This document shows, piece after piece, positions 1-64,000 of a stretch of DNA of 64,000 nt. A program made the position numbers and the translations under genes. A model generated the notes under the pieces. That model searched no databases. It saw only the letters and a list, made by a program, of their open reading frames with translations, and was not told the origin of the DNA. Each line of letters begins with the position of its first letter. Position 1 is the stretch's first letter. Source of the DNA: Pseudomonas sp. S06B 330 (GTDB lineage: Bacteria; Pseudomonadota; Gammaproteobacteria; Pseudomonadales; Pseudomonadaceae); the NCBI RefSeq assembly GCF_002845275.2, contig NZ_CP088149.1:5214001-5278000 (forward strand), in the 5' to 3' direction.

Positions 1-1045
1 ACTTCTTCTCGCCCATCACGGTTTTCACTGGGTTGGCCTTGAGCCACTTGGCAGCGTCTTCACCCTTGTTCGACTTGGCGCCATTGAAGGCGGCGGCCAG
101 GGCCTGGACCGACGCGTAGGCGTACAGGGTGTAGCCCTCTGGTTCGGTGCCGGCCTTGCGGAACTCCTCTACCACCGCCTTACTTTCAGGCAGCAAGCGT
201 GGGTCGGCACCGAAGGTCATGTACACGCCGTCTACGTACTGCGCACCACCGGCAGTGGTGACCAGCTCGTCAGTGACGATGCCGTCATCGGACATGAATT
301 TGACGTCTTTGAGACCCTGCTCACGCATCTGTCGAACCAGTGGGCCAGCTTCCGGATGCAAACCGCCGAAGTAGACGACATCGGCACCTGCTGCGCGGAT
401 CTTGGTGACCACAGCGCTAAAGTCCTTCTCGCCACGGGTCAGGCCTTCGTACAGCACTGGCGTCACGCCTCGCTTGGCCAGTTGAGCTTTGGTGGCATCC
501 GCCAGGCCCTGACCGTAGGTGTCCTTGTCATGCAGGACCACAACCTTCTTACCCTTGAGCACGTCGACGATGTAATCGCCAGCCACGATGCCCTGCTGAT
601 CGTCACGCCCGCACATACGGAACATGCCGCTCAGGCCGCGCTCGGTAACCTGCGGGTTGGTCGAACCCGGCGTGATCGCGATGATCCCGGCTTCGTCATA
701 CACCTCGGAAGCGGGAATGGTGTTGGACGAGCAGAAGTGCCCCACCACGCCAGCGACCTTGTCCTGATCAACCAGACGGTTGGCCACGGCCACTGCCTGC
801 TTCGGTTCACAGGCGTCATCGCCCCTGATCAGAACGATCTTCTCGCCGTTGACACCGCCCGCTTTGTTGACGGCATCAGCCGCCGCCTGGGCACCTTTCA
901 TGTACTGCTCGCCAAACGCTGCGTTGGCACCGGTCATCGGGCCTGCTACACCGATCTTGATGTCGGCCTGAACATACGAAGAAACACCCAGCGCCGTAGC
1001 TACGGCAAGGGCCAGAAAGCCTTTCTTGTAAAACGTCTGCGACAT
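1..1045 (-). CDS. braC: Branched-chain amino acid ABC transporter substrate-binding protein, 3' end cut by window
   Basis: Reading from the ATG at 1045, 348 codons stay open to the window edge, so the C-terminus lies outside. From memory P. aeruginosa BraC is about 373 residues, so roughly 25 may be missing. Residues 1-27 form a signal peptide (basic start, hydrophobic core, ending VQA before DIKIG). The mature part is a Leu/Ile/Val-binding type I periplasmic fold: DIKIGVAGPMTGANAAFGEQ opens it, followed by VVGHFCSSNTIPAS and ITPGSTNP. It should capture Leu, Ile, Val and perhaps Ala in the periplasm for a BraDEFG permease whose genes would follow to the left, outside the window. The start has an AAGGAG ribosome site at 1055-1060. 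A sigma-54-like promoter and an A-rich Hfq/Crc-like stretch lie upstream. Confidence 0.93.
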   Translation of the reverse strand, partial: MSQTFYKKGFLALAVATALGVSSYVQADIKIGVAGPMTGANAAFGEQYMKGAQAAADAVNKAGGVNGEKIVLIRGDDACEPKQAVAVANRLVDQDKVAGVVGHFCSSNTIPASEVYDEAGIIAITPGSTNPQVTERGLSGMFRMCGRDDQQGIVAGDYIVDVLKGKKVVVLHDKDTYGQGLADATKAQLAKRGVTPVLYEGLTRGEKDFSAVVTKIRAAGADVVYFGGLHPEAGPLVRQMREQGLKDVKFMSDDGIVTDELVTTAGGAQYVDGVYMTFGADPRLLPESKAVVEEFRKAGTEPEGYTLYAYASVQALAAAFNGAKSNKGEDAAKWLKANPVKTVMGEKK

Positions 1046-1054
1046 GAGGTGGTG

Positions 1055-1077
1055 CTCCTTGGAGTTTTTTTGGTTGG
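1055..1077 (-). promoter_or_regulatory. A-rich Hfq/Crc-like target overlapping the braC ribosome binding site region
   Basis: Read on the minus strand, this is CCAACCAAAAAAACTCC followed directly by AAGGAG and the braC start. A-rich AAN repeats beside a ribosome site are the kind of sequence that Hfq with Crc occupies in Pseudomonas to repress uptake genes for less favoured carbon sources. Amino acid uptake genes are typical targets. The match is to the general A-rich pattern, not a perfect AANAANAA run, so this is a candidate only. Confidence 0.4.
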
Positions 1078-1205
1078 CACTACAACTTTCAGCAATTGCT
1101 CTGAGCAAGGGCCGTGCCATTGGTTTTTTATTCTGGAAAAACTCATGAAGAACTTACCGCAGCCCTGAGCGCGTCCTTTTTTTACTGGCTGTGCAACCGT
1201 CTGCC

Positions 1206-1220
1206 GCAAGGCGAGCGCCA
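1206..1220 (-). promoter_or_regulatory. Candidate sigma-54 (RpoN) promoter for braC
   Basis: The minus strand reads TGGCGC-N5-TTGC, matching the -24/-12 consensus TGGCAC-N5-TTGC at nine of ten fixed positions. It would start transcription near 1195, giving a leader of about 150 nt before braC. Nitrogen-linked control of branched-chain amino acid uptake would fit, but no NtrC-type activator site was identified. Confidence 0.45.
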
Positions 1221-1517
1221 CCCCATCCAGAGAAAAAGAGCAACCACAAAGTGCCATCATTGCAACCCCGGCAAGTGTTTACGTGCAACCAGCCTGTAAC
1301 AGCATGCGTAACCGAACTGCACATCCTTGGTGCGCGACTGCTACACCGGGCACCATTACAGGCTAGCTGCTGATCTGGGAAAGTGCTGCAGCTACAAGCT
1401 GCTACTGATGTACCCGAAGCCCACCCGCCCACCTGTGGAAAAAGGCTGGCACAATGGACAGGTCTGTGTGTCATTGCTGCTGGCAGTGGATGGCGCGCGC
1501 CCTTTACGGAGCCCCTT

Positions 1518-2720
1518 ATGAGCGAGAGCGCCTTCGCCGATCGCATCGTGCAGAACCTGCTCGACACTGATTTCTACAAGCTGAGCATGATGCAGGCGGT
1601 GCTGCACAACTACCCCAACGTCGAGGTTGAATGGGAGTTCCGCTGCCGCAACGGCGAAGACCTGCGCCCCTATCTGGCGCAGATACGCGAGCAGATCGAG
1701 AAACTCTGTGAACTGAGCCTGGCGAATGGCCAATTGGATTTTCTGGAGCAGATCAGCTTTATAAAGCCAGACTTCCTGCGCTTTCTCGGTTTGTTCCGCT
1801 TCAATTTGCGTTATCTGCAAATGGGCATCGAAAACGACCAGTTTTATCTGCGTCTACGGGGACCCTGGCTGCATGTAATCCTCTTCGAGGTGCCGTTGCT
1901 GGCAATCATCAGCGAAGTGCGCAACCGCCACCGCTACCCCCAGGTCAAGCTCAGCGAGGCCCGTGACCAGCTCTACCGCAAGTTCGACTGGCTCAGGGCG
2001 CATGCCAGCAGCGATGAACTGGCTGAGCTGCAAGTGGCAGACTTCGGCACCCGCCGACGCTTCTCCTACAAGGTTCAGGAAGAAGTCGTGCGGGTGCTCA
2101 AGGACGATTTCCCGGCACGCTTTGTCGGTACCAGCAACGTCCACCTGGCACGAAAACTGGATATCAAGCCCTTGGGGACCATGGCCCATGAATGGATCAT
2201 GGCCCACCAACAATTGGGCCCACGCTTGATCGACAGCCAGATCGCCGCCCTCGACTGCTGGGTGCGTGAATACCGCGGCTTGCTCGGTATCGCCTTGACC
2301 GACTGCATCACCATGGATGCCTTCCTCGGCGATTTTGACCTGTTCTTCGCCAAGCTGTTTGATGGTCTGCGCCATGACTCGGGTGATCCGGTGCTTTGGG
2401 CAGAAAAGGCCATCGCCCACTACCGCAAGCTGGGAATCGACCCGATGACCAAGACCTTGGTGTTCTCCGATGGCCTGAACCTGACCAAGTCCCTGGAGAT
2501 CTTCCGTGCCCTGCGCGGTCGGATCAATGTCAGCTTCGGCATTGGCACCAACCTCACCTGTGACATTCCCGGGGTGGCGCCAATGAGCATCGTGCTTAAA
2601 ATGACCGACTGCAACGGCCAGCCTGTCGCCAAAATTTCCGACGAGGCCGCCAAGACTCAATGTCGCGACGAAAACTTCGTTGCCTACCTGCGCCACGTCT
2701 TCAAAGTGCCCAAGGAGTAA
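1518..2720 (+). CDS. pncB: Nicotinate phosphoribosyltransferase
   Basis: 400 residues, normal for the PncB family. The enzyme joins nicotinate to PRPP, with ATP hydrolysis, to give nicotinate mononucleotide in the Preiss-Handler NAD salvage route. The N-terminal [17 protein letters not shown] signature and the [14 protein letters not shown] stretch are typical. GTMAHEW carries His224, which corresponds to the family's autophosphorylated histidine. FSDGLN and [11 protein letters not shown] form the C-terminal phosphoribosyl-binding part. The reading frame stays open further upstream, but MSESAFADR is the family-like N-terminus and was chosen. nadE follows after 3 nt, so the two salvage enzymes are surely cotranscribed. 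Confidence 0.96.
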
Positions 2721-2723
2721 TTC

Positions 2724-3551
2724 ATGCAAGCCGTCCAGCGAGAGATTGCGCAAGCGCTCAAGGTCCAGCCGCCCTTCGCCGACCGCGCAGCACTCGATAC
2801 CGAAGTGACCCGTCGCGTGGCGTTCATCAAGCAATGCCTGAATAACGCGCGCCTCAAGACCCTGGTGTTGGGTATCAGTGGTGGTGTCGATTCGCTGACG
2901 GCAGCGCTGCTGGCGCAACGGGCGATCAACGAGCTGCGCAACGAATCCGGTGATCCGGACTATCGCTTCATTGCCGTACGCCTGCCTTATCACGTGCAGC
3001 ATGACGAACACGATGCCCAGGCCTGCCTGGAGGTGATCAAGCCGGATGAACTGCACACGGTGAACATTGCGCCCGCCGTCCAGGCGTTGAGCAAAGAAGT
3101 GAAAGCCTTGGAGAACAGTCAGCCGGCCATGGTCGACTTCGTGACCGGCAATACCAAGGCGCGCATGCGCATGGTCGCACAATACACCATCGCCGGTGCT
3201 CGTCAGGGCCTAGTGATCGGCACTGACCATGCTGCCGAAGCGGTGATGGGGTTCTTCACCAAGTTTGGTGACGGTTCCTGCGACCTGGCGCCATTGAGCG
3301 GCCTGGTGAAAAACCAGGTGCGTGACATTGCGCGCAGCTTTGGCGCCCCGGAATCACTGGTAGAAAAAGTGCCGACTGCCGACCTTGAAGACCTTGCGCC
3401 AGGCAAGCCGGACGAAGCGTCGCATGGCGTGACCTACGCACAGATCGACGCCTTCCTGCACGGTGAGCCGGTCAGTGAAGAGGCGTTTGCGATTATCAAG
3501 GGGACGTACGAGAAGACCCAACACAAGCGCGAGATGCCGTTCGCGCCCTGA
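2724..3551 (+). CDS. nadE: NH3-dependent NAD+ synthetase
   Basis: 275 residues, the length of the short ammonia-using NadE type without a glutaminase domain. It adenylates nicotinate adenine dinucleotide and amidates it to NAD. The ATP pyrophosphatase P-loop GISGGVDS lies at residues 50-57. GNTKARMRM and [19 protein letters not shown] are the deamido-NAD-binding stretches of the family. It sits 3 nt after pncB, so salvage from nicotinate to NAD is served by one operon apart from the NadD step. A REP inverted pair follows the stop codon. Confidence 0.96.
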
Positions 3552-3558
3552 TTTGATC

Positions 3559-3672
3559 GTAGCCGCTGACGCCAGGCTGCGATCGGGCGTGAAACGACCG
3601 TCATTCAGGCCCATCACGGTGACTGGATGACGACTGCTTCGCAGTCGATCGCAGCCTGGCGGCAGCGGCTAC
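3559..3672. repeat. REP inverted pair (BIME-like) downstream of nadE
   Basis: The left arm 3559-3585 starts GTAGCCGCTGACGCCAGG and the right arm 3646-3672 is its inverted partner, ending GGCAGCGGCTAC. Between them sits a smaller hairpin, CGACTGC-TTC-GCAGTCG (3631-3647). The arms share the core GTAGCCGCTG...GGCTGCGATCG with the elements at 54.98-55.37 kb, so this is one REP family dispersed in the genome. It lies between convergent nadE and azu and probably also works as a transcript end. Confidence 0.8.
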
Positions 3673-3683
3673 AACGGGTCAGA

Positions 3684-4130
3684 TTACTTCAGAGTAACAG
3701 TGCCTTTCATCATCGAGATGTGGCCTGGGAACGAGCAGAAGAAGCCGTACTTCTCATCAGCCTTGAGCTTGGATACATCGAAGGTCACCGAGTCGGTTTC
3801 CTTGGCGCCAATCACTTTGGTATGAGCAATAACACGCTCATCGCCGTCTTTCAGATAGTTCTTGTCGATACCAGCGCTCAAGCCGTCGGTGGCGATCGGC
3901 TGCATGTCAGCTTCTTTACTGATCACCAGGTTGTGGCCCATCACGTTCTTCGGCAACGAACCGGAGTGCGTCAGTTCAACAGTAAAAGTCTTGCAGCTCT
4001 TGTCGATTTCAATGGCCTTGGTGTTGAAGGTCATCTGATCGGTGGAGTCGACCGTGACCTTGCACTCAGCGGCGAATACCTGAGTGCTGGCGAGGGTCAG
4101 CAAGGATACGGCTACAACTTTGGCAAACAT
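3684..4130 (-). CDS. azu: Azurin, periplasmic blue copper protein
   Basis: 148 residues: a 20-residue signal peptide ending VFA before AECKV, then a 128-residue mature azurin. All type 1 copper ligands are present: His66, Cys132, His137 and the axial Met141 (mature 46, 112, 117 and 121), plus Gly65 (mature 45). Cys23 and Cys46 form the conserved disulfide. Azurin carries electrons in the periplasm, classically linked to denitrification and redox stress. The start follows an AAGGAG site. An Anr/FNR-type box 63 bp upstream of the start predicts induction under low oxygen. Confidence 0.97.
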
Positions 4131-4192
4131 CGTGAATCTCCTTGGCAGGGTTTTATCAGTTTGCAGACTGCCTGAAAGCGTGAGGCGAACCC

Positions 4193-4206
4193 ATGATGTG
4201 GATCAA
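4193..4206 (-). promoter_or_regulatory. Anr/FNR box upstream of azu
   Basis: The minus strand reads TTGAT-CCAC-ATCAT, nine of ten matches to the FNR-family consensus TTGAT-N4-ATCAA. Its centre is about 69 bp before the azu start codon, compatible with a class II position at -41.5 and a transcript start near 4158. Anr control of azu is known in P. aeruginosa. Confidence 0.75.
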
Positions 4207-4247
4207 GTGCTAGCAAAGCGCCATCAGCAGTGAATTTGTTCTATGAA

Positions 4248-4257
4248 TTGTATACAT
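4248..4257. promoter_or_regulatory. GntR-type palindrome TTGTATACAT
   Basis: TTGTATACAT contains the perfect palindrome TGTATACA, resembling operators of several GntR-family repressors. It lies 69 bp before a small ORF with a strong ribosome site and between divergent azu and the LOG gene. TATACA could equally serve as a -10 element. No regulator gene is nearby, so this is only a candidate. Confidence 0.25.
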
Positions 4258-4325
4258 GAAATCTAAGTGCCCATCATGCACCGTTGAGGGAGGATGAAAC
4301 AACCTCTCATTAAGGAGTAATTGCC

Positions 4326-4415
4326 ATGACCCTCAACAGCCTTATGCGCAGCCTTCTGGCCGCTTATGCCTGCGGTGCCAGTGGTGCGACGTGTGAGTTC
4401 GCGCGTCCGGAATAA
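4326..4415 (+). CDS. Small ORF of 29 codons, unknown function
   Basis: ATG ACC CTC AAC ... GAA TAA encodes 29 residues beginning [20 protein letters not shown] and ending with an acidic tail. TTAAGGAG followed by an 8-nt spacer precedes the start, a better ribosome site than many full genes here have. The N-terminal half is a short amphipathic to hydrophobic helix; two cysteines follow. It could be a small membrane-associated peptide or a leader peptide for the LOG gene that begins 89 bp later. No family was recognised. Confidence 0.45.
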
Positions 4416-4504
4416 CCCGCACTTCGCAGTTAATGTCACCGCTCACTCTTGGAAGGTACCGTTCAGCCGCTTACTCTGTGCGCGCTTGTAACCGGAGAGA
4501 AGCA

Positions 4505-5092
4505 ATGCCTGTACGTTCCGTTTGTGTGTTCTGTGGCGCCAGCGCCGGCGTCAACCCAGCCTACCGGGAAGCGGCCATCGCCCTTGGTCAGACCATCGCT
4601 CAACGCGGTCTGACCCTGGTCTACGGCGGCGGCGCGGTTGGCCTGATGGGGATCGTTGCCGACGCCGCCATGGCAGCTGGCGGCGAAGTGATCGGGATTA
4701 TCCCCGAAGCGCTGAAAAACGCCGAGGTCGGCCACACCGGCCTGACCCGCCTGGAAGTCGTCGATGGCATGCATGCGCGTAAAGCACGCATGGCTGAACT
4801 TAGCGATGCCTTCGTGGCCCTGCCCGGTGGCCTGGGCACCCTGGAAGAACTGTTCGAAGTCTGGACCTGGGGCCAACTGGGCTACCACGCCAAGCCCTTG
4901 GGCCTGCTCGACGTCAACGGCTTCTACAGTAAGCTGGGCAGTTTCCTCGATCACGTGGTGGAAGAAGGCTTCGTCCGTCCACAGCACCGCGCCATGTTGC
5001 AACTGGCCGACGCCCCCGGTGAACTGCTTGATGCCATGGACAGTTTCCAAGCGCCCGTCGCGCCCAAATGGGTCGACAAAAAACCTGATTAG
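4505..5092 (+). CDS. LOG-family nucleotide 5'-monophosphate phosphoribohydrolase
   Basis: 195 residues (TIGR00730 family, often misnamed lysine decarboxylase). The Rossmann-type fold starts with [10 protein letters not shown] and [11 protein letters not shown] (residues 39-49). The MHARK stretch at 89-93 and PGGLGTLEE at 107-115 are the family's signature substrate-binding and catalytic motifs. Characterised members cleave AMP or N6-modified AMP into base and ribose 5-phosphate, which activates cytokinins in plant-associated bacteria. The actual substrate here cannot be read from sequence. An upstream extension is open, but GGAGAGAAGC before this ATG decides the start. Its stop overlaps the stop of the convergent transglutaminase gene by 4 nt. 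Confidence 0.9.
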
Positions 5093-5991
5093 AGCTGCCC
5101 CTCCTCCACCGGCATGACCGTGACCTGCACCTGCGGGTCATGGTTGCCCCCGCCGAGGATCACCCCGCGCAAGGGCGACACATCGGAAAAATCCCGGCCC
5201 CAGGCCAGAGTGATGTGCTCCAACCCAGGCCGCAGGTTGTTGGTCGGGTCGAAATCAACCCATCCCTGCGTTGGACAGAACACCGAAACCCAGGCATGGG
5301 ACGCATCAGCACCGACCAACCGGGGTTGCCCTGGCGGCGGCCGAGTCAACAGATAGCCACTGACGTAGCGCGCTGCCAGGCCTCGCGAGCGCAGGCAAGC
5401 GAGCATGAGGTGGGCGAAGTCCTGACAGACACCGCGACGGCGCTCCAGCACCTGCACCAACGGCGTAGCAACCTGGGTCGCCTCGGCATCGAAGGTGAAC
5501 TCGGTATAGATCTTTTCCATTAATGCCTGGGCGCCAGTCAGTAACGGTTGCCCAGGGGCAAAGCACGACGCACTGAACGCTACGAAGCGCTGTTTGAGAC
5601 GCACATAGGGCGACTCGAATCGGTAGCGACAGGCCTGCAGATGTTCATCCGATCGCGGTTGAGCGGCATAGCTCAGTGCATCACGCACCTGCTCCCAGGC
5701 GGGAGAGGCACTCAACTGCGGCTCGGCACGCGGCAAGACTTCAATCTGCAAGCGCGCCACCACCCGCAACTGATCATGCTGACGTTCAAAGGCCAGCCGC
5801 GTAAGCGGGTTACCGAAGACATCCCATTCATCACGTCGCTGGGTCGGCATCGGGCTGACCTGTAAGACCTGCGCCGTGCAACGTTGCCAAGCACAGGGCC
5901 GCGGCCATAGATGCGCCAGTTGTTGGGCCAGCGAGACCGGGCTGTCATAACGGTAATGGGTGTCGTGAATGACCTGGTAATGAGCGCTCAT
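5089..5991 (-). CDS. Transglutaminase-like protein, last gene of the ATP-grasp/alpha-E operon
   Basis: 300 residues. The N-terminal beta domain (about 1-100) begins with [15 protein letters not shown], the usual start of the bacterial transglutaminase-like N domain. The papain-like core contains the triad Cys189 ([10 protein letters not shown]), His232 (ASHAW) and Asp248 (WVDFDPTNN). Its start codon overlaps the stop of the upstream ATP-grasp/alpha-E gene (TGATG). In this gene family the enzyme may act as a peptidase or amide transferase on a peptide made by the neighbouring ligases; the true substrate is unknown. No signal peptide is visible, so it should be cytoplasmic. Confidence 0.88.
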
Positions 5992-8477
5992 CAGACCGAC
6001 ACCGTTTGCTGGCTGACATCGTCGACATGGGCGAAATGACGCAATGCCAGGCGCTCGGAAATCTCACCGCTGGCCACGGCGATGTCGTGTAACAGATCGG
6101 CCAGGCCAAGCAGCACCGCGTGAATGCTGGCACTGCCGAACAGCGAATCCTCGAGGCTGCGCAAATCAAAATGCTTGAGTTGTTCGGCCAGCAACGCCAG
6201 ACCAGGATCCACGCTGCCAGCGAACTCGGCGCACAAACGTCGATAGGCGCTCACCAGCAATTTGAGCTGGAACAGCACCGCATGAGGGTTCTGCTCATCG
6301 AGCAGCAAGAGGTCGAGCACCGGAATCAACTGGGCCACCGCCAGGTAGCGTGAGCGATAGGTAATACTGCTGTTACCCAACTCCAGCAGCCACTCCAGCC
6401 CGGCCTGATCGAACACCGCAGGCCCCCGCAGAAAGGCCGCCAAGCTGCTGCACAGAGACTGCAGACGCTCGATGCGCCGACCGATCATCAAGAAGCGCCA
6501 GCCCTCGTCGCGGGTCATGTCATCCAAGGCAAACCCGGACAGCGCCGCCATGGACATAAGCAGGCGGTTGAGAAAATCCACCTGTTCACCAAAGTCTGCA
6601 GCGTCATCATCAAGGCTGCGCGATTCGCGCTGTAACTCCACCAGCGCCTGCCAGTTTTCGCGCGAAAGCTTGCCGCGTACTTGCGAAGCCGCCCACTGCA
6701 AACGCTGCAAATTGGCATTGAGGCTGAAAGCCCAGTCGCTGTCGGCCAGAGCTGTACGCAAGCGCTCGGGCAATGTGCCCTCCTCTGGCAGTAACGCCAG
6801 TTCATCGGCCAGGGTTACCGCCGCCTGCAGGGCCAGGGGGTCATCGCCGTCCAGATAGCGGGTGAGGATAATCCGCAGCAAGCGAGCGCTGGCGTCGCAG
6901 CGTTCGCAATAGCGCCCGTACCAGAACAGGTTCTCCACCACGCGCGAAGGCAGGAATGGGTCCTGGCGAACCAGGTCTGCCACCCGCAAATCACGCTGAC
7001 TGCGCCACGGCTCACCGACCGCTGCCGCTTCACCCAGCACCCACGTGTCTTTGCTGGCACCGCCGCGCTGCATTGACACCACCTCAGCGTCGGCAAGGGC
7101 CGCGACCCGCGTCAAGCCACCAGGCAACACGCGGTACCCTTGCGCCGACGCCACTGCATACACGCGCATGCCGATAGCCCGAGACTGCAACTGGCCCGTG
7201 TCCTGCTGCCAGACCGGCGCCTGGGACAGCTGCGCCAGCTCCTGGGCAACATAGGCATAGGGACGCGCCTGAATCCGCTCGGCCAAGGCTTGGCGCTGAG
7301 CACTGTCCAGGTCACGACCGAACACCGGCCTGAAGCTCTGGGAAGGAAACGCCGGCTTGACCAGTAACTGCGGTAATTGCTCCAGCGCCCGCGCCATCAC
7401 TGCAGGTTCCCCGCACCACCAGGTGGCAATCGATGGCAGGCTGAGCGCTTCGCCAAACAGACGCTGATTGATCGCAGGTAAAAAGCCGAGCAATCCGGGC
7501 GACTCCAGCACGCCGCTGCCCAAGGCATTAGCCACCAACACCCGACCCTGGCGCACTGCATCGAGCAGTCCCGGCACACCCAGAGCGGAATCGGTGCGCA
7601 GCTCCAGCGGGTCGCAGAAGTCATCATCCAGGCGGCGCATGATCGCGTGAACACGGCGCAGGCCGCTGAGCGTCTTGAGGTACACCGTGGCATCGCGCAC
7701 GGTCAGGTCACTGCCCTCTACCAACGGATACCCCAGCTGACGCGCCAGATACAAATGTTCGAAATAGCTTTCGTTGAACCGCCCCGGTGTCAGCAGGACC
7801 ACCAAGGGTGGCTCTGTATCGTTGGGTGCCAGGCGGATCAGGGTTTGCTGCAAAGTCCGGAAAAAACCCGCCAGATGCTGCACCTGCAGATCCCGGTACA
7901 ACTCCGGCAAGGCCCGTGAAACGATGGTGCGGTTCTCCAGCGCATAGCCGGCCCCGGACGGTGCCTGGGTGCGGTCGGCGGTCACCCACCAACGTCCGTC
8001 CGGCGCCCGCGCCAGATCAACCGCATACACATGCAGAAACGTCCCGTCGGGCGGGCATATACCTTGGCACGGCCAAAGGAAATTGTTATGCCCGTAAACC
8101 AGTTCAGCCGGCAGCATGCCGTCGCTGATCAGGCGTTGTGGCCCGTAGATGTCTGCCAGTACGGCATTGAGCAACCGAGCGCGCTGGGCGACGCCTGCAG
8201 CCAGCTGCTGCCATTCGCCAGCAGGCAACACATGCGGCAAAAGATCGAGTTCCCAGGGGCGATCAGCGCCCTTGGGGTCGGCATAAATGTTGTAGGTGAC
8301 GCCGTTTTCCTGCAACTGCCGGGTCAACGAAGCCTGGCGCTGTGCCAACTGCGCCGGACCGCTGCGTTGCAGATAGTCGCACACCGGCTGCCAATGGCCA
8401 CGAACCTTGCCTTGGGCTGCAAGCATTTCGTGGTAAGCACCCGCTTGCAGCGGGTAGGCATCAAACAAGTCAGGCAT
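5991..8477 (-). CDS. Circularly permuted ATP-grasp / alpha-E fusion protein
   Basis: 828 residues from the ATG at 8477 (MPDLFDAYPLQAGAYHEM). Residues 1 to about 490 are the circularly permuted ATP-grasp ligase domain (GRFNESYFEHLYLARQLG; VANALGSGVLESPGLLGFLP). From about 508 to 818 comes the all-helical alpha-E domain, opening SRVVENLFWYGRYCERCDAS. Some genomes carry these as two genes; here they are fused. ATP-grasp enzymes make amide or peptide bonds through acyl phosphates, and comparative genomics has linked this type to alpha-E, transglutaminase and Anbu peptidase genes. The gene follows the DUF2126 gene after 40 bp and overlaps the next transglutaminase. No Anbu gene is in view. Confidence 0.88.
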   Translation of the reverse strand: MPDLFDAYPLQAGAYHEMLAAQGKVRGHWQPVCDYLQRSGPAQLAQRQASLTRQLQENGVTYNIYADPKGADRPWELDLLPHVLPAGEWQQLAAGVAQRARLLNAVLADIYGPQRLISDGMLPAELVYGHNNFLWPCQGICPPDGTFLHVYAVDLARAPDGRWWVTADRTQAPSGAGYALENRTIVSRALPELYRDLQVQHLAGFFRTLQQTLIRLAPNDTEPPLVVLLTPGRFNESYFEHLYLARQLGYPLVEGSDLTVRDATVYLKTLSGLRRVHAIMRRLDDDFCDPLELRTDSALGVPGLLDAVRQGRVLVANALGSGVLESPGLLGFLPAINQRLFGEALSLPSIATWWCGEPAVMARALEQLPQLLVKPAFPSQSFRPVFGRDLDSAQRQALAERIQARPYAYVAQELAQLSQAPVWQQDTGQLQSRAIGMRVYAVASAQGYRVLPGGLTRVAALADAEVVSMQRGGASKDTWVLGEAAAVGEPWRSQRDLRVADLVRQDPFLPSRVVENLFWYGRYCERCDASARLLRIILTRYLDGDDPLALQAAVTLADELALLPEEGTLPERLRTALADSDWAFSLNANLQRLQWAASQVRGKLSRENWQALVELQRESRSLDDDAADFGEQVDFLNRLLMSMAALSGFALDDMTRDEGWRFLMIGRRIERLQSLCSSLAAFLRGPAVFDQAGLEWLLELGNSSITYRSRYLAVAQLIPVLDLLLLDEQNPHAVLFQLKLLVSAYRRLCAEFAGSVDPGLALLAEQLKHFDLRSLEDSLFGSASIHAVLLGLADLLHDIAVASGEISERLALRHFAHVDDVSQQTVSV

Positions 8478-8517
8478 GGCAGTGCTCGAAGGCCACAGGT
8501 CAATGTCAGAGTAGCGC

Positions 8518-11500
8518 TCAGTGACGGCGCAGATCCAGAGTAAAGGGCATTTGTGGATCGATCTGGAGCATCGGCACCGGCAACTTGCCGGGACTGTGCC
8601 CAAGGCGGAAAAAACGTGCCTGGCGCCGGCTCTGGGCTTCGTTGGCATTAACCGGTTGGCTGTCGTAATTGCGCCCGCCAGGATGGGCTACGTGGTACTG
8701 ACACCCGCCCAACGAGCGCCCCATCCAGGTGTCGAGCACATCGAAGACCAGCGGCGCATGCACCGGGATGGTCGGCTGCAGGCAGTTGGCCGGTTGCCAG
8801 GCGCGATAACGCACGCCCGCAACGAATTCACCGACTCGCCCGGTAGCCTGCAACGGCACGGCGACACCGTTACACGTCAGCCGATAGCGCTCGGCGCTCA
8901 TGCCAGTGACCTTGACCTGCAGGCGTTCCAGCGACGAATCGACATAGCGCACGTTGCCACCTGCACCGCCCTCCTCACCCAGCACATGCCAGGGTTCCAG
9001 GGCCTGGCGGAACTCAAGTTCGATGCCATTGACCGCGTAGTCGCCCACCTTGGGAAAACGGAACTCAAAATGCGCGGCGAACCATTCGGCACGCAAGGGG
9101 TAACCGGCGGCATTGAGCTCGACCAGCACATCGGCAAAATCCTGCTCAATGAAATGCGCCAGCATGAAGCGATCGTGCAACTCAGTACCCCAACGGACCA
9201 AGCGGGTCGGTGCATAGGGCTCACGCCAGAAACGCGCCACCAATGCCCGCAGCAACAGCTGCTGGAGCAGGCTCATGCGCGCATGCGGCGGCATCTCGAA
9301 AGCCCGCAACTCCAGCAGGCCCAAGCGCCCGGCCGGGCCATCCGGCGAATACAGCTTGTCGATGCAGAATTCGGCGCGATGGGTGTTGCCGGTCACATCA
9401 ATCAGCAAGTTGCGCAGCAGTCGGTCCACCTGCCACGGTGCGCAGGACTCACCAGGCTCGGGCATCTGCGCGAAGGCAATTTCCAGTTCGTACAGCGCGT
9501 CGTTGCGCGCCTCATCCACCCGTGGCGCCTGAGACGTCGGACCGATGAACAGGCCAGAAAACAGATAGGACAACGACGGATGGTTGTGCCAATAACTGAT
9601 CAGGCTGCGCAACAGGTCTGGCCGACGCAGAAACGGTGAGTCCTGCGGTGTTGCGCCGCCAAGCACCAGGTGATTGCCGCCCCCCGTGCCGGTGTGGCGA
9701 CCGTCGATCATGAATTTTTCACTGATCAATCGCGTCTGCCGGGCCTGTTCGTAAAGAAATTCGGTGCGTTCGACCAGCTCATCCCAACTGGCTGACGGCT
9801 GCACGTTTACCTCGATCACGCCTGGGTCCGGGGTCACCTTGAAGTTAATCAGCCGCGGGTCAGCGGGTGGTTCGTAGCCTTCGAGGATCACCGGGCAATT
9901 GAGTTCAGACGCGCTTGCCTCAATCACCGCCACCAGCTCAAGGTAGTCTTCCAGTCGCGAGAGTGGCGGCATGAACACGTACAGGCGCCCGTCCCTGGGT
10001 TCGGCACATAACGCCGTACGGGTCAGCCAGTCGGCTGAGGCATCGGCCTTCGGCGCCGGCAGCTCCTGTTCATCCACTTCATGAGCCACACTGGCCGCGG
10101 CCAATACGTCACGGCCGGGCAAGTCACCGAGTAGCTGATTAGGATCAGTCGGATGTACATAGGGATACTCTGCCGCACTGACCCAAGGCTGCGCCGCCAG
10201 CGGCAGGCGATAACCCAACGCTGAATCACCGGGCACCAGCCGGCAATGTTCATCGCGCAGGTACCAACGCCCGCTCTGCCAGCGTTGCTCATCGGCACTG
10301 CGCGCCAGCGGCAGGACCTGACCGATGACCTGATCGAGGCCCTGGCCAAACACCTTGCGCAGCCGTACGCGCTCCATCTCATCATCCAGCCGCGCATCCT
10401 CGACGCTGACATTGGACGGCAACCCACCTTCGCGCCATAGGTAGTACAGCGCATCTTCGTAGGCTGGGAATACGTAACGGCCGGGCAACTTCAGCCGTTC
10501 GGCAACGCTGGCGAGAAAGCGCCCGGCCAACTGACTGTCGGCACCATAGTCTTCCTGCTCTCGGGCAATCAGTGCTGGATTGCGCCACACTGGCTCGCCG
10601 TCACGGCGCCAAAAGCAGTTCAACGACCAACGCGGCAGTTGCTCACCCGGGTACCACTTGCCCTGCCCAAAGTGAACCAGCCCCTTGGGTGCATAGTGCT
10701 GATACAGACGCTGGAACAACTCACTGGCCAGGCGACGCTTGTCCGGTCCCAGCGCCGTGGTGTTCCATTCAGCGCCGTCGGGGTCATCAAGGGCAACGAA
10801 GGTCGGCTCACCGCCCATGGTCAGGCGCACATCCGCCGCTTTTAGATCCGTGTCGACCTGACGCCCAAGGGTGACGATCGCCTGCCACTGCTCATCGCTA
10901 TAAGGCAGCGTTACCCGCGGTGACTCCCACAACCGCTCGACACGCATGTCATGGGTGAAAGTACAGTCACAGGGTTCGACCAGCCCGCTGATAGGCGCCG
11001 CAGAGGTTGGGTCAGGGCTACAGGCCAATGGGATATGGCCTTCACCGGCAAATAGCCCGGACGTCGCATCCAGGCCGATCCAGCCCGCGCCGGGCAGGTA
11101 GACCTCGCACCAGGCGTGCAGGTCGGTGAAGTCTTCATCGGCACCAGAGGGCCCATCAAGGGCTTTGATATCGGCACTCAGTTGAATCAAATACCCGGAA
11201 ACAAAGCGCGCCGCCAGGCCAAGATGACGCAGCAGTTGCACCAACAGCCAGGCCGAGTCGCGGCAGGAGCCCGAGCCAAGCTCCAGGGTCTGCTGCGGTG
11301 TTTGTACACCGGGTTCGAGCCGGATCAGGTAGCTAATGTCCAGACTCAGGCGCTGATTGAGGGCAACCAGAAAATCGACGCTGGGCTGAGGGCTGCGATC
11401 AATGCTCTGCAGGTAATCGGCGAACGCGGGGGTCAGCGGCAATTGCTCCAGGTAGGGCATCAGCTCGTGGCGTTCGTCCTTGGCATAGTTGAAGGGAATC

Positions 11501-11802
11501 TGCTCAGCGTAGGGCTCAAGAAAGAAGTCGAAGGGGTTGAACACCGCCATTTCGGCAACCAGGTCGACTTCTATCCGTAGCTGGTCGGTTTTCTCCGGGA
11601 ACACCAGGCGAGCCAGGTAATTGCCCTGGGGGTCTTGCTGCCAGTTGATGAAATGCCCGTCCGGCTGCACGTTCAACGCATAGGAGAGAATCCGTGTACG
11701 ACTGTGGGGCGCCGGACGCAGACGGACGATCTGTGGCCCCAACTCGACAGCGCGGTCGTAACGGTACTCGGTGACATGGTGCAAGGCGACATGGATCGAC
11801 AC
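8518..11802 (-). CDS. DUF2126 putative amidoligase with N-terminal transglutaminase domain
   Basis: 1094 residues from a GTG start at 11802, chosen because AGGAGG stands 6 nt before it and SIHVALHHVTEYRYDRAVE is the family N-terminus. Residues 1-110 are the transglutaminase beta domain; the core holds Cys180 (GSGSCRDSAW), His229 (DLHAW) and Asp245 (GLDATSG). From about 300 on it is DUF2126, classed as a putative amidoligase of the glutamine-synthetase-like fold. GGEPTFV near 330, VIEVNVQPSAS near 662 and HTGTGGGNH near 703 are candidate nucleotide and metal sites. It is first in a three-gene operon with the ATP-grasp/alpha-E protein and the second transglutaminase. The product is unknown. Confidence 0.88.
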   Translation of the reverse strand: MSIHVALHHVTEYRYDRAVELGPQIVRLRPAPHSRTRILSYALNVQPDGHFINWQQDPQGNYLARLVFPEKTDQLRIEVDLVAEMAVFNPFDFFLEPYAEQIPFNYAKDERHELMPYLEQLPLTPAFADYLQSIDRSPQPSVDFLVALNQRLSLDISYLIRLEPGVQTPQQTLELGSGSCRDSAWLLVQLLRHLGLAARFVSGYLIQLSADIKALDGPSGADEDFTDLHAWCEVYLPGAGWIGLDATSGLFAGEGHIPLACSPDPTSAAPISGLVEPCDCTFTHDMRVERLWESPRVTLPYSDEQWQAIVTLGRQVDTDLKAADVRLTMGGEPTFVALDDPDGAEWNTTALGPDKRRLASELFQRLYQHYAPKGLVHFGQGKWYPGEQLPRWSLNCFWRRDGEPVWRNPALIAREQEDYGADSQLAGRFLASVAERLKLPGRYVFPAYEDALYYLWREGGLPSNVSVEDARLDDEMERVRLRKVFGQGLDQVIGQVLPLARSADEQRWQSGRWYLRDEHCRLVPGDSALGYRLPLAAQPWVSAAEYPYVHPTDPNQLLGDLPGRDVLAAASVAHEVDEQELPAPKADASADWLTRTALCAEPRDGRLYVFMPPLSRLEDYLELVAVIEASASELNCPVILEGYEPPADPRLINFKVTPDPGVIEVNVQPSASWDELVERTEFLYEQARQTRLISEKFMIDGRHTGTGGGNHLVLGGATPQDSPFLRRPDLLRSLISYWHNHPSLSYLFSGLFIGPTSQAPRVDEARNDALYELEIAFAQMPEPGESCAPWQVDRLLRNLLIDVTGNTHRAEFCIDKLYSPDGPAGRLGLLELRAFEMPPHARMSLLQQLLLRALVARFWREPYAPTRLVRWGTELHDRFMLAHFIEQDFADVLVELNAAGYPLRAEWFAAHFEFRFPKVGDYAVNGIELEFRQALEPWHVLGEEGGAGGNVRYVDSSLERLQVKVTGMSAERYRLTCNGVAVPLQATGRVGEFVAGVRYRAWQPANCLQPTIPVHAPLVFDVLDTWMGRSLGGCQYHVAHPGGRNYDSQPVNANEAQSRRQARFFRLGHSPGKLPVPMLQIDPQMPFTLDLRRH

Positions 11803-12071
11803 GGCGGGCCTCCTGCGAGCCTGGACGGTAGCAGAGCCGCGCAAGACCTGTGCCAGGTGGCCAGTTCCACGATTGCTCCGCGCAACCTGCTCAGGTGCGC
11901 CAGAAACGCACCGCAACGAAGCTGCCGTGCAAGCCTTGCACAGATTTGAGGCTTTGCCAGCAGCGACGAGTGGGTCGTTGGCCCCCCATTGAGGGTAGCG
12001 ACGCAAAACCACGGTGGTCAGTAGGCTATCGCTATGGCGCGGCATACGGATTACCGGCGAACGGAGTGGCA

Positions 12072-12092
12072 ATGAACAACAACAAAAAACCA
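12072..12092 (+). promoter_or_regulatory. Hfq/Crc-type (AAN)n site on the first codons of the hydrolase gene
   Basis: Directly after the ATG comes AACAACAACAAAAAACC, five consecutive AAN triplets. This is the pattern bound by the distal face of Hfq and used with Crc for catabolite repression in Pseudomonas. Such sites typically overlap the ribosome site or early codons, as here. PHA synthesis in P. putida is known to respond to Crc, which makes the site plausible for this operon. Confidence 0.55.
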
Positions 12093-13388
12093 AAGGCAAG
12101 CCCTGAGCGACAGGCTATCGGTATGCCTCGCGTATTGCGCGCCCAGCAACCCGACCGAGAAGCGCGGGCATTTTTGCGCCTGGTCAACTTCTCCACCCGC
12201 TTGCGCCCTGCAGAAACCTATTCTCTGCCCAGACTGCGTCAGGGGTGGCGCTTGACCGCGCTTGCGCTCGGACGCAACCCAGCAGTGGGCTCAGTAACGG
12301 AGCAACTGATCGACGGTCCCGGTGGGGCCATCACCCTGCGCGTGTTCAAACCTGGCCATACTGAGCCGCTGCGGCCTGCGTTTATGTGGTTTTTCGGCGG
12401 CGGGTTCATCATCGGCGATCTGGACACCGCTGATGGCATCTGCCGCAGCATTGCGCTGGCCGCCAACTGCATCGTCATTGCCGTGCGCTATCGCCTGGCG
12501 CCGGAGCACGATCTGTCAGCAGGCCGTGCCGATGCCCTCGCTGCGTTCGAATGGGTGGCTAAACAGGGAGCTCAGCTGGGTATCGATATCACTCGTCTGG
12601 CCATTGGCGGTGATTCGGCAGGCGGCAATCTCTGCGCTGCCATCGCCCAGGAAAACGTGCGCCGCCGCGGGTCGGCACTGAGCCTGCAAGTGCTGGTGTA
12701 CCCGGCCACTGAACTGGTGGACAAGTTCCCCTCCTACGCGGAGAACGCGCACAGCAGTGCCCTGCTGACTGATCAAGCCGTTCAGTGGATTGAGCAGACC
12801 CTCGCCCCCTCGCTCAGCACACTGGACCTGCTTGACCCTTGGTATTCGCCACGCCGTAACCCCGACCTGCACGGCCTGGCGCCAGCGGTTATCGTCAGTG
12901 CCGGTTTCGATCCGATCCGCGACGACGGCCTGGACTATGCCGCGCGTCTGCGTGCAGCCCAGGTGCCGGTGGAACTGCTGCACTACCGAGGTCAGTTCCA
13001 CGGCTTCATCAATTTCGACTCGGTCAATAGCGCCAGCCGTGACGCGCTGCAGCGCATCGCCGATGCACTGAGCAATGCGTTCGCCCAGCAGTCGCCGGCC
13101 GACCGCACGATCGAGATCGCCGACAGAATGCCCCGCAAACACTCGCGACTACGCGCCAGCGCTGGTGAACTGGCCAGCTCGACCCTGACCGCGTGGGTTG
13201 TTACCGAACGCTGGGGCAGCGCCTTGCTACGCCTGTTGTCGCCCAAGGCGGCCGACACCTGTGGGCTGTTGATCAAACCTTTGTTCGTGCCCACCGCTCT
13301 GATCCGCCGCAAAGCGATTTCCGGTCTTGATCAATTGGCCGCACGCCAAACCTATCCGATAGAAAAAAACTGCTCTGTTAACCGTTGA
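12072..13388 (+). CDS. HSL-type alpha/beta hydrolase, first gene of a PHA-synthase-like operon
   Basis: 438 residues. The core is a hormone-sensitive-lipase (family IV) alpha/beta hydrolase: nucleophile Ser182 in GGDSAGG, Asp280 in SAGFDPIRDDG, His310 in GQFHGF. The oxyanion motif that is usually HGGG reads FGGG (Phe108-Gly111). A C-terminal tail of about 110 residues (328-438), basic and partly hydrophobic, extends beyond the usual family length. A frame extension upstream is open, but GGAGTGGCA before this ATG supports the start. The PhaE-like and PhaC-like genes follow 14 nt later and overlap each other, so it may act on a hydroxyacyl thioester, ester or oligomer. The substrate is not known. 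Confidence 0.85.
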   Translation: MNNNKKPKASPERQAIGMPRVLRAQQPDREARAFLRLVNFSTRLRPAETYSLPRLRQGWRLTALALGRNPAVGSVTEQLIDGPGGAITLRVFKPGHTEPLRPAFMWFFGGGFIIGDLDTADGICRSIALAANCIVIAVRYRLAPEHDLSAGRADALAAFEWVAKQGAQLGIDITRLAIGGDSAGGNLCAAIAQENVRRRGSALSLQVLVYPATELVDKFPSYAENAHSSALLTDQAVQWIEQTLAPSLSTLDLLDPWYSPRRNPDLHGLAPAVIVSAGFDPIRDDGLDYAARLRAAQVPVELLHYRGQFHGFINFDSVNSASRDALQRIADALSNAFAQQSPADRTIEIADRMPRKHSRLRASAGELASSTLTAWVVTERWGSALLRLLSPKAADTCGLLIKPLFVPTALIRRKAISGLDQLAARQTYPIEKNCSVNR

Positions 13389-13402
13389 GTGAGGACCACG
13401 TC

Positions 13403-13807
13403 ATGGCATTACCTGATCCGTTAAAACTGTATCGCGAGGCCATCACTCGGTTCGAGGACGGCATCAATGCCCTGGCTGCCCGCAACAACGACTCGAAACA
13501 GCTGGGTCTTGTGATCGACCAGTATTCCAAGGTCTCGCTCGGCCTCCAGCACCTGTCGCAAACGTCGCTGGAGCGTTTGCACAGAAGTCTGGACCTGCCC
13601 AGCCGTTCCGAAATCGCGGTGCTCGCTGCGTCGTTACAGCGAGTAGAGGACAAACTTGATCAGTTACTGCCGCCCCCCAGCAGTACGCCGATTGCAACAC
13701 GCCCGCCCCGTACTCGACGTCCGCTGGTTGAAGTTTCCCCTGCGCCGCTCAAACCGGCATCCAAACGTAAAAGCAAGGAAGGAAATCTCGATGCCTCGGC
13801 CGCATGA
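13403..13807 (+). CDS. Small PhaE/phasin-like helical protein
   Basis: 134 residues. The first 90 are predicted helical (LYREAITRFEDGINALAARN), with LDLPSRSEIAVLAASLQRVE followed by DKLDQL. That LPsRsEi-then-coil pattern is typical of the C-terminal region of PhaE/PhaR subunits of class III and IV PHA synthases and of some phasins. The last 40 residues are Pro/Lys/Arg rich. GAGG lies before the ATG at 13403; a TTG six codons earlier is a weaker alternative. It overlaps the synthase-like gene by 17 nt, so translation is probably coupled. PhaE proteins are usually much longer (about 350 residues), so this would be a minimal partner. Role inferred, not proven. Confidence 0.6.
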   Translation: MALPDPLKLYREAITRFEDGINALAARNNDSKQLGLVIDQYSKVSLGLQHLSQTSLERLHRSLDLPSRSEIAVLAASLQRVEDKLDQLLPPPSSTPIATRPPRTRRPLVEVSPAPLKPASKRKSKEGNLDASAA

Positions 13808-14867
13808 AAGCCCGGTAGCCGACGCGTCGTTGGCCAATAGACTGCGCTCGGAGGTCAGCATGATGATCCAGCGTAGCCGCAAGGGTCTTGAGTACCTGAG
13901 CACACCCCCGCCAGCCGTTGGTTTGACCCCCAGGACGCTTCTGCACCGACGCGGTACGGTAAGCCTGTACCACTATCACGCAACATCAGATGAGATTTAC
14001 CGCGTGCCGCTGTTGTTCGTTATGGCGACGACCAACAAGGCTGCCATTTTCGATCTGGCGAAGGGGCAGAGCCTGATCGAGTTTCTGCTCGCGCGCGGTT
14101 ACGACGTGTATGTCATTGACTGGAATCCGCCAACTCGGGAGGAGTCACACCTGAAGTTCGAGCATTATGTGCTCGACTTCATTCCCGACTGTATTCGCCG
14201 CGTACAGCAGGATTCAGGCGTGGATGACGTCACGCTGGTTGGCTATTGCATGGGGGGCGTGCTCGCAACCCTGTACGCCGCCCTACATCCGGACGGTCCC
14301 CTGAAAAACCTGGTGTGCTTCACCACGCCCATCGACTGGACGAAAATGCCGTTGGCCAGCCAACGTCATTTCCAGGCTGAGCGCTTGATCAATGCGAAAG
14401 GCATTGTCCCGCCCCAGACCATCGTCAAGGCAATTGAACTGCATCGACCAGCAGGCCGTATTGCCAGCCAGGTCCGGCTTTGGGACAACATGTGGAACGA
14501 CGACTACGTTAAAGGTCACCGCATGATGGCTCGCTTCAGTGACGAAACCCTGCCGCTTCCAGGCGAATACTTTCGACAGATCAATCAGGACCTGGGAAAA
14601 AAGAACGCGCTGTTTGAAGGGGGGTTGCGCATCGCTGGCCAAGAGGTCGACTTGAAAAACATCAAGGTCTCGTTGCTGCATGTCATCGCACAGTACGATT
14701 CGCTCGTGCCGCCAGACTGCGCACAGCCTTTGGTGGCGGGAGTGGGTTCGCACGACAAGGCAGAGCTGGTGCTGCCCGGTGGCCATATCAGCCTGGTGGC
14801 GGGACCGGCGGCGGTCAAGCGGATGTGGCCCAAGCTTGATCAATGGCTAGGGGAAAGGTCCCTCTAG
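13791..14867 (+). CDS. Class III-type polyhydroxyalkanoate synthase (PhaC-like)
   Basis: 358 residues, the length of class III PhaC (about 355) and far shorter than the about 560-residue class II PhaC1/PhaC2 of Pseudomonas. The lipase-like box is GYCMGG with nucleophile Cys153, followed by Asp303 (AQYDSLVPP) and His332 (PGGHISLVAGP). This spacing almost equals the Cys149/Asp302/His331 triad reported for Allochromatium vinosum PhaC. YVIDWNPP (107-114), DNMWNDDYVKGH and GEYFRQ are further PHA synthase signatures. The enzyme would polymerise hydroxyacyl-CoA into granules. AAGGAAGG precedes the ATG. The neighbour encodes a PhaE-like protein, and a bidirectional terminator follows. It could also be a thioesterase-like relative. 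Confidence 0.82.
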   Translation: MPRPHESPVADASLANRLRSEVSMMIQRSRKGLEYLSTPPPAVGLTPRTLLHRRGTVSLYHYHATSDEIYRVPLLFVMATTNKAAIFDLAKGQSLIEFLLARGYDVYVIDWNPPTREESHLKFEHYVLDFIPDCIRRVQQDSGVDDVTLVGYCMGGVLATLYAALHPDGPLKNLVCFTTPIDWTKMPLASQRHFQAERLINAKGIVPPQTIVKAIELHRPAGRIASQVRLWDNMWNDDYVKGHRMMARFSDETLPLPGEYFRQINQDLGKKNALFEGGLRIAGQEVDLKNIKVSLLHVIAQYDSLVPPDCAQPLVAGVGSHDKAELVLPGGHISLVAGPAAVKRMWPKLDQWLGERSL

Positions 14868-14892
14868 CCCAACCAAAATGTAACGTGCAAAA

Positions 14893-14917
14893 AAATACCC
14901 CTCACAGAGGGGTATTT
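14893..14917. terminator. Bidirectional terminator between the PHA operon and ygiQ
   Basis: AAATACCCCTC-ACA-GAGGGGTATTT forms a perfect 11-bp stem with T-rich flank on either strand. It separates two convergent genes. Confidence 0.85.
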
Positions 14918-14961
14918 ATGGGCTGATTACTTGAAACGCTCCGATGGAGAAAACCGCTCAA

Positions 14962-17265
<2,304 letters not shown>

Positions 17266-17326
17266 GTCAGTGACCGGTGGCTAATCGATGAAAAATCGCG
17301 GGCGCGGAATATAGCACAAAATTTAA

Positions 17327-17355
17327 CCAATTCCGACGTTAAAGGTCGGAATTGG
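17327..17355 (-). terminator. Rho-independent terminator after dnaB
   Basis: CCAATTCCGAC and GTCGGAATTGG form an 11-bp stem with a 7-nt loop. On the minus strand it is followed by TTAAATTTTG. It lies 11 bp after the dnaB stop. Confidence 0.8.
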
Positions 17356-17366
17356 CTGATTTGGCT

Positions 17367-18764
17367 TTATTCGTCGTCGTCGAAGTTGTAACTACCTGGT
17401 GCCAGGTTCTCGAAGCGCGTGTACTTACCAATGAAGGCCAGGCGGATAAAGCCGATCGGACCGTTCCGCTGCTTACCGATGATGATTTCGGCGATGCCCT
17501 TGTGCTCGGTTTCCGGGTGATACACCTCGTCCCGGTACACGAACATGATCACGTCGGCGTCCTGCTCGATTGCACCCGATTCACGCAAGTCGGAGTTCAC
17601 CGGGCGTTTGTTCGGCCGCTGTTCAAGCGAGCGGTTGAGCTGCGACAGCGCTACCACCGGGCAGTTGAACTCTTTGGCCAGGGCCTTGAGCGAGCGGGAG
17701 ATCTCGGAAATCTCGTTGGTACGGTTGTCGCCGCTGGAACCTGGGATCTGCATCAACTGCAGGTAGTCGATCATGATCAGGCCGATTTCGCCATGCTCAC
17801 GCACCAGGCGACGGGTCCGCGCACGCATTTCCGACGGGCTGATGCCGGCGGTATCGTCGATGAACAGCTTACGATCGTTGAGCAGGTTGACCGCCGACGT
17901 CAGGCGCGGCCAGTCGTCGTCTTCCAGCTGACCGGAACGCACCTTGGTCTGGTCGATGCGGCCCAGGGACGAGAGCATACGCATGATCAGCGATTCACCT
18001 GGCATCTCCAGGGAGTACACCAGAACCGCCTTGTCGCTGCGCAACACGGCGTTCTCCACCAGGTTCATGGCGAAGGTGGTCTTACCCATGGACGGACGGC
18101 CAGCGACGATGATCAAGTCGGCCGGCTGCAGCCCGCTGGTCTTCTCGTCGAGGTCGGTGTAACCGGTCGACAGGCCGGTAATCGCGCTGTCGGTGTTAAA
18201 CAGCGTGTCGATACGGTCGATGGCTTTAGTCAGCAGGTCGTTAACGCCCACCGGGCCGCCGGTTTTCGGTCGCGCTTCGGCGATCTGGAAGATCTGTCGC
18301 TCGGCTTCATCGAGGATTTCGGCGGCGTTACGCCCCTGGGGGTTGAAGGCGCTGTCAGCAATCTCGTTACTGATGCTGATCAACTGGCGCAGGGTCGCCC
18401 GCTCGCGGATGATCGCCGCGTAGGCCTTGATGTTGGCCACCGACGGGGTGTTCTTGGCCAGCTCACCGAGGTAGCCGAGGCCACCGACCTGGGAGCTGAG
18501 ACCTTCCTTGTCCAGTTGCTCGTGCAGGGTTACCACGTCGAACGGGGCGTTCTGGTCAGCGAGTTTGTGGATGGCGCGGAAGATCAGGCGGTGGTCATGC
18601 CGGTAGAAGTCGCCGTCGGAGACTTGATCAAGCACTCGCTCCCAGGCGTTGTTGTCCAGCATCAGGCCACCGAGCACGGCCTGTTCGGCCTCGATGGAAT
18701 GTGGCGGCACCTTCAGCGCAGAGGTTTGCAGATCATATTGCTCGGGGGCGGTTATCTCGTTCAT
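17367..18764 (-). CDS. dnaB: Replicative DNA helicase DnaB
   Basis: 465 residues from ATG at 18764 (MNEITAPEQYDLQTSALKV, the Pseudomonas N-terminus); a GTG two codons earlier is possible. The N-terminal DnaB domain (VPPHSIEAEQAVLGGLML) is followed by the RecA-like motor with Walker A GRPSMGKTT near 222-230 and LIMIDYLQLM as Walker B. No intein is present. The hexamer unwinds DNA at the replication fork on the lagging-strand template. It follows the rpsF-rpsR-rplI operon, separated by two hairpins. Confidence 0.97.
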   Translation of the reverse strand: MNEITAPEQYDLQTSALKVPPHSIEAEQAVLGGLMLDNNAWERVLDQVSDGDFYRHDHRLIFRAIHKLADQNAPFDVVTLHEQLDKEGLSSQVGGLGYLGELAKNTPSVANIKAYAAIIRERATLRQLISISNEIADSAFNPQGRNAAEILDEAERQIFQIAEARPKTGGPVGVNDLLTKAIDRIDTLFNTDSAITGLSTGYTDLDEKTSGLQPADLIIVAGRPSMGKTTFAMNLVENAVLRSDKAVLVYSLEMPGESLIMRMLSSLGRIDQTKVRSGQLEDDDWPRLTSAVNLLNDRKLFIDDTAGISPSEMRARTRRLVREHGEIGLIMIDYLQLMQIPGSSGDNRTNEISEISRSLKALAKEFNCPVVALSQLNRSLEQRPNKRPVNSDLRESGAIEQDADVIMFVYRDEVYHPETEHKGIAEIIIGKQRNGPIGFIRLAFIGKYTRFENLAPGSYNFDDDE

Positions 18765-18790
18765 GGCCACGCAGGAATCAGGGTGATGAA

Positions 18791-18862
18791 AAAGACAAAG
18801 GGCACGACCTGCAAAGCAGGATCGTGCCCGATGTTAACCGGCTGGCACTCAGGGTGCCAGCC
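18791..18862 (-). terminator. Two tandem hairpins ending the rpsF-rplI operon
   Basis: First met on the minus strand is GGCTGGCAC / GTGCCAGCC (18840-18862). Then comes a long stem GGGCACGA...TCGTGCCC with an inner CCTGC/GCAGG (18800-18829), followed on the minus strand by TTTGTCTTTTTC. The second has the look of an intrinsic terminator; the first may be an RNA-stability hairpin. Confidence 0.8.
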
Positions 18863-18874
18863 GATTGGTACAGC

Positions 18875-19321
18875 TTAGGCTGCGACAACAACCACGCGAA
18901 CGGTGGCTTCAACGTCGCTGTGCAGGTGCACGGCAACGTCGTATTCGCCGACGTTACGGATGGTGCCGTTCGGCAGACGAACTTCAGCTTTGGCCACTTC
19001 AACGCCGGAGGCGGTCAGGGCGTCAGCGATGTCGTGGGTGCCGATCGAACCGAACAGCTTGCCTTCGTCACCGGCGGTGGCAGTGATGGTCACTTCCAGC
19101 TCGGCCAGTTGGGCAGCGCGGGTTTCAGCCGAAGCTTTTTTCTCTGCAGCCAGTTTTTCCAGCTCAGCACGACGCTCTTCGAACGCAGCCAGGTTGGCAG
19201 CGGTAGCAGCGGTGGCCTTGCCGAATGGCAGCAGGTAGTTACGGCCGTAACCAGCCTTAACATTTACCTTATCGCCCAGGTTGCCCAGGTTAGCGATTTT
19301 TTCCAGAAGGATCAGTTGCAT
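18875..19321 (-). CDS. rplI: 50S ribosomal protein L9
   Basis: 148 residues, normal length. [19 protein letters not shown] is the classic L9 N-terminal domain, followed by the long connecting helix (about 40-75) and the C-terminal RNA-binding domain. L9 binds 23S rRNA at the base of the L1 stalk and helps reading-frame fidelity. It is the last gene of rpsF-rpsR-membrane protein-rplI. Confidence 0.97.
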
Positions 19322-19339
19322 GTGAAAATCCTCTTACTT

Positions 19340-20239
19340 TTAACCTTCACCGTTCGCAGAATCGTTATCGGCACCTTTAGGGGGTACCTTGCGACCGCGA
19401 AAATCAATCAGGCTGTCGACAATGGCCAAAACCACGAGCAACGGATAAGTCAGCTGCATGAACAGCAGCAGTGTCACGTACATCCCAACCAACCAGAACT
19501 TGCCCAGTCGTCCTTGTGCCACCAGCCCATGCATCAGGGCGAGCCCTGCAAACATCAGCGGTACGCTGCACAGCGGCGTCAACATCGCCAGTTCAGGACC
19601 GAAATTCGGTCCCACCAGCATGAGCACCACCAACACCAGCGTTGGCACCAAGGGGAGTCTGACCGCTTGAAACTCGCGCCCAAAACCACCCGGGTTATAC
19701 AGTAACGCCTGCCAGTACCGTCCCAACATCAGGGCCAGCACACTGACGGCTTGCAACAATGCCGCTATGAGGCCGTTGAGCACCGGTGCAATCAGGCTTC
19801 CCAGGCGGGCCCGCTCCTCTACCGACAACTGCTGGTAGAGACCGTCGAGCATCTGCGGCAGGGCTTTTTCAAGCGCTCCAGCCAGAGCTTCAATCGGTTC
19901 GCGGAACACCGAACCCAGGATTACGCCATACACCAGGCCCATGGCGATGCTGAACAACAGCACCCGATTCCAGGACTGTCCGGCGCGCAGTAGCGCAGCC
20001 AACCCCAGCGTTCCCAGCAACACCATCAAGGTGCGCGGCTCGCCGAAGAACCACCAGGCCAACGCCGGCAATAATGCCCAGGCGAGGACTCCGGAGGCGT
20101 CCTTGAAACCGCGCCGCAGGAACACCAGGCTCCCAGCGGCGGCACTCAACCAGAACAACAGCGGCAATGCCGCACAACCCACCACCACCAGGGTGGCCTG
20201 CACGCGACCGCGCATGATGAAATCAGCTAAGGCGCGCAT
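19340..20239 (-). CDS. Multi-spanning membrane protein inside the rpsR-rplI operon
   Basis: 299 residues with about eight hydrophobic segments, for example residues 15-40, 47-60, 70-85, 93-112, 165-185, 205-222, 225-245 and 255-275. The C-terminus is charged (RGRKVPPKGADNDSANGEG). It resembles the DUF2232/YybS-type proteins that sit between rpsR and rplI in Pseudomonas and relatives. It starts 36 bp after rpsR and ends 18 bp before rplI, so it is cotranscribed with ribosomal proteins. Its function is unknown. Confidence 0.8.
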   Translation of the reverse strand: MRALADFIMRGRVQATLVVVGCAALPLLFWLSAAAGSLVFLRRGFKDASGVLAWALLPALAWWFFGEPRTLMVLLGTLGLAALLRAGQSWNRVLLFSIAMGLVYGVILGSVFREPIEALAGALEKALPQMLDGLYQQLSVEERARLGSLIAPVLNGLIAALLQAVSVLALMLGRYWQALLYNPGGFGREFQAVRLPLVPTLVLVVLMLVGPNFGPELAMLTPLCSVPLMFAGLALMHGLVAQGRLGKFWLVGMYVTLLLFMQLTYPLLVVLAIVDSLIDFRGRKVPPKGADNDSANGEG

Positions 20240-20275
20240 GCACTCTATCCTTTGCTACTTGTCGACGACCCGGTC

Positions 20276-20506
20276 TCAGCGGCCGTGGCTGTCGGTGTAG
20301 GGCAGCAGGGCCAGGAAGCGGGCGCGCTTGATAGCGGTAGCCAGCTGACGCTGATAACGAGCTTTGGTACCGGTGATACGGCTTGGAACGATTTTGCCGG
20401 TTTCGGATACGTAAGCTTTCAGGGTGTTGAGATCTTTGTAATCGATCTCTTTCACGTCTTCAGCAGTGAAGCGGCAGAATTTACGACGACGGAAGAAACG
20501 TGCCAT
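20276..20506 (-). CDS. rpsR: 30S ribosomal protein S18
   Basis: 76 residues. [20 protein letters not shown] and [20 protein letters not shown] are standard S18 sequence. S18 pairs with S6 on the 30S platform. It lies 28 bp after rpsF. Confidence 0.98.
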
Positions 20507-20534
20507 GTAATAGGCTCCTCAAAAGGTCCGTGGA

Positions 20535-20960
20535 TTACTCGTCAGCGTTATCGCTGTTGTCGCTGTCATTGCTGTCGTCGCCATCGGCGTTGTCAGCATG
20601 CTCAGGACGGTCGCGACGCTCACGGCGCTCACTGCGGTTTTCTTCAGCCTTGAGCATCTCGGACTGGCCGGTAACGGCTTCGTCGCGACGGATGACCAGG
20701 TTACGGATCACGGCATCGTTGTAGCGGAAGTTGTCTTCCAGCTCGGCCAGGGCCTTGCCAGTGCACTCAACGTTCAGCATCACGTAGTGAGCCTTGTGAA
20801 CATTGTTGATTGCGTAGGCCAGTTGACGACGGCCCCAATCTTCCAGACGGTGGATCTTGCCGCCGTCTTCTTCGATCAGCTTGGTGTAACGCTCAACCAT
20901 GCCGCCGACTTGCTCGCTCTGGTCAGGGTGGACCAGAAAGATGATTTCGTAATGACGCAT
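20535..20960 (-). CDS. rpsF: 30S ribosomal protein S6
   Basis: 141 residues. [20 protein letters not shown] opens the standard S6 fold. The C-terminal 30 residues are a charged Glu/Arg then Asp/Asn/Ser tail ([16 protein letters not shown]), the region where RimK adds glutamates in related bacteria. It is first in the operon, with GTAAGGAG before the start and a 110-nt leader behind a strong promoter. Confidence 0.98.
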
Positions 20961-20981
20961 GAATGCTCCTTACGGGTTGTA

Positions 20982-21004
20982 GTCTGCCACCAGAGTGGTC
21001 AGAC
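20982..21004 (-). promoter_or_regulatory. Hairpin in the rpsF leader, possible S6:S18 control element
   Basis: In the leader, GTCTG-A-CCAC-TCTG-GTGG-CAGAC folds into a bulged stem that ends 22 nt before the rpsF start and is followed by an unpaired ACAACCCG. S6:S18 complexes bind a bulged hairpin with a CCG element in rpsF leaders of many bacteria. This hairpin has the right position, but the exact motif could not be confirmed by eye. Confidence 0.35.
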
Positions 21005-21078
21005 AAGGAGTGAATGACACTGTATGTCTTGCCTTGGCTGGGGGCGCGTGAGCGCCTGCCAACATGGCAAGGGGCGCA

Positions 21079-21107
21079 ATTGTAGAGAAGCGCCAGGGGA
21101 CAAGCAA
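21079..21107 (-). promoter_or_regulatory. Sigma-70 promoter of the rpsF operon
   Basis: Minus strand TTGCTT, a 17-bp spacer, then TACAAT, followed by a GC-rich start region. Transcription would begin near 21072, about 110 nt before rpsF. Confidence 0.7.
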
Positions 21108-21153
21108 GGGAATTGGTGAATTATTGAGCAGCCCCGCGAAGAGGGAGCCGGAA

Positions 21154-21251
21154 CACCTGCGAGAGCGAATTCATCCGCGCTGGGTCGCAGCGCGACCCCA
21201 AAGATAGGGCTGCTATGCGGTCCTTCGCGGATGATTTCGCCCCCACAGGTG
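21154..21251. repeat. Imperfect inverted repeat (REP-like pair) between rpsF and rlmB
   Basis: Arm 21154-21179 (CACCTGCGAGAGCGAATTCA...) is inverted at 21226-21251 (...TTTCGCCCCCACAGGTG) with several mismatches. Between the arms sits the perfect hairpin GGGTCGC-AGC-GCGACCC (21182-21198). This differs in sequence from the GTAGCCGCTG family at 3.6 and 55 kb. It also serves as the space after the rlmB stop. Confidence 0.65.
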
Positions 21252-21259
21252 CAGCGGTG

Positions 21260-22012
21260 TCAGACCTTGGCTTTGGCCTGGCGCTGACGAACGGCCTCGA
21301 ACAGGCACACGCCAGTCGCCACCGACACGTTCAGACTGCTGACGCTACCGGCCATCGGCAGCTTAACCAGGAAATCACAGTGCTCACGGGTCAAGCGGCG
21401 CATGCCCTTGCCTTCGGCCCCCATGATCAGGATGGTCGGCCCGGTCAGGTCTTGCTGATACAGCTCCTGCTCGGCCTCACCCGCAGTACCGACAACCCAC
21501 AAGCCACGCTGCTGGAGCTTTTCCAGTGTGCGCGCAAGGTTAGTCACGGCCACCAACGGGATCACTTCGGCAGCGCCGCAGGCCACTTTCCGCACCGCCG
21601 GGGTCAGGGTTGCCGACTTGTCCTTGGGCACGACCACCGCCAGCGCACCCGCCGCATCGGCGGTGCGCAGGCAGGCGCCGAGGTTGTGCGGGTCAGTGAC
21701 ACCGTCGAGCACCAGGATCAACGGCGCGCCTTCGGTACGATCGAGCAGCTCTTCGAGCATGGCCTCGCCCCAGACCTGGCTTGGGCTGACTTCAGCCACA
21801 ACGCCTTGATGCACGCCTTCAACCCAGGCATCCATCTCGCGACGCTCTGCCTGGCCGATCGCCACGCGGTTCTGCGCGGCCAGTTCAAGCAGAGGCTGTA
21901 GACGCGGTTCACTGCGACCTTCGGACAACCAGATCTGCTTGACCCGCTTAGGGTGATGACGCAACAGGGCTTCTACGGCGTGAACGCCGTAGATTTTTTC
22001 CAACTGACTCAT
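21260..22012 (-). CDS. rlmB: 23S rRNA (guanosine-2251-2'-O)-methyltransferase
   Basis: 250 residues of the SpoU (SPOUT) family. An N-terminal substrate-binding domain (LEKIYGVHAVEALLRHHPKR) precedes motifs NLGACLRTADA, GAEGKGMRRL and the C-terminal knot SVSSLNVSVATGVCLFEA. It methylates G2251 in the P-loop of 23S rRNA. Its ATG overlaps the rnr stop (ATGA), the same rnr-rlmB pair found across gammaproteobacteria. Confidence 0.95.
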   Translation of the reverse strand: MSQLEKIYGVHAVEALLRHHPKRVKQIWLSEGRSEPRLQPLLELAAQNRVAIGQAERREMDAWVEGVHQGVVAEVSPSQVWGEAMLEELLDRTEGAPLILVLDGVTDPHNLGACLRTADAAGALAVVVPKDKSATLTPAVRKVACGAAEVIPLVAVTNLARTLEKLQQRGLWVVGTAGEAEQELYQQDLTGPTILIMGAEGKGMRRLTREHCDFLVKLPMAGSVSSLNVSVATGVCLFEAVRQRQAKAKV

Positions 22013-24600
22013 GACTTGGCCTTGGGTTTACGTGATCCAGAGCCTGCTTTTGGCGGCCCCTTGCGATGCTTGCTCGGTTTCTCCGACGACTTGCCAGCCT
22101 TGGAAGACGACTTGCCACCGGCGCTTTTGGCATCGGACATCAGTGCCTTCTTCATTTCCCGGCTCTTACGCACTTCGGCGTTTTTCGCCGCGGCGTGCGA
22201 AGGAAAATAAGCTTCGGCGGTTTCGTTCTTTTTGCTCCTACGCGCAGGCTCGGCCTTGGTCACTTCAGCCTTGTCGAGGACCGGAACCGCTTTGCCATCT
22301 TGGGGGCGCACGCCTTCGGAACGCTGCTTGCGACCAATCGGCGCCTTCAGGGTGTTCTCTGCCATCTCGAAGTCGATCTTGCGCTGTTCGAGGTCGACGC
22401 GCATGACCCGTACTTCCACCGTGTCACCCAGGCGGAAGCTACGACCGGTGCGCTCACCGGCCAGGCGGTGGTGCACAGGGTCGAAGTGGTAGTAATCGCC
22501 CGGCAAGGCGCTGACATGCACCATGCCTTCGACGTAGATGTCGGTCAGTTCGACGAACAGGCCAAAGCCGGTCACCGCGGTGATCACACCCGGGAAACTC
22601 TCGCCGACGCGATCTTTCATGTACTCGCACTTGAGCCAGTTGACCACATCGCGAGTGGCCTCGTCGGCGCGCCGTTCGCTCATCGAGCACTGCTCGCCGA
22701 GCTGCTCCAGAGTCGCCTCGTCGTACGGATAGATCCGCGCCTTGGGAATGCTCATGGCGCCAGCGCGTTTGACGTGCGGGGTTTCCTGGCGCGAACGGAT
22801 CACACTGCGGATGGCCCGGTGGGTCAACAGGTCCGGATAACGGCGGATCGGCGAGGTGAAGTGAGTGTACGCCTCGTAATTCAGACCGAAGTGGCCGTTA
22901 TTGTCAGCGCTGTACACCGCCTGGCTCAGAGAGCGCAGCATCACCGTCTGAATCAGGTGGAAGTCTGGGCGATCACTGATCTGCGCCAACAGTGCCTGGT
23001 AGTCCTTCGGCGATGGACCATCCTTGCCTTTGTGCAACGACAGGCCCAGCTCACCCAGGAAGGCGCGCAGTTTTTCCAGGCGCTCTGGCGGTGGACCATC
23101 GTGTACACGGTACAGCGCAGGAATTTCGTGTTTCTTGAGGAATTCGGCAGTGGCGACGTTGGCCGCCAGCATGCATTCCTCGATCAGCTTGTGGGCGTCG
23201 TTGCGCACGGTCGGGCGGATTTCCGCGATTTTGCGCTCGGAGCCGAAGATAATCCGGGTTTCCTGGGTTTCGAAGTCGATCGCGCCACGGGTATGACGGG
23301 CCGCCAGCAGTACCTTGTACAGCGCATAGAGCTGCTTGAGGTCCGGCACCACTTCGCTGTACTGCTCGCGCAGGGCTTTGCCTTCGCGGGTACGGGCGTG
23401 TTCGAGCATGCTGCTGACCTTGTTGTAGGTCAGACGCGCGTGAGAGTGGATCACCGCTTCATAGAATTGGTAATCGACCATCTGCCCGGACTTGTTGATG
23501 GTCATTTCACAGACCATCGCCAAGCGGTCGACGTGCGGGTTCAGCGAGCACAGGCCGTTGGAGAGTTCTTCCGGCAGCATCGGCACGACGCGTTCAGGGA
23601 AGTACACCGAGTTGCCGCGCACCTGGGCTTCGGCATCCAGGGCAGACCCCAGGCGCACATAGCTGGAAACGTCGGCGATCGCCACGTACAGGCGCCAGCC
23701 ACCGGAGAACAGGCGCAGTTTGCCCAGGCTCTCGCAGTAGACCGCATCGTCAAAGTCGCGGGCATCTTCGCCGTCGATGGTCACGAACGGTAGATGACGC
23801 AGGTCGATGCGGTGCTCTTTGTCTTTCTCTTCGACTTCCGACTTGAGCTTGCGCGCTTCCTTGACCACCGCTTCAGGCCAGACATGCGGAATGTCATAGC
23901 TGCGCAGGGCAACGTCGATTTCCATGCCCGGGGCCATGTAGTTACCGATCACTTCGGTGACATCGCCCTGAGGCTGGAAGCGCGGGGTCGGCCAGTGAGT
24001 GATCTTCACTTCAACGAACTGACCGATCTTCGCGCCACCATTGCGCCCCGGCGTGATCAGCACTTCCTGCTGGACCTTGGGGTTGTCGGGGGTAACGAAG
24101 CCGATACCGCCTTCTTCGAAATAGCGACCAACGATGGTTTCGTGGGCACGCGAGATCACTTCGACCACCACGCCTTCACGGCGGCCTCGGCGGTCAAGGC
24201 CGGAGACGCGGGCCAGGGCACGGTCGCCATCGAACACCAGGCGCATCTGTGCCGGGCTCAAGAACAGGTCATCGCTGCCATCGTCCGGGATCAGGAAGCC
24301 AAAACCGTCGCGGTGGCCGGCGATGCGGCCGAGGATCAGGTCGAGCTTGTCTACCGGGGCATAAGTGCCGCGCCGGGTATAGATCAGCTGACCGTCACGC
24401 TCCATCGCCCGCAAACGGCGGCGCAGGGCTTCGATCTGGTCTTCGGTGGTCAGGCCGAACTCTTCGACCAGCTGCTCACGGGCAGCCGGCGAGCCGCGCT
24501 CGTCCAAGCGCTGCAGGATCAGCTCACGGCTAGGAATAGGGTTTTCGTATTTTTCCGCTTCACGAGCGGCCTCGGGATCGAGGGTCTGCCAATCGGCCAT
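22009..24600 (-). CDS. rnr: Ribonuclease R
   Basis: 863 residues, within the family range. There is an N-terminal winged-helix region (1-80), cold-shock-like domains (80-250) and the RNB catalytic domain (about 260-610) with the acidic cluster IDGEDARDFDDAVY. An S1 domain (SFPGVITAVTGFGLFVELTD, about 650-730) follows, then a Lys/Ser-rich tail from about 745. It degrades structured RNA 3' to 5' and takes part in rRNA and tmRNA quality control. It is cotranscribed with rlmB. Confidence 0.97.
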   Translation of the reverse strand: MADWQTLDPEAAREAEKYENPIPSRELILQRLDERGSPAAREQLVEEFGLTTEDQIEALRRRLRAMERDGQLIYTRRGTYAPVDKLDLILGRIAGHRDGFGFLIPDDGSDDLFLSPAQMRLVFDGDRALARVSGLDRRGRREGVVVEVISRAHETIVGRYFEEGGIGFVTPDNPKVQQEVLITPGRNGGAKIGQFVEVKITHWPTPRFQPQGDVTEVIGNYMAPGMEIDVALRSYDIPHVWPEAVVKEARKLKSEVEEKDKEHRIDLRHLPFVTIDGEDARDFDDAVYCESLGKLRLFSGGWRLYVAIADVSSYVRLGSALDAEAQVRGNSVYFPERVVPMLPEELSNGLCSLNPHVDRLAMVCEMTINKSGQMVDYQFYEAVIHSHARLTYNKVSSMLEHARTREGKALREQYSEVVPDLKQLYALYKVLLAARHTRGAIDFETQETRIIFGSERKIAEIRPTVRNDAHKLIEECMLAANVATAEFLKKHEIPALYRVHDGPPPERLEKLRAFLGELGLSLHKGKDGPSPKDYQALLAQISDRPDFHLIQTVMLRSLSQAVYSADNNGHFGLNYEAYTHFTSPIRRYPDLLTHRAIRSVIRSRQETPHVKRAGAMSIPKARIYPYDEATLEQLGEQCSMSERRADEATRDVVNWLKCEYMKDRVGESFPGVITAVTGFGLFVELTDIYVEGMVHVSALPGDYYHFDPVHHRLAGERTGRSFRLGDTVEVRVMRVDLEQRKIDFEMAENTLKAPIGRKQRSEGVRPQDGKAVPVLDKAEVTKAEPARRSKKNETAEAYFPSHAAAKNAEVRKSREMKKALMSDAKSAGGKSSSKAGKSSEKPSKHRKGPPKAGSGSRKPKAKS

Positions 24601-24761
24601 TAGGAGGGGTTCACCTTGTCTATATAAGGGTTAGTTTGGCATAGGCGTATTGAAACCGGAAATTTCAGGCTTGGACAGCCCTCTCAGAGCCCCCTGGATG
24701 CTGCCAAAACCATCATAAGGAACAACGACTTGAAAATTTTAAGATTTTTTCTGAACGGGGC

Positions 24762-24790
24762 TTTACAGCTCTCAGAGGCATCCGTATAGT
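24762..24790 (+). promoter_or_regulatory. Strong sigma-70 promoter of the tRNA-Leu operon with GC-rich discriminator
   Basis: TTTACA, a 17-bp spacer, and TATAGT, followed by GCGCACC as discriminator. The GC-rich discriminator is the hallmark of stringently (ppGpp/DksA) controlled stable-RNA promoters. Expected start is near 24797. Confidence 0.75.
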
Positions 24791-24799
24791 GCGCACCAC

Positions 24800-24818
24800 A
24801 ACGACGGCCACCGTCGTT
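24800..24818 (+). other. Perfect hairpin at the 5' end of the tRNA-Leu transcript
   Basis: AACGACGG-CCA-CCGTCGTT, an 8-bp stem with a 3-nt loop, placed a few bases after the predicted transcript start and about 50 nt before the first tRNA. It may guide processing or protect the leader; no T-run follows, so it is not a terminator. Confidence 0.5.
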
Positions 24819-24867
24819 ATAGTTGAGATGCAACGTGATGTGAAGCATCATGTGACCTTAGCGAAAT

Positions 24868-24954
24868 GCCCAGATGGTGAAATTGGTAGACACGCCAGCT
24901 TCAGGTGCTGGTGACCTTACGGTCGTGGAAGTTCGAGTCTTCTTCTGGGCACCA
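24868..24954 (+). tRNA. tRNA-Leu (anticodon CAG), copy 1
   Basis: 87 nt including an encoded CCA. Acceptor stem GCCCAGA pairs with TCTGGGC. Anticodon stem CCAGC/GCTGG carries loop TTCAGGT with anticodon CAG, reading CUG. The long variable arm (TGACCTTACGGTCG) marks a class II tRNA, and GTTCGAGTC is the T-loop region. CUG is the main Leu codon in this GC-rich genome. Confidence 0.98.
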
Positions 24955-25041
24955 ATTTCAAATCTTAGAACTGCCCCGCGCTTCTGAGATTTACTGCAAC
25001 ACGCTACACTGTTTTCGTTACAAGCTACACCGCTTCATTTT

Positions 25042-25128
25042 GCCCAGATGGTGAAATTGGTAGACACGCCAGCTTCAGGTGCTGGTGACCTTACGGTCGT
25101 GGAAGTTCGAGTCTTCTTCTGGGCACCA
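25042..25128 (+). tRNA. tRNA-Leu (anticodon CAG), copy 2
   Basis: Identical base for base to the copy 87 bp upstream, including the encoded CCA. Both are followed by AATT before the sequences diverge. They share one promoter and one terminator. Confidence 0.98.
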
Positions 25129-25137
25129 ATTCAGATC

Positions 25138-25160
25138 AAACCCGCGAAAGCGGGTTTTTT
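25138..25160 (+). terminator. Terminator of the tRNA-Leu operon
   Basis: AAACCCGC-GAAA-GCGGGTTT followed by TTT: an 8-bp stem with a GNRA-type loop and a T-run, 10 nt after the second tRNA. Confidence 0.9.
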
Positions 25161-25251
25161 CGTTTCTACCCCGCCTCATTTCTTGCCTACGCCCTCCTGA
25201 CTAACCGATAGCCTGCTCATGAATTTCCCTTCACAAGGGCACTTGAGAAGC

Positions 25252-25270
25252 GATATCGCTTATCATTGTT
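25252..25270 (+). promoter_or_regulatory. Candidate Fur box before the iron-binding protein gene
   Basis: GATATCGCTTATCATTGTT; its reverse complement matches 14 of 19 positions of the consensus GATAATGATAATCATTATC. It lies 36 bp before the start codon of an Fbp-type ferric-binding protein, which fits iron repression. Confidence 0.6.
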
Positions 25271-25305
25271 TCCAGATATGTAGCCGCAAGCGAGGAAACA
25301 CCCGC

Positions 25306-26319
25306 ATGATGTTCCGCAATAACCCCCTGTTGCGCGGCCTGGCCGTTTCTGTTTTTGCCCTGGTGCTTGGCGCCCCCGCCGCCATGGCCGCCGACCCGAT
25401 ATCGCTGACCCTGTACAACGGCCAGCACAAGGAAATCGGCGACGCCATCGCCAAGGCCTATGAGGCCAAGACTGGCGTCCACATCAACGTCCGCAAGGGT
25501 AGCAGCAACCAGCTGGCTAGCCAGATCATCGAAGAAGGCGAGCGCTCGCCAGCCGATGTCATCTACACCGAAGAGTCGCCACCGCTGAACAACCTGGGCG
25601 AACTCGGCCTGCTGGCCAAGATCGACGACTCCACCCTGCAGATGCTGCCCAAGGAATTTGTCGCCGGCAACGGCACCTGGATGGGCGTGACAGCACGAAC
25701 CCGGGTTGTCGCCTTCAACCCCAAGGTCATCGACGAGAAAGAACTTCCGCCTTCGGTCATGGACTTTGCCAACCCCGAGTGGGAAGGCAAGATCGGCTTC
25801 GTGCCGACCAGCGGCGCGTTCCAGGAACAGGCCGTGGCCATCCTCAAGCTGCACGGCCGTGAGGCTGCCGAAGAATGGCTGACCGGCCTCAAGGCCTTCG
25901 GCAAGACTTACACCAATAACATGGTTGCCCTCAAAGCCGTGGAAAACGGGGAAGTAGCCGCCGTACTGGTTAACAACTACTACTGGTATGCACTGAAAAA
26001 AGAACGCGGCCAGCTGGATTCGAAACTCTACTACCTGGCGGATGGCGACGTCGGCGGCCTGATGACCATTTCCGGCGCCGCAGCCGTCAAGGCCAGCAAA
26101 CACCCTAAGGAAGCCCAGGCGCTGCTGGCCTGGATGGCCAGCGAAGAAGGCCAGCGCGTAATTACCCAGACCACCGCCGAATACCCGCTACACAAAGGCA
26201 TGGTCTCGGACCAGGGTCTGAAGCCGTTCGAGGACCTGCGTCCGCCGAAAATCACCCCAGCCGACCTGGGCAACGCTGAAGAAGCCCTGGAACTCGAACG
26301 CGAAGTTGGCTTGCTGTAA
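25306..26319 (+). CDS. Periplasmic Fe(III)-binding protein of an Fbp/Hit-type ABC transporter
   Basis: 337 residues from the ATG at 25306 behind GAGGAA. The signal peptide covers residues 1-28 (cut AMA / ADP). The mature part is a type 2 periplasmic binding fold: LTLYNGQHKEIGDAIAKAYE, then GSSNQLASQI, and the paired tyrosines Tyr225-Tyr226 in VNNYYWY that coordinate ferric iron in FbpA-type proteins. It delivers iron to the permease whose ATG overlaps this stop by one base (TAATG). The upstream Fur-like box supports iron regulation. No ATPase gene follows. Confidence 0.9.
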   Translation: MMFRNNPLLRGLAVSVFALVLGAPAAMAADPISLTLYNGQHKEIGDAIAKAYEAKTGVHINVRKGSSNQLASQIIEEGERSPADVIYTEESPPLNNLGELGLLAKIDDSTLQMLPKEFVAGNGTWMGVTARTRVVAFNPKVIDEKELPPSVMDFANPEWEGKIGFVPTSGAFQEQAVAILKLHGREAAEEWLTGLKAFGKTYTNNMVALKAVENGEVAAVLVNNYYWYALKKERGQLDSKLYYLADGDVGGLMTISGAAAVKASKHPKEAQALLAWMASEEGQRVITQTTAEYPLHKGMVSDQGLKPFEDLRPPKITPADLGNAEEALELEREVGLL

Positions 26320-27887
26320 TGAGCGCAGCCCTGCCCGCGATCCAACCGACCAGTCGCTATGTCCCCAAGCGCAAGCGCCCCTCTATCTGGGTCGTGCTGC
26401 CGGTACTGCTACTGGTCGGTTTGAGCCTGCTACCCCTGCTCTACGTTGCCCTGAAGACCTGGGAAGCGGGCTGGCGCGAAGCGCTGCATCTGCTCTGGCG
26501 CCCGTTTGTTTGGGGCCTGATGCGCAATACGCTAATGCTGATGACGGGCGTAACCCTGGCCTGTATGGCCCTCGGCGTAGCGCTGGCCTGGCTACTGGAA
26601 CGTAGCGATCTTCCTGGGCGACGCGTGTGGGGCGTGATCCTCTGCCTGCCGTTTGCCGTACCAGCCTTCGTCAGCGGCTTTACCTGGGTATCCTTGAGCC
26701 CGCGCTTCGAAGGCCTGGCCGGCGCCATCCTAGTGATGAGCCTGTCCAAGTACCCGCTGGTGTTCCTGCCCGTGGCCGCGACCCTGCGCAATCTCGACAC
26801 CTCACTTGAAGAGTCGGCGCGCACCCTGGGGCAAAATCGCTGGGGGGTGTTCTTCAAGATCACCCTACCCCTGCTGTGGCCATCGATTCTCGGCGGCAGC
26901 CTGCTGATTGCCCTGCACATGCTGGTCGAGTTCGGCGCGCTGTCGATCCTCGGCCTGCAAACCTTCACTACGGCGATTTACCAACAATTCGAACTGGAAT
27001 TCAGCAACGCCAATGCGGCCATGCTCTCGGCTGTACTGCTGTTCATGTGCTTACTGATGCTCTGGTTTGAGCTGCGCGTGCGCGGCAATGCCCGGCATGT
27101 GCGAATTGGCCAGGGTGTAGCGCGGCGCGGCGCCCCCATTCGCCTACGGGCATGGATGCCGGCAGGACAATTGTTTTGCCTGGCCCTGGCATTGCTGGGC
27201 AGCGGGATTCCCCTGGGCATGCTCGGCTACTGGCTGAGTGTTGGTTCGTCCGCGGCCTTCCCGGTCGCCGATATCAGCCGCGCTCTGTTCTCCTCGCTAT
27301 CACTGTCGCTGGGAGGCGCTGGCCTGAGCCTGCTGCTGGCATTGCCAGTGAGCTTTCTGGTGGTGCGCTACAAAGGTCGCCTGGCGATCTGGGCCGAGCG
27401 CTTGCCTTATTTGTTGCACGCCCTGCCCGGCCTGGTGATTGCCTTGACCCTGGTGTATTTCGCTTTGCACTACGTGCCTGCGCTGTACCAGACCACCGGG
27501 TTGTTGTTGCTGGCGTATGCCCTGCTGTTCTTGCCTCTGGCCCAAGCGCCGGTGCGCACAGCGCTGCACAAGGCAGCACCGCAACTTGAAGAGGCGGCGC
27601 GAACACTCGGGGCGACTCAATTCAGTGCATTCTGCCGGGTCACCTTGCCGATCATCTTCCCGGCACTGGCAGCGGCGTTTGCCCTGGTGTTTCTGGATGC
27701 CATGAAAGAACTGACCGCCACCTTGCTGCTCAGCCCGACAGGCATGACCACTCTGGCTACCGAGGTGTGGGCGCACACAGCCAATGTCGAGTTTGCGGCT
27801 GCCGCCCCCTATGCCGCCTTGCTGATTCTGGTGTCTGGGTTGCCGGTGTACCTACTGACAACGCGAATGTACCTGAACCGCGCTTGA
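26319..27887 (+). CDS. Fused two-domain permease of a Fe(III) ABC transporter
   Basis: 522 residues, the length of FbpB/HitB permeases that carry two BPD_transp_1 domains in one chain. Both cytoplasmic coupling (EAA) loops are visible: EESARTLGQNRWGVFFKITL in the first half and EEAARTLGATQFSAFCRVTL in the second. About twelve hydrophobic segments are present. It is translationally coupled to the binding protein. The required ATPase is not encoded next to it and must come from elsewhere in the genome. Confidence 0.9.
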   Translation: MSAALPAIQPTSRYVPKRKRPSIWVVLPVLLLVGLSLLPLLYVALKTWEAGWREALHLLWRPFVWGLMRNTLMLMTGVTLACMALGVALAWLLERSDLPGRRVWGVILCLPFAVPAFVSGFTWVSLSPRFEGLAGAILVMSLSKYPLVFLPVAATLRNLDTSLEESARTLGQNRWGVFFKITLPLLWPSILGGSLLIALHMLVEFGALSILGLQTFTTAIYQQFELEFSNANAAMLSAVLLFMCLLMLWFELRVRGNARHVRIGQGVARRGAPIRLRAWMPAGQLFCLALALLGSGIPLGMLGYWLSVGSSAAFPVADISRALFSSLSLSLGGAGLSLLLALPVSFLVVRYKGRLAIWAERLPYLLHALPGLVIALTLVYFALHYVPALYQTTGLLLLAYALLFLPLAQAPVRTALHKAAPQLEEAARTLGATQFSAFCRVTLPIIFPALAAAFALVFLDAMKELTATLLLSPTGMTTLATEVWAHTANVEFAAAAPYAALLILVSGLPVYLLTTRMYLNRA

Positions 27888-27966
27888 GCCCTCCCCACAT
27901 AGGATCCGGGCGCATTGATTGCCTGTATGAAATCGGCGCGGTGTCAGCTGTTACGCGTCGCCTGCA

Positions 27967-27990
27967 TCGCTGGCAAGGCCAGCTCCCACA
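27967..27990. repeat. Single REP-like unit
   Basis: TCGCTGGCAAGGCCAGCTCCCACA contains the stem GCTGGC-AAG-GCCAGC followed by TCCCACA, a layout common for Pseudomonas REP units. It lies between the convergent permease and chemoreceptor genes. Confidence 0.6.
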
Positions 27991-28006
27991 AGCTCGGAGG
28001 ACGGGA

Positions 28007-29941
28007 TCAGGCGCGGAATTGACCCAGGCTAGCCTTGAGCTGCTCCGCCAGGTCATCCAGCACCTTGCTGCTGGCGGTGGTCTGCATCACCACTTCGGCA
28101 GCCCGCTCGGCCTGGGCATGGATGGTCTGCACCCGCCCACGCACCGCTTGCGCGCCTTGCGCCTGCTGCTCCGCCGCGCGGGTAGCCAGACCAATCGCCG
28201 CATGCACCTGCTCAACCGACGCCTGCACCGACTGCTGCAATCGCGCGTTGTCACGTAGCACCAGCAACCCTTCGCTGGCCTGTCGCCCAGCCTGACTGAT
28301 CGCGGCCACCGCCTCTTTCGCACCCTGCTGCAACGCACCAATATGCGCTTGGATATCGCCCGTCGAGCTCTGGGTTTTGCTGGCCAAGGCCCGCACTTCG
28401 TCCGCCACCACCGCAAAGCCACGCCCGGTCTCACCTGCCCGCGCCGCCTCGATAGCAGCATTGAGCGCAAGCAAGTTGGTCTGTTCGGCAATGCCATGAA
28501 TCACTGTCAGCACCACCTCAATCTGCTCGCTTTGCTGCGCCAGGCGCTCGATGACCTTCGAGCCGGTCTGCACCTGCCCAGCCAGGTCTTCAATAAGCTT
28601 GGCCACCTGAGTCGAAGTGCGCGAGTTTTCATCCGTGGCCTGACGAATATCCACCACCTGCTGCAAGGCCGACTGCATGGCCTGGCTTTCGGCCTGGGCC
28701 TCATCAGCCATGGTCGACAGGTCGCGCAGGCTCGCCGCCACTTCGTCACGCTGCAGCTCGGCAGCCGCATCAGCCCCAGCGTTGCGCTGAGCCATGGCGC
28801 CGATCTCAATGCCAGTACGCTGGGCCACCTCCCCCGCCTCACGTACGATTGGCTGCAGCTTGTCGACAAACTGGTTAACCGCTGCCGCCATGTCGCCAAT
28901 CTCGTCGCGACTGTCGATGCTGACCCGCTTGGTCAGATCGCCCTCACCGGCGGCCAGATCGTTCAGCGCAGCAATCAGCAGGCGCAGCTTATTGACCACC
29001 CGCCGCCCCAGCACCACCGCCACCGCCAGGAGCACACCAAGGCCGACCAGGGCCAGACCGACGCCGATGTTCCAGCGCAGGGTTGTCGCAGCGTCCTGAA
29101 CGCTTTGCGAGGTATTAGCCTGCATACCAGCAGCACTCGCCTGTGCAGCCTCCAGGCGTGCACGCAAGGCCTTGTTGCTGTCGGCTGCCGCGCCCACCAG
29201 GCTTTCACCGACCAATTGATCCCCACTGGCGATCAGCGCCGAGAAGCGCTTGTCGAGCGCCACCAACTCGGCATCGACGGCGGCGGTAGAGACCCCCATC
29301 AGTACCTTGCCGATTTCCACGCCGTTGGGGTTGATCGAGGCTTCGACGAAATACACCGACGGATCATTGCGTGCGGCATCCAGAACCTTGTCCAGCGCCC
29401 GCTCACCCTGCCCCTTTTCCAGCAAGGCCTGGTTGATCGGATTCTGCCGATTCAGGTAGCGGGTCAGGTGCTGCCCCTGGACATCGTCGTACACCACGAA
29501 CAGCACGCTGGGATTGCGCTGGGCACGCCGGGAGAACTCGGACAGAGTCGGTACATCGTTGTCCCACATGGCCCGCGGGGCGACCGAGGCCAGCAGTTCA
29601 GCCATATCATTGGCCGAGTCCTTGAGGTTCTTCTCCAGCGTTGCCCGCAATTGAGCCTGTTCGCTTTGCAGACGAGTGGAAAGCCCCGCGGTCAGACGCT
29701 GGCGGGTACTGGCAGAGAGGCTATCAAGCCCCGCGCTGACTTCCTGCCCGGCCTGTTCGAGCTCGGCGGACAATTTCTGACTGTCGGCGCCCAATCGTTT
29801 GCCAAGGTCAGCCTCAAGTGTGGTGACGGTGCTCCGAGTCAGCGCGACCGCGACCAGCACCTGCACCAAAAGAGCGATACCAAGGGCAACAAACACAGGC
29901 CGCAGCAGGCGGCTTCGTAACAGTGAGAGAACGGCTGACAC
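28007..29941 (-). CDS. Methyl-accepting chemotaxis protein
   Basis: 644 residues from a GTG at 29941 preceded by GAGGG with a 7-nt spacer; the longer frame upstream lacks a ribosome site. TM1 is at about 12-32, a periplasmic sensor of about 250 residues follows, and TM2 ([16 protein letters not shown]) lies near 295-312. A HAMP domain and the cytoplasmic signalling coiled coil come next, with the conserved tip [20 protein letters not shown] near 475-495. The periplasmic part is Ala/Gln/Glu-rich and helical, without a recognised dCache or sCache signature, so the ligand is unknown. Transcribed alone, downstream of purA behind a terminator. Confidence 0.93.
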
Positions 29942-30034
29942 GTAAGAACCCTCTACTACTGGGGCCACTAAAATGATGGCAACCCTGAAGCGATTCTTAC
30001 AGCAAAGGTTGTGCCGAACAGCAGACAGAAACGA

Positions 30035-30060
30035 CAAAGGCCCCTAAAAAGGGGCCTTTG
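30035..30060 (-). terminator. Terminator between purA and the chemoreceptor gene
   Basis: CAAAGGCCCC-(6-nt loop)-GGGGCCTTTG, a 10-bp perfect stem starting 19 bp after the purA stop; on the minus strand TCGTTTC follows. Confidence 0.8.
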
Positions 30061-30079
30061 CTTTTACATCACTCGCGGA

Positions 30080-31426
<1,347 letters not shown>

Positions 31427-32614
31427 TCAAATGGCCAGCGGCAGAACCTGCCAAAGCCCGTTTTGCTGAATCAATTGCCGATCGCAATCCGCCTCGACGG
31501 CGGCAGTCAATGGCTGCCCAGGCAATGCCTGAACCACCCGCTGACCTTCACTGCGCAATTGGCAGACCAACTGCCAGAGTGCTGCATCGCTGCTGTCGGG
31601 CATCCAGATCCCGCCAGACGGCAATACAACCTCGGCCCGCCCCAGTGTGACCAGGGTCTTCAAATCCGTGGAGAAACCGGTGGCCGGGCGCGCCCGGCCA
31701 AAGTCTGCTCCGATGTCGTCGTAACGACCGCCCTGAGCGATCGACTGACCGACGCCCGGGACAAATACCGCAAACACCACTCCGGTGTGGTAGTGGTAAC
31801 CGCGCAGCTCGCCCAGGTCGAAATACAGGGGCAGCTCGGGGTAACGCGTAGCCAGACGCTCGGCAATCGCCATCAGGTCATCCAGGGCCGCCAGCACCGC
31901 AGCTGGCGCACGCCCCAGACGCACACGCGCCTCGGCCAGTACTTCACGCCCACCGCACAGCTCGGTCAGCGAACGCAGCATGCCGGCGAGGTCCGCTGGC
32001 AGGTTGGCGGTCAGCTCGATCACCTCATCGATGGCCTTGCGCTGCAGGGCATCGAACAGCTGTTGCTCGACCGCACCGGACAAGCCAGCCGCACGGGCCA
32101 GGCCGCGGTAGATACCGACGTGACCCAGGTCCATGTGCACATCCGGCACATCCGCCAGTTGCAGCATGGCCAGCATCAGGCTGATCACTTCAACGTCGCT
32201 GACCGGGCTGGCGTCGCCGTACAGCTCGGCACCGAGCTGGATCGGGCTGCGCGATGTCGACAGCGCTCGCGGCAGGGCATGCAGCACGCTACCGGCGTAG
32301 CACAGACGGCTCGGGCCTTCACGGCGCAAGGTGTGCGCATCGATGCGCGCGACCTGCGGGGTGATGTCAGCCCGAAAGCCCATCTGCCGACCCGATTGCG
32401 GGTCGATAACCTTGAAGGTCCGCAGATCCAGGTCCTGGCCGGCACCGGTGAGCAGCGATTCCAGGTACTCGATATGCGGGGTCACGACGAACTCGTAACC
32501 CCAGCTCTGGAACAGATCCAACACCTGACGACGCGCGATCTCGATACGCGCCGCCTCAGGTGGCAGTACTTCTTCGATGCCATCTGGCAGCAGCCAGCGG
32601 TCTACCGTTGCCAT
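31427..32614 (-). CDS. hisZ: ATP phosphoribosyltransferase regulatory subunit
   Basis: 395 residues of the histidyl-tRNA-synthetase-like HisZ family. [20 protein letters not shown] starts the protein, and [14 protein letters not shown] marks the class II synthetase-like core. It lacks tRNA charging function and makes short-form HisG histidine-sensitive. The partner hisG is elsewhere. An upstream in-frame ATG at 32683 exists, but MATVDRW is the family start. purA follows 54 bp later. Confidence 0.94.
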
Positions 32615-32794
32615 TACGCCATTTCCCCTTTGGTCCGGGCGGCCTGCCCGCGGGCTAGCCTTGAGTGAAGCAGGTATCGCCAAACAATAGCGCGCAGCAC
32701 TGATTCCAGCGCTACCGCCGTGCCGATACCCTCAAATACCTTGGGCTGCTCTGTAGACCGGAGACCGCTTGCGGCCGTTCGATCTTGCAGACGC

Positions 32795-32818
32795 AAAAAA
32801 GCCGGGAATTTCCCGGCT
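32795..32818 (-). terminator. Rho-independent terminator after hflC
   Basis: Minus strand AGCCGGGAA-ATT-CCCGGCT followed by TTTTTT. It separates hflKC from hisZ-purA, so hisZ must have its own promoter in the 180 bp that follow. Confidence 0.9.
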
Positions 32819-32889
32819 GCCGCATCATACACCCGTTTTCTCGCAGGATCACCCCGCCAAGCGTTTTAGCCGCCCGGCGGGGTGCAACC

Positions 32890-33759
32890 TTACGGCTTGG
32901 GCTTGTCCATAAAGCGGAAGAACTCGCTGCTCGGGTCGAGCACCAGTACATCGCTCTTATTGGCAAAGCTTTCGCGGTAGGCCTTCAGACTGCGGTAGAA
33001 CGCGTAGAAGTCCTGGTCCTGACCGTAGGCTTTGGCGTAGATCGACGCCGCCTGGGCGTCACCATCACCGCGGGTCTCTTCCGACTCCCGATAAGCTTCG
33101 GCCAGCAGAACACGGCGCTGACGGTCGGCGTCGGCACGAATACCTTCGGCCAACTCGTTACCTTTGGCGCGGTGTTCGCGGGCTTCACGCTCACGCTCGG
33201 TGCTCATACGCTCGAACACGCTGCGGTTTACTTCTTTAGGCAGGTCGATGGCCTTGACGCGAACGTCGACCACTTCAATACCCAGCTCCTTGCTGGCCAT
33301 GCGGTTCAGCGAAGCAGTGATGTCAGCCATCAGTGCATCACGTTCACCGGAGACCACTTCGTGCAAGGTACGCTTACCGAACTGGTCACGCAGGCCGCTT
33401 TCCAGACGGCGCGACAGACGCTCGTCGGCGATCTGCTTGAGGCCCGAGGTCGCGGTATAGAAACGCTCAGCGTCTTTGACCCGCCATTTGGCGTAGGCAT
33501 CGACCATCACGGCTTTCTTTTCCAGGGTCAGGAAGCGCTGGGTTGGAGCGTCCAGCGTCATCAGGCGAGCGTCGAACTTACGCACCTGGTTGACGTACGG
33601 AACCTTCACATGCAGGCCCGGCTGAACATCAGCCTGGACCACACGACCAAATTGCAGCAGTACCGCGCGCTCGGTCTGGGACACGATGTAGAAGCTGTTC
33701 CAGGCCACGATCGCCAGCACCACGCCAACGATCAGGGCGATCAGCGATTTATTGCTCAT
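32890..33759 (-). CDS. hflC: HflC, membrane SPFH protein modulating FtsH
   Basis: 289 residues. One N-terminal membrane anchor (LIALIVGVVLAIVAWNSFYI) is followed by an SPFH/prohibitin domain and a long Glu/Arg/Ala-rich coiled coil. With HflK it forms the cage around the FtsH protease at the inner membrane. Its ATG overlaps the hflK stop by one base (TGATG). Confidence 0.96.
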   Translation of the reverse strand: MSNKSLIALIVGVVLAIVAWNSFYIVSQTERAVLLQFGRVVQADVQPGLHVKVPYVNQVRKFDARLMTLDAPTQRFLTLEKKAVMVDAYAKWRVKDAERFYTATSGLKQIADERLSRRLESGLRDQFGKRTLHEVVSGERDALMADITASLNRMASKELGIEVVDVRVKAIDLPKEVNRSVFERMSTEREREAREHRAKGNELAEGIRADADRQRRVLLAEAYRESEETRGDGDAQAASIYAKAYGQDQDFYAFYRSLKAYRESFANKSDVLVLDPSSEFFRFMDKPKP

Positions 33760-34919
33760 CAGCGGCTCTCCCTAGAACGCAACTGTGTTTGCTGCTGTTG
33801 CAGCTCCGCCGCCGCGCGATTGGCTGCGTCGTTGGCCGAAGCCGGGACGCTGACCGGGGCACTGCTGGTACGGCTACCTTCAACCATCTTGTCCAACGGC
33901 AGGTACAGCAAGTTGCTCTGGCCATCCTTACCGGAAACCAGGACCTTGCTGGTGTTGCTGTAGACTTCCTGCATGGTGTCCAGGTACAGACGCTGACGGG
34001 TCACCTCAGGAGCCTTGCGGTACTCGGCGACCAGCTTGGTGAAGCGATCAGCCTCACCCTTGGCGCGCGAGACGACTTCGTCGCGGTAACCGTTGGCGTC
34101 TTCGATGATCCGCTGAGCCTGACCACGGGCTTCTGGCACCACGCCGTTGGCGTAGGACTCGGCCTGGTTGCGGGCCCGCTGCTCGTCTTCACGGGCACGG
34201 ATCACGTCGTCAAAGGCTTCCTGCACTTCACGCGGGGCTGCCGCGCTCTGTACGTTGACCTGGGTGACGGTGATACCGGTACGGTAGGTATCGAGGAAAC
34301 GCTGCAGGCGCTCCTTGATTTCCACGGCCATCTGCTCACGACCTTCGGTCAGCACCTTGTCCATGGCGGTGGAGCCCACCACATGGCGCAGAGCACTGTC
34401 AGTCGCGTGCTGCAGGCTGACTTCAGGCTGATCAACGTTCAGCACGAAATCCTGCAGGTTGGTGATTTTGTACTGCACGGTCAGCGGCACTTCGACGATG
34501 TTCTCGTCTTCAGTGAGCATCTGCCCCTGCTTGGTATAGGCACGCTCACGCGTGACGTTTTCCATGTACTTGCGATCGATCGGCGGGAAGTAGATGTTCA
34601 GGCCCGGCCCTACGGTTTCGTAGTATTTGCCGAAGCGCAGCACTACGGCCTGCTCCTGTTCGTCGACCACATACACGGCGCTGTACAGCCAGATAGCTGC
34701 CAGCACGGCCAGACCGACGCCGAGCAGGCCGAAGCCACCACCCTTGCCGATGCCACCGTCACCGCCGCGTTTTTTGCCACTGCCGAACATGCCGTTCAGG
34801 CTGTCCTGCAGCTTGCGGAAGGCCTCGTCGAGATCCGGCGGTCCTTTCTTGTCGCCGCCACGGCGGCCGCCCCAAGGATCCTGATTGTTCGAGTTGCCAC
34901 CCGGCTCATTCCAAGCCAT
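33759..34919 (-). CDS. hflK: HflK, membrane SPFH protein modulating FtsH
   Basis: 386 residues from MAWNEPGGNSNNQDPWGG behind GGAGAG. A Gly/Lys/Asp-rich cytoplasmic N-terminus (1-70) precedes one membrane helix (GLLGVGLAVLAAIWLYSAVY), the SPFH domain and a coiled coil, then a Gln-rich C-terminus. It is the partner of HflC in the FtsH-HflKC complex. Confidence 0.96.
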   Translation of the reverse strand: MAWNEPGGNSNNQDPWGGRRGGDKKGPPDLDEAFRKLQDSLNGMFGSGKKRGGDGGIGKGGGFGLLGVGLAVLAAIWLYSAVYVVDEQEQAVVLRFGKYYETVGPGLNIYFPPIDRKYMENVTRERAYTKQGQMLTEDENIVEVPLTVQYKITNLQDFVLNVDQPEVSLQHATDSALRHVVGSTAMDKVLTEGREQMAVEIKERLQRFLDTYRTGITVTQVNVQSAAAPREVQEAFDDVIRAREDEQRARNQAESYANGVVPEARGQAQRIIEDANGYRDEVVSRAKGEADRFTKLVAEYRKAPEVTRQRLYLDTMQEVYSNTSKVLVSGKDGQSNLLYLPLDKMVEGSRTSSAPVSVPASANDAANRAAAELQQQQTQLRSRESR

Positions 34920-35015
34920 AGCGCTCTCCATCTGATAAAGCAAAGACGCACCCACGGCGCGCCGTCCAATGCTACAGAATGCCTGTCACGGCTGCCCGAC
35001 CGCGTCGCCGGGCTT

Positions 35016-36317
35016 TTATTGCAAAGTGTGTTGCTCGATGAACTCCGCTGGCTTCAAACCTTCGCGACTGACCAGGCGATTGAACTCGACCCGAGACACT
35101 CGCACGGCCAGAAGACTGCTGCCTTCATCGTCGTGCTCTTCGCCCTGCACTGCGCCCAATGCAAAGAATTGCGCGCGCAATCGCGCAAAACGCTGTTCAA
35201 GGCGCAAGGTTCCGATAAACAGGTCATCCCCCAGCAACTCGGCGATTGCCTGCCCCACCAGTTCCAGGCCACGCCCATCACGCGCCGAGACCCAAACTCG
35301 CTGCGGCTTGCCGTCGGCATCGCGCTGAATCTGCGGCTCGACACCTTCAAGCAGGTCGAGTTTGTTATAGACCTCGAGGATCGGCAAGCCTTCTGCACCA
35401 ATCTCCCCCAGTACCGCCATGACCTGCTCGATCTGCTCCATCCGATCAGGTTCATGCGCGTCGATCACATGCAGCAGCAGATCCGAGTTGCTCGACTCTT
35501 CGAGCGTAGCTCGAAAAGCCTCGACCAGCTTGTGTGGCAGGTGACGAATGAAGCCCACGGTATCGGCCAGGACAATCGGCCCGACATCGTCGAGCTCAAG
35601 CCGGCGCAAGGTCGGATCAAGTGTCGCAAACAACTGATCGGCTGCGTAGACCTCGGATTGGGTCATGGCATTGAACAGGGTCGATTTACCGGCGTTGGTA
35701 TAGCCAACCAGCGAAACCGACGGGATATCTGCGCGCTTACGCCCACGGCGAGCCTGCTCGCGCTGGCTGCGGACCTTTTCCAGGCGTGATTTGATCTGGC
35801 GCAGACGTACCCGCAACAGGCGACGGTCGGTTTCCAGCTGGGATTCACCCGGGCCGCGCAGACCGATACCGCCTTTCTGCCGCTCAAGGTGCGTCCAGCC
35901 GCGAACCAGCCGCGTGCTCATGTGCTCAAGCTGGGCCAGTTCAACCTGGAGCTTGCCTTCATGGGTACGCGCCCGCTGGGCGAAAATATCGAGAATCAAA
36001 CCGGTGCGGTCAAGCACGCGACACTCGAATACTCGCTCGAGGTTACGTTCCTGACTGGGTGTGAGGGTGTGATTGAAAATCACCAAATCTACCTGTTCGG
36101 CTTTGACCAGGTCGCGCAGTTCCTCGACCTTGCCGCTGCCAATCAGGTATTTGGCGGTGGGCTGATGTCGCGCCACATTGGCGAACGCGACAATATCGGC
36201 CCCAGCCGACAGTGCCAGCTCCCGAAACTCCTGCGGATCTTCGCGCGCCTCAGGGTTCTGACCTTCCAAGTGAACGAGGACTGCTCGTTCACCACCACCG
36301 TGGCGCTCAAAGAACAA
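35016..36317 (-). CDS. hflX: GTPase HflX
   Basis: 433 residues. The N-terminal HflX domain (FFERHGGGERAVLVHLE) and a helical linker (GPGESQLETDRRLLRVRLRQ) precede the G domain with G1 GYTNAGKST and G3 DTVGF. HflX splits stalled 70S ribosomes after heat or antibiotic stress. It lies 12 bp after hfq, the conserved hfq-hflX pair. Confidence 0.96.
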   Translation of the reverse strand: MFFERHGGGERAVLVHLEGQNPEAREDPQEFRELALSAGADIVAFANVARHQPTAKYLIGSGKVEELRDLVKAEQVDLVIFNHTLTPSQERNLERVFECRVLDRTGLILDIFAQRARTHEGKLQVELAQLEHMSTRLVRGWTHLERQKGGIGLRGPGESQLETDRRLLRVRLRQIKSRLEKVRSQREQARRGRKRADIPSVSLVGYTNAGKSTLFNAMTQSEVYAADQLFATLDPTLRRLELDDVGPIVLADTVGFIRHLPHKLVEAFRATLEESSNSDLLLHVIDAHEPDRMEQIEQVMAVLGEIGAEGLPILEVYNKLDLLEGVEPQIQRDADGKPQRVWVSARDGRGLELVGQAIAELLGDDLFIGTLRLEQRFARLRAQFFALGAVQGEEHDDEGSSLLAVRVSRVEFNRLVSREGLKPAEFIEQHTLQ

Positions 36318-36329
36318 AGCAGACTCCTA

Positions 36330-36590
36330 TCAGGCGTTACCTGGCTCAGCGTCGCCTTGCTCGGATTCGGTTGCGCTTGGCAGACGGATCGGACGCACAG
36401 GAACTACTGTCGAGATAGCGTGCTTGTAAACCATCTGGCTTACGGTGTTTTTCAGCAGGATCACGAACTGGTCGAAGGATTCGATCGTGCCTTGCAGCTT
36501 GATGCCGTTAACCAAATAGATCGAAACCCCAACTTTTTCTTTTCTCAAAGTATTCAAGTAAGGGTCTTGTAGCGAATGCCCTTTTGACAT
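36330..36590 (-). CDS. hfq: RNA chaperone Hfq
   Basis: 86 residues from ATG at 36590. It contains the Sm1 motif ([20 protein letters not shown], preceded by LQDPYLNT), Sm2 with YKHAIST, and a short C-terminal tail typical of Pseudomonas Hfq. It forms hexamers that pair small RNAs with mRNAs and, with Crc, represses translation at A-rich sites. Candidates for such sites occur in this window before braC and at the PHA-like operon. Confidence 0.98.
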
Positions 36591-36687
36591 ATGCCGCACT
36601 CCTGTAAGGATCAATAGTAAAAAAATCAAAGAAAAACTGATGGCTCAAGCCGCCCCACCCCCAAGGATAGACGGCAATTGCAAGGAC

Positions 36688-37659
36688 TCAGCTCAATATG
36701 GAGACCGACCCCAGGTATTTCAAGGTGCGAGACAGATTGTCGCAAGCCAGGCTGTCCAACCAATGCAAGTCAGCCCAACTACGCAACCAGGTGAATTGCC
36801 GCTTCGCCAATTGGCGAGTGGCAATAATGCCGCGCTCCTGCATCTCAACTGATGTTAACTTGCCATCAAGATGATCCCAGACCTGGCGATAACCAACCGC
36901 CCGTATAGACGGCAGTCCCGCATGCAAGTCACTTCTGGCTCGCAGCACTCGGACCTCGTCAACGAAGCCCTGTTCCAGCATTTGCCCAAATCGTAGCGCA
37001 ATCCGCTCGTGCAAAACGTGCCGATCATTCGGCGCAATGGCCAGGCTGGCGACAGTATAGGGCAAATGGCCCGCTGCCGAAGGGCCTGCGGCGCTACTTT
37101 CCGCGGATTGACGTTGGCGATGGGCCGTCATTGTCATGCCGCTGACCCGATAAACCTCAAGCGCGCGGATCAGGCGCTGAGGGTCATTGGGGTGAATCCG
37201 CGCGGCCGACTCAGGGTCAACAGCCGCTAATTGCTGGTGCAGGCCGTGCAATCCAAGGCGTGCCGCCTCTTCTTCGAGCTCGGCGCGCACCTGCGGATCA
37301 GCCGCTGGCATATCGGCCAGGCCTTCGAGCAGGGCTTTGTAATAAAGCATGGTGCCACCGACCAATAGCGGTATTTTGCCGCGGGCGGTGATATCGGCCA
37401 TGGCCTCCAGCGCGTCGCGACGAAAATCAGCCGCTGAATAGCTTTGCGCCGGGTCGAGAATATCGATCAGGCGGTGCGGATGCGCCGCCAGGATGTCTTT
37501 CGAAGGCTTGGCGGTGCCGATATCCATGCCCCGATAAACCAATGCCGAGTCGACACTGATCAGCTCGCAGGGCAGCACTTTGGTCAGTTCGATGGCCAGA
37601 TCGGTTTTGCCCGCCGCGGTCGGGCCCATCAGGAAAATCGCGGGAGGTTTGCCACTCAT
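36688..37659 (-). CDS. miaA: tRNA dimethylallyltransferase
   Basis: 323 residues from [19 protein letters not shown], where GPTAAGKT is the P-loop. It transfers dimethylallyl to N6 of A37 in tRNAs reading UNN codons. The start lies 1 bp after the mutL stop, so translation is probably coupled. hfq follows after 97 bp, which holds AT-rich sequence likely carrying an hfq promoter. Confidence 0.97.
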
Positions 37660-37660
37660 G

Positions 37661-39562
37661 TTATCGACCGCGCAGGAACAGTTTGTCCAGATCGTCCAGG
37701 CCCATTTGGGTCCAGGTCGGTCGGCCGTGGTTGCACTGGCCGCTGCGCTCGGTGTTCTCCATGTCGCGCAACAGACCATTCATTTCTGCCAGGGCCAGAC
37801 GACGGTTGGCGCGAATGGCGCCGTGACAGGCCATGGTGCCGAGCAATTCGTTCAGGTGCGCCTGAATGCGGTCGCTGGTGCCGTACTCCATCAGGTCGGC
37901 GAGCACATCCTGGACCAAACGATTGGCCTCAGCCTGCTTGAGCAATGCCGGAATCTGACGGATCGCCAGGCTTTCCGGGCCCAGGCGCTGCAGCTCGAAG
38001 CCCAGGCGCTGGAACCATTCGGCGTGTTCTTCGGCGCAGTCGGCCTCGCGCTGGCTCAGCGCCAGGGATTCAGGCACCAGCAACGGCTGGCCGCTCAGGC
38101 CTTCACTGGCCATGGCCACCTTGAGGCGTTCATACATGATGCGCTCATGGGCTGCATGCATGTCTACCAGCACCAGACCCACGGCATTCTCGGCGAGGAT
38201 ATAGATGCCCTTGAGCTGCGCCAGGGCGTAGCCTAGGGGTGGAATATCACCCTGGCTGTCGGGCAGCACCGCAGGTGCTGCCTCGTTCAGCGGTGCAAAG
38301 AATTCACGGTAGACGCCCTGCGCCTCGGCAGCCGGTACGGCCTGGGCCGGGCGCGGCGTGTACTGATACTGATAACCGCCCCCGCCGCCGTTGCCATCAC
38401 CCGGAGGTCGAACGCTCGGCTGGGCCGACGGTTGTTCGAGCAGGTTTGCCGCCAGGCGCATTTCGCCCTGGGGACCAAATTCGCCTGCCTGTATACCGCT
38501 GGGGCGGACGATCTCACTGGTTGTGGCGGGCGCAGCCAGTTGATCTTCCGGGCGCACGTCAGCCAGGGCCCGGTGTAAGGTGCCATAGAGAAAATCGTGG
38601 ACCATGCGCCCGTCACGAAAGCGCACTTCATGCTTGGTCGGATGAACGTTGACGTCAACACCAGTAGGGTCGACCTCAAGGAACAGCACGAAGGTCGGGT
38701 GCCGCCCATTGAACAATACATCGCGATAGGCCTGGCGTACCGCGTGGGCTACCAGCTTGTCACGCACGGCACGGCCGTTGACGAAGAAGTACTGCAAGTC
38801 AGCCTGACTGCGCGAGAAGGTCGGCAAACCCACCCAGCCCCACAGGTGCAAACCGTTGCGTTCGATTTCGATCGGCAGCGCCTGCTCAAGGAAGCCCGGG
38901 CCGCAGATTGCCGCTACGCGCCGAGCCCGGGCGTTATCGTCCAAGGCTTCGTGCAGGCTGAGAATGCTCTTGCCGTTGTGGCGCAGGTGAAAAGCGACAT
39001 CGAAACGCGCCAGCGCCAGGCGCCGGATCACCTCCTGCAGGTGATCGAATTCGGTTTTCTCGGTCTTGAGAAATTTGCGGCGGGCCGGGGTGTTGAAGAA
39101 CAGATCACGCACTTCCACCGAGGTACCAGCCGGGTGCGCTGCTGGTTGCACCCGTGGGGCCATGTCACGGCCTTCGGTTTCCACTTGCCAGGCTTGGTCC
39201 GCGTCACGGGTACGCGAGGTGAGGGTCAGGCGCGCCACCGAACTGATCGAAGCCAGGGCCTCACCACGAAAGCCAAGGCTCATTACCCGTTCCAGGTCTT
39301 CCAGGTCGCGGATTTTGCTGGTGGCGTGACGCGCCAGGGCCAACGGTAGGTCGTCGGCGGCGATGCCACGACCATCGTCACGCACCCGCAGCAATTTTAC
39401 TCCGCCCTGCTCAACTTCCACGTCAATCCGACGGGCACCGGAGTCCAGGCTGTTTTCCAGCAGTTCCTTGATCACCGATGCTGGACGCTCGACCACCTCA
39501 CCGGCGGCAATCTGGTTCGCCAGCCGCGGGCTGAGCAGCTCGATCCGCGCACTGTCGGTCAT
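37661..39562 (-). CDS. mutL: DNA mismatch repair protein MutL
   Basis: 633 residues. The N-terminal GHKL ATPase contains [20 protein letters not shown] and [14 protein letters not shown] Gln/Pro/Gly-rich linker covers about 340-435, followed by the C-terminal dimerisation domain. [17 protein letters not shown] fits the DQHA(X)2E(X)4E endonuclease motif, with Met in place of Gln, as expected in a lineage that repairs mismatches without MutH. Its start overlaps the amiB stop (ATGA). Confidence 0.97.
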
Positions 39563-40983
39563 TGCTGCGACGCCAGGGCAGTCGTGGGGATATTCAAGCT
39601 CTGGCCGACTTTCAATTCATCACTCTTGAGGCTGTTGGCCGAGCGCAGACTAGCCACGCTGACCTGATAACGCACAGCGATCATGGCCAGCGTCTCGCCT
39701 GGACGCACGCTGTGTTCGCGTGGCCCTTGGGCGATTTTGCCGCTGTCACGCAAGAACGCGATGTAAGTACCGGGCGGCGGGTTCTGCTGGAAGAACTGGC
39801 GCACACCACTGTGAATCGAACGCGCCAACGATTGCTGGTGACTCCGAGTTGCGAGCTTGGCCGCTTCGTTGGCGTTGGAGATAAAGCCGGTTTCCACCAG
39901 GATCGAAGGGATGTCTGGCGACTTCAGCACCATAAAACCTGCCTGCTCGACCCGTCGTTTGTGCAATGGGGTGACGCGGCCCATGTTGCCCAGAACCTTC
40001 TGCCCGACGTTGAGGCTCGAACTCAGCGATGCGGTCATCGACAGGTCGAGCAGCACGCCCGCAAGCATGCGGTCCTTATCGTCGAGGCTGACGTTACCGG
40101 CACCACCGATCAGGTCCGAACGGTTTTCACTGTCGGCCAGCCAACGGGCGGTTTCCGAGGTGGCACCGCGATCAGACAGGGCGAATACCGAAGCACCAAA
40201 GGCAGCCTTGGAGGGCGCAGCGTCAGCGTGGATCGATATAAACAGGTCAGCGCCTTTCTTGCGGGCAATCTCGGTACGCTTGCGCAGCGGAATGAAATAG
40301 TCGCCGGTACGCGTCAATTCAGCACGGAAACCCTTCTCGCTGTTGATCTGACGCTGCAGCTCCTTGGCAATCGACAATACGATGTCTTTTTCATGCTGGC
40401 CCTTGGAGCCCGAAGCCCCAGGGTCTTCACCACCATGACCGGCATCGATGGCGATAACAATGTCCCGCTTGCCGCTGGGCACAGGGGTCAGCTTGATCGA
40501 CGGCTGCGCAGGTGTCACTGGCACCGCCGGGGTGGTGGCAACCGGCGGTGTTGGCGCAGGTGCGACGGCATCAGCGGCCTGGTCGAAAAGGTCAACCACC
40601 AGGCGATTGCCATACTGAGCATTCGGCGCCAAGGTAAAGCTCTTGGGCGTAACCGACTTGCTCAGATCAATCACCACACGCAAGTCGGTCGGTGTACGCT
40701 GGGCCGAGCGCACACTGGTAATCGGAGTATTGGAGGTCGACACGGCCAACGGCGCGGCCAGTGTTGCACCATTGATATCGATGACCAGACGATCCGGGGC
40801 TGTCAGGGTAAACACGCTGTGCTGTACTGGCCCGGAAAGGTCGAACACCAGACGTGTGTTATCCGGCGCTCGCCACAAACGCATACTTTTGACTTGCGTG
40901 ACGGCCAAAGCATCAACAGTTACCGCCGTAAGCAGCAACCCTACGACCGCAACCAGTGCGCGAATGCGCATACCTATCCCCAT
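39559..40983 (-). CDS. amiB: N-acetylmuramoyl-L-alanine amidase AmiB
   Basis: 474 residues. A signal peptide (1-27) is followed by an AMIN targeting domain (about 30-130) and a Pro/Thr linker. The zinc amidase_3 domain (about 175-395) starts [15 protein letters not shown] and contains SIHADA and [10 protein letters not shown]-terminal LysM domain ([20 protein letters not shown]) completes it. It cleaves peptides from septal peptidoglycan during daughter cell separation and is usually controlled by EnvC/NlpD-type activators. Confidence 0.96.
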
Positions 40984-40986
40984 TTT

Positions 40987-41457
40987 CTATTTGAATTCCA
41001 AGGCCAGAGCGGCACACCAGGCTACGCCACGTGCCCCCTGCGGCGACAGGTTCAGCGAACGACCGCTCGCCTGGGGGCTTATGGTAATGGTCAGGTCGGG
41101 CTTTGGCAAAACACCCGCACCCTTTTGGGGCCATTCGAACAGGCACAACGCGTCATCTTCGAAGTAATCGCGAATACCCAAGAACTCCAGCTCCTCTGGA
41201 TCGACCAAGCGATAGAGATCGAAGTGAAACGCACGAATATCGCCGATTTCATAAGGTTCAACCACTGTAAAGGTAGGGCTTTTTACCGCTCCGGTATGCC
41301 CAAGACCGCGAATGATGCCGCGCGACAAGGTGGTTTTACCTGCGCCCAGGTCCCCTTCCAGAAAAATCACGCCGTGACCTTTGGTCACTTCGGCAATACG
41401 GTGACCGAAACGGACCATGGCCTCTTCGTCGGCCAAAAACAGGGTTACACCTGACAC
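40987..41457 (-). CDS. tsaE: tRNA threonylcarbamoyladenosine biosynthesis ATPase TsaE
   Basis: 156 residues. The Walker A is GDLGAGKTTLSRG, and FHFDLYRL is typical. It supports TsaB/TsaD in making t6A37 on ANN-decoding tRNAs. It overlaps the preceding nnrD gene by 13 nt and lies 3 bp before amiB, so all are one transcript. Confidence 0.95.
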   Translation of the reverse strand: MSGVTLFLADEEAMVRFGHRIAEVTKGHGVIFLEGDLGAGKTTLSRGIIRGLGHTGAVKSPTFTVVEPYEIGDIRAFHFDLYRLVDPEELEFLGIRDYFEDDALCLFEWPQKGAGVLPKPDLTITISPQASGRSLNLSPQGARGVAWCAALALEFK

Positions 41458-42305
41458 GCTGAATGCTCCTCCAATAAATGACGAATCGCTGGCACCAGAT
41501 CACTGGCCGCCAGCCCACGACCTTGCATACCCTGCCGCTCTCCGGCGCAGGCATGCAACCAGACGCCCAGACAGGCCGCGTCCCAGCTCGACAACCCCTG
41601 AGCCAGCAGCGCCCCCAGCACCCCACTGAGTACGTCGCCCAGGCCCGCACCCGCCATAGCCGGGTGCCCACGCTCGCACAAGGCAAGCTGCCCGGCCGGA
41701 TCAGCCACCAGGGTACCCGCACCCTTGAGCACACATACGACTGCGTATTTACGCGCGAGTTTGCGCGCTGCTCCCGCACGATCAGCCTGGACCGCCTCGG
41801 TGGAGATCCCCAGCAACCGTGCGGCCTCTCCTGGGTGCGGGGTAATGATCGAGCCGCCTGCCAGCGCCAACGGCGCCCGTGCCAGCAGATTCAACGCATC
41901 GGCGTCCCACACCTGCGCCAGCCGCGCATTGGCAACCGCCGACAGTAAGCTACGCCCCCAGGCCGCCTGGCCAAGGCCTGGACCGACTACCACTACCGAG
42001 GCTCGCTCGAGGGGCGTCATTAATTGGTTAGCCGAATGCACGCCCAGGCACATCACCTCCGGCAGCCGCGCCAAAGCAGCGGCGACCTGCTCGCTGCGCG
42101 TGGCCAGCGAGACCAGCCCGGCACCACAGCGCAACGTGGCCTCAGCACTGAGCAGAACGGCCCCGCCGGTGCCGCGATCACCGCCGACCACCAAGACATG
42201 GCCAAAATCGCCCTTTTGCGCCGTAATCTGGCGCGGCGCAAGTGGCGTCAGGGTGACGCTGCTGATGATCTGCGGTGCGTTTGCAGGGTGTTTGGTCTGA
42301 GGCAT
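41445..42305 (-). CDS. nnrD: ADP/ATP-dependent (S)-NAD(P)H-hydrate dehydratase
   Basis: 286 residues, corresponding to the C-terminal kinase-like domain of the fused Nnr protein. HVLVVGGDRGTGGAVLLSAE is the ribokinase-like N-terminus, ITPHPGEAARLLG the substrate site, and AGAGLGDVLSGVLGALLAQG holds the catalytic GxGD. It repairs hydrated NAD(P)H. The NnrE epimerase half (YjeF_N) is not attached and not seen nearby. It is divergent from queG and first in the nnrD-tsaE-amiB-mutL-miaA-hfq run. Confidence 0.92.
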   Translation of the reverse strand: MPQTKHPANAPQIISSVTLTPLAPRQITAQKGDFGHVLVVGGDRGTGGAVLLSAEATLRCGAGLVSLATRSEQVAAALARLPEVMCLGVHSANQLMTPLERASVVVVGPGLGQAAWGRSLLSAVANARLAQVWDADALNLLARAPLALAGGSIITPHPGEAARLLGISTEAVQADRAGAARKLARKYAVVCVLKGAGTLVADPAGQLALCERGHPAMAGAGLGDVLSGVLGALLAQGLSSWDAACLGVWLHACAGERQGMQGRGLAASDLVPAIRHLLEEHSACQV

Positions 42306-42368
42306 GGGTCAAAGGCTCCGATGTCTGGCAGAATTATACGCACCTGAGTCCGTATTGCCCTATTTCCC

Positions 42369-43466
42369 ATGTCTGCTGCCACTCCCGATCTTCCCGCACT
42401 GGCCCAATCGATCAAAGACTGGGGTAAAGCGCTCGGCTTTGCCCATGTCGGCATCGCCGGGGTGGATCTGGCTGAGCACGAACAGCACCTGGAGCGCTGG
42501 CTCGAAGCCGGCTATCACGGCGAAATGGATTACATGGGTGCCCATGGCAGCAAGCGCTCGCACCCCGACCAATTGGTGCCGGGAACCCTGCGTGTGGTCT
42601 CGCTGCGCATGGACTATCTGCCGGGCGACACACGCATGGCCCAGCAACTGGCCCATCCGGAAAAAGCCTATATCTCCCGTTATGCCCTGGGCCGTGACTA
42701 TCACAAGCTGATTCGCAAACGCGTGCAGCACTTGGCTGAGCGCATTCAGAAAGACATTGGCCCATTCGGTTTTCGGGCCTTCGTCGACAGCGCCCCGGTC
42801 CTGGAGAAAGCCATTGCCGAGCAGGCCGGGTTGGGCTGGATTGGCAAAAACACCCTGCTGCTCAACCGCAAGGCCGGCAGCTACTTCTTTCTCGCCGAGC
42901 TATTTGTCGACATTCCGCTGCCGGTCGATCCGCCGCAGGCCAGTGAGCATTGCGGTCGTTGCAGTGCCTGTCTGGACATCTGCCCGACCCAGGCCTTTGT
43001 CGGTCCATATGTACTAGACGCCAGGCGCTGCATCTCGTACCTGACAATCGAGCTGAAAAGCACCATCCCTGAAGAACTGCGACCCCTGATCGGCAACCGC
43101 GTATTCGGCTGTGATGACTGCCAGATCGTCTGCCCCTGGAACCGCTTCGCCCGGCCGACCGCCGAGAGTGACTTCAAACCCCGGCACAACCTCGATAGCG
43201 CGGAGTTGGCCGTGCTGTTCATGTGGGACGAGCAGACCTTCCTCGACAGTACCGAAGGCTCACCGTTAAGGCGTGCCGGGTATGAACGCTGGCTGCGCAA
43301 TCTGGCGGTGGGATTGGGCAACGCGCCTTCGACCATACCGGTATTGGAGGCGCTGAAGGCGCGCCAGGATCATCCGTCGGAGCTGGTGCGCGAACATGTG
43401 CAGTGGGCGCTGGGGCAGCATGCGATGAAAGCAGCGGCATGCGCGAAGCCCCAAACGTCTAGCTGA
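42369..43466 (+). CDS. queG: Epoxyqueuosine reductase
   Basis: 365 residues. The cobalamin-binding DUF1730-like N-terminus (YHGEMDYMGAHGSKRSHPDQ) is followed by a central region with GWIGKNTLL. The two [4Fe-4S] cluster motifs are CGRCSACLDICPT and CDDCQIVCPWN. A C-terminal HEAT-like tail completes it. It performs the last step of queuosine synthesis on tRNA. It is divergent from nnrD, as in P. aeruginosa. Confidence 0.96.
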   Translation: MSAATPDLPALAQSIKDWGKALGFAHVGIAGVDLAEHEQHLERWLEAGYHGEMDYMGAHGSKRSHPDQLVPGTLRVVSLRMDYLPGDTRMAQQLAHPEKAYISRYALGRDYHKLIRKRVQHLAERIQKDIGPFGFRAFVDSAPVLEKAIAEQAGLGWIGKNTLLLNRKAGSYFFLAELFVDIPLPVDPPQASEHCGRCSACLDICPTQAFVGPYVLDARRCISYLTIELKSTIPEELRPLIGNRVFGCDDCQIVCPWNRFARPTAESDFKPRHNLDSAELAVLFMWDEQTFLDSTEGSPLRRAGYERWLRNLAVGLGNAPSTIPVLEALKARQDHPSELVREHVQWALGQHAMKAAACAKPQTSS

Positions 43467-43505
43467 TCCCCGCAACTTGCAGCTTACAGCTTGCCGCTCA
43501 ACACT

Positions 43506-44117
43506 TCAGTGCTCATCGTTGTAATGAAACTTGGGCATTTCCCAGTGAAAGCGAATGGCCAACAAGCGCAGCAGCAAACCACCAAACAAGGTCAACAGGA
43601 TCGCCTGCTCGCTGGGCACATTGAAGTAAACACACCCCAGATAGAACCAAGCGGCCGCAAACGACACGCTCGCATACAGCTCACGGCGGAAGATCAGCGG
43701 AATATCATTGCAGAAGATGTCACGCAAAATACCGCCAAACACCCCGGTGATCACCCCGCTGATCGACGCCACCAGCATGCCCTGCCCCATTTCCAGTGCC
43801 GTCATGCAACCAATCAGGGTAAAGGCCACCAGCCCCAAGGCATCGAGCACCAGGAACAATGAGCGCAGGTGACGCATCAAGGGTGCGATGAAGATGGTCA
43901 TCAGTGCAGCAAAACTGGTCAGCACCAGGTACTCCGGGTGCTTTACCCAGGTCAGCGGGTAATGCCCCAGCAACACATCGCGCACCGAGCCACCACCCAA
44001 CGCAGTGATGCAGGCGATCAACACCACGCCGAACCAGTCCATGCCGCGGCGCCCGGCAGACAGCGCGCCAGTCATGGCTTCAGCGGTGATTGCAATGAGA
44101 TAGAGCATCAACAACAT
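43506..44117 (-). CDS. Trimeric intracellular cation (TRIC)-like channel protein, UPF0126
   Basis: 203 residues with about seven membrane helices in two homologous halves. Each half carries the glycine-rich repeat: ALGGGSVRDVLLGHYPL and GVFGGILRDIFCNDIPL. Bacterial TRIC proteins conduct K+ (or Na+) across the inner membrane. It is a single gene, convergent with queG. Confidence 0.88.
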   Translation of the reverse strand: MLLMLYLIAITAEAMTGALSAGRRGMDWFGVVLIACITALGGGSVRDVLLGHYPLTWVKHPEYLVLTSFAALMTIFIAPLMRHLRSLFLVLDALGLVAFTLIGCMTALEMGQGMLVASISGVITGVFGGILRDIFCNDIPLIFRRELYASVSFAAAWFYLGCVYFNVPSEQAILLTLFGGLLLRLLAIRFHWEMPKFHYNDEH

Positions 44118-44178
44118 AGCGCAGATCCGTGCAAGGGGGCGCGCAGTCTAACCAGTTGCCTCAAGCACCAAAAGGGGG

Positions 44179-44211
44179 CGCCGCACGGATTGTCTGTACA
44201 AGCGTGCGGCG
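44179..44211 (-). terminator. Hairpin after orn
   Basis: CGCCGCACG and CGTGCGGCG form a 9-bp stem with a 15-nt loop, 7 bp after the orn stop. On the minus strand it is followed by CCCCCTTTTGG, so termination is plausible but the T-run is short. Confidence 0.5.
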
Positions 44212-44217
44212 GCGCGA

Positions 44218-44760
44218 TCAAAACTTGATGAAGTGCTCGCGATAGTGACGCAGTTCGTTGATCGATTCGCGAATGTCGTCCAGCGCCAGGTGCGTGCCGC
44301 CTTTCTTGAAACTGTCACGCACCTCTGGCGCCCAGCGCGCGGCCAGCTCTTTGAGCGTGGAGACATCGAGGTTGCGATAGTGGAAGTAGTTTTCCAGGCC
44401 ACGCATGTGGCGATAGAGGAAGCGGCGATCCTGGCAGATACTGTTGCCACAGATCGGCGACTTGCCTTTTGGCACCCACTGCTCAAGGAAGGCAATGGTC
44501 TGCGCCTCGGCTTCGGCCATGCTGACCTTGCTGTCCTTGACCCGCTGGGTCAGGCCGGAGGCACCATGGGTACGGGTGTTCCACTCGTCCATACGCGCCA
44601 GCACCTCGTCACTGTGGTGAATGGCGATCACCGGGCCTTCGGCCAGGGTGTTGAGATCGCTGTCAGTGACAATGGTGGCCATTTCGATGATGACGTCATG
44701 ATCCGGATCCAGACCGGTCATTTCCAGGTCGATCCAGATCAGGTTCTGTGGGTTCTGCAT
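44218..44760 (-). CDS. orn: Oligoribonuclease
   Basis: 180 residues, a DEDDh exonuclease. [20 protein letters not shown] holds the first Asp-Glu pair, [15 protein letters not shown] the middle motif, and [11 protein letters not shown] the final His/Asp. It degrades 2-mers such as pGpG and closes the c-di-GMP breakdown route. It is divergent from rsgA. Confidence 0.98.
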
Positions 44761-44851
44761 GATTCTGCTCCTCGGTAGGTGCGCAGTTTAGCCTAGTGGA
44801 GCGTGCTAAACTCCTCGCCGTTTAATAATGCATGCCGAACACGGAACCTTC

Positions 44852-45883
44852 ATGGCCAAACGCCAGCTCAATCGCCGCCAAAATTGGCGGATCGAAAAAA
44901 TCCAGGGTGAACGCGCTGCTCGCGCCGCCAAACGCGAACAACAGACCCTGAAGGAGCTCGAAGGCGGTGACCTGGGCCCGGAACAACTCGGCCTGGTGAT
45001 CGCCCACTTTGGCGTGCAGGTCGAAGTCGAGGCACAGGACGGCGATGACGCCGGCCAGGTGTTCCGCTGCCACTTGCGCGCCAATCTGCCAGCGCTGGTA
45101 ACCGGCGACCGCGTCGTCTGGCGCTCAGGCAACCAGGGTATCGGTGTCATCGTCGCGCAAATGCCGCGCCATACCGAACTGTGCCGACCCGACAGTCGTG
45201 GCCAGCTCAAGCCGGTAGCGGCCAACGTCGACCTGATCGTTATCGTCTTCGCCCCGGCACCAGAACCCCACGCCAACCTGATCGACCGCTACCTGGTAGC
45301 CGCCGAACACGCCGGCATTCGTCCGCTGCTGCTGCTGAACAAGGCCGACCTGATCAACGAGCAGAACGCCCCGGCGCTCAATGCCCTGTTGGCGGTGTAC
45401 AGGCAGTTGGGCTATCCGCTGCTGGAGGTTTCGGCCCATCACGGTGATGGCATGCAGCAGTTGCAGAAGCAGCTGGACGGACACATCAGTGTGTTCGTCG
45501 GCCAGTCCGGGGTCGGCAAGTCGTCGCTGGTCAATAGCCTGCTGCCTGAGGTGCAGACCCGGGTAGGCGATCTGTCCGAGTGGTCCGGTCAAGGCACCCA
45601 CACCACCACGACCGCGCGCCTCTACCACTTCCCGGGTGGCGGTGAGCTGATCGACTCCCCCGGAATTCGCGAGTTCGGCCTCGGTCACGTCAGCCGCGCC
45701 GATGTCGAAGCCGGCTTCATCGAGTTCAACGATCTGCTCGGCACCTGCCGCTTTCGTGACTGCAAACACGACCGCGAGCCCGGTTGCGCCCTGCTCAAGG
45801 CCCTGGAAGACGGCCGTGTCCAGCAACAGCGGATGAACAGCTATCGCTCGATCATCGCCAGCCTGCCTCAAGACAGTTACTGA
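44852..45883 (+). CDS. rsgA: Ribosome biogenesis GTPase RsgA
   Basis: 343 residues from [16 protein letters not shown]. After the OB fold comes the circularly permuted GTPase with NKADL (G4), [10 protein letters not shown] (G1) and [10 protein letters not shown] (G3). The zinc-binding Cys/His cluster [14 protein letters not shown] ends it. RsgA checks late 30S maturation. A stable hairpin (TGAGGCTC/GAGCCTCA) follows the stop. Confidence 0.96.
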
Positions 45884-45892
45884 CCTGCCACC

Positions 45893-45913
45893 TGAGGCTC
45901 GCAACGAGCCTCA
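45893..45913 (+). terminator. Hairpin after rsgA
   Basis: TGAGGCTC-GCAAC-GAGCCTCA, 8-bp stem, 9 bp after the stop. Only a weak T stretch follows (TCACTCTTGG). Confidence 0.45.
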
Positions 45914-46084
45914 TCACTCTTGGCTGTAAGACAAGTCCGCAGGAAAATTTACCATCCAATGTAGGGATCTTCTTTATTGCAAGTGGTCCCTTGCCGCGAT
46001 AGCAGCTTTCATTGATTGTCACCTTTCAGGTTCGCCATGACGAGGCGAACCCTCTCCATGCTGTGAGTATGAAAGGAATCAACA

Positions 46085-46144
46085 ATGACAATTCGATCCT
46101 TACGTATCAATTGCACCACCTGCGTACCAGGAGGGCTCGCCTGA
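46085..46144 (+). CDS. 19-codon leader ORF coupled to the TIR gene
   Basis: ATG ACA ATT CGA ... GCC TGA encodes MTIRSLRINCTTCVPGGLA. Its stop overlaps the next start in TGATG. AAAGGA stands 7 nt before the start. The ribosome site of the TIR gene (AGGAGGG) lies inside this frame, so translation of the leader would sweep ribosomes onto the next start. It contains a CTTC motif. No known homology was recognised. Confidence 0.4.
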   Translation: MTIRSLRINCTTCVPGGLA

Positions 46145-46626
46145 TGCCTGTTGTTATCAGCTATCGCCACCAGGAACGCCTGGATGCCTTTATTATCAAC
46201 GAGCGCCTGAAACTCGAAGGCATAGACACCCACCTGGATCTGTTCGATGGCAGCGCCGGACAAACAGCCGACGACATTACCGGGTTGGTGTGTCGCAACG
46301 TCAGCGGCTGTACCCACTTGATCACCGTCCTGTCCCAGGAAAATGCCGACACCTGGTGGACTCCGTTCCAGCTGGGCGCCGCTACGCTCAGCAATCGCCG
46401 TATTGCATTGTTCCAATGCACGGACAGCGTACTACCTGATTACCTGGAGAAGTGGCCGATAATGCGCTTACGCGAACATATCGATTTGTTCGTGCTCGCC
46501 TACCACGATGAACAGACCTTCAAGCGCTCGATAGACAACGAAGGTGCTGACGCCGATGCCATCAACCGCGTAAATGCCGACTTCTTCCACGCCGATCTGA
46601 AGGCCAAGATTCGTCGCGGCTTCTGA
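46144..46626 (+). CDS. Small TIR-fold protein
   Basis: 160 residues. MPVVISYRHQERLDAFIINE is the TIR box 1 strand and helix, followed by LEGIDTHLDLFDG, then CTHLITVLSQENADTWWTPF and QLGAATLSNRRIALFQC, the strand-helix-strand of a TIR or TIR-like domain. In NADase TIRs the helix after Trp normally carries a catalytic Glu (W..xE); here that place is Gln76. The domain fills the whole protein; no membrane or coiled-coil part is attached. AGGAGGG with a 9-nt spacer supports the start at 46144. Neighbours are housekeeping genes, with no Thoeris or other defence partner. Confidence 0.7.
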   Translation: MPVVISYRHQERLDAFIINERLKLEGIDTHLDLFDGSAGQTADDITGLVCRNVSGCTHLITVLSQENADTWWTPFQLGAATLSNRRIALFQCTDSVLPDYLEKWPIMRLREHIDLFVLAYHDEQTFKRSIDNEGADADAINRVNADFFHADLKAKIRRGF

Positions 46627-46640
46627 GCGTCGCAAAACGA

Positions 46641-46674
46641 CAACGCCCGTGTGCATTGCTGCACACGGGCGTTG
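46641..46674. terminator. Terminator between the TIR gene and motB
   Basis: CAACGCCCGTGTGCA-TTGC-TGCACACGGGCGTTG, a perfect 15-bp stem. The minus-strand side continues TCGTTTTGC. It serves the two convergent genes. Confidence 0.8.
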
Positions 46675-46690
46675 TGATCACAGCACAGGA

Positions 46691-47710
46691 TTACTCCTTG
46701 CTTTCATCCATCTTCAACACACCGTCCTCGAAGATGTTCAGCTTCTGGCGCAGTTCACGCGGCTGCATCGGCTCAGGCTCGGTCGCAGCGGCCGGCGCAG
46801 GCGTCGGCGCCTCAGCGCCAGGTGCAGTGCCTTCAGGAGTAGCAGGTGCGGGTGGCTGCGTCTGCTCACCTTCCAGCGTGCGCTGGGCTTTCTTGGTCAG
46901 GACAATTATGTCGATACGCCGGTTTACCGGATTGAGCGGGTTGGCCCGGTCGAACAGTGATGACGAGGCATAGCCAACCACTCGTGCCACCTGAGCATCC
47001 GGGTAGCCACCTGCAACCAGGGCCCGACGCGCAGCGTTAGCACGGTTGGCCGACAGCTCCCAGTTACCAAAGTCCCCCGTGCCCGCATACGGCTTGGCAT
47101 CGGTATGACCACTGATACTGATCTTGTTCGGCACCGCCTTGATGGTATCGGCCATGGCCAGCAGGATATCTTCGAAGTACGGCTGGAGACGGGCGCTGCC
47201 CAGGTCAAACATTGGCCGGTTCTCAGCATCCATGATCTGGATACGCAGGCCATCCTGGGTGATTTCGAAGAGGATCTGGTCCTTGAATTTCTGCAGTTGC
47301 GGGTTTTCTTCGACCTTGTTCTGCAGTTCCTGCAACAGCAGCTCCAGACGCTCGCGCTCAACCTGCTCGGCCATGCTCTCAACCTTGTCCTGATCCAGCT
47401 GAATACTGGTATCCGGAGTTGGCTCGGACTTCTCTTCCGGGTTGATGGTCTTTTCCGGAGCGAGTTTCGGTGAACCCCCGAGGTCGATAACGTAAGGCGT
47501 ACCGCTTTCGGAAAAACCGATCGGGTCCTTGAAGTACCCGGCGATGGCGATTTTCTGTTCCGGTGTCGCCGTGGACAGCAGCCAGAGCACCAGGAAGAAC
47601 GCCATCATTGCCGTGGCAAAGTCGGCAAAGGCGATCTTCCAGGCACCACCGTGGTGGCCGTCGCCATAGCGTTTTACGCGCTTGACGATAATGGGCTGGT
47701 TGTTTTCCAT
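46691..47710 (-). CDS. motB: Flagellar motor protein MotB
   Basis: 339 residues. The N-terminal cytoplasmic segment (YGDGHHGGAWKIAFADFATA) leads into one membrane helix, MMAFFLVLWLLSTAT. A linker and an OmpA-like peptidoglycan-binding domain (ISISGHTDAKPYAGTGDFGN) follow, then a Pro/Ala/Glu-rich tail. It anchors the proton-driven stator. The conserved Asp near the start of the helix (FADFATAMMAF) is the proton carrier. It follows motA after 3 bp. Confidence 0.96.
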   Translation of the reverse strand: MENNQPIIVKRVKRYGDGHHGGAWKIAFADFATAMMAFFLVLWLLSTATPEQKIAIAGYFKDPIGFSESGTPYVIDLGGSPKLAPEKTINPEEKSEPTPDTSIQLDQDKVESMAEQVERERLELLLQELQNKVEENPQLQKFKDQILFEITQDGLRIQIMDAENRPMFDLGSARLQPYFEDILLAMADTIKAVPNKISISGHTDAKPYAGTGDFGNWELSANRANAARRALVAGGYPDAQVARVVGYASSSLFDRANPLNPVNRRIDIIVLTKKAQRTLEGEQTQPPAPATPEGTAPGAEAPTPAPAAATEPEPMQPRELRQKLNIFEDGVLKMDESKE

Positions 47711-47713
47711 GAC

Positions 47714-48565
47714 TTAGCGACCGCGAACCGCTTGTTCCAGCTCGGCGAAGCTCGGGCGATGCGCTGGAAACAGCACCTTGCGCCCGAATTCCACAGCCAG
47801 CGACGGCGGCATGCCGGAAGCCGAGGCCACCAGCGAAGCCTTGATGGCTTCGTAGACGTTGAGTTCTTCTCGAGCATCCTGACGCAAGGCAGTGGCCAGC
47901 GGCCCGAAGAAGCCGTAGGCGGCGAGAATACCGAAGAAGGTACCGACCAGCGCCGCACCGACGTGCAAACCGATGGACTTCTGGTCACCGTCGCCCAGCG
48001 AAGCCATGGTCACCACGATCCCCAGTACCGCGGCAACGATACCGAAGCCTGGCATGCCGTCGGCAATGCCGGTCACGGCATGGGACGGATGCTCAAGCTC
48101 TTCCTTCATGCTCAGCAGTTCCATGTCGAACAGGCCTTCAAGCTCATGCGGTGCCATGTTGCCGGTGGACATGATGCGCAGGTAGTCACAGATGAAAGCG
48201 GTCATGCGCTCATCACCCAGTACTGCAGGGTACTTGGCAAAAATCGGGCTGGAAGCGGCGTCTTCGATATCGGCTTCGATCGCCATCATGCCTTCGCGCC
48301 GGCTCTTGTTGAGGATCTCGTAGACCAGCCCGAGCACCTCGATGTAGAAGGTGTGGGTAAAGCGCGTACCAAACATCTTCAGCGACTTTTTGATTACATG
48401 CATGGTCATGTAACCAGGGTTCGCCTGGAGGAACGCACCAAAGGCCGCGCCACCGATGATCAGCACCTCGAAGGGCTGAATCAGTGCCGCAATTTTACCG
48501 TGGGATAGAACATATCCGCCGAGCACACTCGCGAATACGACGATGATGCCGATAATTTTAGCCAT
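47714..48565 (-). CDS. motA: Flagellar motor protein MotA
   Basis: 283 residues with four membrane helices: KIIGIIVVFASVLGGYVLSH, EVLIIGGAAFGAFLQA, and two near 170-220 (GFGIVAAVLGIVVTMASLG; VGAALVGTFFGILAAYGF). The cytoplasmic loop between helices 2 and 3 interacts with FliG. It forms the 5:2 stator with MotB. Confidence 0.96.
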   Translation of the reverse strand: MAKIIGIIVVFASVLGGYVLSHGKIAALIQPFEVLIIGGAAFGAFLQANPGYMTMHVIKKSLKMFGTRFTHTFYIEVLGLVYEILNKSRREGMMAIEADIEDAASSPIFAKYPAVLGDERMTAFICDYLRIMSTGNMAPHELEGLFDMELLSMKEELEHPSHAVTGIADGMPGFGIVAAVLGIVVTMASLGDGDQKSIGLHVGAALVGTFFGILAAYGFFGPLATALRQDAREELNVYEAIKASLVASASGMPPSLAVEFGRKVLFPAHRPSFAELEQAVRGR

Positions 48566-48694
48566 AGATAGAAAGCACTTACTGTCGTGGTCAGGGTCGT
48601 GAGCGGAAGTTAATAAAACTCTTCTTCTACTTATCGGCAGATCTGCGCCAGACTATAGTCAGTCAAGGCGAAAAGCCAGTTCGGCCCCTCCAGC

Positions 48695-50230
48695 ATGCCT
48701 ATTGAAACCATCGTGCCAGAACAAACACCTAAAACACTCGATGCCTGGGTCAAGCTGCTCGACAGCGTTCGACTACCGATTCCACAGACCAGTTACGAGC
48801 AGGTAAAAACTGCGATCGCCGACAGTCGCCGATCGCTGCGGGACATCGCCGAGTTGATGCAGGACAGCCCAGCTTTGGTGCTCAGCGTGATGCGCGAAGC
48901 CAACCATCACACCAACACCAGCCTTGGCGAACCCGCTGAAAGCCTGGAGATCGCCCTCAATCGCTTGGGCCTGGCGCGAACCGCTGAATTGCTGGAACGT
49001 CTACCAGCGTTGGCTGAAGACGATATCGCCCTGACCTTGCGCCAACTGCAGATGGTCAGCCAGCATGCCAGCCAACAAGCTAACGGCCTGTTCGCCAGCC
49101 GTCTGGCACGACTCTGGCAGGAAATTCACTGGGGCAGTCTTTTGTTTCTATCGCCGCTGTGGCCACTGGCCCTGACGTTTCCCAAGCTACTTGAAGCATG
49201 GGAGCTACGGGTTGTGCACAAGGGCGAATCCGCAACGCAAGTGGAGCTGGAGCTGTTTGGGGTGCGGGTGCTTAGCCTGTGCAAAGCTCTCGCCGAACAC
49301 TGGCGTCTGCCAGAGTGGGTCACCCGTGGCTATCACCTGCTGCAGGATGAACGCCGTTTGCTGGCCAAGGCCTTGCTCATCGCCCGTGACCCGAACAGCC
49401 TGCACCAACAACAACAGTTGGATGACCAGCCAAATCTACGCCGCTGGTTCAACCAACCCGCCAACACCGTGTTGCTGGCCAACGGCTTGGCCCTGGCGGC
49501 ACAAGTCGGCTGGACCAACCCTCATGTACGGCGCTGGCAGTTGCTCACCAGCCTGTACCTGCAAACGTCATTGGATGACGTTCAGCAATGGGTGCACCAA
49601 CAAGCGGTCACCAGCGCCCGCCATCATGCCAACCATGGCCTGTTTCACCCAGCCGAAGCGCTGCTCTGGCCTTGGAATCAGCGCCGCTTGCACAAGGGGC
49701 AGATGGCACCGCCCCCGCCTTCGGCCCAGGCCTTGGGAGCATGGCGAAAACGCTGTGCTGAACTGCTGGTCGAGCCCAGCCCGTTCAGCAACGCCATCCA
49801 CCTGACGACCCTGGCCCGCGAAGCGCTGGTAGCCTGTGGCATGCAGCGTCTGATGTTGCTGATGGCCGACAAGACCCTGACCCAGCTGCGCGCTCATCAG
49901 ATTGCCGGATTGCCAGCAGAAGCGGCCAGCCTGGTGCTGCCCATCGAGCAGAGCAAGTTGCTGCAACGTCTAATGAGCAGCGCCGCGCAACTACGGTTGA
50001 CGCCAGAGAATCACACGCAATTCGCGGCACTGTTGCCGGCCCACCTGCGCAGCTTGTTTCGCAGCGAACACCTGCTGCTGCGCTCACTGTCGAGCAATGG
50101 TCGCGTGGTGATGCTGCTGGTCGCTGACCAGGGTGGAAAGCCACTGGCCGATATCAGCGTGCAGGCCTTTGGCAAAACCGCGCAATGTATCGAACGGGCC
50201 CTGACCGCCTTCAGCAACCGCAGTGCCTGA
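48695..50230 (+). CDS. HDOD-domain protein
   Basis: 511 residues. The N-terminal half (about 18-290) is an HDOD-type helical bundle (LLDSVRLPIPQTSYEQVKTA; LRDIAELMQDSPALVLSVMR), an HD-related fold without the metal-binding His-Asp pair. The C-terminal half (about 330-505) resembles a GAF-like or effector domain by pattern only. It is divergent from motAB, so a motility or signalling role is possible. No catalytic motif is visible. Confidence 0.82.
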   Translation: MPIETIVPEQTPKTLDAWVKLLDSVRLPIPQTSYEQVKTAIADSRRSLRDIAELMQDSPALVLSVMREANHHTNTSLGEPAESLEIALNRLGLARTAELLERLPALAEDDIALTLRQLQMVSQHASQQANGLFASRLARLWQEIHWGSLLFLSPLWPLALTFPKLLEAWELRVVHKGESATQVELELFGVRVLSLCKALAEHWRLPEWVTRGYHLLQDERRLLAKALLIARDPNSLHQQQQLDDQPNLRRWFNQPANTVLLANGLALAAQVGWTNPHVRRWQLLTSLYLQTSLDDVQQWVHQQAVTSARHHANHGLFHPAEALLWPWNQRRLHKGQMAPPPPSAQALGAWRKRCAELLVEPSPFSNAIHLTTLAREALVACGMQRLMLLMADKTLTQLRAHQIAGLPAEAASLVLPIEQSKLLQRLMSSAAQLRLTPENHTQFAALLPAHLRSLFRSEHLLLRSLSSNGRVVMLLVADQGGKPLADISVQAFGKTAQCIERALTAFSNRSA

Positions 50231-50277
50231 CCCATGCGCTACAATCGCCCCCCTCTGTTCCGCTCTGGAGACTCTGG

Positions 50278-51087
50278 ATGACTGACTTTTCTGGCTTGCC
50301 CCTGGTAATTGAGCCGGCTGACCTGCAAGCCCGGCTTGATGTACCTGAGTTGATCCTGGTGGACCTGACCAGCGTCAACCGCTATGACAGCGGGCATATC
50401 CCCGGGGCTCGCTTTGTCGACCCGAAGCGTACCCAGCTGGGCCAACCCCCTGCGCCGGGCCTACTGCCGGCCAAAGCCGATCTGGAAAAGCTGTTTGCCG
50501 AGCTTGGCCACAACGCCAATGCGGTCTACGTGGTCTATGACGACGAGGGCGGCGGCTGGGCCGGACGTTTCATCTGGTTGCTGGATGTGATCGGCCACTC
50601 CCGCTACCACTACCTCAATGGCGGCGCCCAGGCATGGCCTGCGAGCACCCTCAGCACTGAAGTACCGGCCAAGGCCAGCGGCACGGTCAGTCTGACCCTG
50701 CACGAGGAGCCCACGGCAACCCGGGAATATCTGCAAAGCCGTATCGGCGCCGCCGACCTGGCCATCTGGGATGCGCGCAGCCCGGGCGAATACCGCGGTG
50801 AAAAGGTACTGGCCGCCAAAGGTGGGCATATCCCTGGTGCCGTCAATTTCGAATGGACTGCAGGCATGGACATGAACGACCACCTGCGCATCCGCAAAGA
50901 CATGCCCGAGATCCTCGAAAAACTGGGCATCAGCAAAGACAAGGAAGTGGTCACCCACTGCCAGACTCATCACCGTTCCGGCTTTACCTATCTGGTAGCC
51001 AAGCACTTGGGCTACCCTCGGGTCAAAGCCTATGCCGGATCCTGGGGCGAATGGGGCAACCACCCCGACACCCCTGTAGAAATTTGA
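50278..51087 (+). CDS. rhdA: Thiosulfate sulfurtransferase (rhodanese)
   Basis: 269 residues, two rhodanese domains (about 5-130 and 150-268). The active loop is CQTHHRS with Cys228, the type described for Azotobacter vinelandii RhdA. It moves sulfane sulfur from thiosulfate to acceptors such as cyanide and may serve Fe-S repair. The frame is open further upstream, but CTGGAG before this ATG decides. psd starts 17 bp after the stop. Confidence 0.95.
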
Positions 51088-51104
51088 AGAATCAAGGAAA
51101 CCCA

Positions 51105-51968
51105 ATGAAATCCCGCTTGTTCATCATCAGCCAGCACCTGCTGCCGCATCACCTGCTGTCACGCCTGGCCGGTTGCATCGCCGAATGCCGTGTTCGCTGG
51201 TTCAAAAACGCCTTCACCAGTTGGTTCGCCAAGCGTTATCAGGTCGATATGTCCCAGGCGCTGGTCGAAGACCTGAGCGCTTACGAGCACTTCAACGCCT
51301 TCTTCACCCGCGCCCTGAAACCCGATGCACGCCCGCTCGACGAAACGCCGGGCGCGATCCTCTGCCCGGCCGATGGCGCAGTTAGCCAACTTGGCCCTAT
51401 CGAGCACGGTCGTATCTTCCAGGCCAAGGGTCACAGCTTCAGCGCACTGGAGCTGCTTGGTGGTGATCCGGCCAATGCCGCCCCGTTCATGGGTGGTGAG
51501 TTTGCCACTATCTATCTGTCGCCCAAGGACTACCACCGTGTGCACATGCCACTGGCCGGTACTCTGCGCGAAATGATCTATGTCCCGGGTCGGCTGTTCT
51601 CGGTCAACCAGACCACCGCCGAAAACGTACCTGAACTGTTTGCCCGCAACGAGCGCGTGGTCTGCCTGTTCGATACCGAGCGTGGGCCGATGGCCGTGGT
51701 TCTGGTCGGGGCGATGATCGTGGCGTCTATCGAGACCGTCTGGGCTGGCCTGGTGACGCCTCCGAAGCGTGAACTCAAGACTTTCCGCTACGACGAAGCT
51801 AGCCGTGCACCGATCCACCTGGAAAAAGGTGCGGAACTGGGTCGTTTCAAGCTGGGTTCGACCGCCGTTGTCCTGTTCGGACCAGAGCAGGTCAAATGGG
51901 CCGAAGAACTCGGTGCCGGTTCGGCCGTGAGCATGGGTCAGCGCCTGGCATTGCCCGCCCAGGCCTGA
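51105..51968 (+). CDS. psd: Phosphatidylserine decarboxylase
   Basis: 287 residues. The self-cleavage motif LGST lies at 250-253; cutting between Gly251 and Ser252 creates the beta chain and the pyruvoyl group on the alpha chain. [10 protein letters not shown] and the N-terminal [10 protein letters not shown] motif are conserved. It makes phosphatidylethanolamine at the inner membrane. An intrinsic terminator follows. Confidence 0.97.
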
Positions 51969-51973
51969 ACATG

Positions 51974-52002
51974 AAAAAGCCCGCAGCGATGCGGGCTTTT
52001 TT
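51974..52002 (+). terminator. Terminator after psd
   Basis: AAAAAGCCCGCAGCGATGCG plus GGCTTTTTT: stem GCCCGC/GCGGGC, loop AGCGAT, T-run. The same hairpin core recurs three times at 54.88-55.41 kb. Confidence 0.92.
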
Positions 52003-52028
52003 GTTTCTGGCTAGTACGGCCTCGCTTT

Positions 52029-53243
52029 TCAGACCCGGCCGTCGCGATCGCGAAAGCCCAGCAAGTACAGCACACCATCCAGACCCAAGGTCGAAATAGC
52101 CTGCTTGGCCGACTGTTTGACCAGTGGTTTGGCCCGGAAGGCCACGCCCAAGCCAGCAATGGCCAGCATCGGCAGGTCATTGGCTCCATCACCCACGGCG
52201 ATGGTCTGCTCCATCTGCAGTCCTTCCTTGCGCGCCAGCTCGCCGAGCAGATCAGCCTTGCGCTGGGCGTCAACAATCGGCTCGACCGCCACACCGGTGA
52301 CTTTACCGTCGACCACTTCCAGCTCGTTAGCAAAGACGTAGTCGATACCTAGCTTGGCCTGCAGCTGCTTGGCAAAGTAGGTGAAGCCGCCAGACAGGAT
52401 TGCGGTCTTGTAGCCCAGACGCTTGAGCTCGGCAAACAGCGTTTCGGCGCCTTCAGTCAGGCGCAGCGAAGCGCCGATTTCGTCCAGCACGCCGACGTCC
52501 AGCCCCTTGAGCAAGGCCAGGCGTTCTTTGAAGCTGGCACGGAAGTCCAGTTCGCCACGCATAGCCCGTTCGGTGATTTCCGACACCTGCTCGCCTACTC
52601 CGGCAGCCTTGGCCAATTCGTCGATCACTTCGGCTTCAATCAGCGTCGAGTCCATGTCGAACACCGCCAGGCGACGGTTACGACGGAACAGCGAGTCCTG
52701 CTGGAAGGCGATATCGACATTCAGCTCCTGCGCCACACTGAGGAACTCGGCGCGCAAGGCCTGCGGATCCGCCGGTTCGCCACGCACGGAGAACTCGATG
52801 CAGCCCTTGCCCTGTTCGACCGGCGTATCCAATGCCACGCGACCGGAAAGGCGATCGATGTGGTCGATGTTCAGCCCATACTTGGCAGTAATCGAACTGA
52901 CCCGCTGCAATTGTTCAGCCGTAACCTTACGGGTTAGCAAGGTCACGATGTGACGGGCCTTGCCCTGGCCTTCAACCCAACTCTGGTAGTCGGCTTCGGA
53001 AACGGGAGTGAAACGGACCTGTTGATCGAGTTCGTAGCCCGCAAACAGAATATTTTTCAGTACCGATGAAGCCTTCTCGGTATCCGGGATTTCCACCAGA
53101 ATGCCAAAGGACAGGGTGTCATGAATCACCGCCTGACCGATGTCGAGGATGTTCACACCACCCTGGGCCAGAACGCCTGTGATGGCCGCAGTAAGACCCG
53201 GACGGTCCTCACCAGTGATGTTAATCAGAACGATTTCGCGCAA
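52029..53243 (-). CDS. serB: Phosphoserine phosphatase
   Basis: 404 residues: two N-terminal ACT-like domains (about 1-90 and 100-180) followed by the HAD phosphatase. Motif I is VFDMDSTLIE with nucleophile Asp196 and Asp198; SGGFTYFA and GDGANDLPM are motifs II and III. It releases serine from phosphoserine. The long form with ACT domains suggests control by amino acid binding. Convergent with psd. Confidence 0.97.
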   Translation of the reverse strand: MREIVLINITGEDRPGLTAAITGVLAQGGVNILDIGQAVIHDTLSFGILVEIPDTEKASSVLKNILFAGYELDQQVRFTPVSEADYQSWVEGQGKARHIVTLLTRKVTAEQLQRVSSITAKYGLNIDHIDRLSGRVALDTPVEQGKGCIEFSVRGEPADPQALRAEFLSVAQELNVDIAFQQDSLFRRNRRLAVFDMDSTLIEAEVIDELAKAAGVGEQVSEITERAMRGELDFRASFKERLALLKGLDVGVLDEIGASLRLTEGAETLFAELKRLGYKTAILSGGFTYFAKQLQAKLGIDYVFANELEVVDGKVTGVAVEPIVDAQRKADLLGELARKEGLQMEQTIAVGDGANDLPMLAIAGLGVAFRAKPLVKQSAKQAISTLGLDGVLYLLGFRDRDGRV

Positions 53244-53378
53244 GACGGGCTCCGACTCGTAGAAAAAAAGTGCATTCTACCGATTTTCGCTGACCATCGG
53301 GCGCAGTGGATGCTTTGCCGGTCCTTGAGCGCTCGCTATACTGCGCAGCAACTTCTCCGACATAAAGAGCCGCGCTCT

Positions 53379-54869
53379 GTGAACCGGCCCACGCCCGTTA
53401 AGACTGACAACTTCTTCCTGCTGATTTTTCATGCTCTGCGCCAACGCCGTGTGCCGCTTGCGCTGCGGATCGCCTGCCACAACGTGCTGCTGGTAGCACT
53501 GGCCCTGGTGATCTATGCCTGCGTGATGGGTTTGCAGTTCAAACAGGCCATGCATGAACAAGCCGATGCCCTGGGGCAGAGCCTGACCACGCAGACCGCT
53601 ACCTCGGCAACCGAGCTGCTGGTGTCCAACGACATCCTCAGCCTCAATGTGCTGCTGGGTAATTTGGTGAAGAACCCACTGGTTGCCCATGCGGCCATCT
53701 ACAGCGTCGACAACCGGATCCTGGCCGAAGCTGGCCAGCGCCCGAAAAACGGCCTGCTGGGTGAGGCCGAAGGCCTGTACCAAACCAAAATCACCTTCCA
53801 GGACGTGACGGCCGGGCAACTGCGCATCAGCCTGGACATGAGCCAGTTCCAGCAGCCACTGACCATCAGCCTGCAGAGCATGGGCATTCTCGCCGGAATC
53901 CTGTTGGCCCTGGCCTTGGCCATGAGCCTGCGCCTGGGGCGTTACATCTCCACGCCGCTGCTGCAACTACGGGTCTGGCTACGGGACATCAACGAGTTCA
54001 CCCCGGCCACGGAGCGTCAGGACGAAATTGGTGACCTGGCTCGCCAGCTGCATACGCGCTTCGCTCCACCGCCGCGGGAAGTCGAGCCGGAGCCGGAAGA
54101 GCTGGAGGAAGACGAAACCGAGTTCGAAGTGCGAAATTTGCGCGATCCGAGTTTTGACGAACAGCCTGCGGTGGCCAAGGTCAGCAAGCCTGTCACCGCC
54201 GACGATGAACACGATGACGCGTTTGCCGACCTGATCGACGACGAAGCGCACAGCGCCCCACGCCCTGCCCCACAGCCGATCAATCGCGAGCCGCAGGCCA
54301 GTGCGGTACTGGCCGTACAGCTAGGGTCCCAGGAACAACTTCGCCGCCTGCCTCGGGCCCGTCTGACCGAGCTACTGGAGCGCTACCGCGACTGCCTCGA
54401 CCAGGCCGCCTCGCTGTATGAAAGCGAAGTCCACACCCTTAACGACGGCAGCACACTGATGCTGTTCAACAGCGAGGACAGTGGAGAGGACTACCTGACC
54501 AATGCCATTTGCTGTGGTGAGTTGTTGCGCGCGCTGGGGCACGCCCTGCAGATCGAAGTGGCCGACAGCGGCATCACCTTGCAACTGCAACTGGGCCTGG
54601 TGCTGGGTGAAGACCTGCATGGCCTGAGCCAGATTGATCTGTTGCTGACCGAGAAGGCTCAGGACGCCCTGGCCCTGTCGCAACACAGCCGCAACCTGCT
54701 GCTGGTTGAACGCAAGATCAGCGACGATGCCCTGATTCGCCAGCGTGCTCGGATTCGTCCGATTGCCAGCCCTGAGGGTGCCTGCTGCGTCGAGCGCCTG
54801 ATGGAGCCTTACCCGTCCATGCTGGAGCGCCAGTTGGCACGGATGCACGAGCGCCGGATCAAGAGCTGA
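53379..54869 (+). CDS. HAMP membrane protein with degenerate class III cyclase-like domain
   Basis: 496 residues from a GTG at 53379 (VNRPTPVKTDNFFLLIFHAL). Two membrane helices (about 35-52 and 165-187) enclose a periplasmic loop of about 110 residues. HAMP follows (188-230), then an acidic linker (230-300). Residues about 308-445 follow the class III adenylate cyclase pattern: ASAVLAVQLGSQEQL, RLTELLERYRDCLDQAASLY, VHTLNDGSTLMLFNSED, LQLQLGLVLGEDLHGL. The metal-binding Asp positions are absent (VQLGSQ for the usual D-x-x-G-F; DG for GD), so it is probably not catalytic. The family exists in P. aeruginosa next to serB. It could sense an envelope signal. Confidence 0.75.
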   Translation: MNRPTPVKTDNFFLLIFHALRQRRVPLALRIACHNVLLVALALVIYACVMGLQFKQAMHEQADALGQSLTTQTATSATELLVSNDILSLNVLLGNLVKNPLVAHAAIYSVDNRILAEAGQRPKNGLLGEAEGLYQTKITFQDVTAGQLRISLDMSQFQQPLTISLQSMGILAGILLALALAMSLRLGRYISTPLLQLRVWLRDINEFTPATERQDEIGDLARQLHTRFAPPPREVEPEPEELEEDETEFEVRNLRDPSFDEQPAVAKVSKPVTADDEHDDAFADLIDDEAHSAPRPAPQPINREPQASAVLAVQLGSQEQLRRLPRARLTELLERYRDCLDQAASLYESEVHTLNDGSTLMLFNSEDSGEDYLTNAICCGELLRALGHALQIEVADSGITLQLQLGLVLGEDLHGLSQIDLLLTEKAQDALALSQHSRNLLLVERKISDDALIRQRARIRPIASPEGACCVERLMEPYPSMLERQLARMHERRIKS

Positions 54870-54881
54870 TCCCTGACGACG

Positions 54882-54910
54882 AAAAGGCCCGCAGCGATGC
54901 GGGCTTTTTT
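54882..54910 (+). terminator. Terminator 1 of the duplicated block
   Basis: GCCCGC-AGCGAT-GCGGGC followed by six T; it ends the cyclase-like gene. Confidence 0.9.
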
Positions 54911-55386
54911 ATGGTTGTTCACGGCGTCCGCGATTTCAGCAAGCCGAGTGGCGGTGTAAGACAGCAGCACCACTTGCTGTAGCCGCTGCCGAGGCACGAG
55001 GCTGCGATCGACTGCGTAGCAGTCGCAACGCAGGCACCTCGTTGGATCTGGTATCTCGCGGTTTCTGATTTTGCGGCCGTTTCACGCCCGATCGCAACCT
55101 CACGGCAGCGGCTACAAGGGCCGTGCCCACAAAAAAGCCCGCAGCGAGGCGGGCTTTTTTATGGTTGTTCACGGCGTCCGCGATTTCAGCAAGCCGAGTG
55201 GCGGTGTAAGACAGCAGCACCACTTGCTGTAGCCGCTGCCGAGGCACGAGGCTGCGATCGACTGCGTAGCAGTCGCAACGCAGGCACCTCGTTGGATCTG
55301 GTATCTCGCGGTTTCTGATTTTGCGGCCGTTTCACGCCCGATCGCAACCTCACGGCAGCGGTTACAAGGGGCGCGCCCACAAAAAA
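54887..55386. repeat. Tandem duplication, period 250 bp, of a terminator plus REP block
   Basis: Unit 1 is 54887-55136 and unit 2 is 55137-55386. They are nearly identical; I see differences only in the hairpin and near the end (CTACAAGGGCCGT against TTACAAGGGGCGC). Each unit starts with the psd-type hairpin core, continues TTTATGGTTGTTCACGGCGT, and carries an REP inverted pair (54979-55010 with 55090-55115; 55229-55260 with 55340-55365). A third hairpin copy at 55381-55410 closes the array. No gene is inside. Confidence 0.9.
55131..55160. terminator. Terminator 2 of the duplicated block
   Basis: AAAAAAGCCCGCAGCGAGGC then GGGCTTTTTT: the same hairpin with one changed loop base (GAGG for GATG). 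Confidence 0.85.
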
Positions 55387-55410
55387 GCCCGCAGCGATGC
55401 GGGCTTTTTT
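55381..55410 (-). terminator. Terminator 3, end of the pqiC-like gene
   Basis: AAAAAAGCCCGC-AGCGAT-GCGGGCTTTTTT, symmetric with an A-run and a T-run, so active on both strands. It ends the minus-strand gene whose stop is at 55421. Confidence 0.9.
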
Positions 55411-55420
55411 GTGGTGCTGC

Positions 55421-56131
55421 TTAGAAGCGGAACACTTCCATATCAGTACGAATCGGTGTTGCCAGTGGAATCTTCGGCTTCTCCGGCCCTTTACGCACCT
55501 GCACCGGCGCAGCCCTCTTCGGCGACTCTTCAGCAATCGCTGGCTGATTGGCCAAAGGCTTGAGGGCAATACTCAGCTGTTCAGCGAGTTTTTGCAGCAA
55601 CTGGCCCTGGGCCTGAACTTGTGCCGCTGCGCTACCCGCATGCTGCTGTTCGAGGTGAACGATGCGGTTGTCACGGACCTGACCACGGCGATCGAGCAGT
55701 CGCCACTGGGCATCGAGGATCGCTGGCTGGTTGGTACCGGAGTCCAGGCGGGTGATCGACAGCAGCACCTGTACGTCCGGGGTAAAACCGGTATTGCCGG
55801 GTGCCAGGACCACACGCTGGCTGTCCAGACGCCAGGCCAGCTGACGGACCAGCAATTGATCGATGTCCGCCGACAGGCTACCAGCCCAACGGCCATCAGT
55901 CGCTGCGGTCAGGCTGCCATCGGACTGGCGCTGCAGTAGGGTCTCGCGCTGCAAGTAGTCAGCTACCGATACCGGGCCGAGTACCACAGCCATGCCCGCG
56001 CTTTGCTTGGGTTGGCCAGGCTCACCGCTGTCGAGCTGATACAGGGAAACCGGCTGGTGCATGCTGCAACCGGCCAGACCGAGTATGCCGCTCATCAGCA
56101 AAACAAACGGAAGGCGCAGAAATTTCATCAT
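55421..56131 (-). CDS. PqiC/YmbA-like lipoprotein
   Basis: 236 residues. The signal peptide ends in the lipobox GLAGC, with Cys22 counted from the first Met. The mature domain (SLYQLDSG; VVLGPVSVADYLQRETLLQR; DGRWAGSLSADIDQLLVRQL) is the ABC-type transport auxiliary (DUF330/PqiC) fold. A Pro/Arg-rich tail follows. PqiC proteins bridge MCE systems to the outer membrane for lipid transport. The pqiAB genes are not in the window, so this copy is an orphan here. Two consecutive Met codons leave the start at 56131 or 56128. Confidence 0.85.
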   Translation of the reverse strand: MMKFLRLPFVLLMSGILGLAGCSMHQPVSLYQLDSGEPGQPKQSAGMAVVLGPVSVADYLQRETLLQRQSDGSLTAATDGRWAGSLSADIDQLLVRQLAWRLDSQRVVLAPGNTGFTPDVQVLLSITRLDSGTNQPAILDAQWRLLDRRGQVRDNRIVHLEQQHAGSAAAQVQAQGQLLQKLAEQLSIALKPLANQPAIAEESPKRAAPVQVRKGPEKPKIPLATPIRTDMEVFRF

Positions 56132-56304
56132 CCCATCCAGGCGGCTGCCACAAGGCTAACCGCAGTGATACTCATATAGATTCATACGGGCGCACAGCCA
56201 CGCTGGCACCGCAAGGGCCCTATCATCCGCGAAATAACGGCCCGACTCCAGTGTTTAAGCCCCGAACGGGCGCTAAATTACCGATTCGGGGCCGCTACGC
56301 CGGC

Positions 56305-59088
<2,784 letters not shown>

Positions 59089-59092
<4 letters not shown>

Positions 59093-60075
59093 GGCTTGGC
59101 ACTCCAACCGTCGACCGGTGCAGCAAAACGCCAGACAATTGGACGCGATTCGCCGTCTTTACGGGTTGCGCTGTTATTGTCCAAGCCAATCCAGGCACCT
59201 TCGGCATCAATCACCAAGGCCTCGGCCAAACCAAACGGCTGTGAGTACAAGCGGGGCTCGGCCAATGCGCCCTCGGCATACGACCAGCAACGCTCAACCT
59301 TGGCGCTGGTCAGATGACGGCGGCAGATCCGATGGGCATTACGTTCCAGGGTGAAGAGTTTGTCGTTGAACAGGGCCAAGTCGGCGAAGTCCCGCGGTAG
59401 CGCCCTTGCCCCCGGCATTTGCGGCGGCTGCATCTCGACCCCGGCCTCACTGAGCAATACACAGCCATTCGCGCAATTCCAAACCGTTTGTTGACGGCTG
59501 ATCAACAGCAGGCCACGGCGCTCACGTTCGGCCGCCAGCCAGATACGATCACCGGTAGGGCTCACCGCCAAGCCTTCGAACAAGGCATTGAAATGCAGAA
59601 GCATGCCACTGGCACGAGCCTGACGGACCATACTCGGGTCAATTTTCAACCAGTTCGGCTCACCCTCGACCGGTACCTGCAGTACGGCAGCATGGGCTTC
59701 GCTGACCACATAACGATTGCCGGCGGCGTCGCAACTGATGCCTTCAAAATCCAGATCGCCACCACGGACCTGACCAACAGCCCAGGTTCGCGAACGAATA
59801 CCCCAGGGCAAGCCACTCTCCGGAACCGGCGGAGCCACCAACGGCACCGATTCGGCCTGCCATACCGGCTGTTTGGTGTTCAGGCGGTACAACAGGTCGT
59901 CATCACGGTCGGAAATCGTCCACAGTTCACCTTTGCACAGAGCCAGACCCGACAGATTGCCACCGCGCATACCTTCAACCGGATGTTCGGCGACAAACTT
60001 CAGCTCCGGCCACGGCGCTGCCTGCACTGACAGGGCAAAAACACCAAGGACTGCGGCCAGAAGCGTACGAATCAA
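59089..60075 (-). CDS. Esterase-like activity of phytase family protein
   Basis: 328 residues. The signal peptide (MIRTLLAAVLGVFALSVQA, 1-19) is followed by a beta-propeller-like domain: GNLSGLALCKGELWTISDRD, DLDFEGISCDAAGNRYVVSE, ALFEGLAVSPTG. This is the phytase-type esterase-like (PF13449) pattern; the protein is probably periplasmic. It overlaps parE by 4 nt upstream and the retropepsin gene downstream. Function unproven. Confidence 0.85.
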
Positions 60076-61976
60076 ACCAGTACCTCGGCCAGATTACCCT
60101 TGGACTCCAGCCAGTTCTTACGGTCACCCGCACGTTTCTTGGCCAGGAGCATGTCCATGATCTCGCGGGTGCCATCCAGATCATCCAGCGTCAACTGAAC
60201 CAGGCGCCGGGTATTCGGGTCCATCGTGGTTTCACGCAGCTGAGGCGGGTTCATTTCACCCAGGCCTTTGAATCGGGTGACCTGCGGTTTGCCCCGTTTT
60301 TTCTCAGCGACCAGCCGATCGAGAATGCCATCACGCTCGGCCTCATCGAGGGCGTAATAGATTTCCTTGCCCAAGTCGATACGGTACAGCGGCGGCATCG
60401 CCACATAGACATGCCCAGCCTCGACCAAGGGCCGGAAATGCTGGACAAACAGCGCGCAGAGCAACGTGGCAATGTGCAGACCGTCGGAGTCGGCGTCGGC
60501 GAGGATGCAGATCTTGCCGTAGCGCAACTGGCTCATGTCAGCGGCACCCGGATCAACGCCAATGGCTACGGCGATGTTATGCACCTCCTGGCTAGCCAGG
60601 ACTTCACCACCATCGACTTCCCAGGTGTTGAGGATCTTGCCGCGCAGCGGCAGGATCGCCTGAAACTCTTTGTCGCGCGCCTGCTTGGCCGAACCGCCGG
60701 CGGAGTCACCTTCGACCAGGAACAGCTCAGCACGCATCGGGTCTTGCCCGGCACAGTCCGCCAGTTTGCCCGGCAAAGCCGGCCCCTGGGTCACACGCTT
60801 GCGTTCGACCTTCTTGCTGGCCTTGAGGCGGCGCCCGGCGTTGCTGATCGCCAGTTCTGCCAGTTGCATGCCCAGCTCAGGGTGCGCGTTGAGCCATAGG
60901 CTGAAAGCATCCTTGACCACACCGGAGACGAATGCAGCGGCTTCACGGGACGACAACCGCTCCTTGGTCTGCCCGGAGAACTGCGGCTCCTGCATTTTCA
61001 TCGAGAGCACGAAGGTAATGCGCTCCCAGACGTCCTCGGGCGCCAGCTTGACGCCGCGCGGCAACAGGTTGCGGAACTCACAGAACTCGCGCATGGCATC
61101 GAGCAGGCCCTGACGCAGGCCGTTGACGTGCGTACCGCCCTGGGCCGTAGGGATCAGGTTGACGTAGCTTTCCTGAACGCTATCGCCGCCTTCAGGCAGC
61201 CACAATAGGGCCCAGTCGACGGCTTCCTTATTACCCGCCAGGCTGCCGCAGAACGGCTCGTCGGGCAGGCGCTGGAACTCACTGACCGAGTCGACCAGAT
61301 AGGAGCGCAGACCGTCTTCGTAGTGCCATTCGACCTTTTCGCCACTGGCCTTGTCTTCGAAGCTGACCAGCAGCCCCGGGCACAAAACCGCCTTGGCCTT
61401 GAGCACGTGCTTGAGGCGACTGATGGAAAATTTTGGCGAATCGAAATACTTCGGGTCCGGAGCAAAATACACACTGGTGCCGGTATTGCGCTTGCCGACC
61501 GTACCGACGACTTCCAGCTCGCTGGCTTTGAAGCCATCGGCGAAGGTCATCTGGTACTCGTTGCCATCACGCTTGACCTTGACCCGAACCTGGGTGGACA
61601 AGGCGTTGACCACGGAAATACCAACGCCGTGCAAACCACCAGAAAACTGGTAGTTCTTGTTGGAGAACTTGCCGCCGGCGTGCAGCTTGGTGAGGATCAG
61701 TTCAACGCCGGAAACACCCTCTTCCGGATGGATATCCACCGGCATACCGCGACCGTCATCGGACACTTCCAGCGAGTGGTCGGCGTGAAGAATTACCTGG
61801 ACCGACTTGGCGTGTCCGGCCAGGGCTTCGTCGACACTGTTGTCGATAACCTCTTGGGCCAAGTGGTTCGGCCGGCTGGTGTCGGTGTACATGCCCGGGC
61901 GTTTGCGCACCGGGTCAAGGCCCGAGAGGACTTCGATGGCGTCTGCGTTATAGGCACTAGCGCTGGGAATGGCCAT
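60072..61976 (-). CDS. parE: DNA topoisomerase IV subunit B
   Basis: 634 residues. The GHKL ATPase includes EVIDNSVDEALAGHA and GLHGVGISVVNAL. The transducer and TOPRIM (LVEGDSAGGSAKQ; DADSDGLHIATLL) domains follow. It partners ParC in decatenation. It starts the parE-esterase-retropepsin-parC run, whose genes overlap or lie within about 10 bp. Confidence 0.97.
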   Translation of the reverse strand: MAIPSASAYNADAIEVLSGLDPVRKRPGMYTDTSRPNHLAQEVIDNSVDEALAGHAKSVQVILHADHSLEVSDDGRGMPVDIHPEEGVSGVELILTKLHAGGKFSNKNYQFSGGLHGVGISVVNALSTQVRVKVKRDGNEYQMTFADGFKASELEVVGTVGKRNTGTSVYFAPDPKYFDSPKFSISRLKHVLKAKAVLCPGLLVSFEDKASGEKVEWHYEDGLRSYLVDSVSEFQRLPDEPFCGSLAGNKEAVDWALLWLPEGGDSVQESYVNLIPTAQGGTHVNGLRQGLLDAMREFCEFRNLLPRGVKLAPEDVWERITFVLSMKMQEPQFSGQTKERLSSREAAAFVSGVVKDAFSLWLNAHPELGMQLAELAISNAGRRLKASKKVERKRVTQGPALPGKLADCAGQDPMRAELFLVEGDSAGGSAKQARDKEFQAILPLRGKILNTWEVDGGEVLASQEVHNIAVAIGVDPGAADMSQLRYGKICILADADSDGLHIATLLCALFVQHFRPLVEAGHVYVAMPPLYRIDLGKEIYYALDEAERDGILDRLVAEKKRGKPQVTRFKGLGEMNPPQLRETTMDPNTRRLVQLTLDDLDGTREIMDMLLAKKRAGDRKNWLESKGNLAEVLV

Positions 61977-62012
61977 GGGGTCTCGTCGTCAGTCGTGGGT
62001 GAAAATAAGTCA

Positions 62013-62621
62013 TCAAAATACAGAAAAATCGAGCGATTGATACTGCTGTGGGGCAATCCCGGCAAAGCTCAACAAGGCCGGCAGTCGCTCGGCAAAACCT
62101 TGGAAACTATGATCGCCGCCGGCCTGGATGCGCAATGCACAGGCCCGATAGAACTGCTCGGCCCGGCGATAGTCCAGGGTCTCATCGGCGGTTTGCAGCC
62201 AGACTTGATAGCGTCCGGCGTCCGTAGGCGGGGCAACTTCAAGTTCGGCCAGGGCCTGCACGTGATCGTGGGTCAGTTCCCAGGTTTCACCGGTGTAGTG
62301 GTTCTGCTGAGGCCCCAGGTAACCATCGAACATCTGGTGCGGGTTGACCGCTGGGTTGATCAGCAGCGCCTTGAGCCCGTGGCGCTCGGCCAAGTGGGTG
62401 GCATAGTAGCCGCCGAGCGAGCTGCCGACCAGTAATGGCGATTCGAGCTCGGCAATGGCGGCTTCAAGCTGAGCAATGGCCTGGCGTGGGTGATGATGCA
62501 ACGCCGGTACGCGCAGGCGCTCACCCAGGCCGACCTGCTGCATCACCGCGACCAATTGGCAGGCTTTCTGCGAAGAAGGCGCACTGTTGAACCCGTGAAT
62601 ATAGAGAATCGAACCTGACAT
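62013..62621 (-). CDS. yqiA: YqiA-type esterase
   Basis: 202 residues. MSGSILYIHGFNSAPSSQKA opens an alpha/beta hydrolase with nucleophile elbow GSSLGGYYA and a late His in GGDHSFQGF. YqiA acts on short-chain acyl esters in vitro. It stands between cpdA and parE in the conserved order. Confidence 0.93.
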   Translation of the reverse strand: MSGSILYIHGFNSAPSSQKACQLVAVMQQVGLGERLRVPALHHHPRQAIAQLEAAIAELESPLLVGSSLGGYYATHLAERHGLKALLINPAVNPHQMFDGYLGPQQNHYTGETWELTHDHVQALAELEVAPPTDAGRYQVWLQTADETLDYRRAEQFYRACALRIQAGGDHSFQGFAERLPALLSFAGIAPQQYQSLDFSVF

Positions 62622-62725
62622 GCCGCCCCCAAATGCCCCTGAACCGCCTGGCGCTGCCAGACAGGAAAGCGCGCATTTTAGCCTGTTCGACGGCAGATGG
62701 AGCGTTTTCACCCATTCAGCAACAT

Positions 62726-63541
62726 TTAATAGCCATCGCCCGCATAATCGATCGTGAAAGCGAAGTCACTCACTCGCGACACCCCGGTGTCAATCGAACC
62801 CTCCGCATGCAGGCGTAGCCAGCGATAGCCCGGGGCCTGCTCACCGACCTTGAAGTCTTCACTACCTGGCTCGAACTGGATACAGGTGGAAGGTGAGGCT
62901 AACAGTCGCACTGCGTTGCGCTGCTGGTCCCATTCCTGATGGATATGGCCCCAGAGCAAGGCCCTGACCTGTGGATAACCGTCCAGCACGGCAAACAGTG
63001 CCTCGGCATTACGCAAACCGATCGGCGCCATCCAGGCACAGTCGATGGACACTGGCTGATGGTGAAAGCAGATCAGGTGGTGACGCTCAGGCGCGTCGCT
63101 CAAGGACTGTTCGAGCAATGCCAACTGGCCCTCATCAAGTACCCCTGGGACCGATCCCGGCACCGCCGAGTTGAGCATCAGAATCCGCCAGTTGCCGATA
63201 TCGAGCACTGGGTTCAACAGATCCGTACCTTGTGCCGCCTTTTCCATAGGCAGCGGCTCGTCGTGGTTACCCGCTAGCCAGCGCGCCGGGGCCCTCAGGC
63301 TTGCTGTCAGCTCACGAAAACATGCGTAAGACTCTTCTGAGCCATCCTGCGACAAGTCGCCAGTGGCCAGCAGCACATCAACCCGTGGCTGCTCCTCTCG
63401 CACCGTGTCGATTACCCGCTGCAGGCTGTCGCGAGTATTCATGCCCAACAGTGTGCCTTGCGCGTCGGCAAACAAATGGCTGTCGGTCAGTTGCACCACA
63501 TACACCGGTGCGTCATTGGCAGGGATCGATTGTTGCGGCAA
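62726..63541 (-). CDS. cpdA: 3',5'-cyclic-AMP phosphodiesterase CpdA
   Basis: 271 residues, calcineurin-like metallophosphoesterase. Motifs in order are QLTDSHLF, ATGDLSQDGS, LAGNHDEP, CFHHQPVS and LLWGHIHQEW. It hydrolyses cAMP and sets its level for Vfr/Crp. It is in the conserved DUF1249-cpdA-yqiA-parE string. Confidence 0.95.
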   Translation of the reverse strand: MPQQSIPANDAPVYVVQLTDSHLFADAQGTLLGMNTRDSLQRVIDTVREEQPRVDVLLATGDLSQDGSEESYACFRELTASLRAPARWLAGNHDEPLPMEKAAQGTDLLNPVLDIGNWRILMLNSAVPGSVPGVLDEGQLALLEQSLSDAPERHHLICFHHQPVSIDCAWMAPIGLRNAEALFAVLDGYPQVRALLWGHIHQEWDQQRNAVRLLASPSTCIQFEPGSEDFKVGEQAPGYRWLRLHAEGSIDTGVSRVSDFAFTIDYAGDGY

Positions 63542-63625
63542 GGGCCGACTCCTTGAACGGATTCAGCACGATTATGGCGGCAAGCGGCATGTGAGCAAAT
63601 ACTCGAAAACGACCGCTGTCACATT

Positions 63626-64000
63626 TCAGCGAACGACAGCCAACTCATGGCCACAGGCCAGGCAGTGACTCAGCCATTCACCCAGGAACAAGTTGAGCTG
63701 GGCTTTCTCGTCGGGCTGGTGCATCGCCGCGTTGGGATAGGGGTAAATGCTGCGAAAACGCCGGGCGTGTTCGGCACTGACCACTTCGGCCATACGCGCA
63801 TCGTGGTACACCTGCACCTCCAGTTGCGGCACTGGCAGCCACGGCAGGCTGTGCTCCTGGCGCACGCGCAGGGTGGTTGTATACGGACAGGCAAGGACCA
63901 CATCAAGGACAAGGACTCCCAGCATCTGATCACCCTGGGTCATGCCGATGCGGCGCGAACTCATGGCACTGCGCATGTCCGGCAACAAGCGCATCAAGCG
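63626..64000 (-). CDS. DUF1249 (YqiB-like) protein, 5' end cut by window
   Basis: 125 codons visible; the frame runs open through 64000 (RLMRLLPDMRSAMSSRRIGM). The family has about 25 more N-terminal residues, so the start lies outside. The C-terminal part contains YPYPNAAMHQPDEKAQLNLF and a C-x2-C-like LSHCLACGHEL. The family has no defined function but always neighbours cpdA. An internal ATG at 63997 is a false start. Confidence 0.85.
   Translation of the reverse strand, partial: RLMRLLPDMRSAMSSRRIGMTQGDQMLGVLVLDVVLACPYTTTLRVRQEHSLPWLPVPQLEVQVYHDARMAEVVSAEHARRFRSIYPYPNAAMHQPDEKAQLNLFLGEWLSHCLACGHELAVVR

Follow-up and report, generated by a model that had tools for sequence, protein, structure and literature searches.

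A PhaC-like gene pair of Pseudomonas sp. S06B 330 and a candidate lineage of two-subunit PHA synthases beside classes III and IV

Within the window, the 64,000-nucleotide stretch of the Pseudomonas sp. S06B 330 genome analyzed here, the overlapping gene pair at positions 13403-14867 most likely encodes a two-subunit PHA synthase that belongs to the class III/IV superclade and forms a lineage of its own. We place the probability of this reading at about 70%. PHA synthases fall into four classes, and the class influences which bioplastics can be made. On the sequences compared, the clade containing the window synthase can fairly be called a lineage, as yet unclassified, beside classes III and IV. 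It is widespread yet unnamed, and outside Pseudomonas it is almost always accompanied by an uncharacterized acetyltransferase.

The PhaC-like gene, its small partner and their second copy

The features are as follows, all on the plus strand.
11982..14861, plus strand: three-gene unit with a second copy in the genome (approximately 2919445-2922322 of the contig, at 7446-10323 of locus L163; 78.3% nucleotide identity by blastn)
12072..13388, plus strand: hormone-sensitive-lipase-type (HSL-type) esterase, 438 aa, with GGDSAGG; NF058653 LipP1, 283.9 bits
13403..13807, plus strand: small subunit, 134 aa from the ATG at 13403 (140 aa from the TTG at 13385), of PhaR/PhaE type by family profile
13791..14867, plus strand: PhaC-like catalytic subunit, 358 aa, translated without an internal stop
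14241..14258, plus strand: lipase-like box GYCMGG, with the nucleophile Cys153 at 14247-14249; Cys in 33 of 33 clade rows
14697..14702, plus strand: Asp303 followed by Ser304; the aligned class I, II and III rows have His at the position of Ser304
14784..14786, plus strand: His332 of the triad; His in 33 of 33 clade rows

An earlier note on this DNA had described a 358-residue protein with a Cys153/Asp303/His332 triad, and translation and alignment confirm this. The alignment places the Cys-Asp-His triad with the G-x-C-x-G-G box of PHA synthases, and the predicted fold is the PHA-synthase alpha/beta fold, with PhaC structures ranking top in the fold comparison. The note had also taken the triad spacing as almost that of the Allochromatium class III enzyme. 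The spacing is indeed similar, but so is that of the class IV enzyme of Bacillus cereus. The reported triads are Cys149/Asp302/His331 for class III of Chromatium vinosum and Cys151/Asp306/His335 for class IV of B. cereus (excerpts of PMC6403647), and because these are so alike the spacing does not by itself discriminate class III from class IV.

The small gene overlaps the start of the synthase gene by 17 bases. Its product gave no Pfam or NCBIfam match at E 0.01, with sub-threshold hits at looser settings, and its identity as a PhaR/PhaE-type protein comes from the family alignment, a point against our main reading. A homologue lies upstream of the synthase in 78 of 83 clade loci by iterative profile search; the misses are L031, L042, L045, L054 and L081, where L031 and L042 have short upstream sequence and L081 is partial. 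Among 49 members chosen for alignment, the NCBIfam model of the class IV subunit PhaR (TIGR02132) is hit by 41 (best E 2.5e-17), that of PhaE (TIGR01834) by 34 and a phasin-like one by 26; in Pfam, PF09712 is hit by 37 and PF05597, a phasin family, by 27. The family profile aligns with Priestia PhaR over 94 core columns (E 5.9e-17), and with the C-terminal part of PhaE (E 1.6e-12, columns 236-329 of 398). Run in reverse against 78 control loci, several of them repeat entries for a single place, it recovers Priestia PhaR (77 bits) together with many PhaE proteins. At 134-140 aa, the window partner has no counterpart of PhaE's long N-terminal region. Three helices are predicted, followed by a disordered tail bearing P-R-T-R-R-P (model pLDDT 74.3; low global confidence at pTM 0.36), and P-x-R-T-R-x-P is conserved family-wide in this tail predicted to be disordered. 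A sequence-profile search of solved structures gave weak matches, five at E up to 0.1 with a best of 5e-4. In Pseudomonas schmalbachii (L018) the small subunit and synthase are present in two tandem copies.

The genome is one contig of 5,637,435 bases with five PhaC_N matches. Class II accounts for two of them, at 5.373 and 5.376 Mb, and these genes were labelled phaC1 and phaC2 in this analysis from their order around a PhaZ frame. The window synthase lies at 5.228 Mb, placing it outside the class II cluster as the earlier note had proposed, and its paralogue, 80% identical, lies at 2.921 Mb. The note had implied a single gene outside the cluster, and there are in fact two copies in the genome. 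The remaining match is a third long PhaC of 597 aa at 3.654 Mb (L003, ORF 1183-2976, contig positions approximately 3654295-3656088); this joins class II at 100/100 in the first tree described below and is under the class I model cut-off (502.6 versus 622.65 bits).

The genes run tightly from esterase to small protein to PhaC-like gene, with the synthase last, and the paralogous unit at approximately 2.92 Mb has the same three. The esterase falls short of the LipP1 cut-off, at 283.9 versus 350 bits. Comparison of the two copies gave a dN/dS of 0.091 in the synthase, 0.256 in the small subunit and 0.118 in the esterase. Thus all three genes are under purifying selection, and the reading frame of the synthase is genuine and constrained. 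The paralogous unit (L163, 2912000-2931000 of the contig) has a molybdopterin dehydrogenase set upstream of it, and is followed by one gene for a CoA-transferase of family III, two for acyl-CoA dehydrogenases, and DUF1302 and DUF1329 genes. The CoA-transferase, acyl-CoA dehydrogenase, DUF1302 and DUF1329 neighbors hint at unusual acyl-CoA substrates. A scan of 11900-15100 for sigma-70 promoters found none, and the four terminator-like sites in that interval, each of them on the minus strand, are close to the number expected by chance (shuffle mean 3.1).

Placement among the PHA synthase classes

The best NCBIfam model for the window synthase is that of class III, TIGR01836 (E 1.6e-78), but at 264.2 bits it misses the cut-off of 365.3 by 101 bits, a cut-off exceeded by a match in 26 of 143 gammaproteobacterial genomes. 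Two trees were built, drawing on 29 (first) and 22 (second) of 76 loci together with the query, the paralogue, L106 and L153; the second omitted part of the class III rows as well as long-branch rows below threshold. In the first, with 79 rows, the query lies inside a clade of 33 (97/100) that is sister to two class IV-type rows (93/96). In the second, with 67 rows including 15 of class IV, the query clade has 26 rows with support of 87/98, and this lower value counts against our main reading. There the class IV rows form their own clade without the query (15 rows, 93/95), as do the class III, rhizobial and haloarchaeal rows (20 rows, 99/99). In both trees the class I/II branch is supported at 100/100 without the query, which at 358 aa is much shorter than the approximately 560-600 aa of those enzymes. 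Joining the clade with class IV gave an AU p of 0.49, and with class III 0.43.

The sister relation to class IV seen in the first tree (93/96) was therefore undecided once 15 class IV rows had been added, and we have withdrawn it. Membership of canonical class III is rejected, the protein being below the TIGR01836 cut-off and outside the class III clade in both trees; thus the class III-type identity, in the form the earlier note gave it, is unsupported, while what it described more broadly, a short synthase homologue of the two-subunit type with an upstream partner gene outside the class II cluster, is supported. A class II paralogue is likewise rejected as its identity. The note had named a position among plain thioesterases or hydrolases as the outcome that would overturn it. 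In the trees built with the synthase classes the query is not placed among plain hydrolases, and an identity as a plain alpha/beta hydrolase or thioesterase is rejected on the Cys nucleophile, the PhaC structures ranking first and the tree position. The sole hydrolase in the first tree is the genome's own PhaZ, which sits on an end branch of 5.78.

The clade is marked by the motif LWxNxWN, which is read in 81 of 81 clade loci and 32 of the 33 clade rows of the first tree, and in none of the other rows (0 of 46 in the first tree, 0 of 41 in the second). The exception is L153, which lacks the motif and joins the clade by a longer branch. Members are frequently annotated just as 'alpha/beta fold hydrolase' with a neighboring 'hypothetical protein'; for Novosphingobium pNL2 the NCBI name of the small homologue is PhaE and that of the adjacent synthase 'alpha/beta fold hydrolase'. 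With such generic annotations, and the query under the class III cut-off, surveys based on cut-offs can miss the clade.

Some observations concern other short synthases. A separate group of short gammaproteobacterial PhaC-like proteins (L111, L156, L159-L162) forms a 100/99 clade in the first tree, and the catalytic Cys is replaced by Ser in 5 of 13 'other' rows of the triad alignment, L111 among them. Four rhizobial plasmid loci (L108, L113, L115 and L169) pair a phaC of class III type with a gene of PhaE type, which has no name in L108, and an iron-containing alcohol dehydrogenase gene lies upstream of each pair. On the Methylobacterium plasmid pM44601 (L112) a phaC-like gene in two frames, absent from the gene table, lies beside an annotated PhaE.

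A linked acetyltransferase, and the Pseudomonas copies

A gene for a GNAT-family acetyltransferase lies downstream of the synthase in 65 of 85 loci (L004 and L163 being one place). In 64 of these its frame starts no more than 100 bases from the end of the synthase gene, and in L018 it follows the second tandem copy. By origin, and with many loci close relatives so that the counts are of non-independent events, the gene is present in 32/32 non-Pseudomonas Pseudomonadota, 20/20 Acidobacteriota, 4/6 Chloroflexota, 1/1 Myxococcota, 2/9 Pseudomonas, 1/1 Aquipseudomonas, 1/1 Zestomonas and 2/7 loci without a named phylum. These counts cover loci with enough flank, leaving uncounted the window itself, L004 and L081, together with three short-flanked loci. 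Among the 78 control loci the sole match is L153, itself a clade member. Both members scanned with Pfam have a PF00583 match in the linked protein, and in the two members scanned with NCBIfam all matches were far below cut-off.

The linkage is tested most strongly genome by genome. Searches of 299 Pseudomonadota genomes each, the two sets being identical as far as listed, found the synthase in nine (E 1e-80) and the GNAT in eight (E 1e-15). Those eight are precisely the non-Pseudomonas synthase holders, from two genera, and by coordinates the GNAT match in each either overlaps the synthase match at its end or begins no more than 15 bases from that point. S06B 330 is the ninth, and no GNAT orthologue was found in its genome (best hit 28 bits). 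A plain PHA synthase leaves the linked GNAT unexplained, and this counts against our main reading.

Within the genus Pseudomonas the synthase is patchy, being found in 10 of 298 genomes, and two of these ten have the GNAT, in both cases adjacent by coordinates. The Pseudomonas rows adjoin those of Variovorax and Rubrivivax in the first tree, which fits a possible acquisition of the Pseudomonas copies from Burkholderiales. The suggestion in the earlier note of an accessory or transferred system thus agrees with both the patchy presence and the tree neighbors. The Pseudomonas group differs also at the residue following the triad Asp. This is Ser or Thr in 18 copies of the group (two unparsed), and elsewhere His in 56 of 58 with one Asp and one Ser (five unparsed). 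In a class II enzyme, replacement of this His by Gln left 24% of the in vivo activity (excerpts of PMC6403647). Ser304 in the window enzyme is consequently a point against our main reading.

Other neighbors recur among 84 loci, their families named from scanned representatives: short-chain dehydrogenases near 33, HSL-type esterases near 32 and AMP-binding ligases near 25. The counts exclude the reversed loci L084, L087, L088 and L091, L082 duplicates the window, and some clusters that are apparently antisense shadow frames of true genes were set aside. Ten clade loci (L024, L037 and eight more) have a member of the WS/DGAT wax ester synthase family nearby. Near the synthase of an acidobacterium (L046) is a PHB_acc_N regulator, with 98.3 bits against a cut-off of 25; it is under the TIGR01848 cut-off (94.9 versus 109.45 bits), and members of its family lie close to 18 of the 84 loci, which are for the most part closely related. 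In Alloalcanivorax (L063) a TIGR01841 phasin lies near the synthase (37.8 bits, cut-off 30.2). These PHA-gene neighbors were seen in just these two distant lineages and not beside the window gene, a further point against our main reading.

Proposed function, alternatives and known systems

We propose that Cys153, activated by His332, would accept the 3-hydroxyacyl group from CoA, and that Asp303 would activate the next hydroxyl. Activity and granule nucleation would require the small partner of PhaR type, an all-helical protein, and the neighboring HSL-type esterase may trim or recycle oligomers. The ancestral operon probably comprised the PhaR-type subunit, the synthase and the GNAT acetyltransferase, and most Pseudomonas would then have lost the last of these. 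More speculatively, the three proteins together could constitute a fifth PHA synthase lineage, made up of a minimal PhaR-type subunit, a synthase and a dedicated GNAT, and ranging over Pseudomonadota, Acidobacteriota, Chloroflexota and Myxococcota. The GNAT would act by acetylating either the synthase, the basic tail of the subunit or an amine chain-transfer agent, and the supply of acetyl-CoA would thereby govern polymer start, chain length or granule binding, and derived Pseudomonas would have been freed by loss of the GNAT and the changed residue after the catalytic Asp. We consider this three-protein reading unlikely.

The pair might instead be a conventional PhaEC synthase of class III that Pseudomonas has acquired. 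TIGR01836 is the best NCBIfam model (E 1.6e-78), size, triad spacing and two-gene layout fit, and a sister relation is compatible (AU p 0.43). Yet the protein is 101 bits under a cut-off that 26 of 143 gammaproteobacterial genomes exceed, the class III rows are a separate clade (99/99) and the long N-terminal region of PhaE is missing from the partner, making this explanation improbable. Spread of a Bacillus-type class IV PhaRC synthase into Gram-negative bacteria has rather more to commend it, and we rate it as unlikely. The partner family is closer to PhaR than to PhaE in profile matches, two class IV-type rows were sister to the clade in the first tree (93/96), and the window synthase is 34.9% identical to Priestia PhaC over 96% of its length (E 5e-70), which ranks second among plasmid records behind a clade member. 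GYCMGG is shared with the Priestia row, yet also with a Haloferax class III row. Set against this, the 15 rows of class IV group apart in a clade of their own (93/95), the join has an AU p of 0.49, and the phaR-phaB-phaC order of Priestia is absent, most lineages having the GNAT instead.

The remaining alternatives question polymerization itself. The enzyme might hydrolyze hydroxyacyl groups or transfer them to another acceptor, possibly an amine that the GNAT helps to make or modify. The strict GNAT linkage in the non-Pseudomonas genomes searched would be in accord with this, as would D-S in place of D-H in Pseudomonas and a paralogue lying beside CoA-transferase family III, acyl-CoA dehydrogenase and DUF1302/DUF1329 genes instead of phaA and phaB. 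We nevertheless consider it about as unlikely as a class IV origin, since the Cys nucleophile and the predicted PHA-synthase fold argue otherwise, a PhaR/PhaE-type partner marks polymerases, and PHA regulator or phasin genes lie near some members. That the Pseudomonas copy is cryptic or decaying and without function is very improbable. The GNAT is absent, the conserved His after Asp303 is replaced and presence is patchy at 10/298 genomes, but between the paralogues the synthase has a dN/dS of 0.091 and the esterase one of 0.118, and the entire unit of overlapping genes has been kept twice.

We found no description of the clade or of a PhaC-linked GNAT in the open-licence literature searched (subscription papers being outside its scope), including excerpts of PMC6403647, PMC8312272, PMC8537097, PMC8231600, PMC3227634, PMC10888616 and PMC4326521. 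An excerpt of PMC9705695 gives phaR as present only in class IV synthases. Bradyrhizobium japonicum USDA 110 has five PhaCs reported across four classes (Quelas 2013, as cited in an excerpt of PMC6403647 and less fully in one of PMC4326521), so a clade member may already have been labelled class IV there. In Bradyrhizobium diazoefficiens only PhaC1 of five paralogues is needed for PHB, with expression of phaC3 and phaC4 poor or absent (excerpt of PMC10888616). To the extent that any of these PhaCs belongs to the clade, the PhaC1-only result counts against our main reading. The GNAT link poses a testable question, whether acetylation is involved in making the polymer or in its control, and the GNAT-less Pseudomonas copies provide a natural comparison in a well-studied host genus.

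Several known systems can be compared with the window pair. With the class IV PhaRC of Bacillus and Priestia it shares a short PhaC of approximately 360 aa, GYCMGG (in the Priestia row), similar triad spacing and a partner whose family profile aligns with PhaR over 94 core columns. It differs in forming a separate clade at approximately 35% identity, in a partner of approximately 134 rather than 199 aa with no phaB between the window genes, and in the LWxNxWN motif and the GNAT linkage of most members. The class III PhaEC of the Allochromatium type and of haloarchaea likewise has a short PhaC, a two-gene unit and the triad spacing, and the window partner family resembles the C-terminal part of PhaE; the query is however below the model cut-off, in its own clade, and has a partner without the long N-terminal domain. 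The linked gene, in the members scanned, resembles GNAT N-acetyltransferases in its match to PF00583 and differs in reaching the cut-off of no NCBIfam model. The long PHA synthases of the 100/100 branch share the catalytic fold and triad, and differ in having approximately 25% identity, a longer N-terminus and a C-terminal extension.
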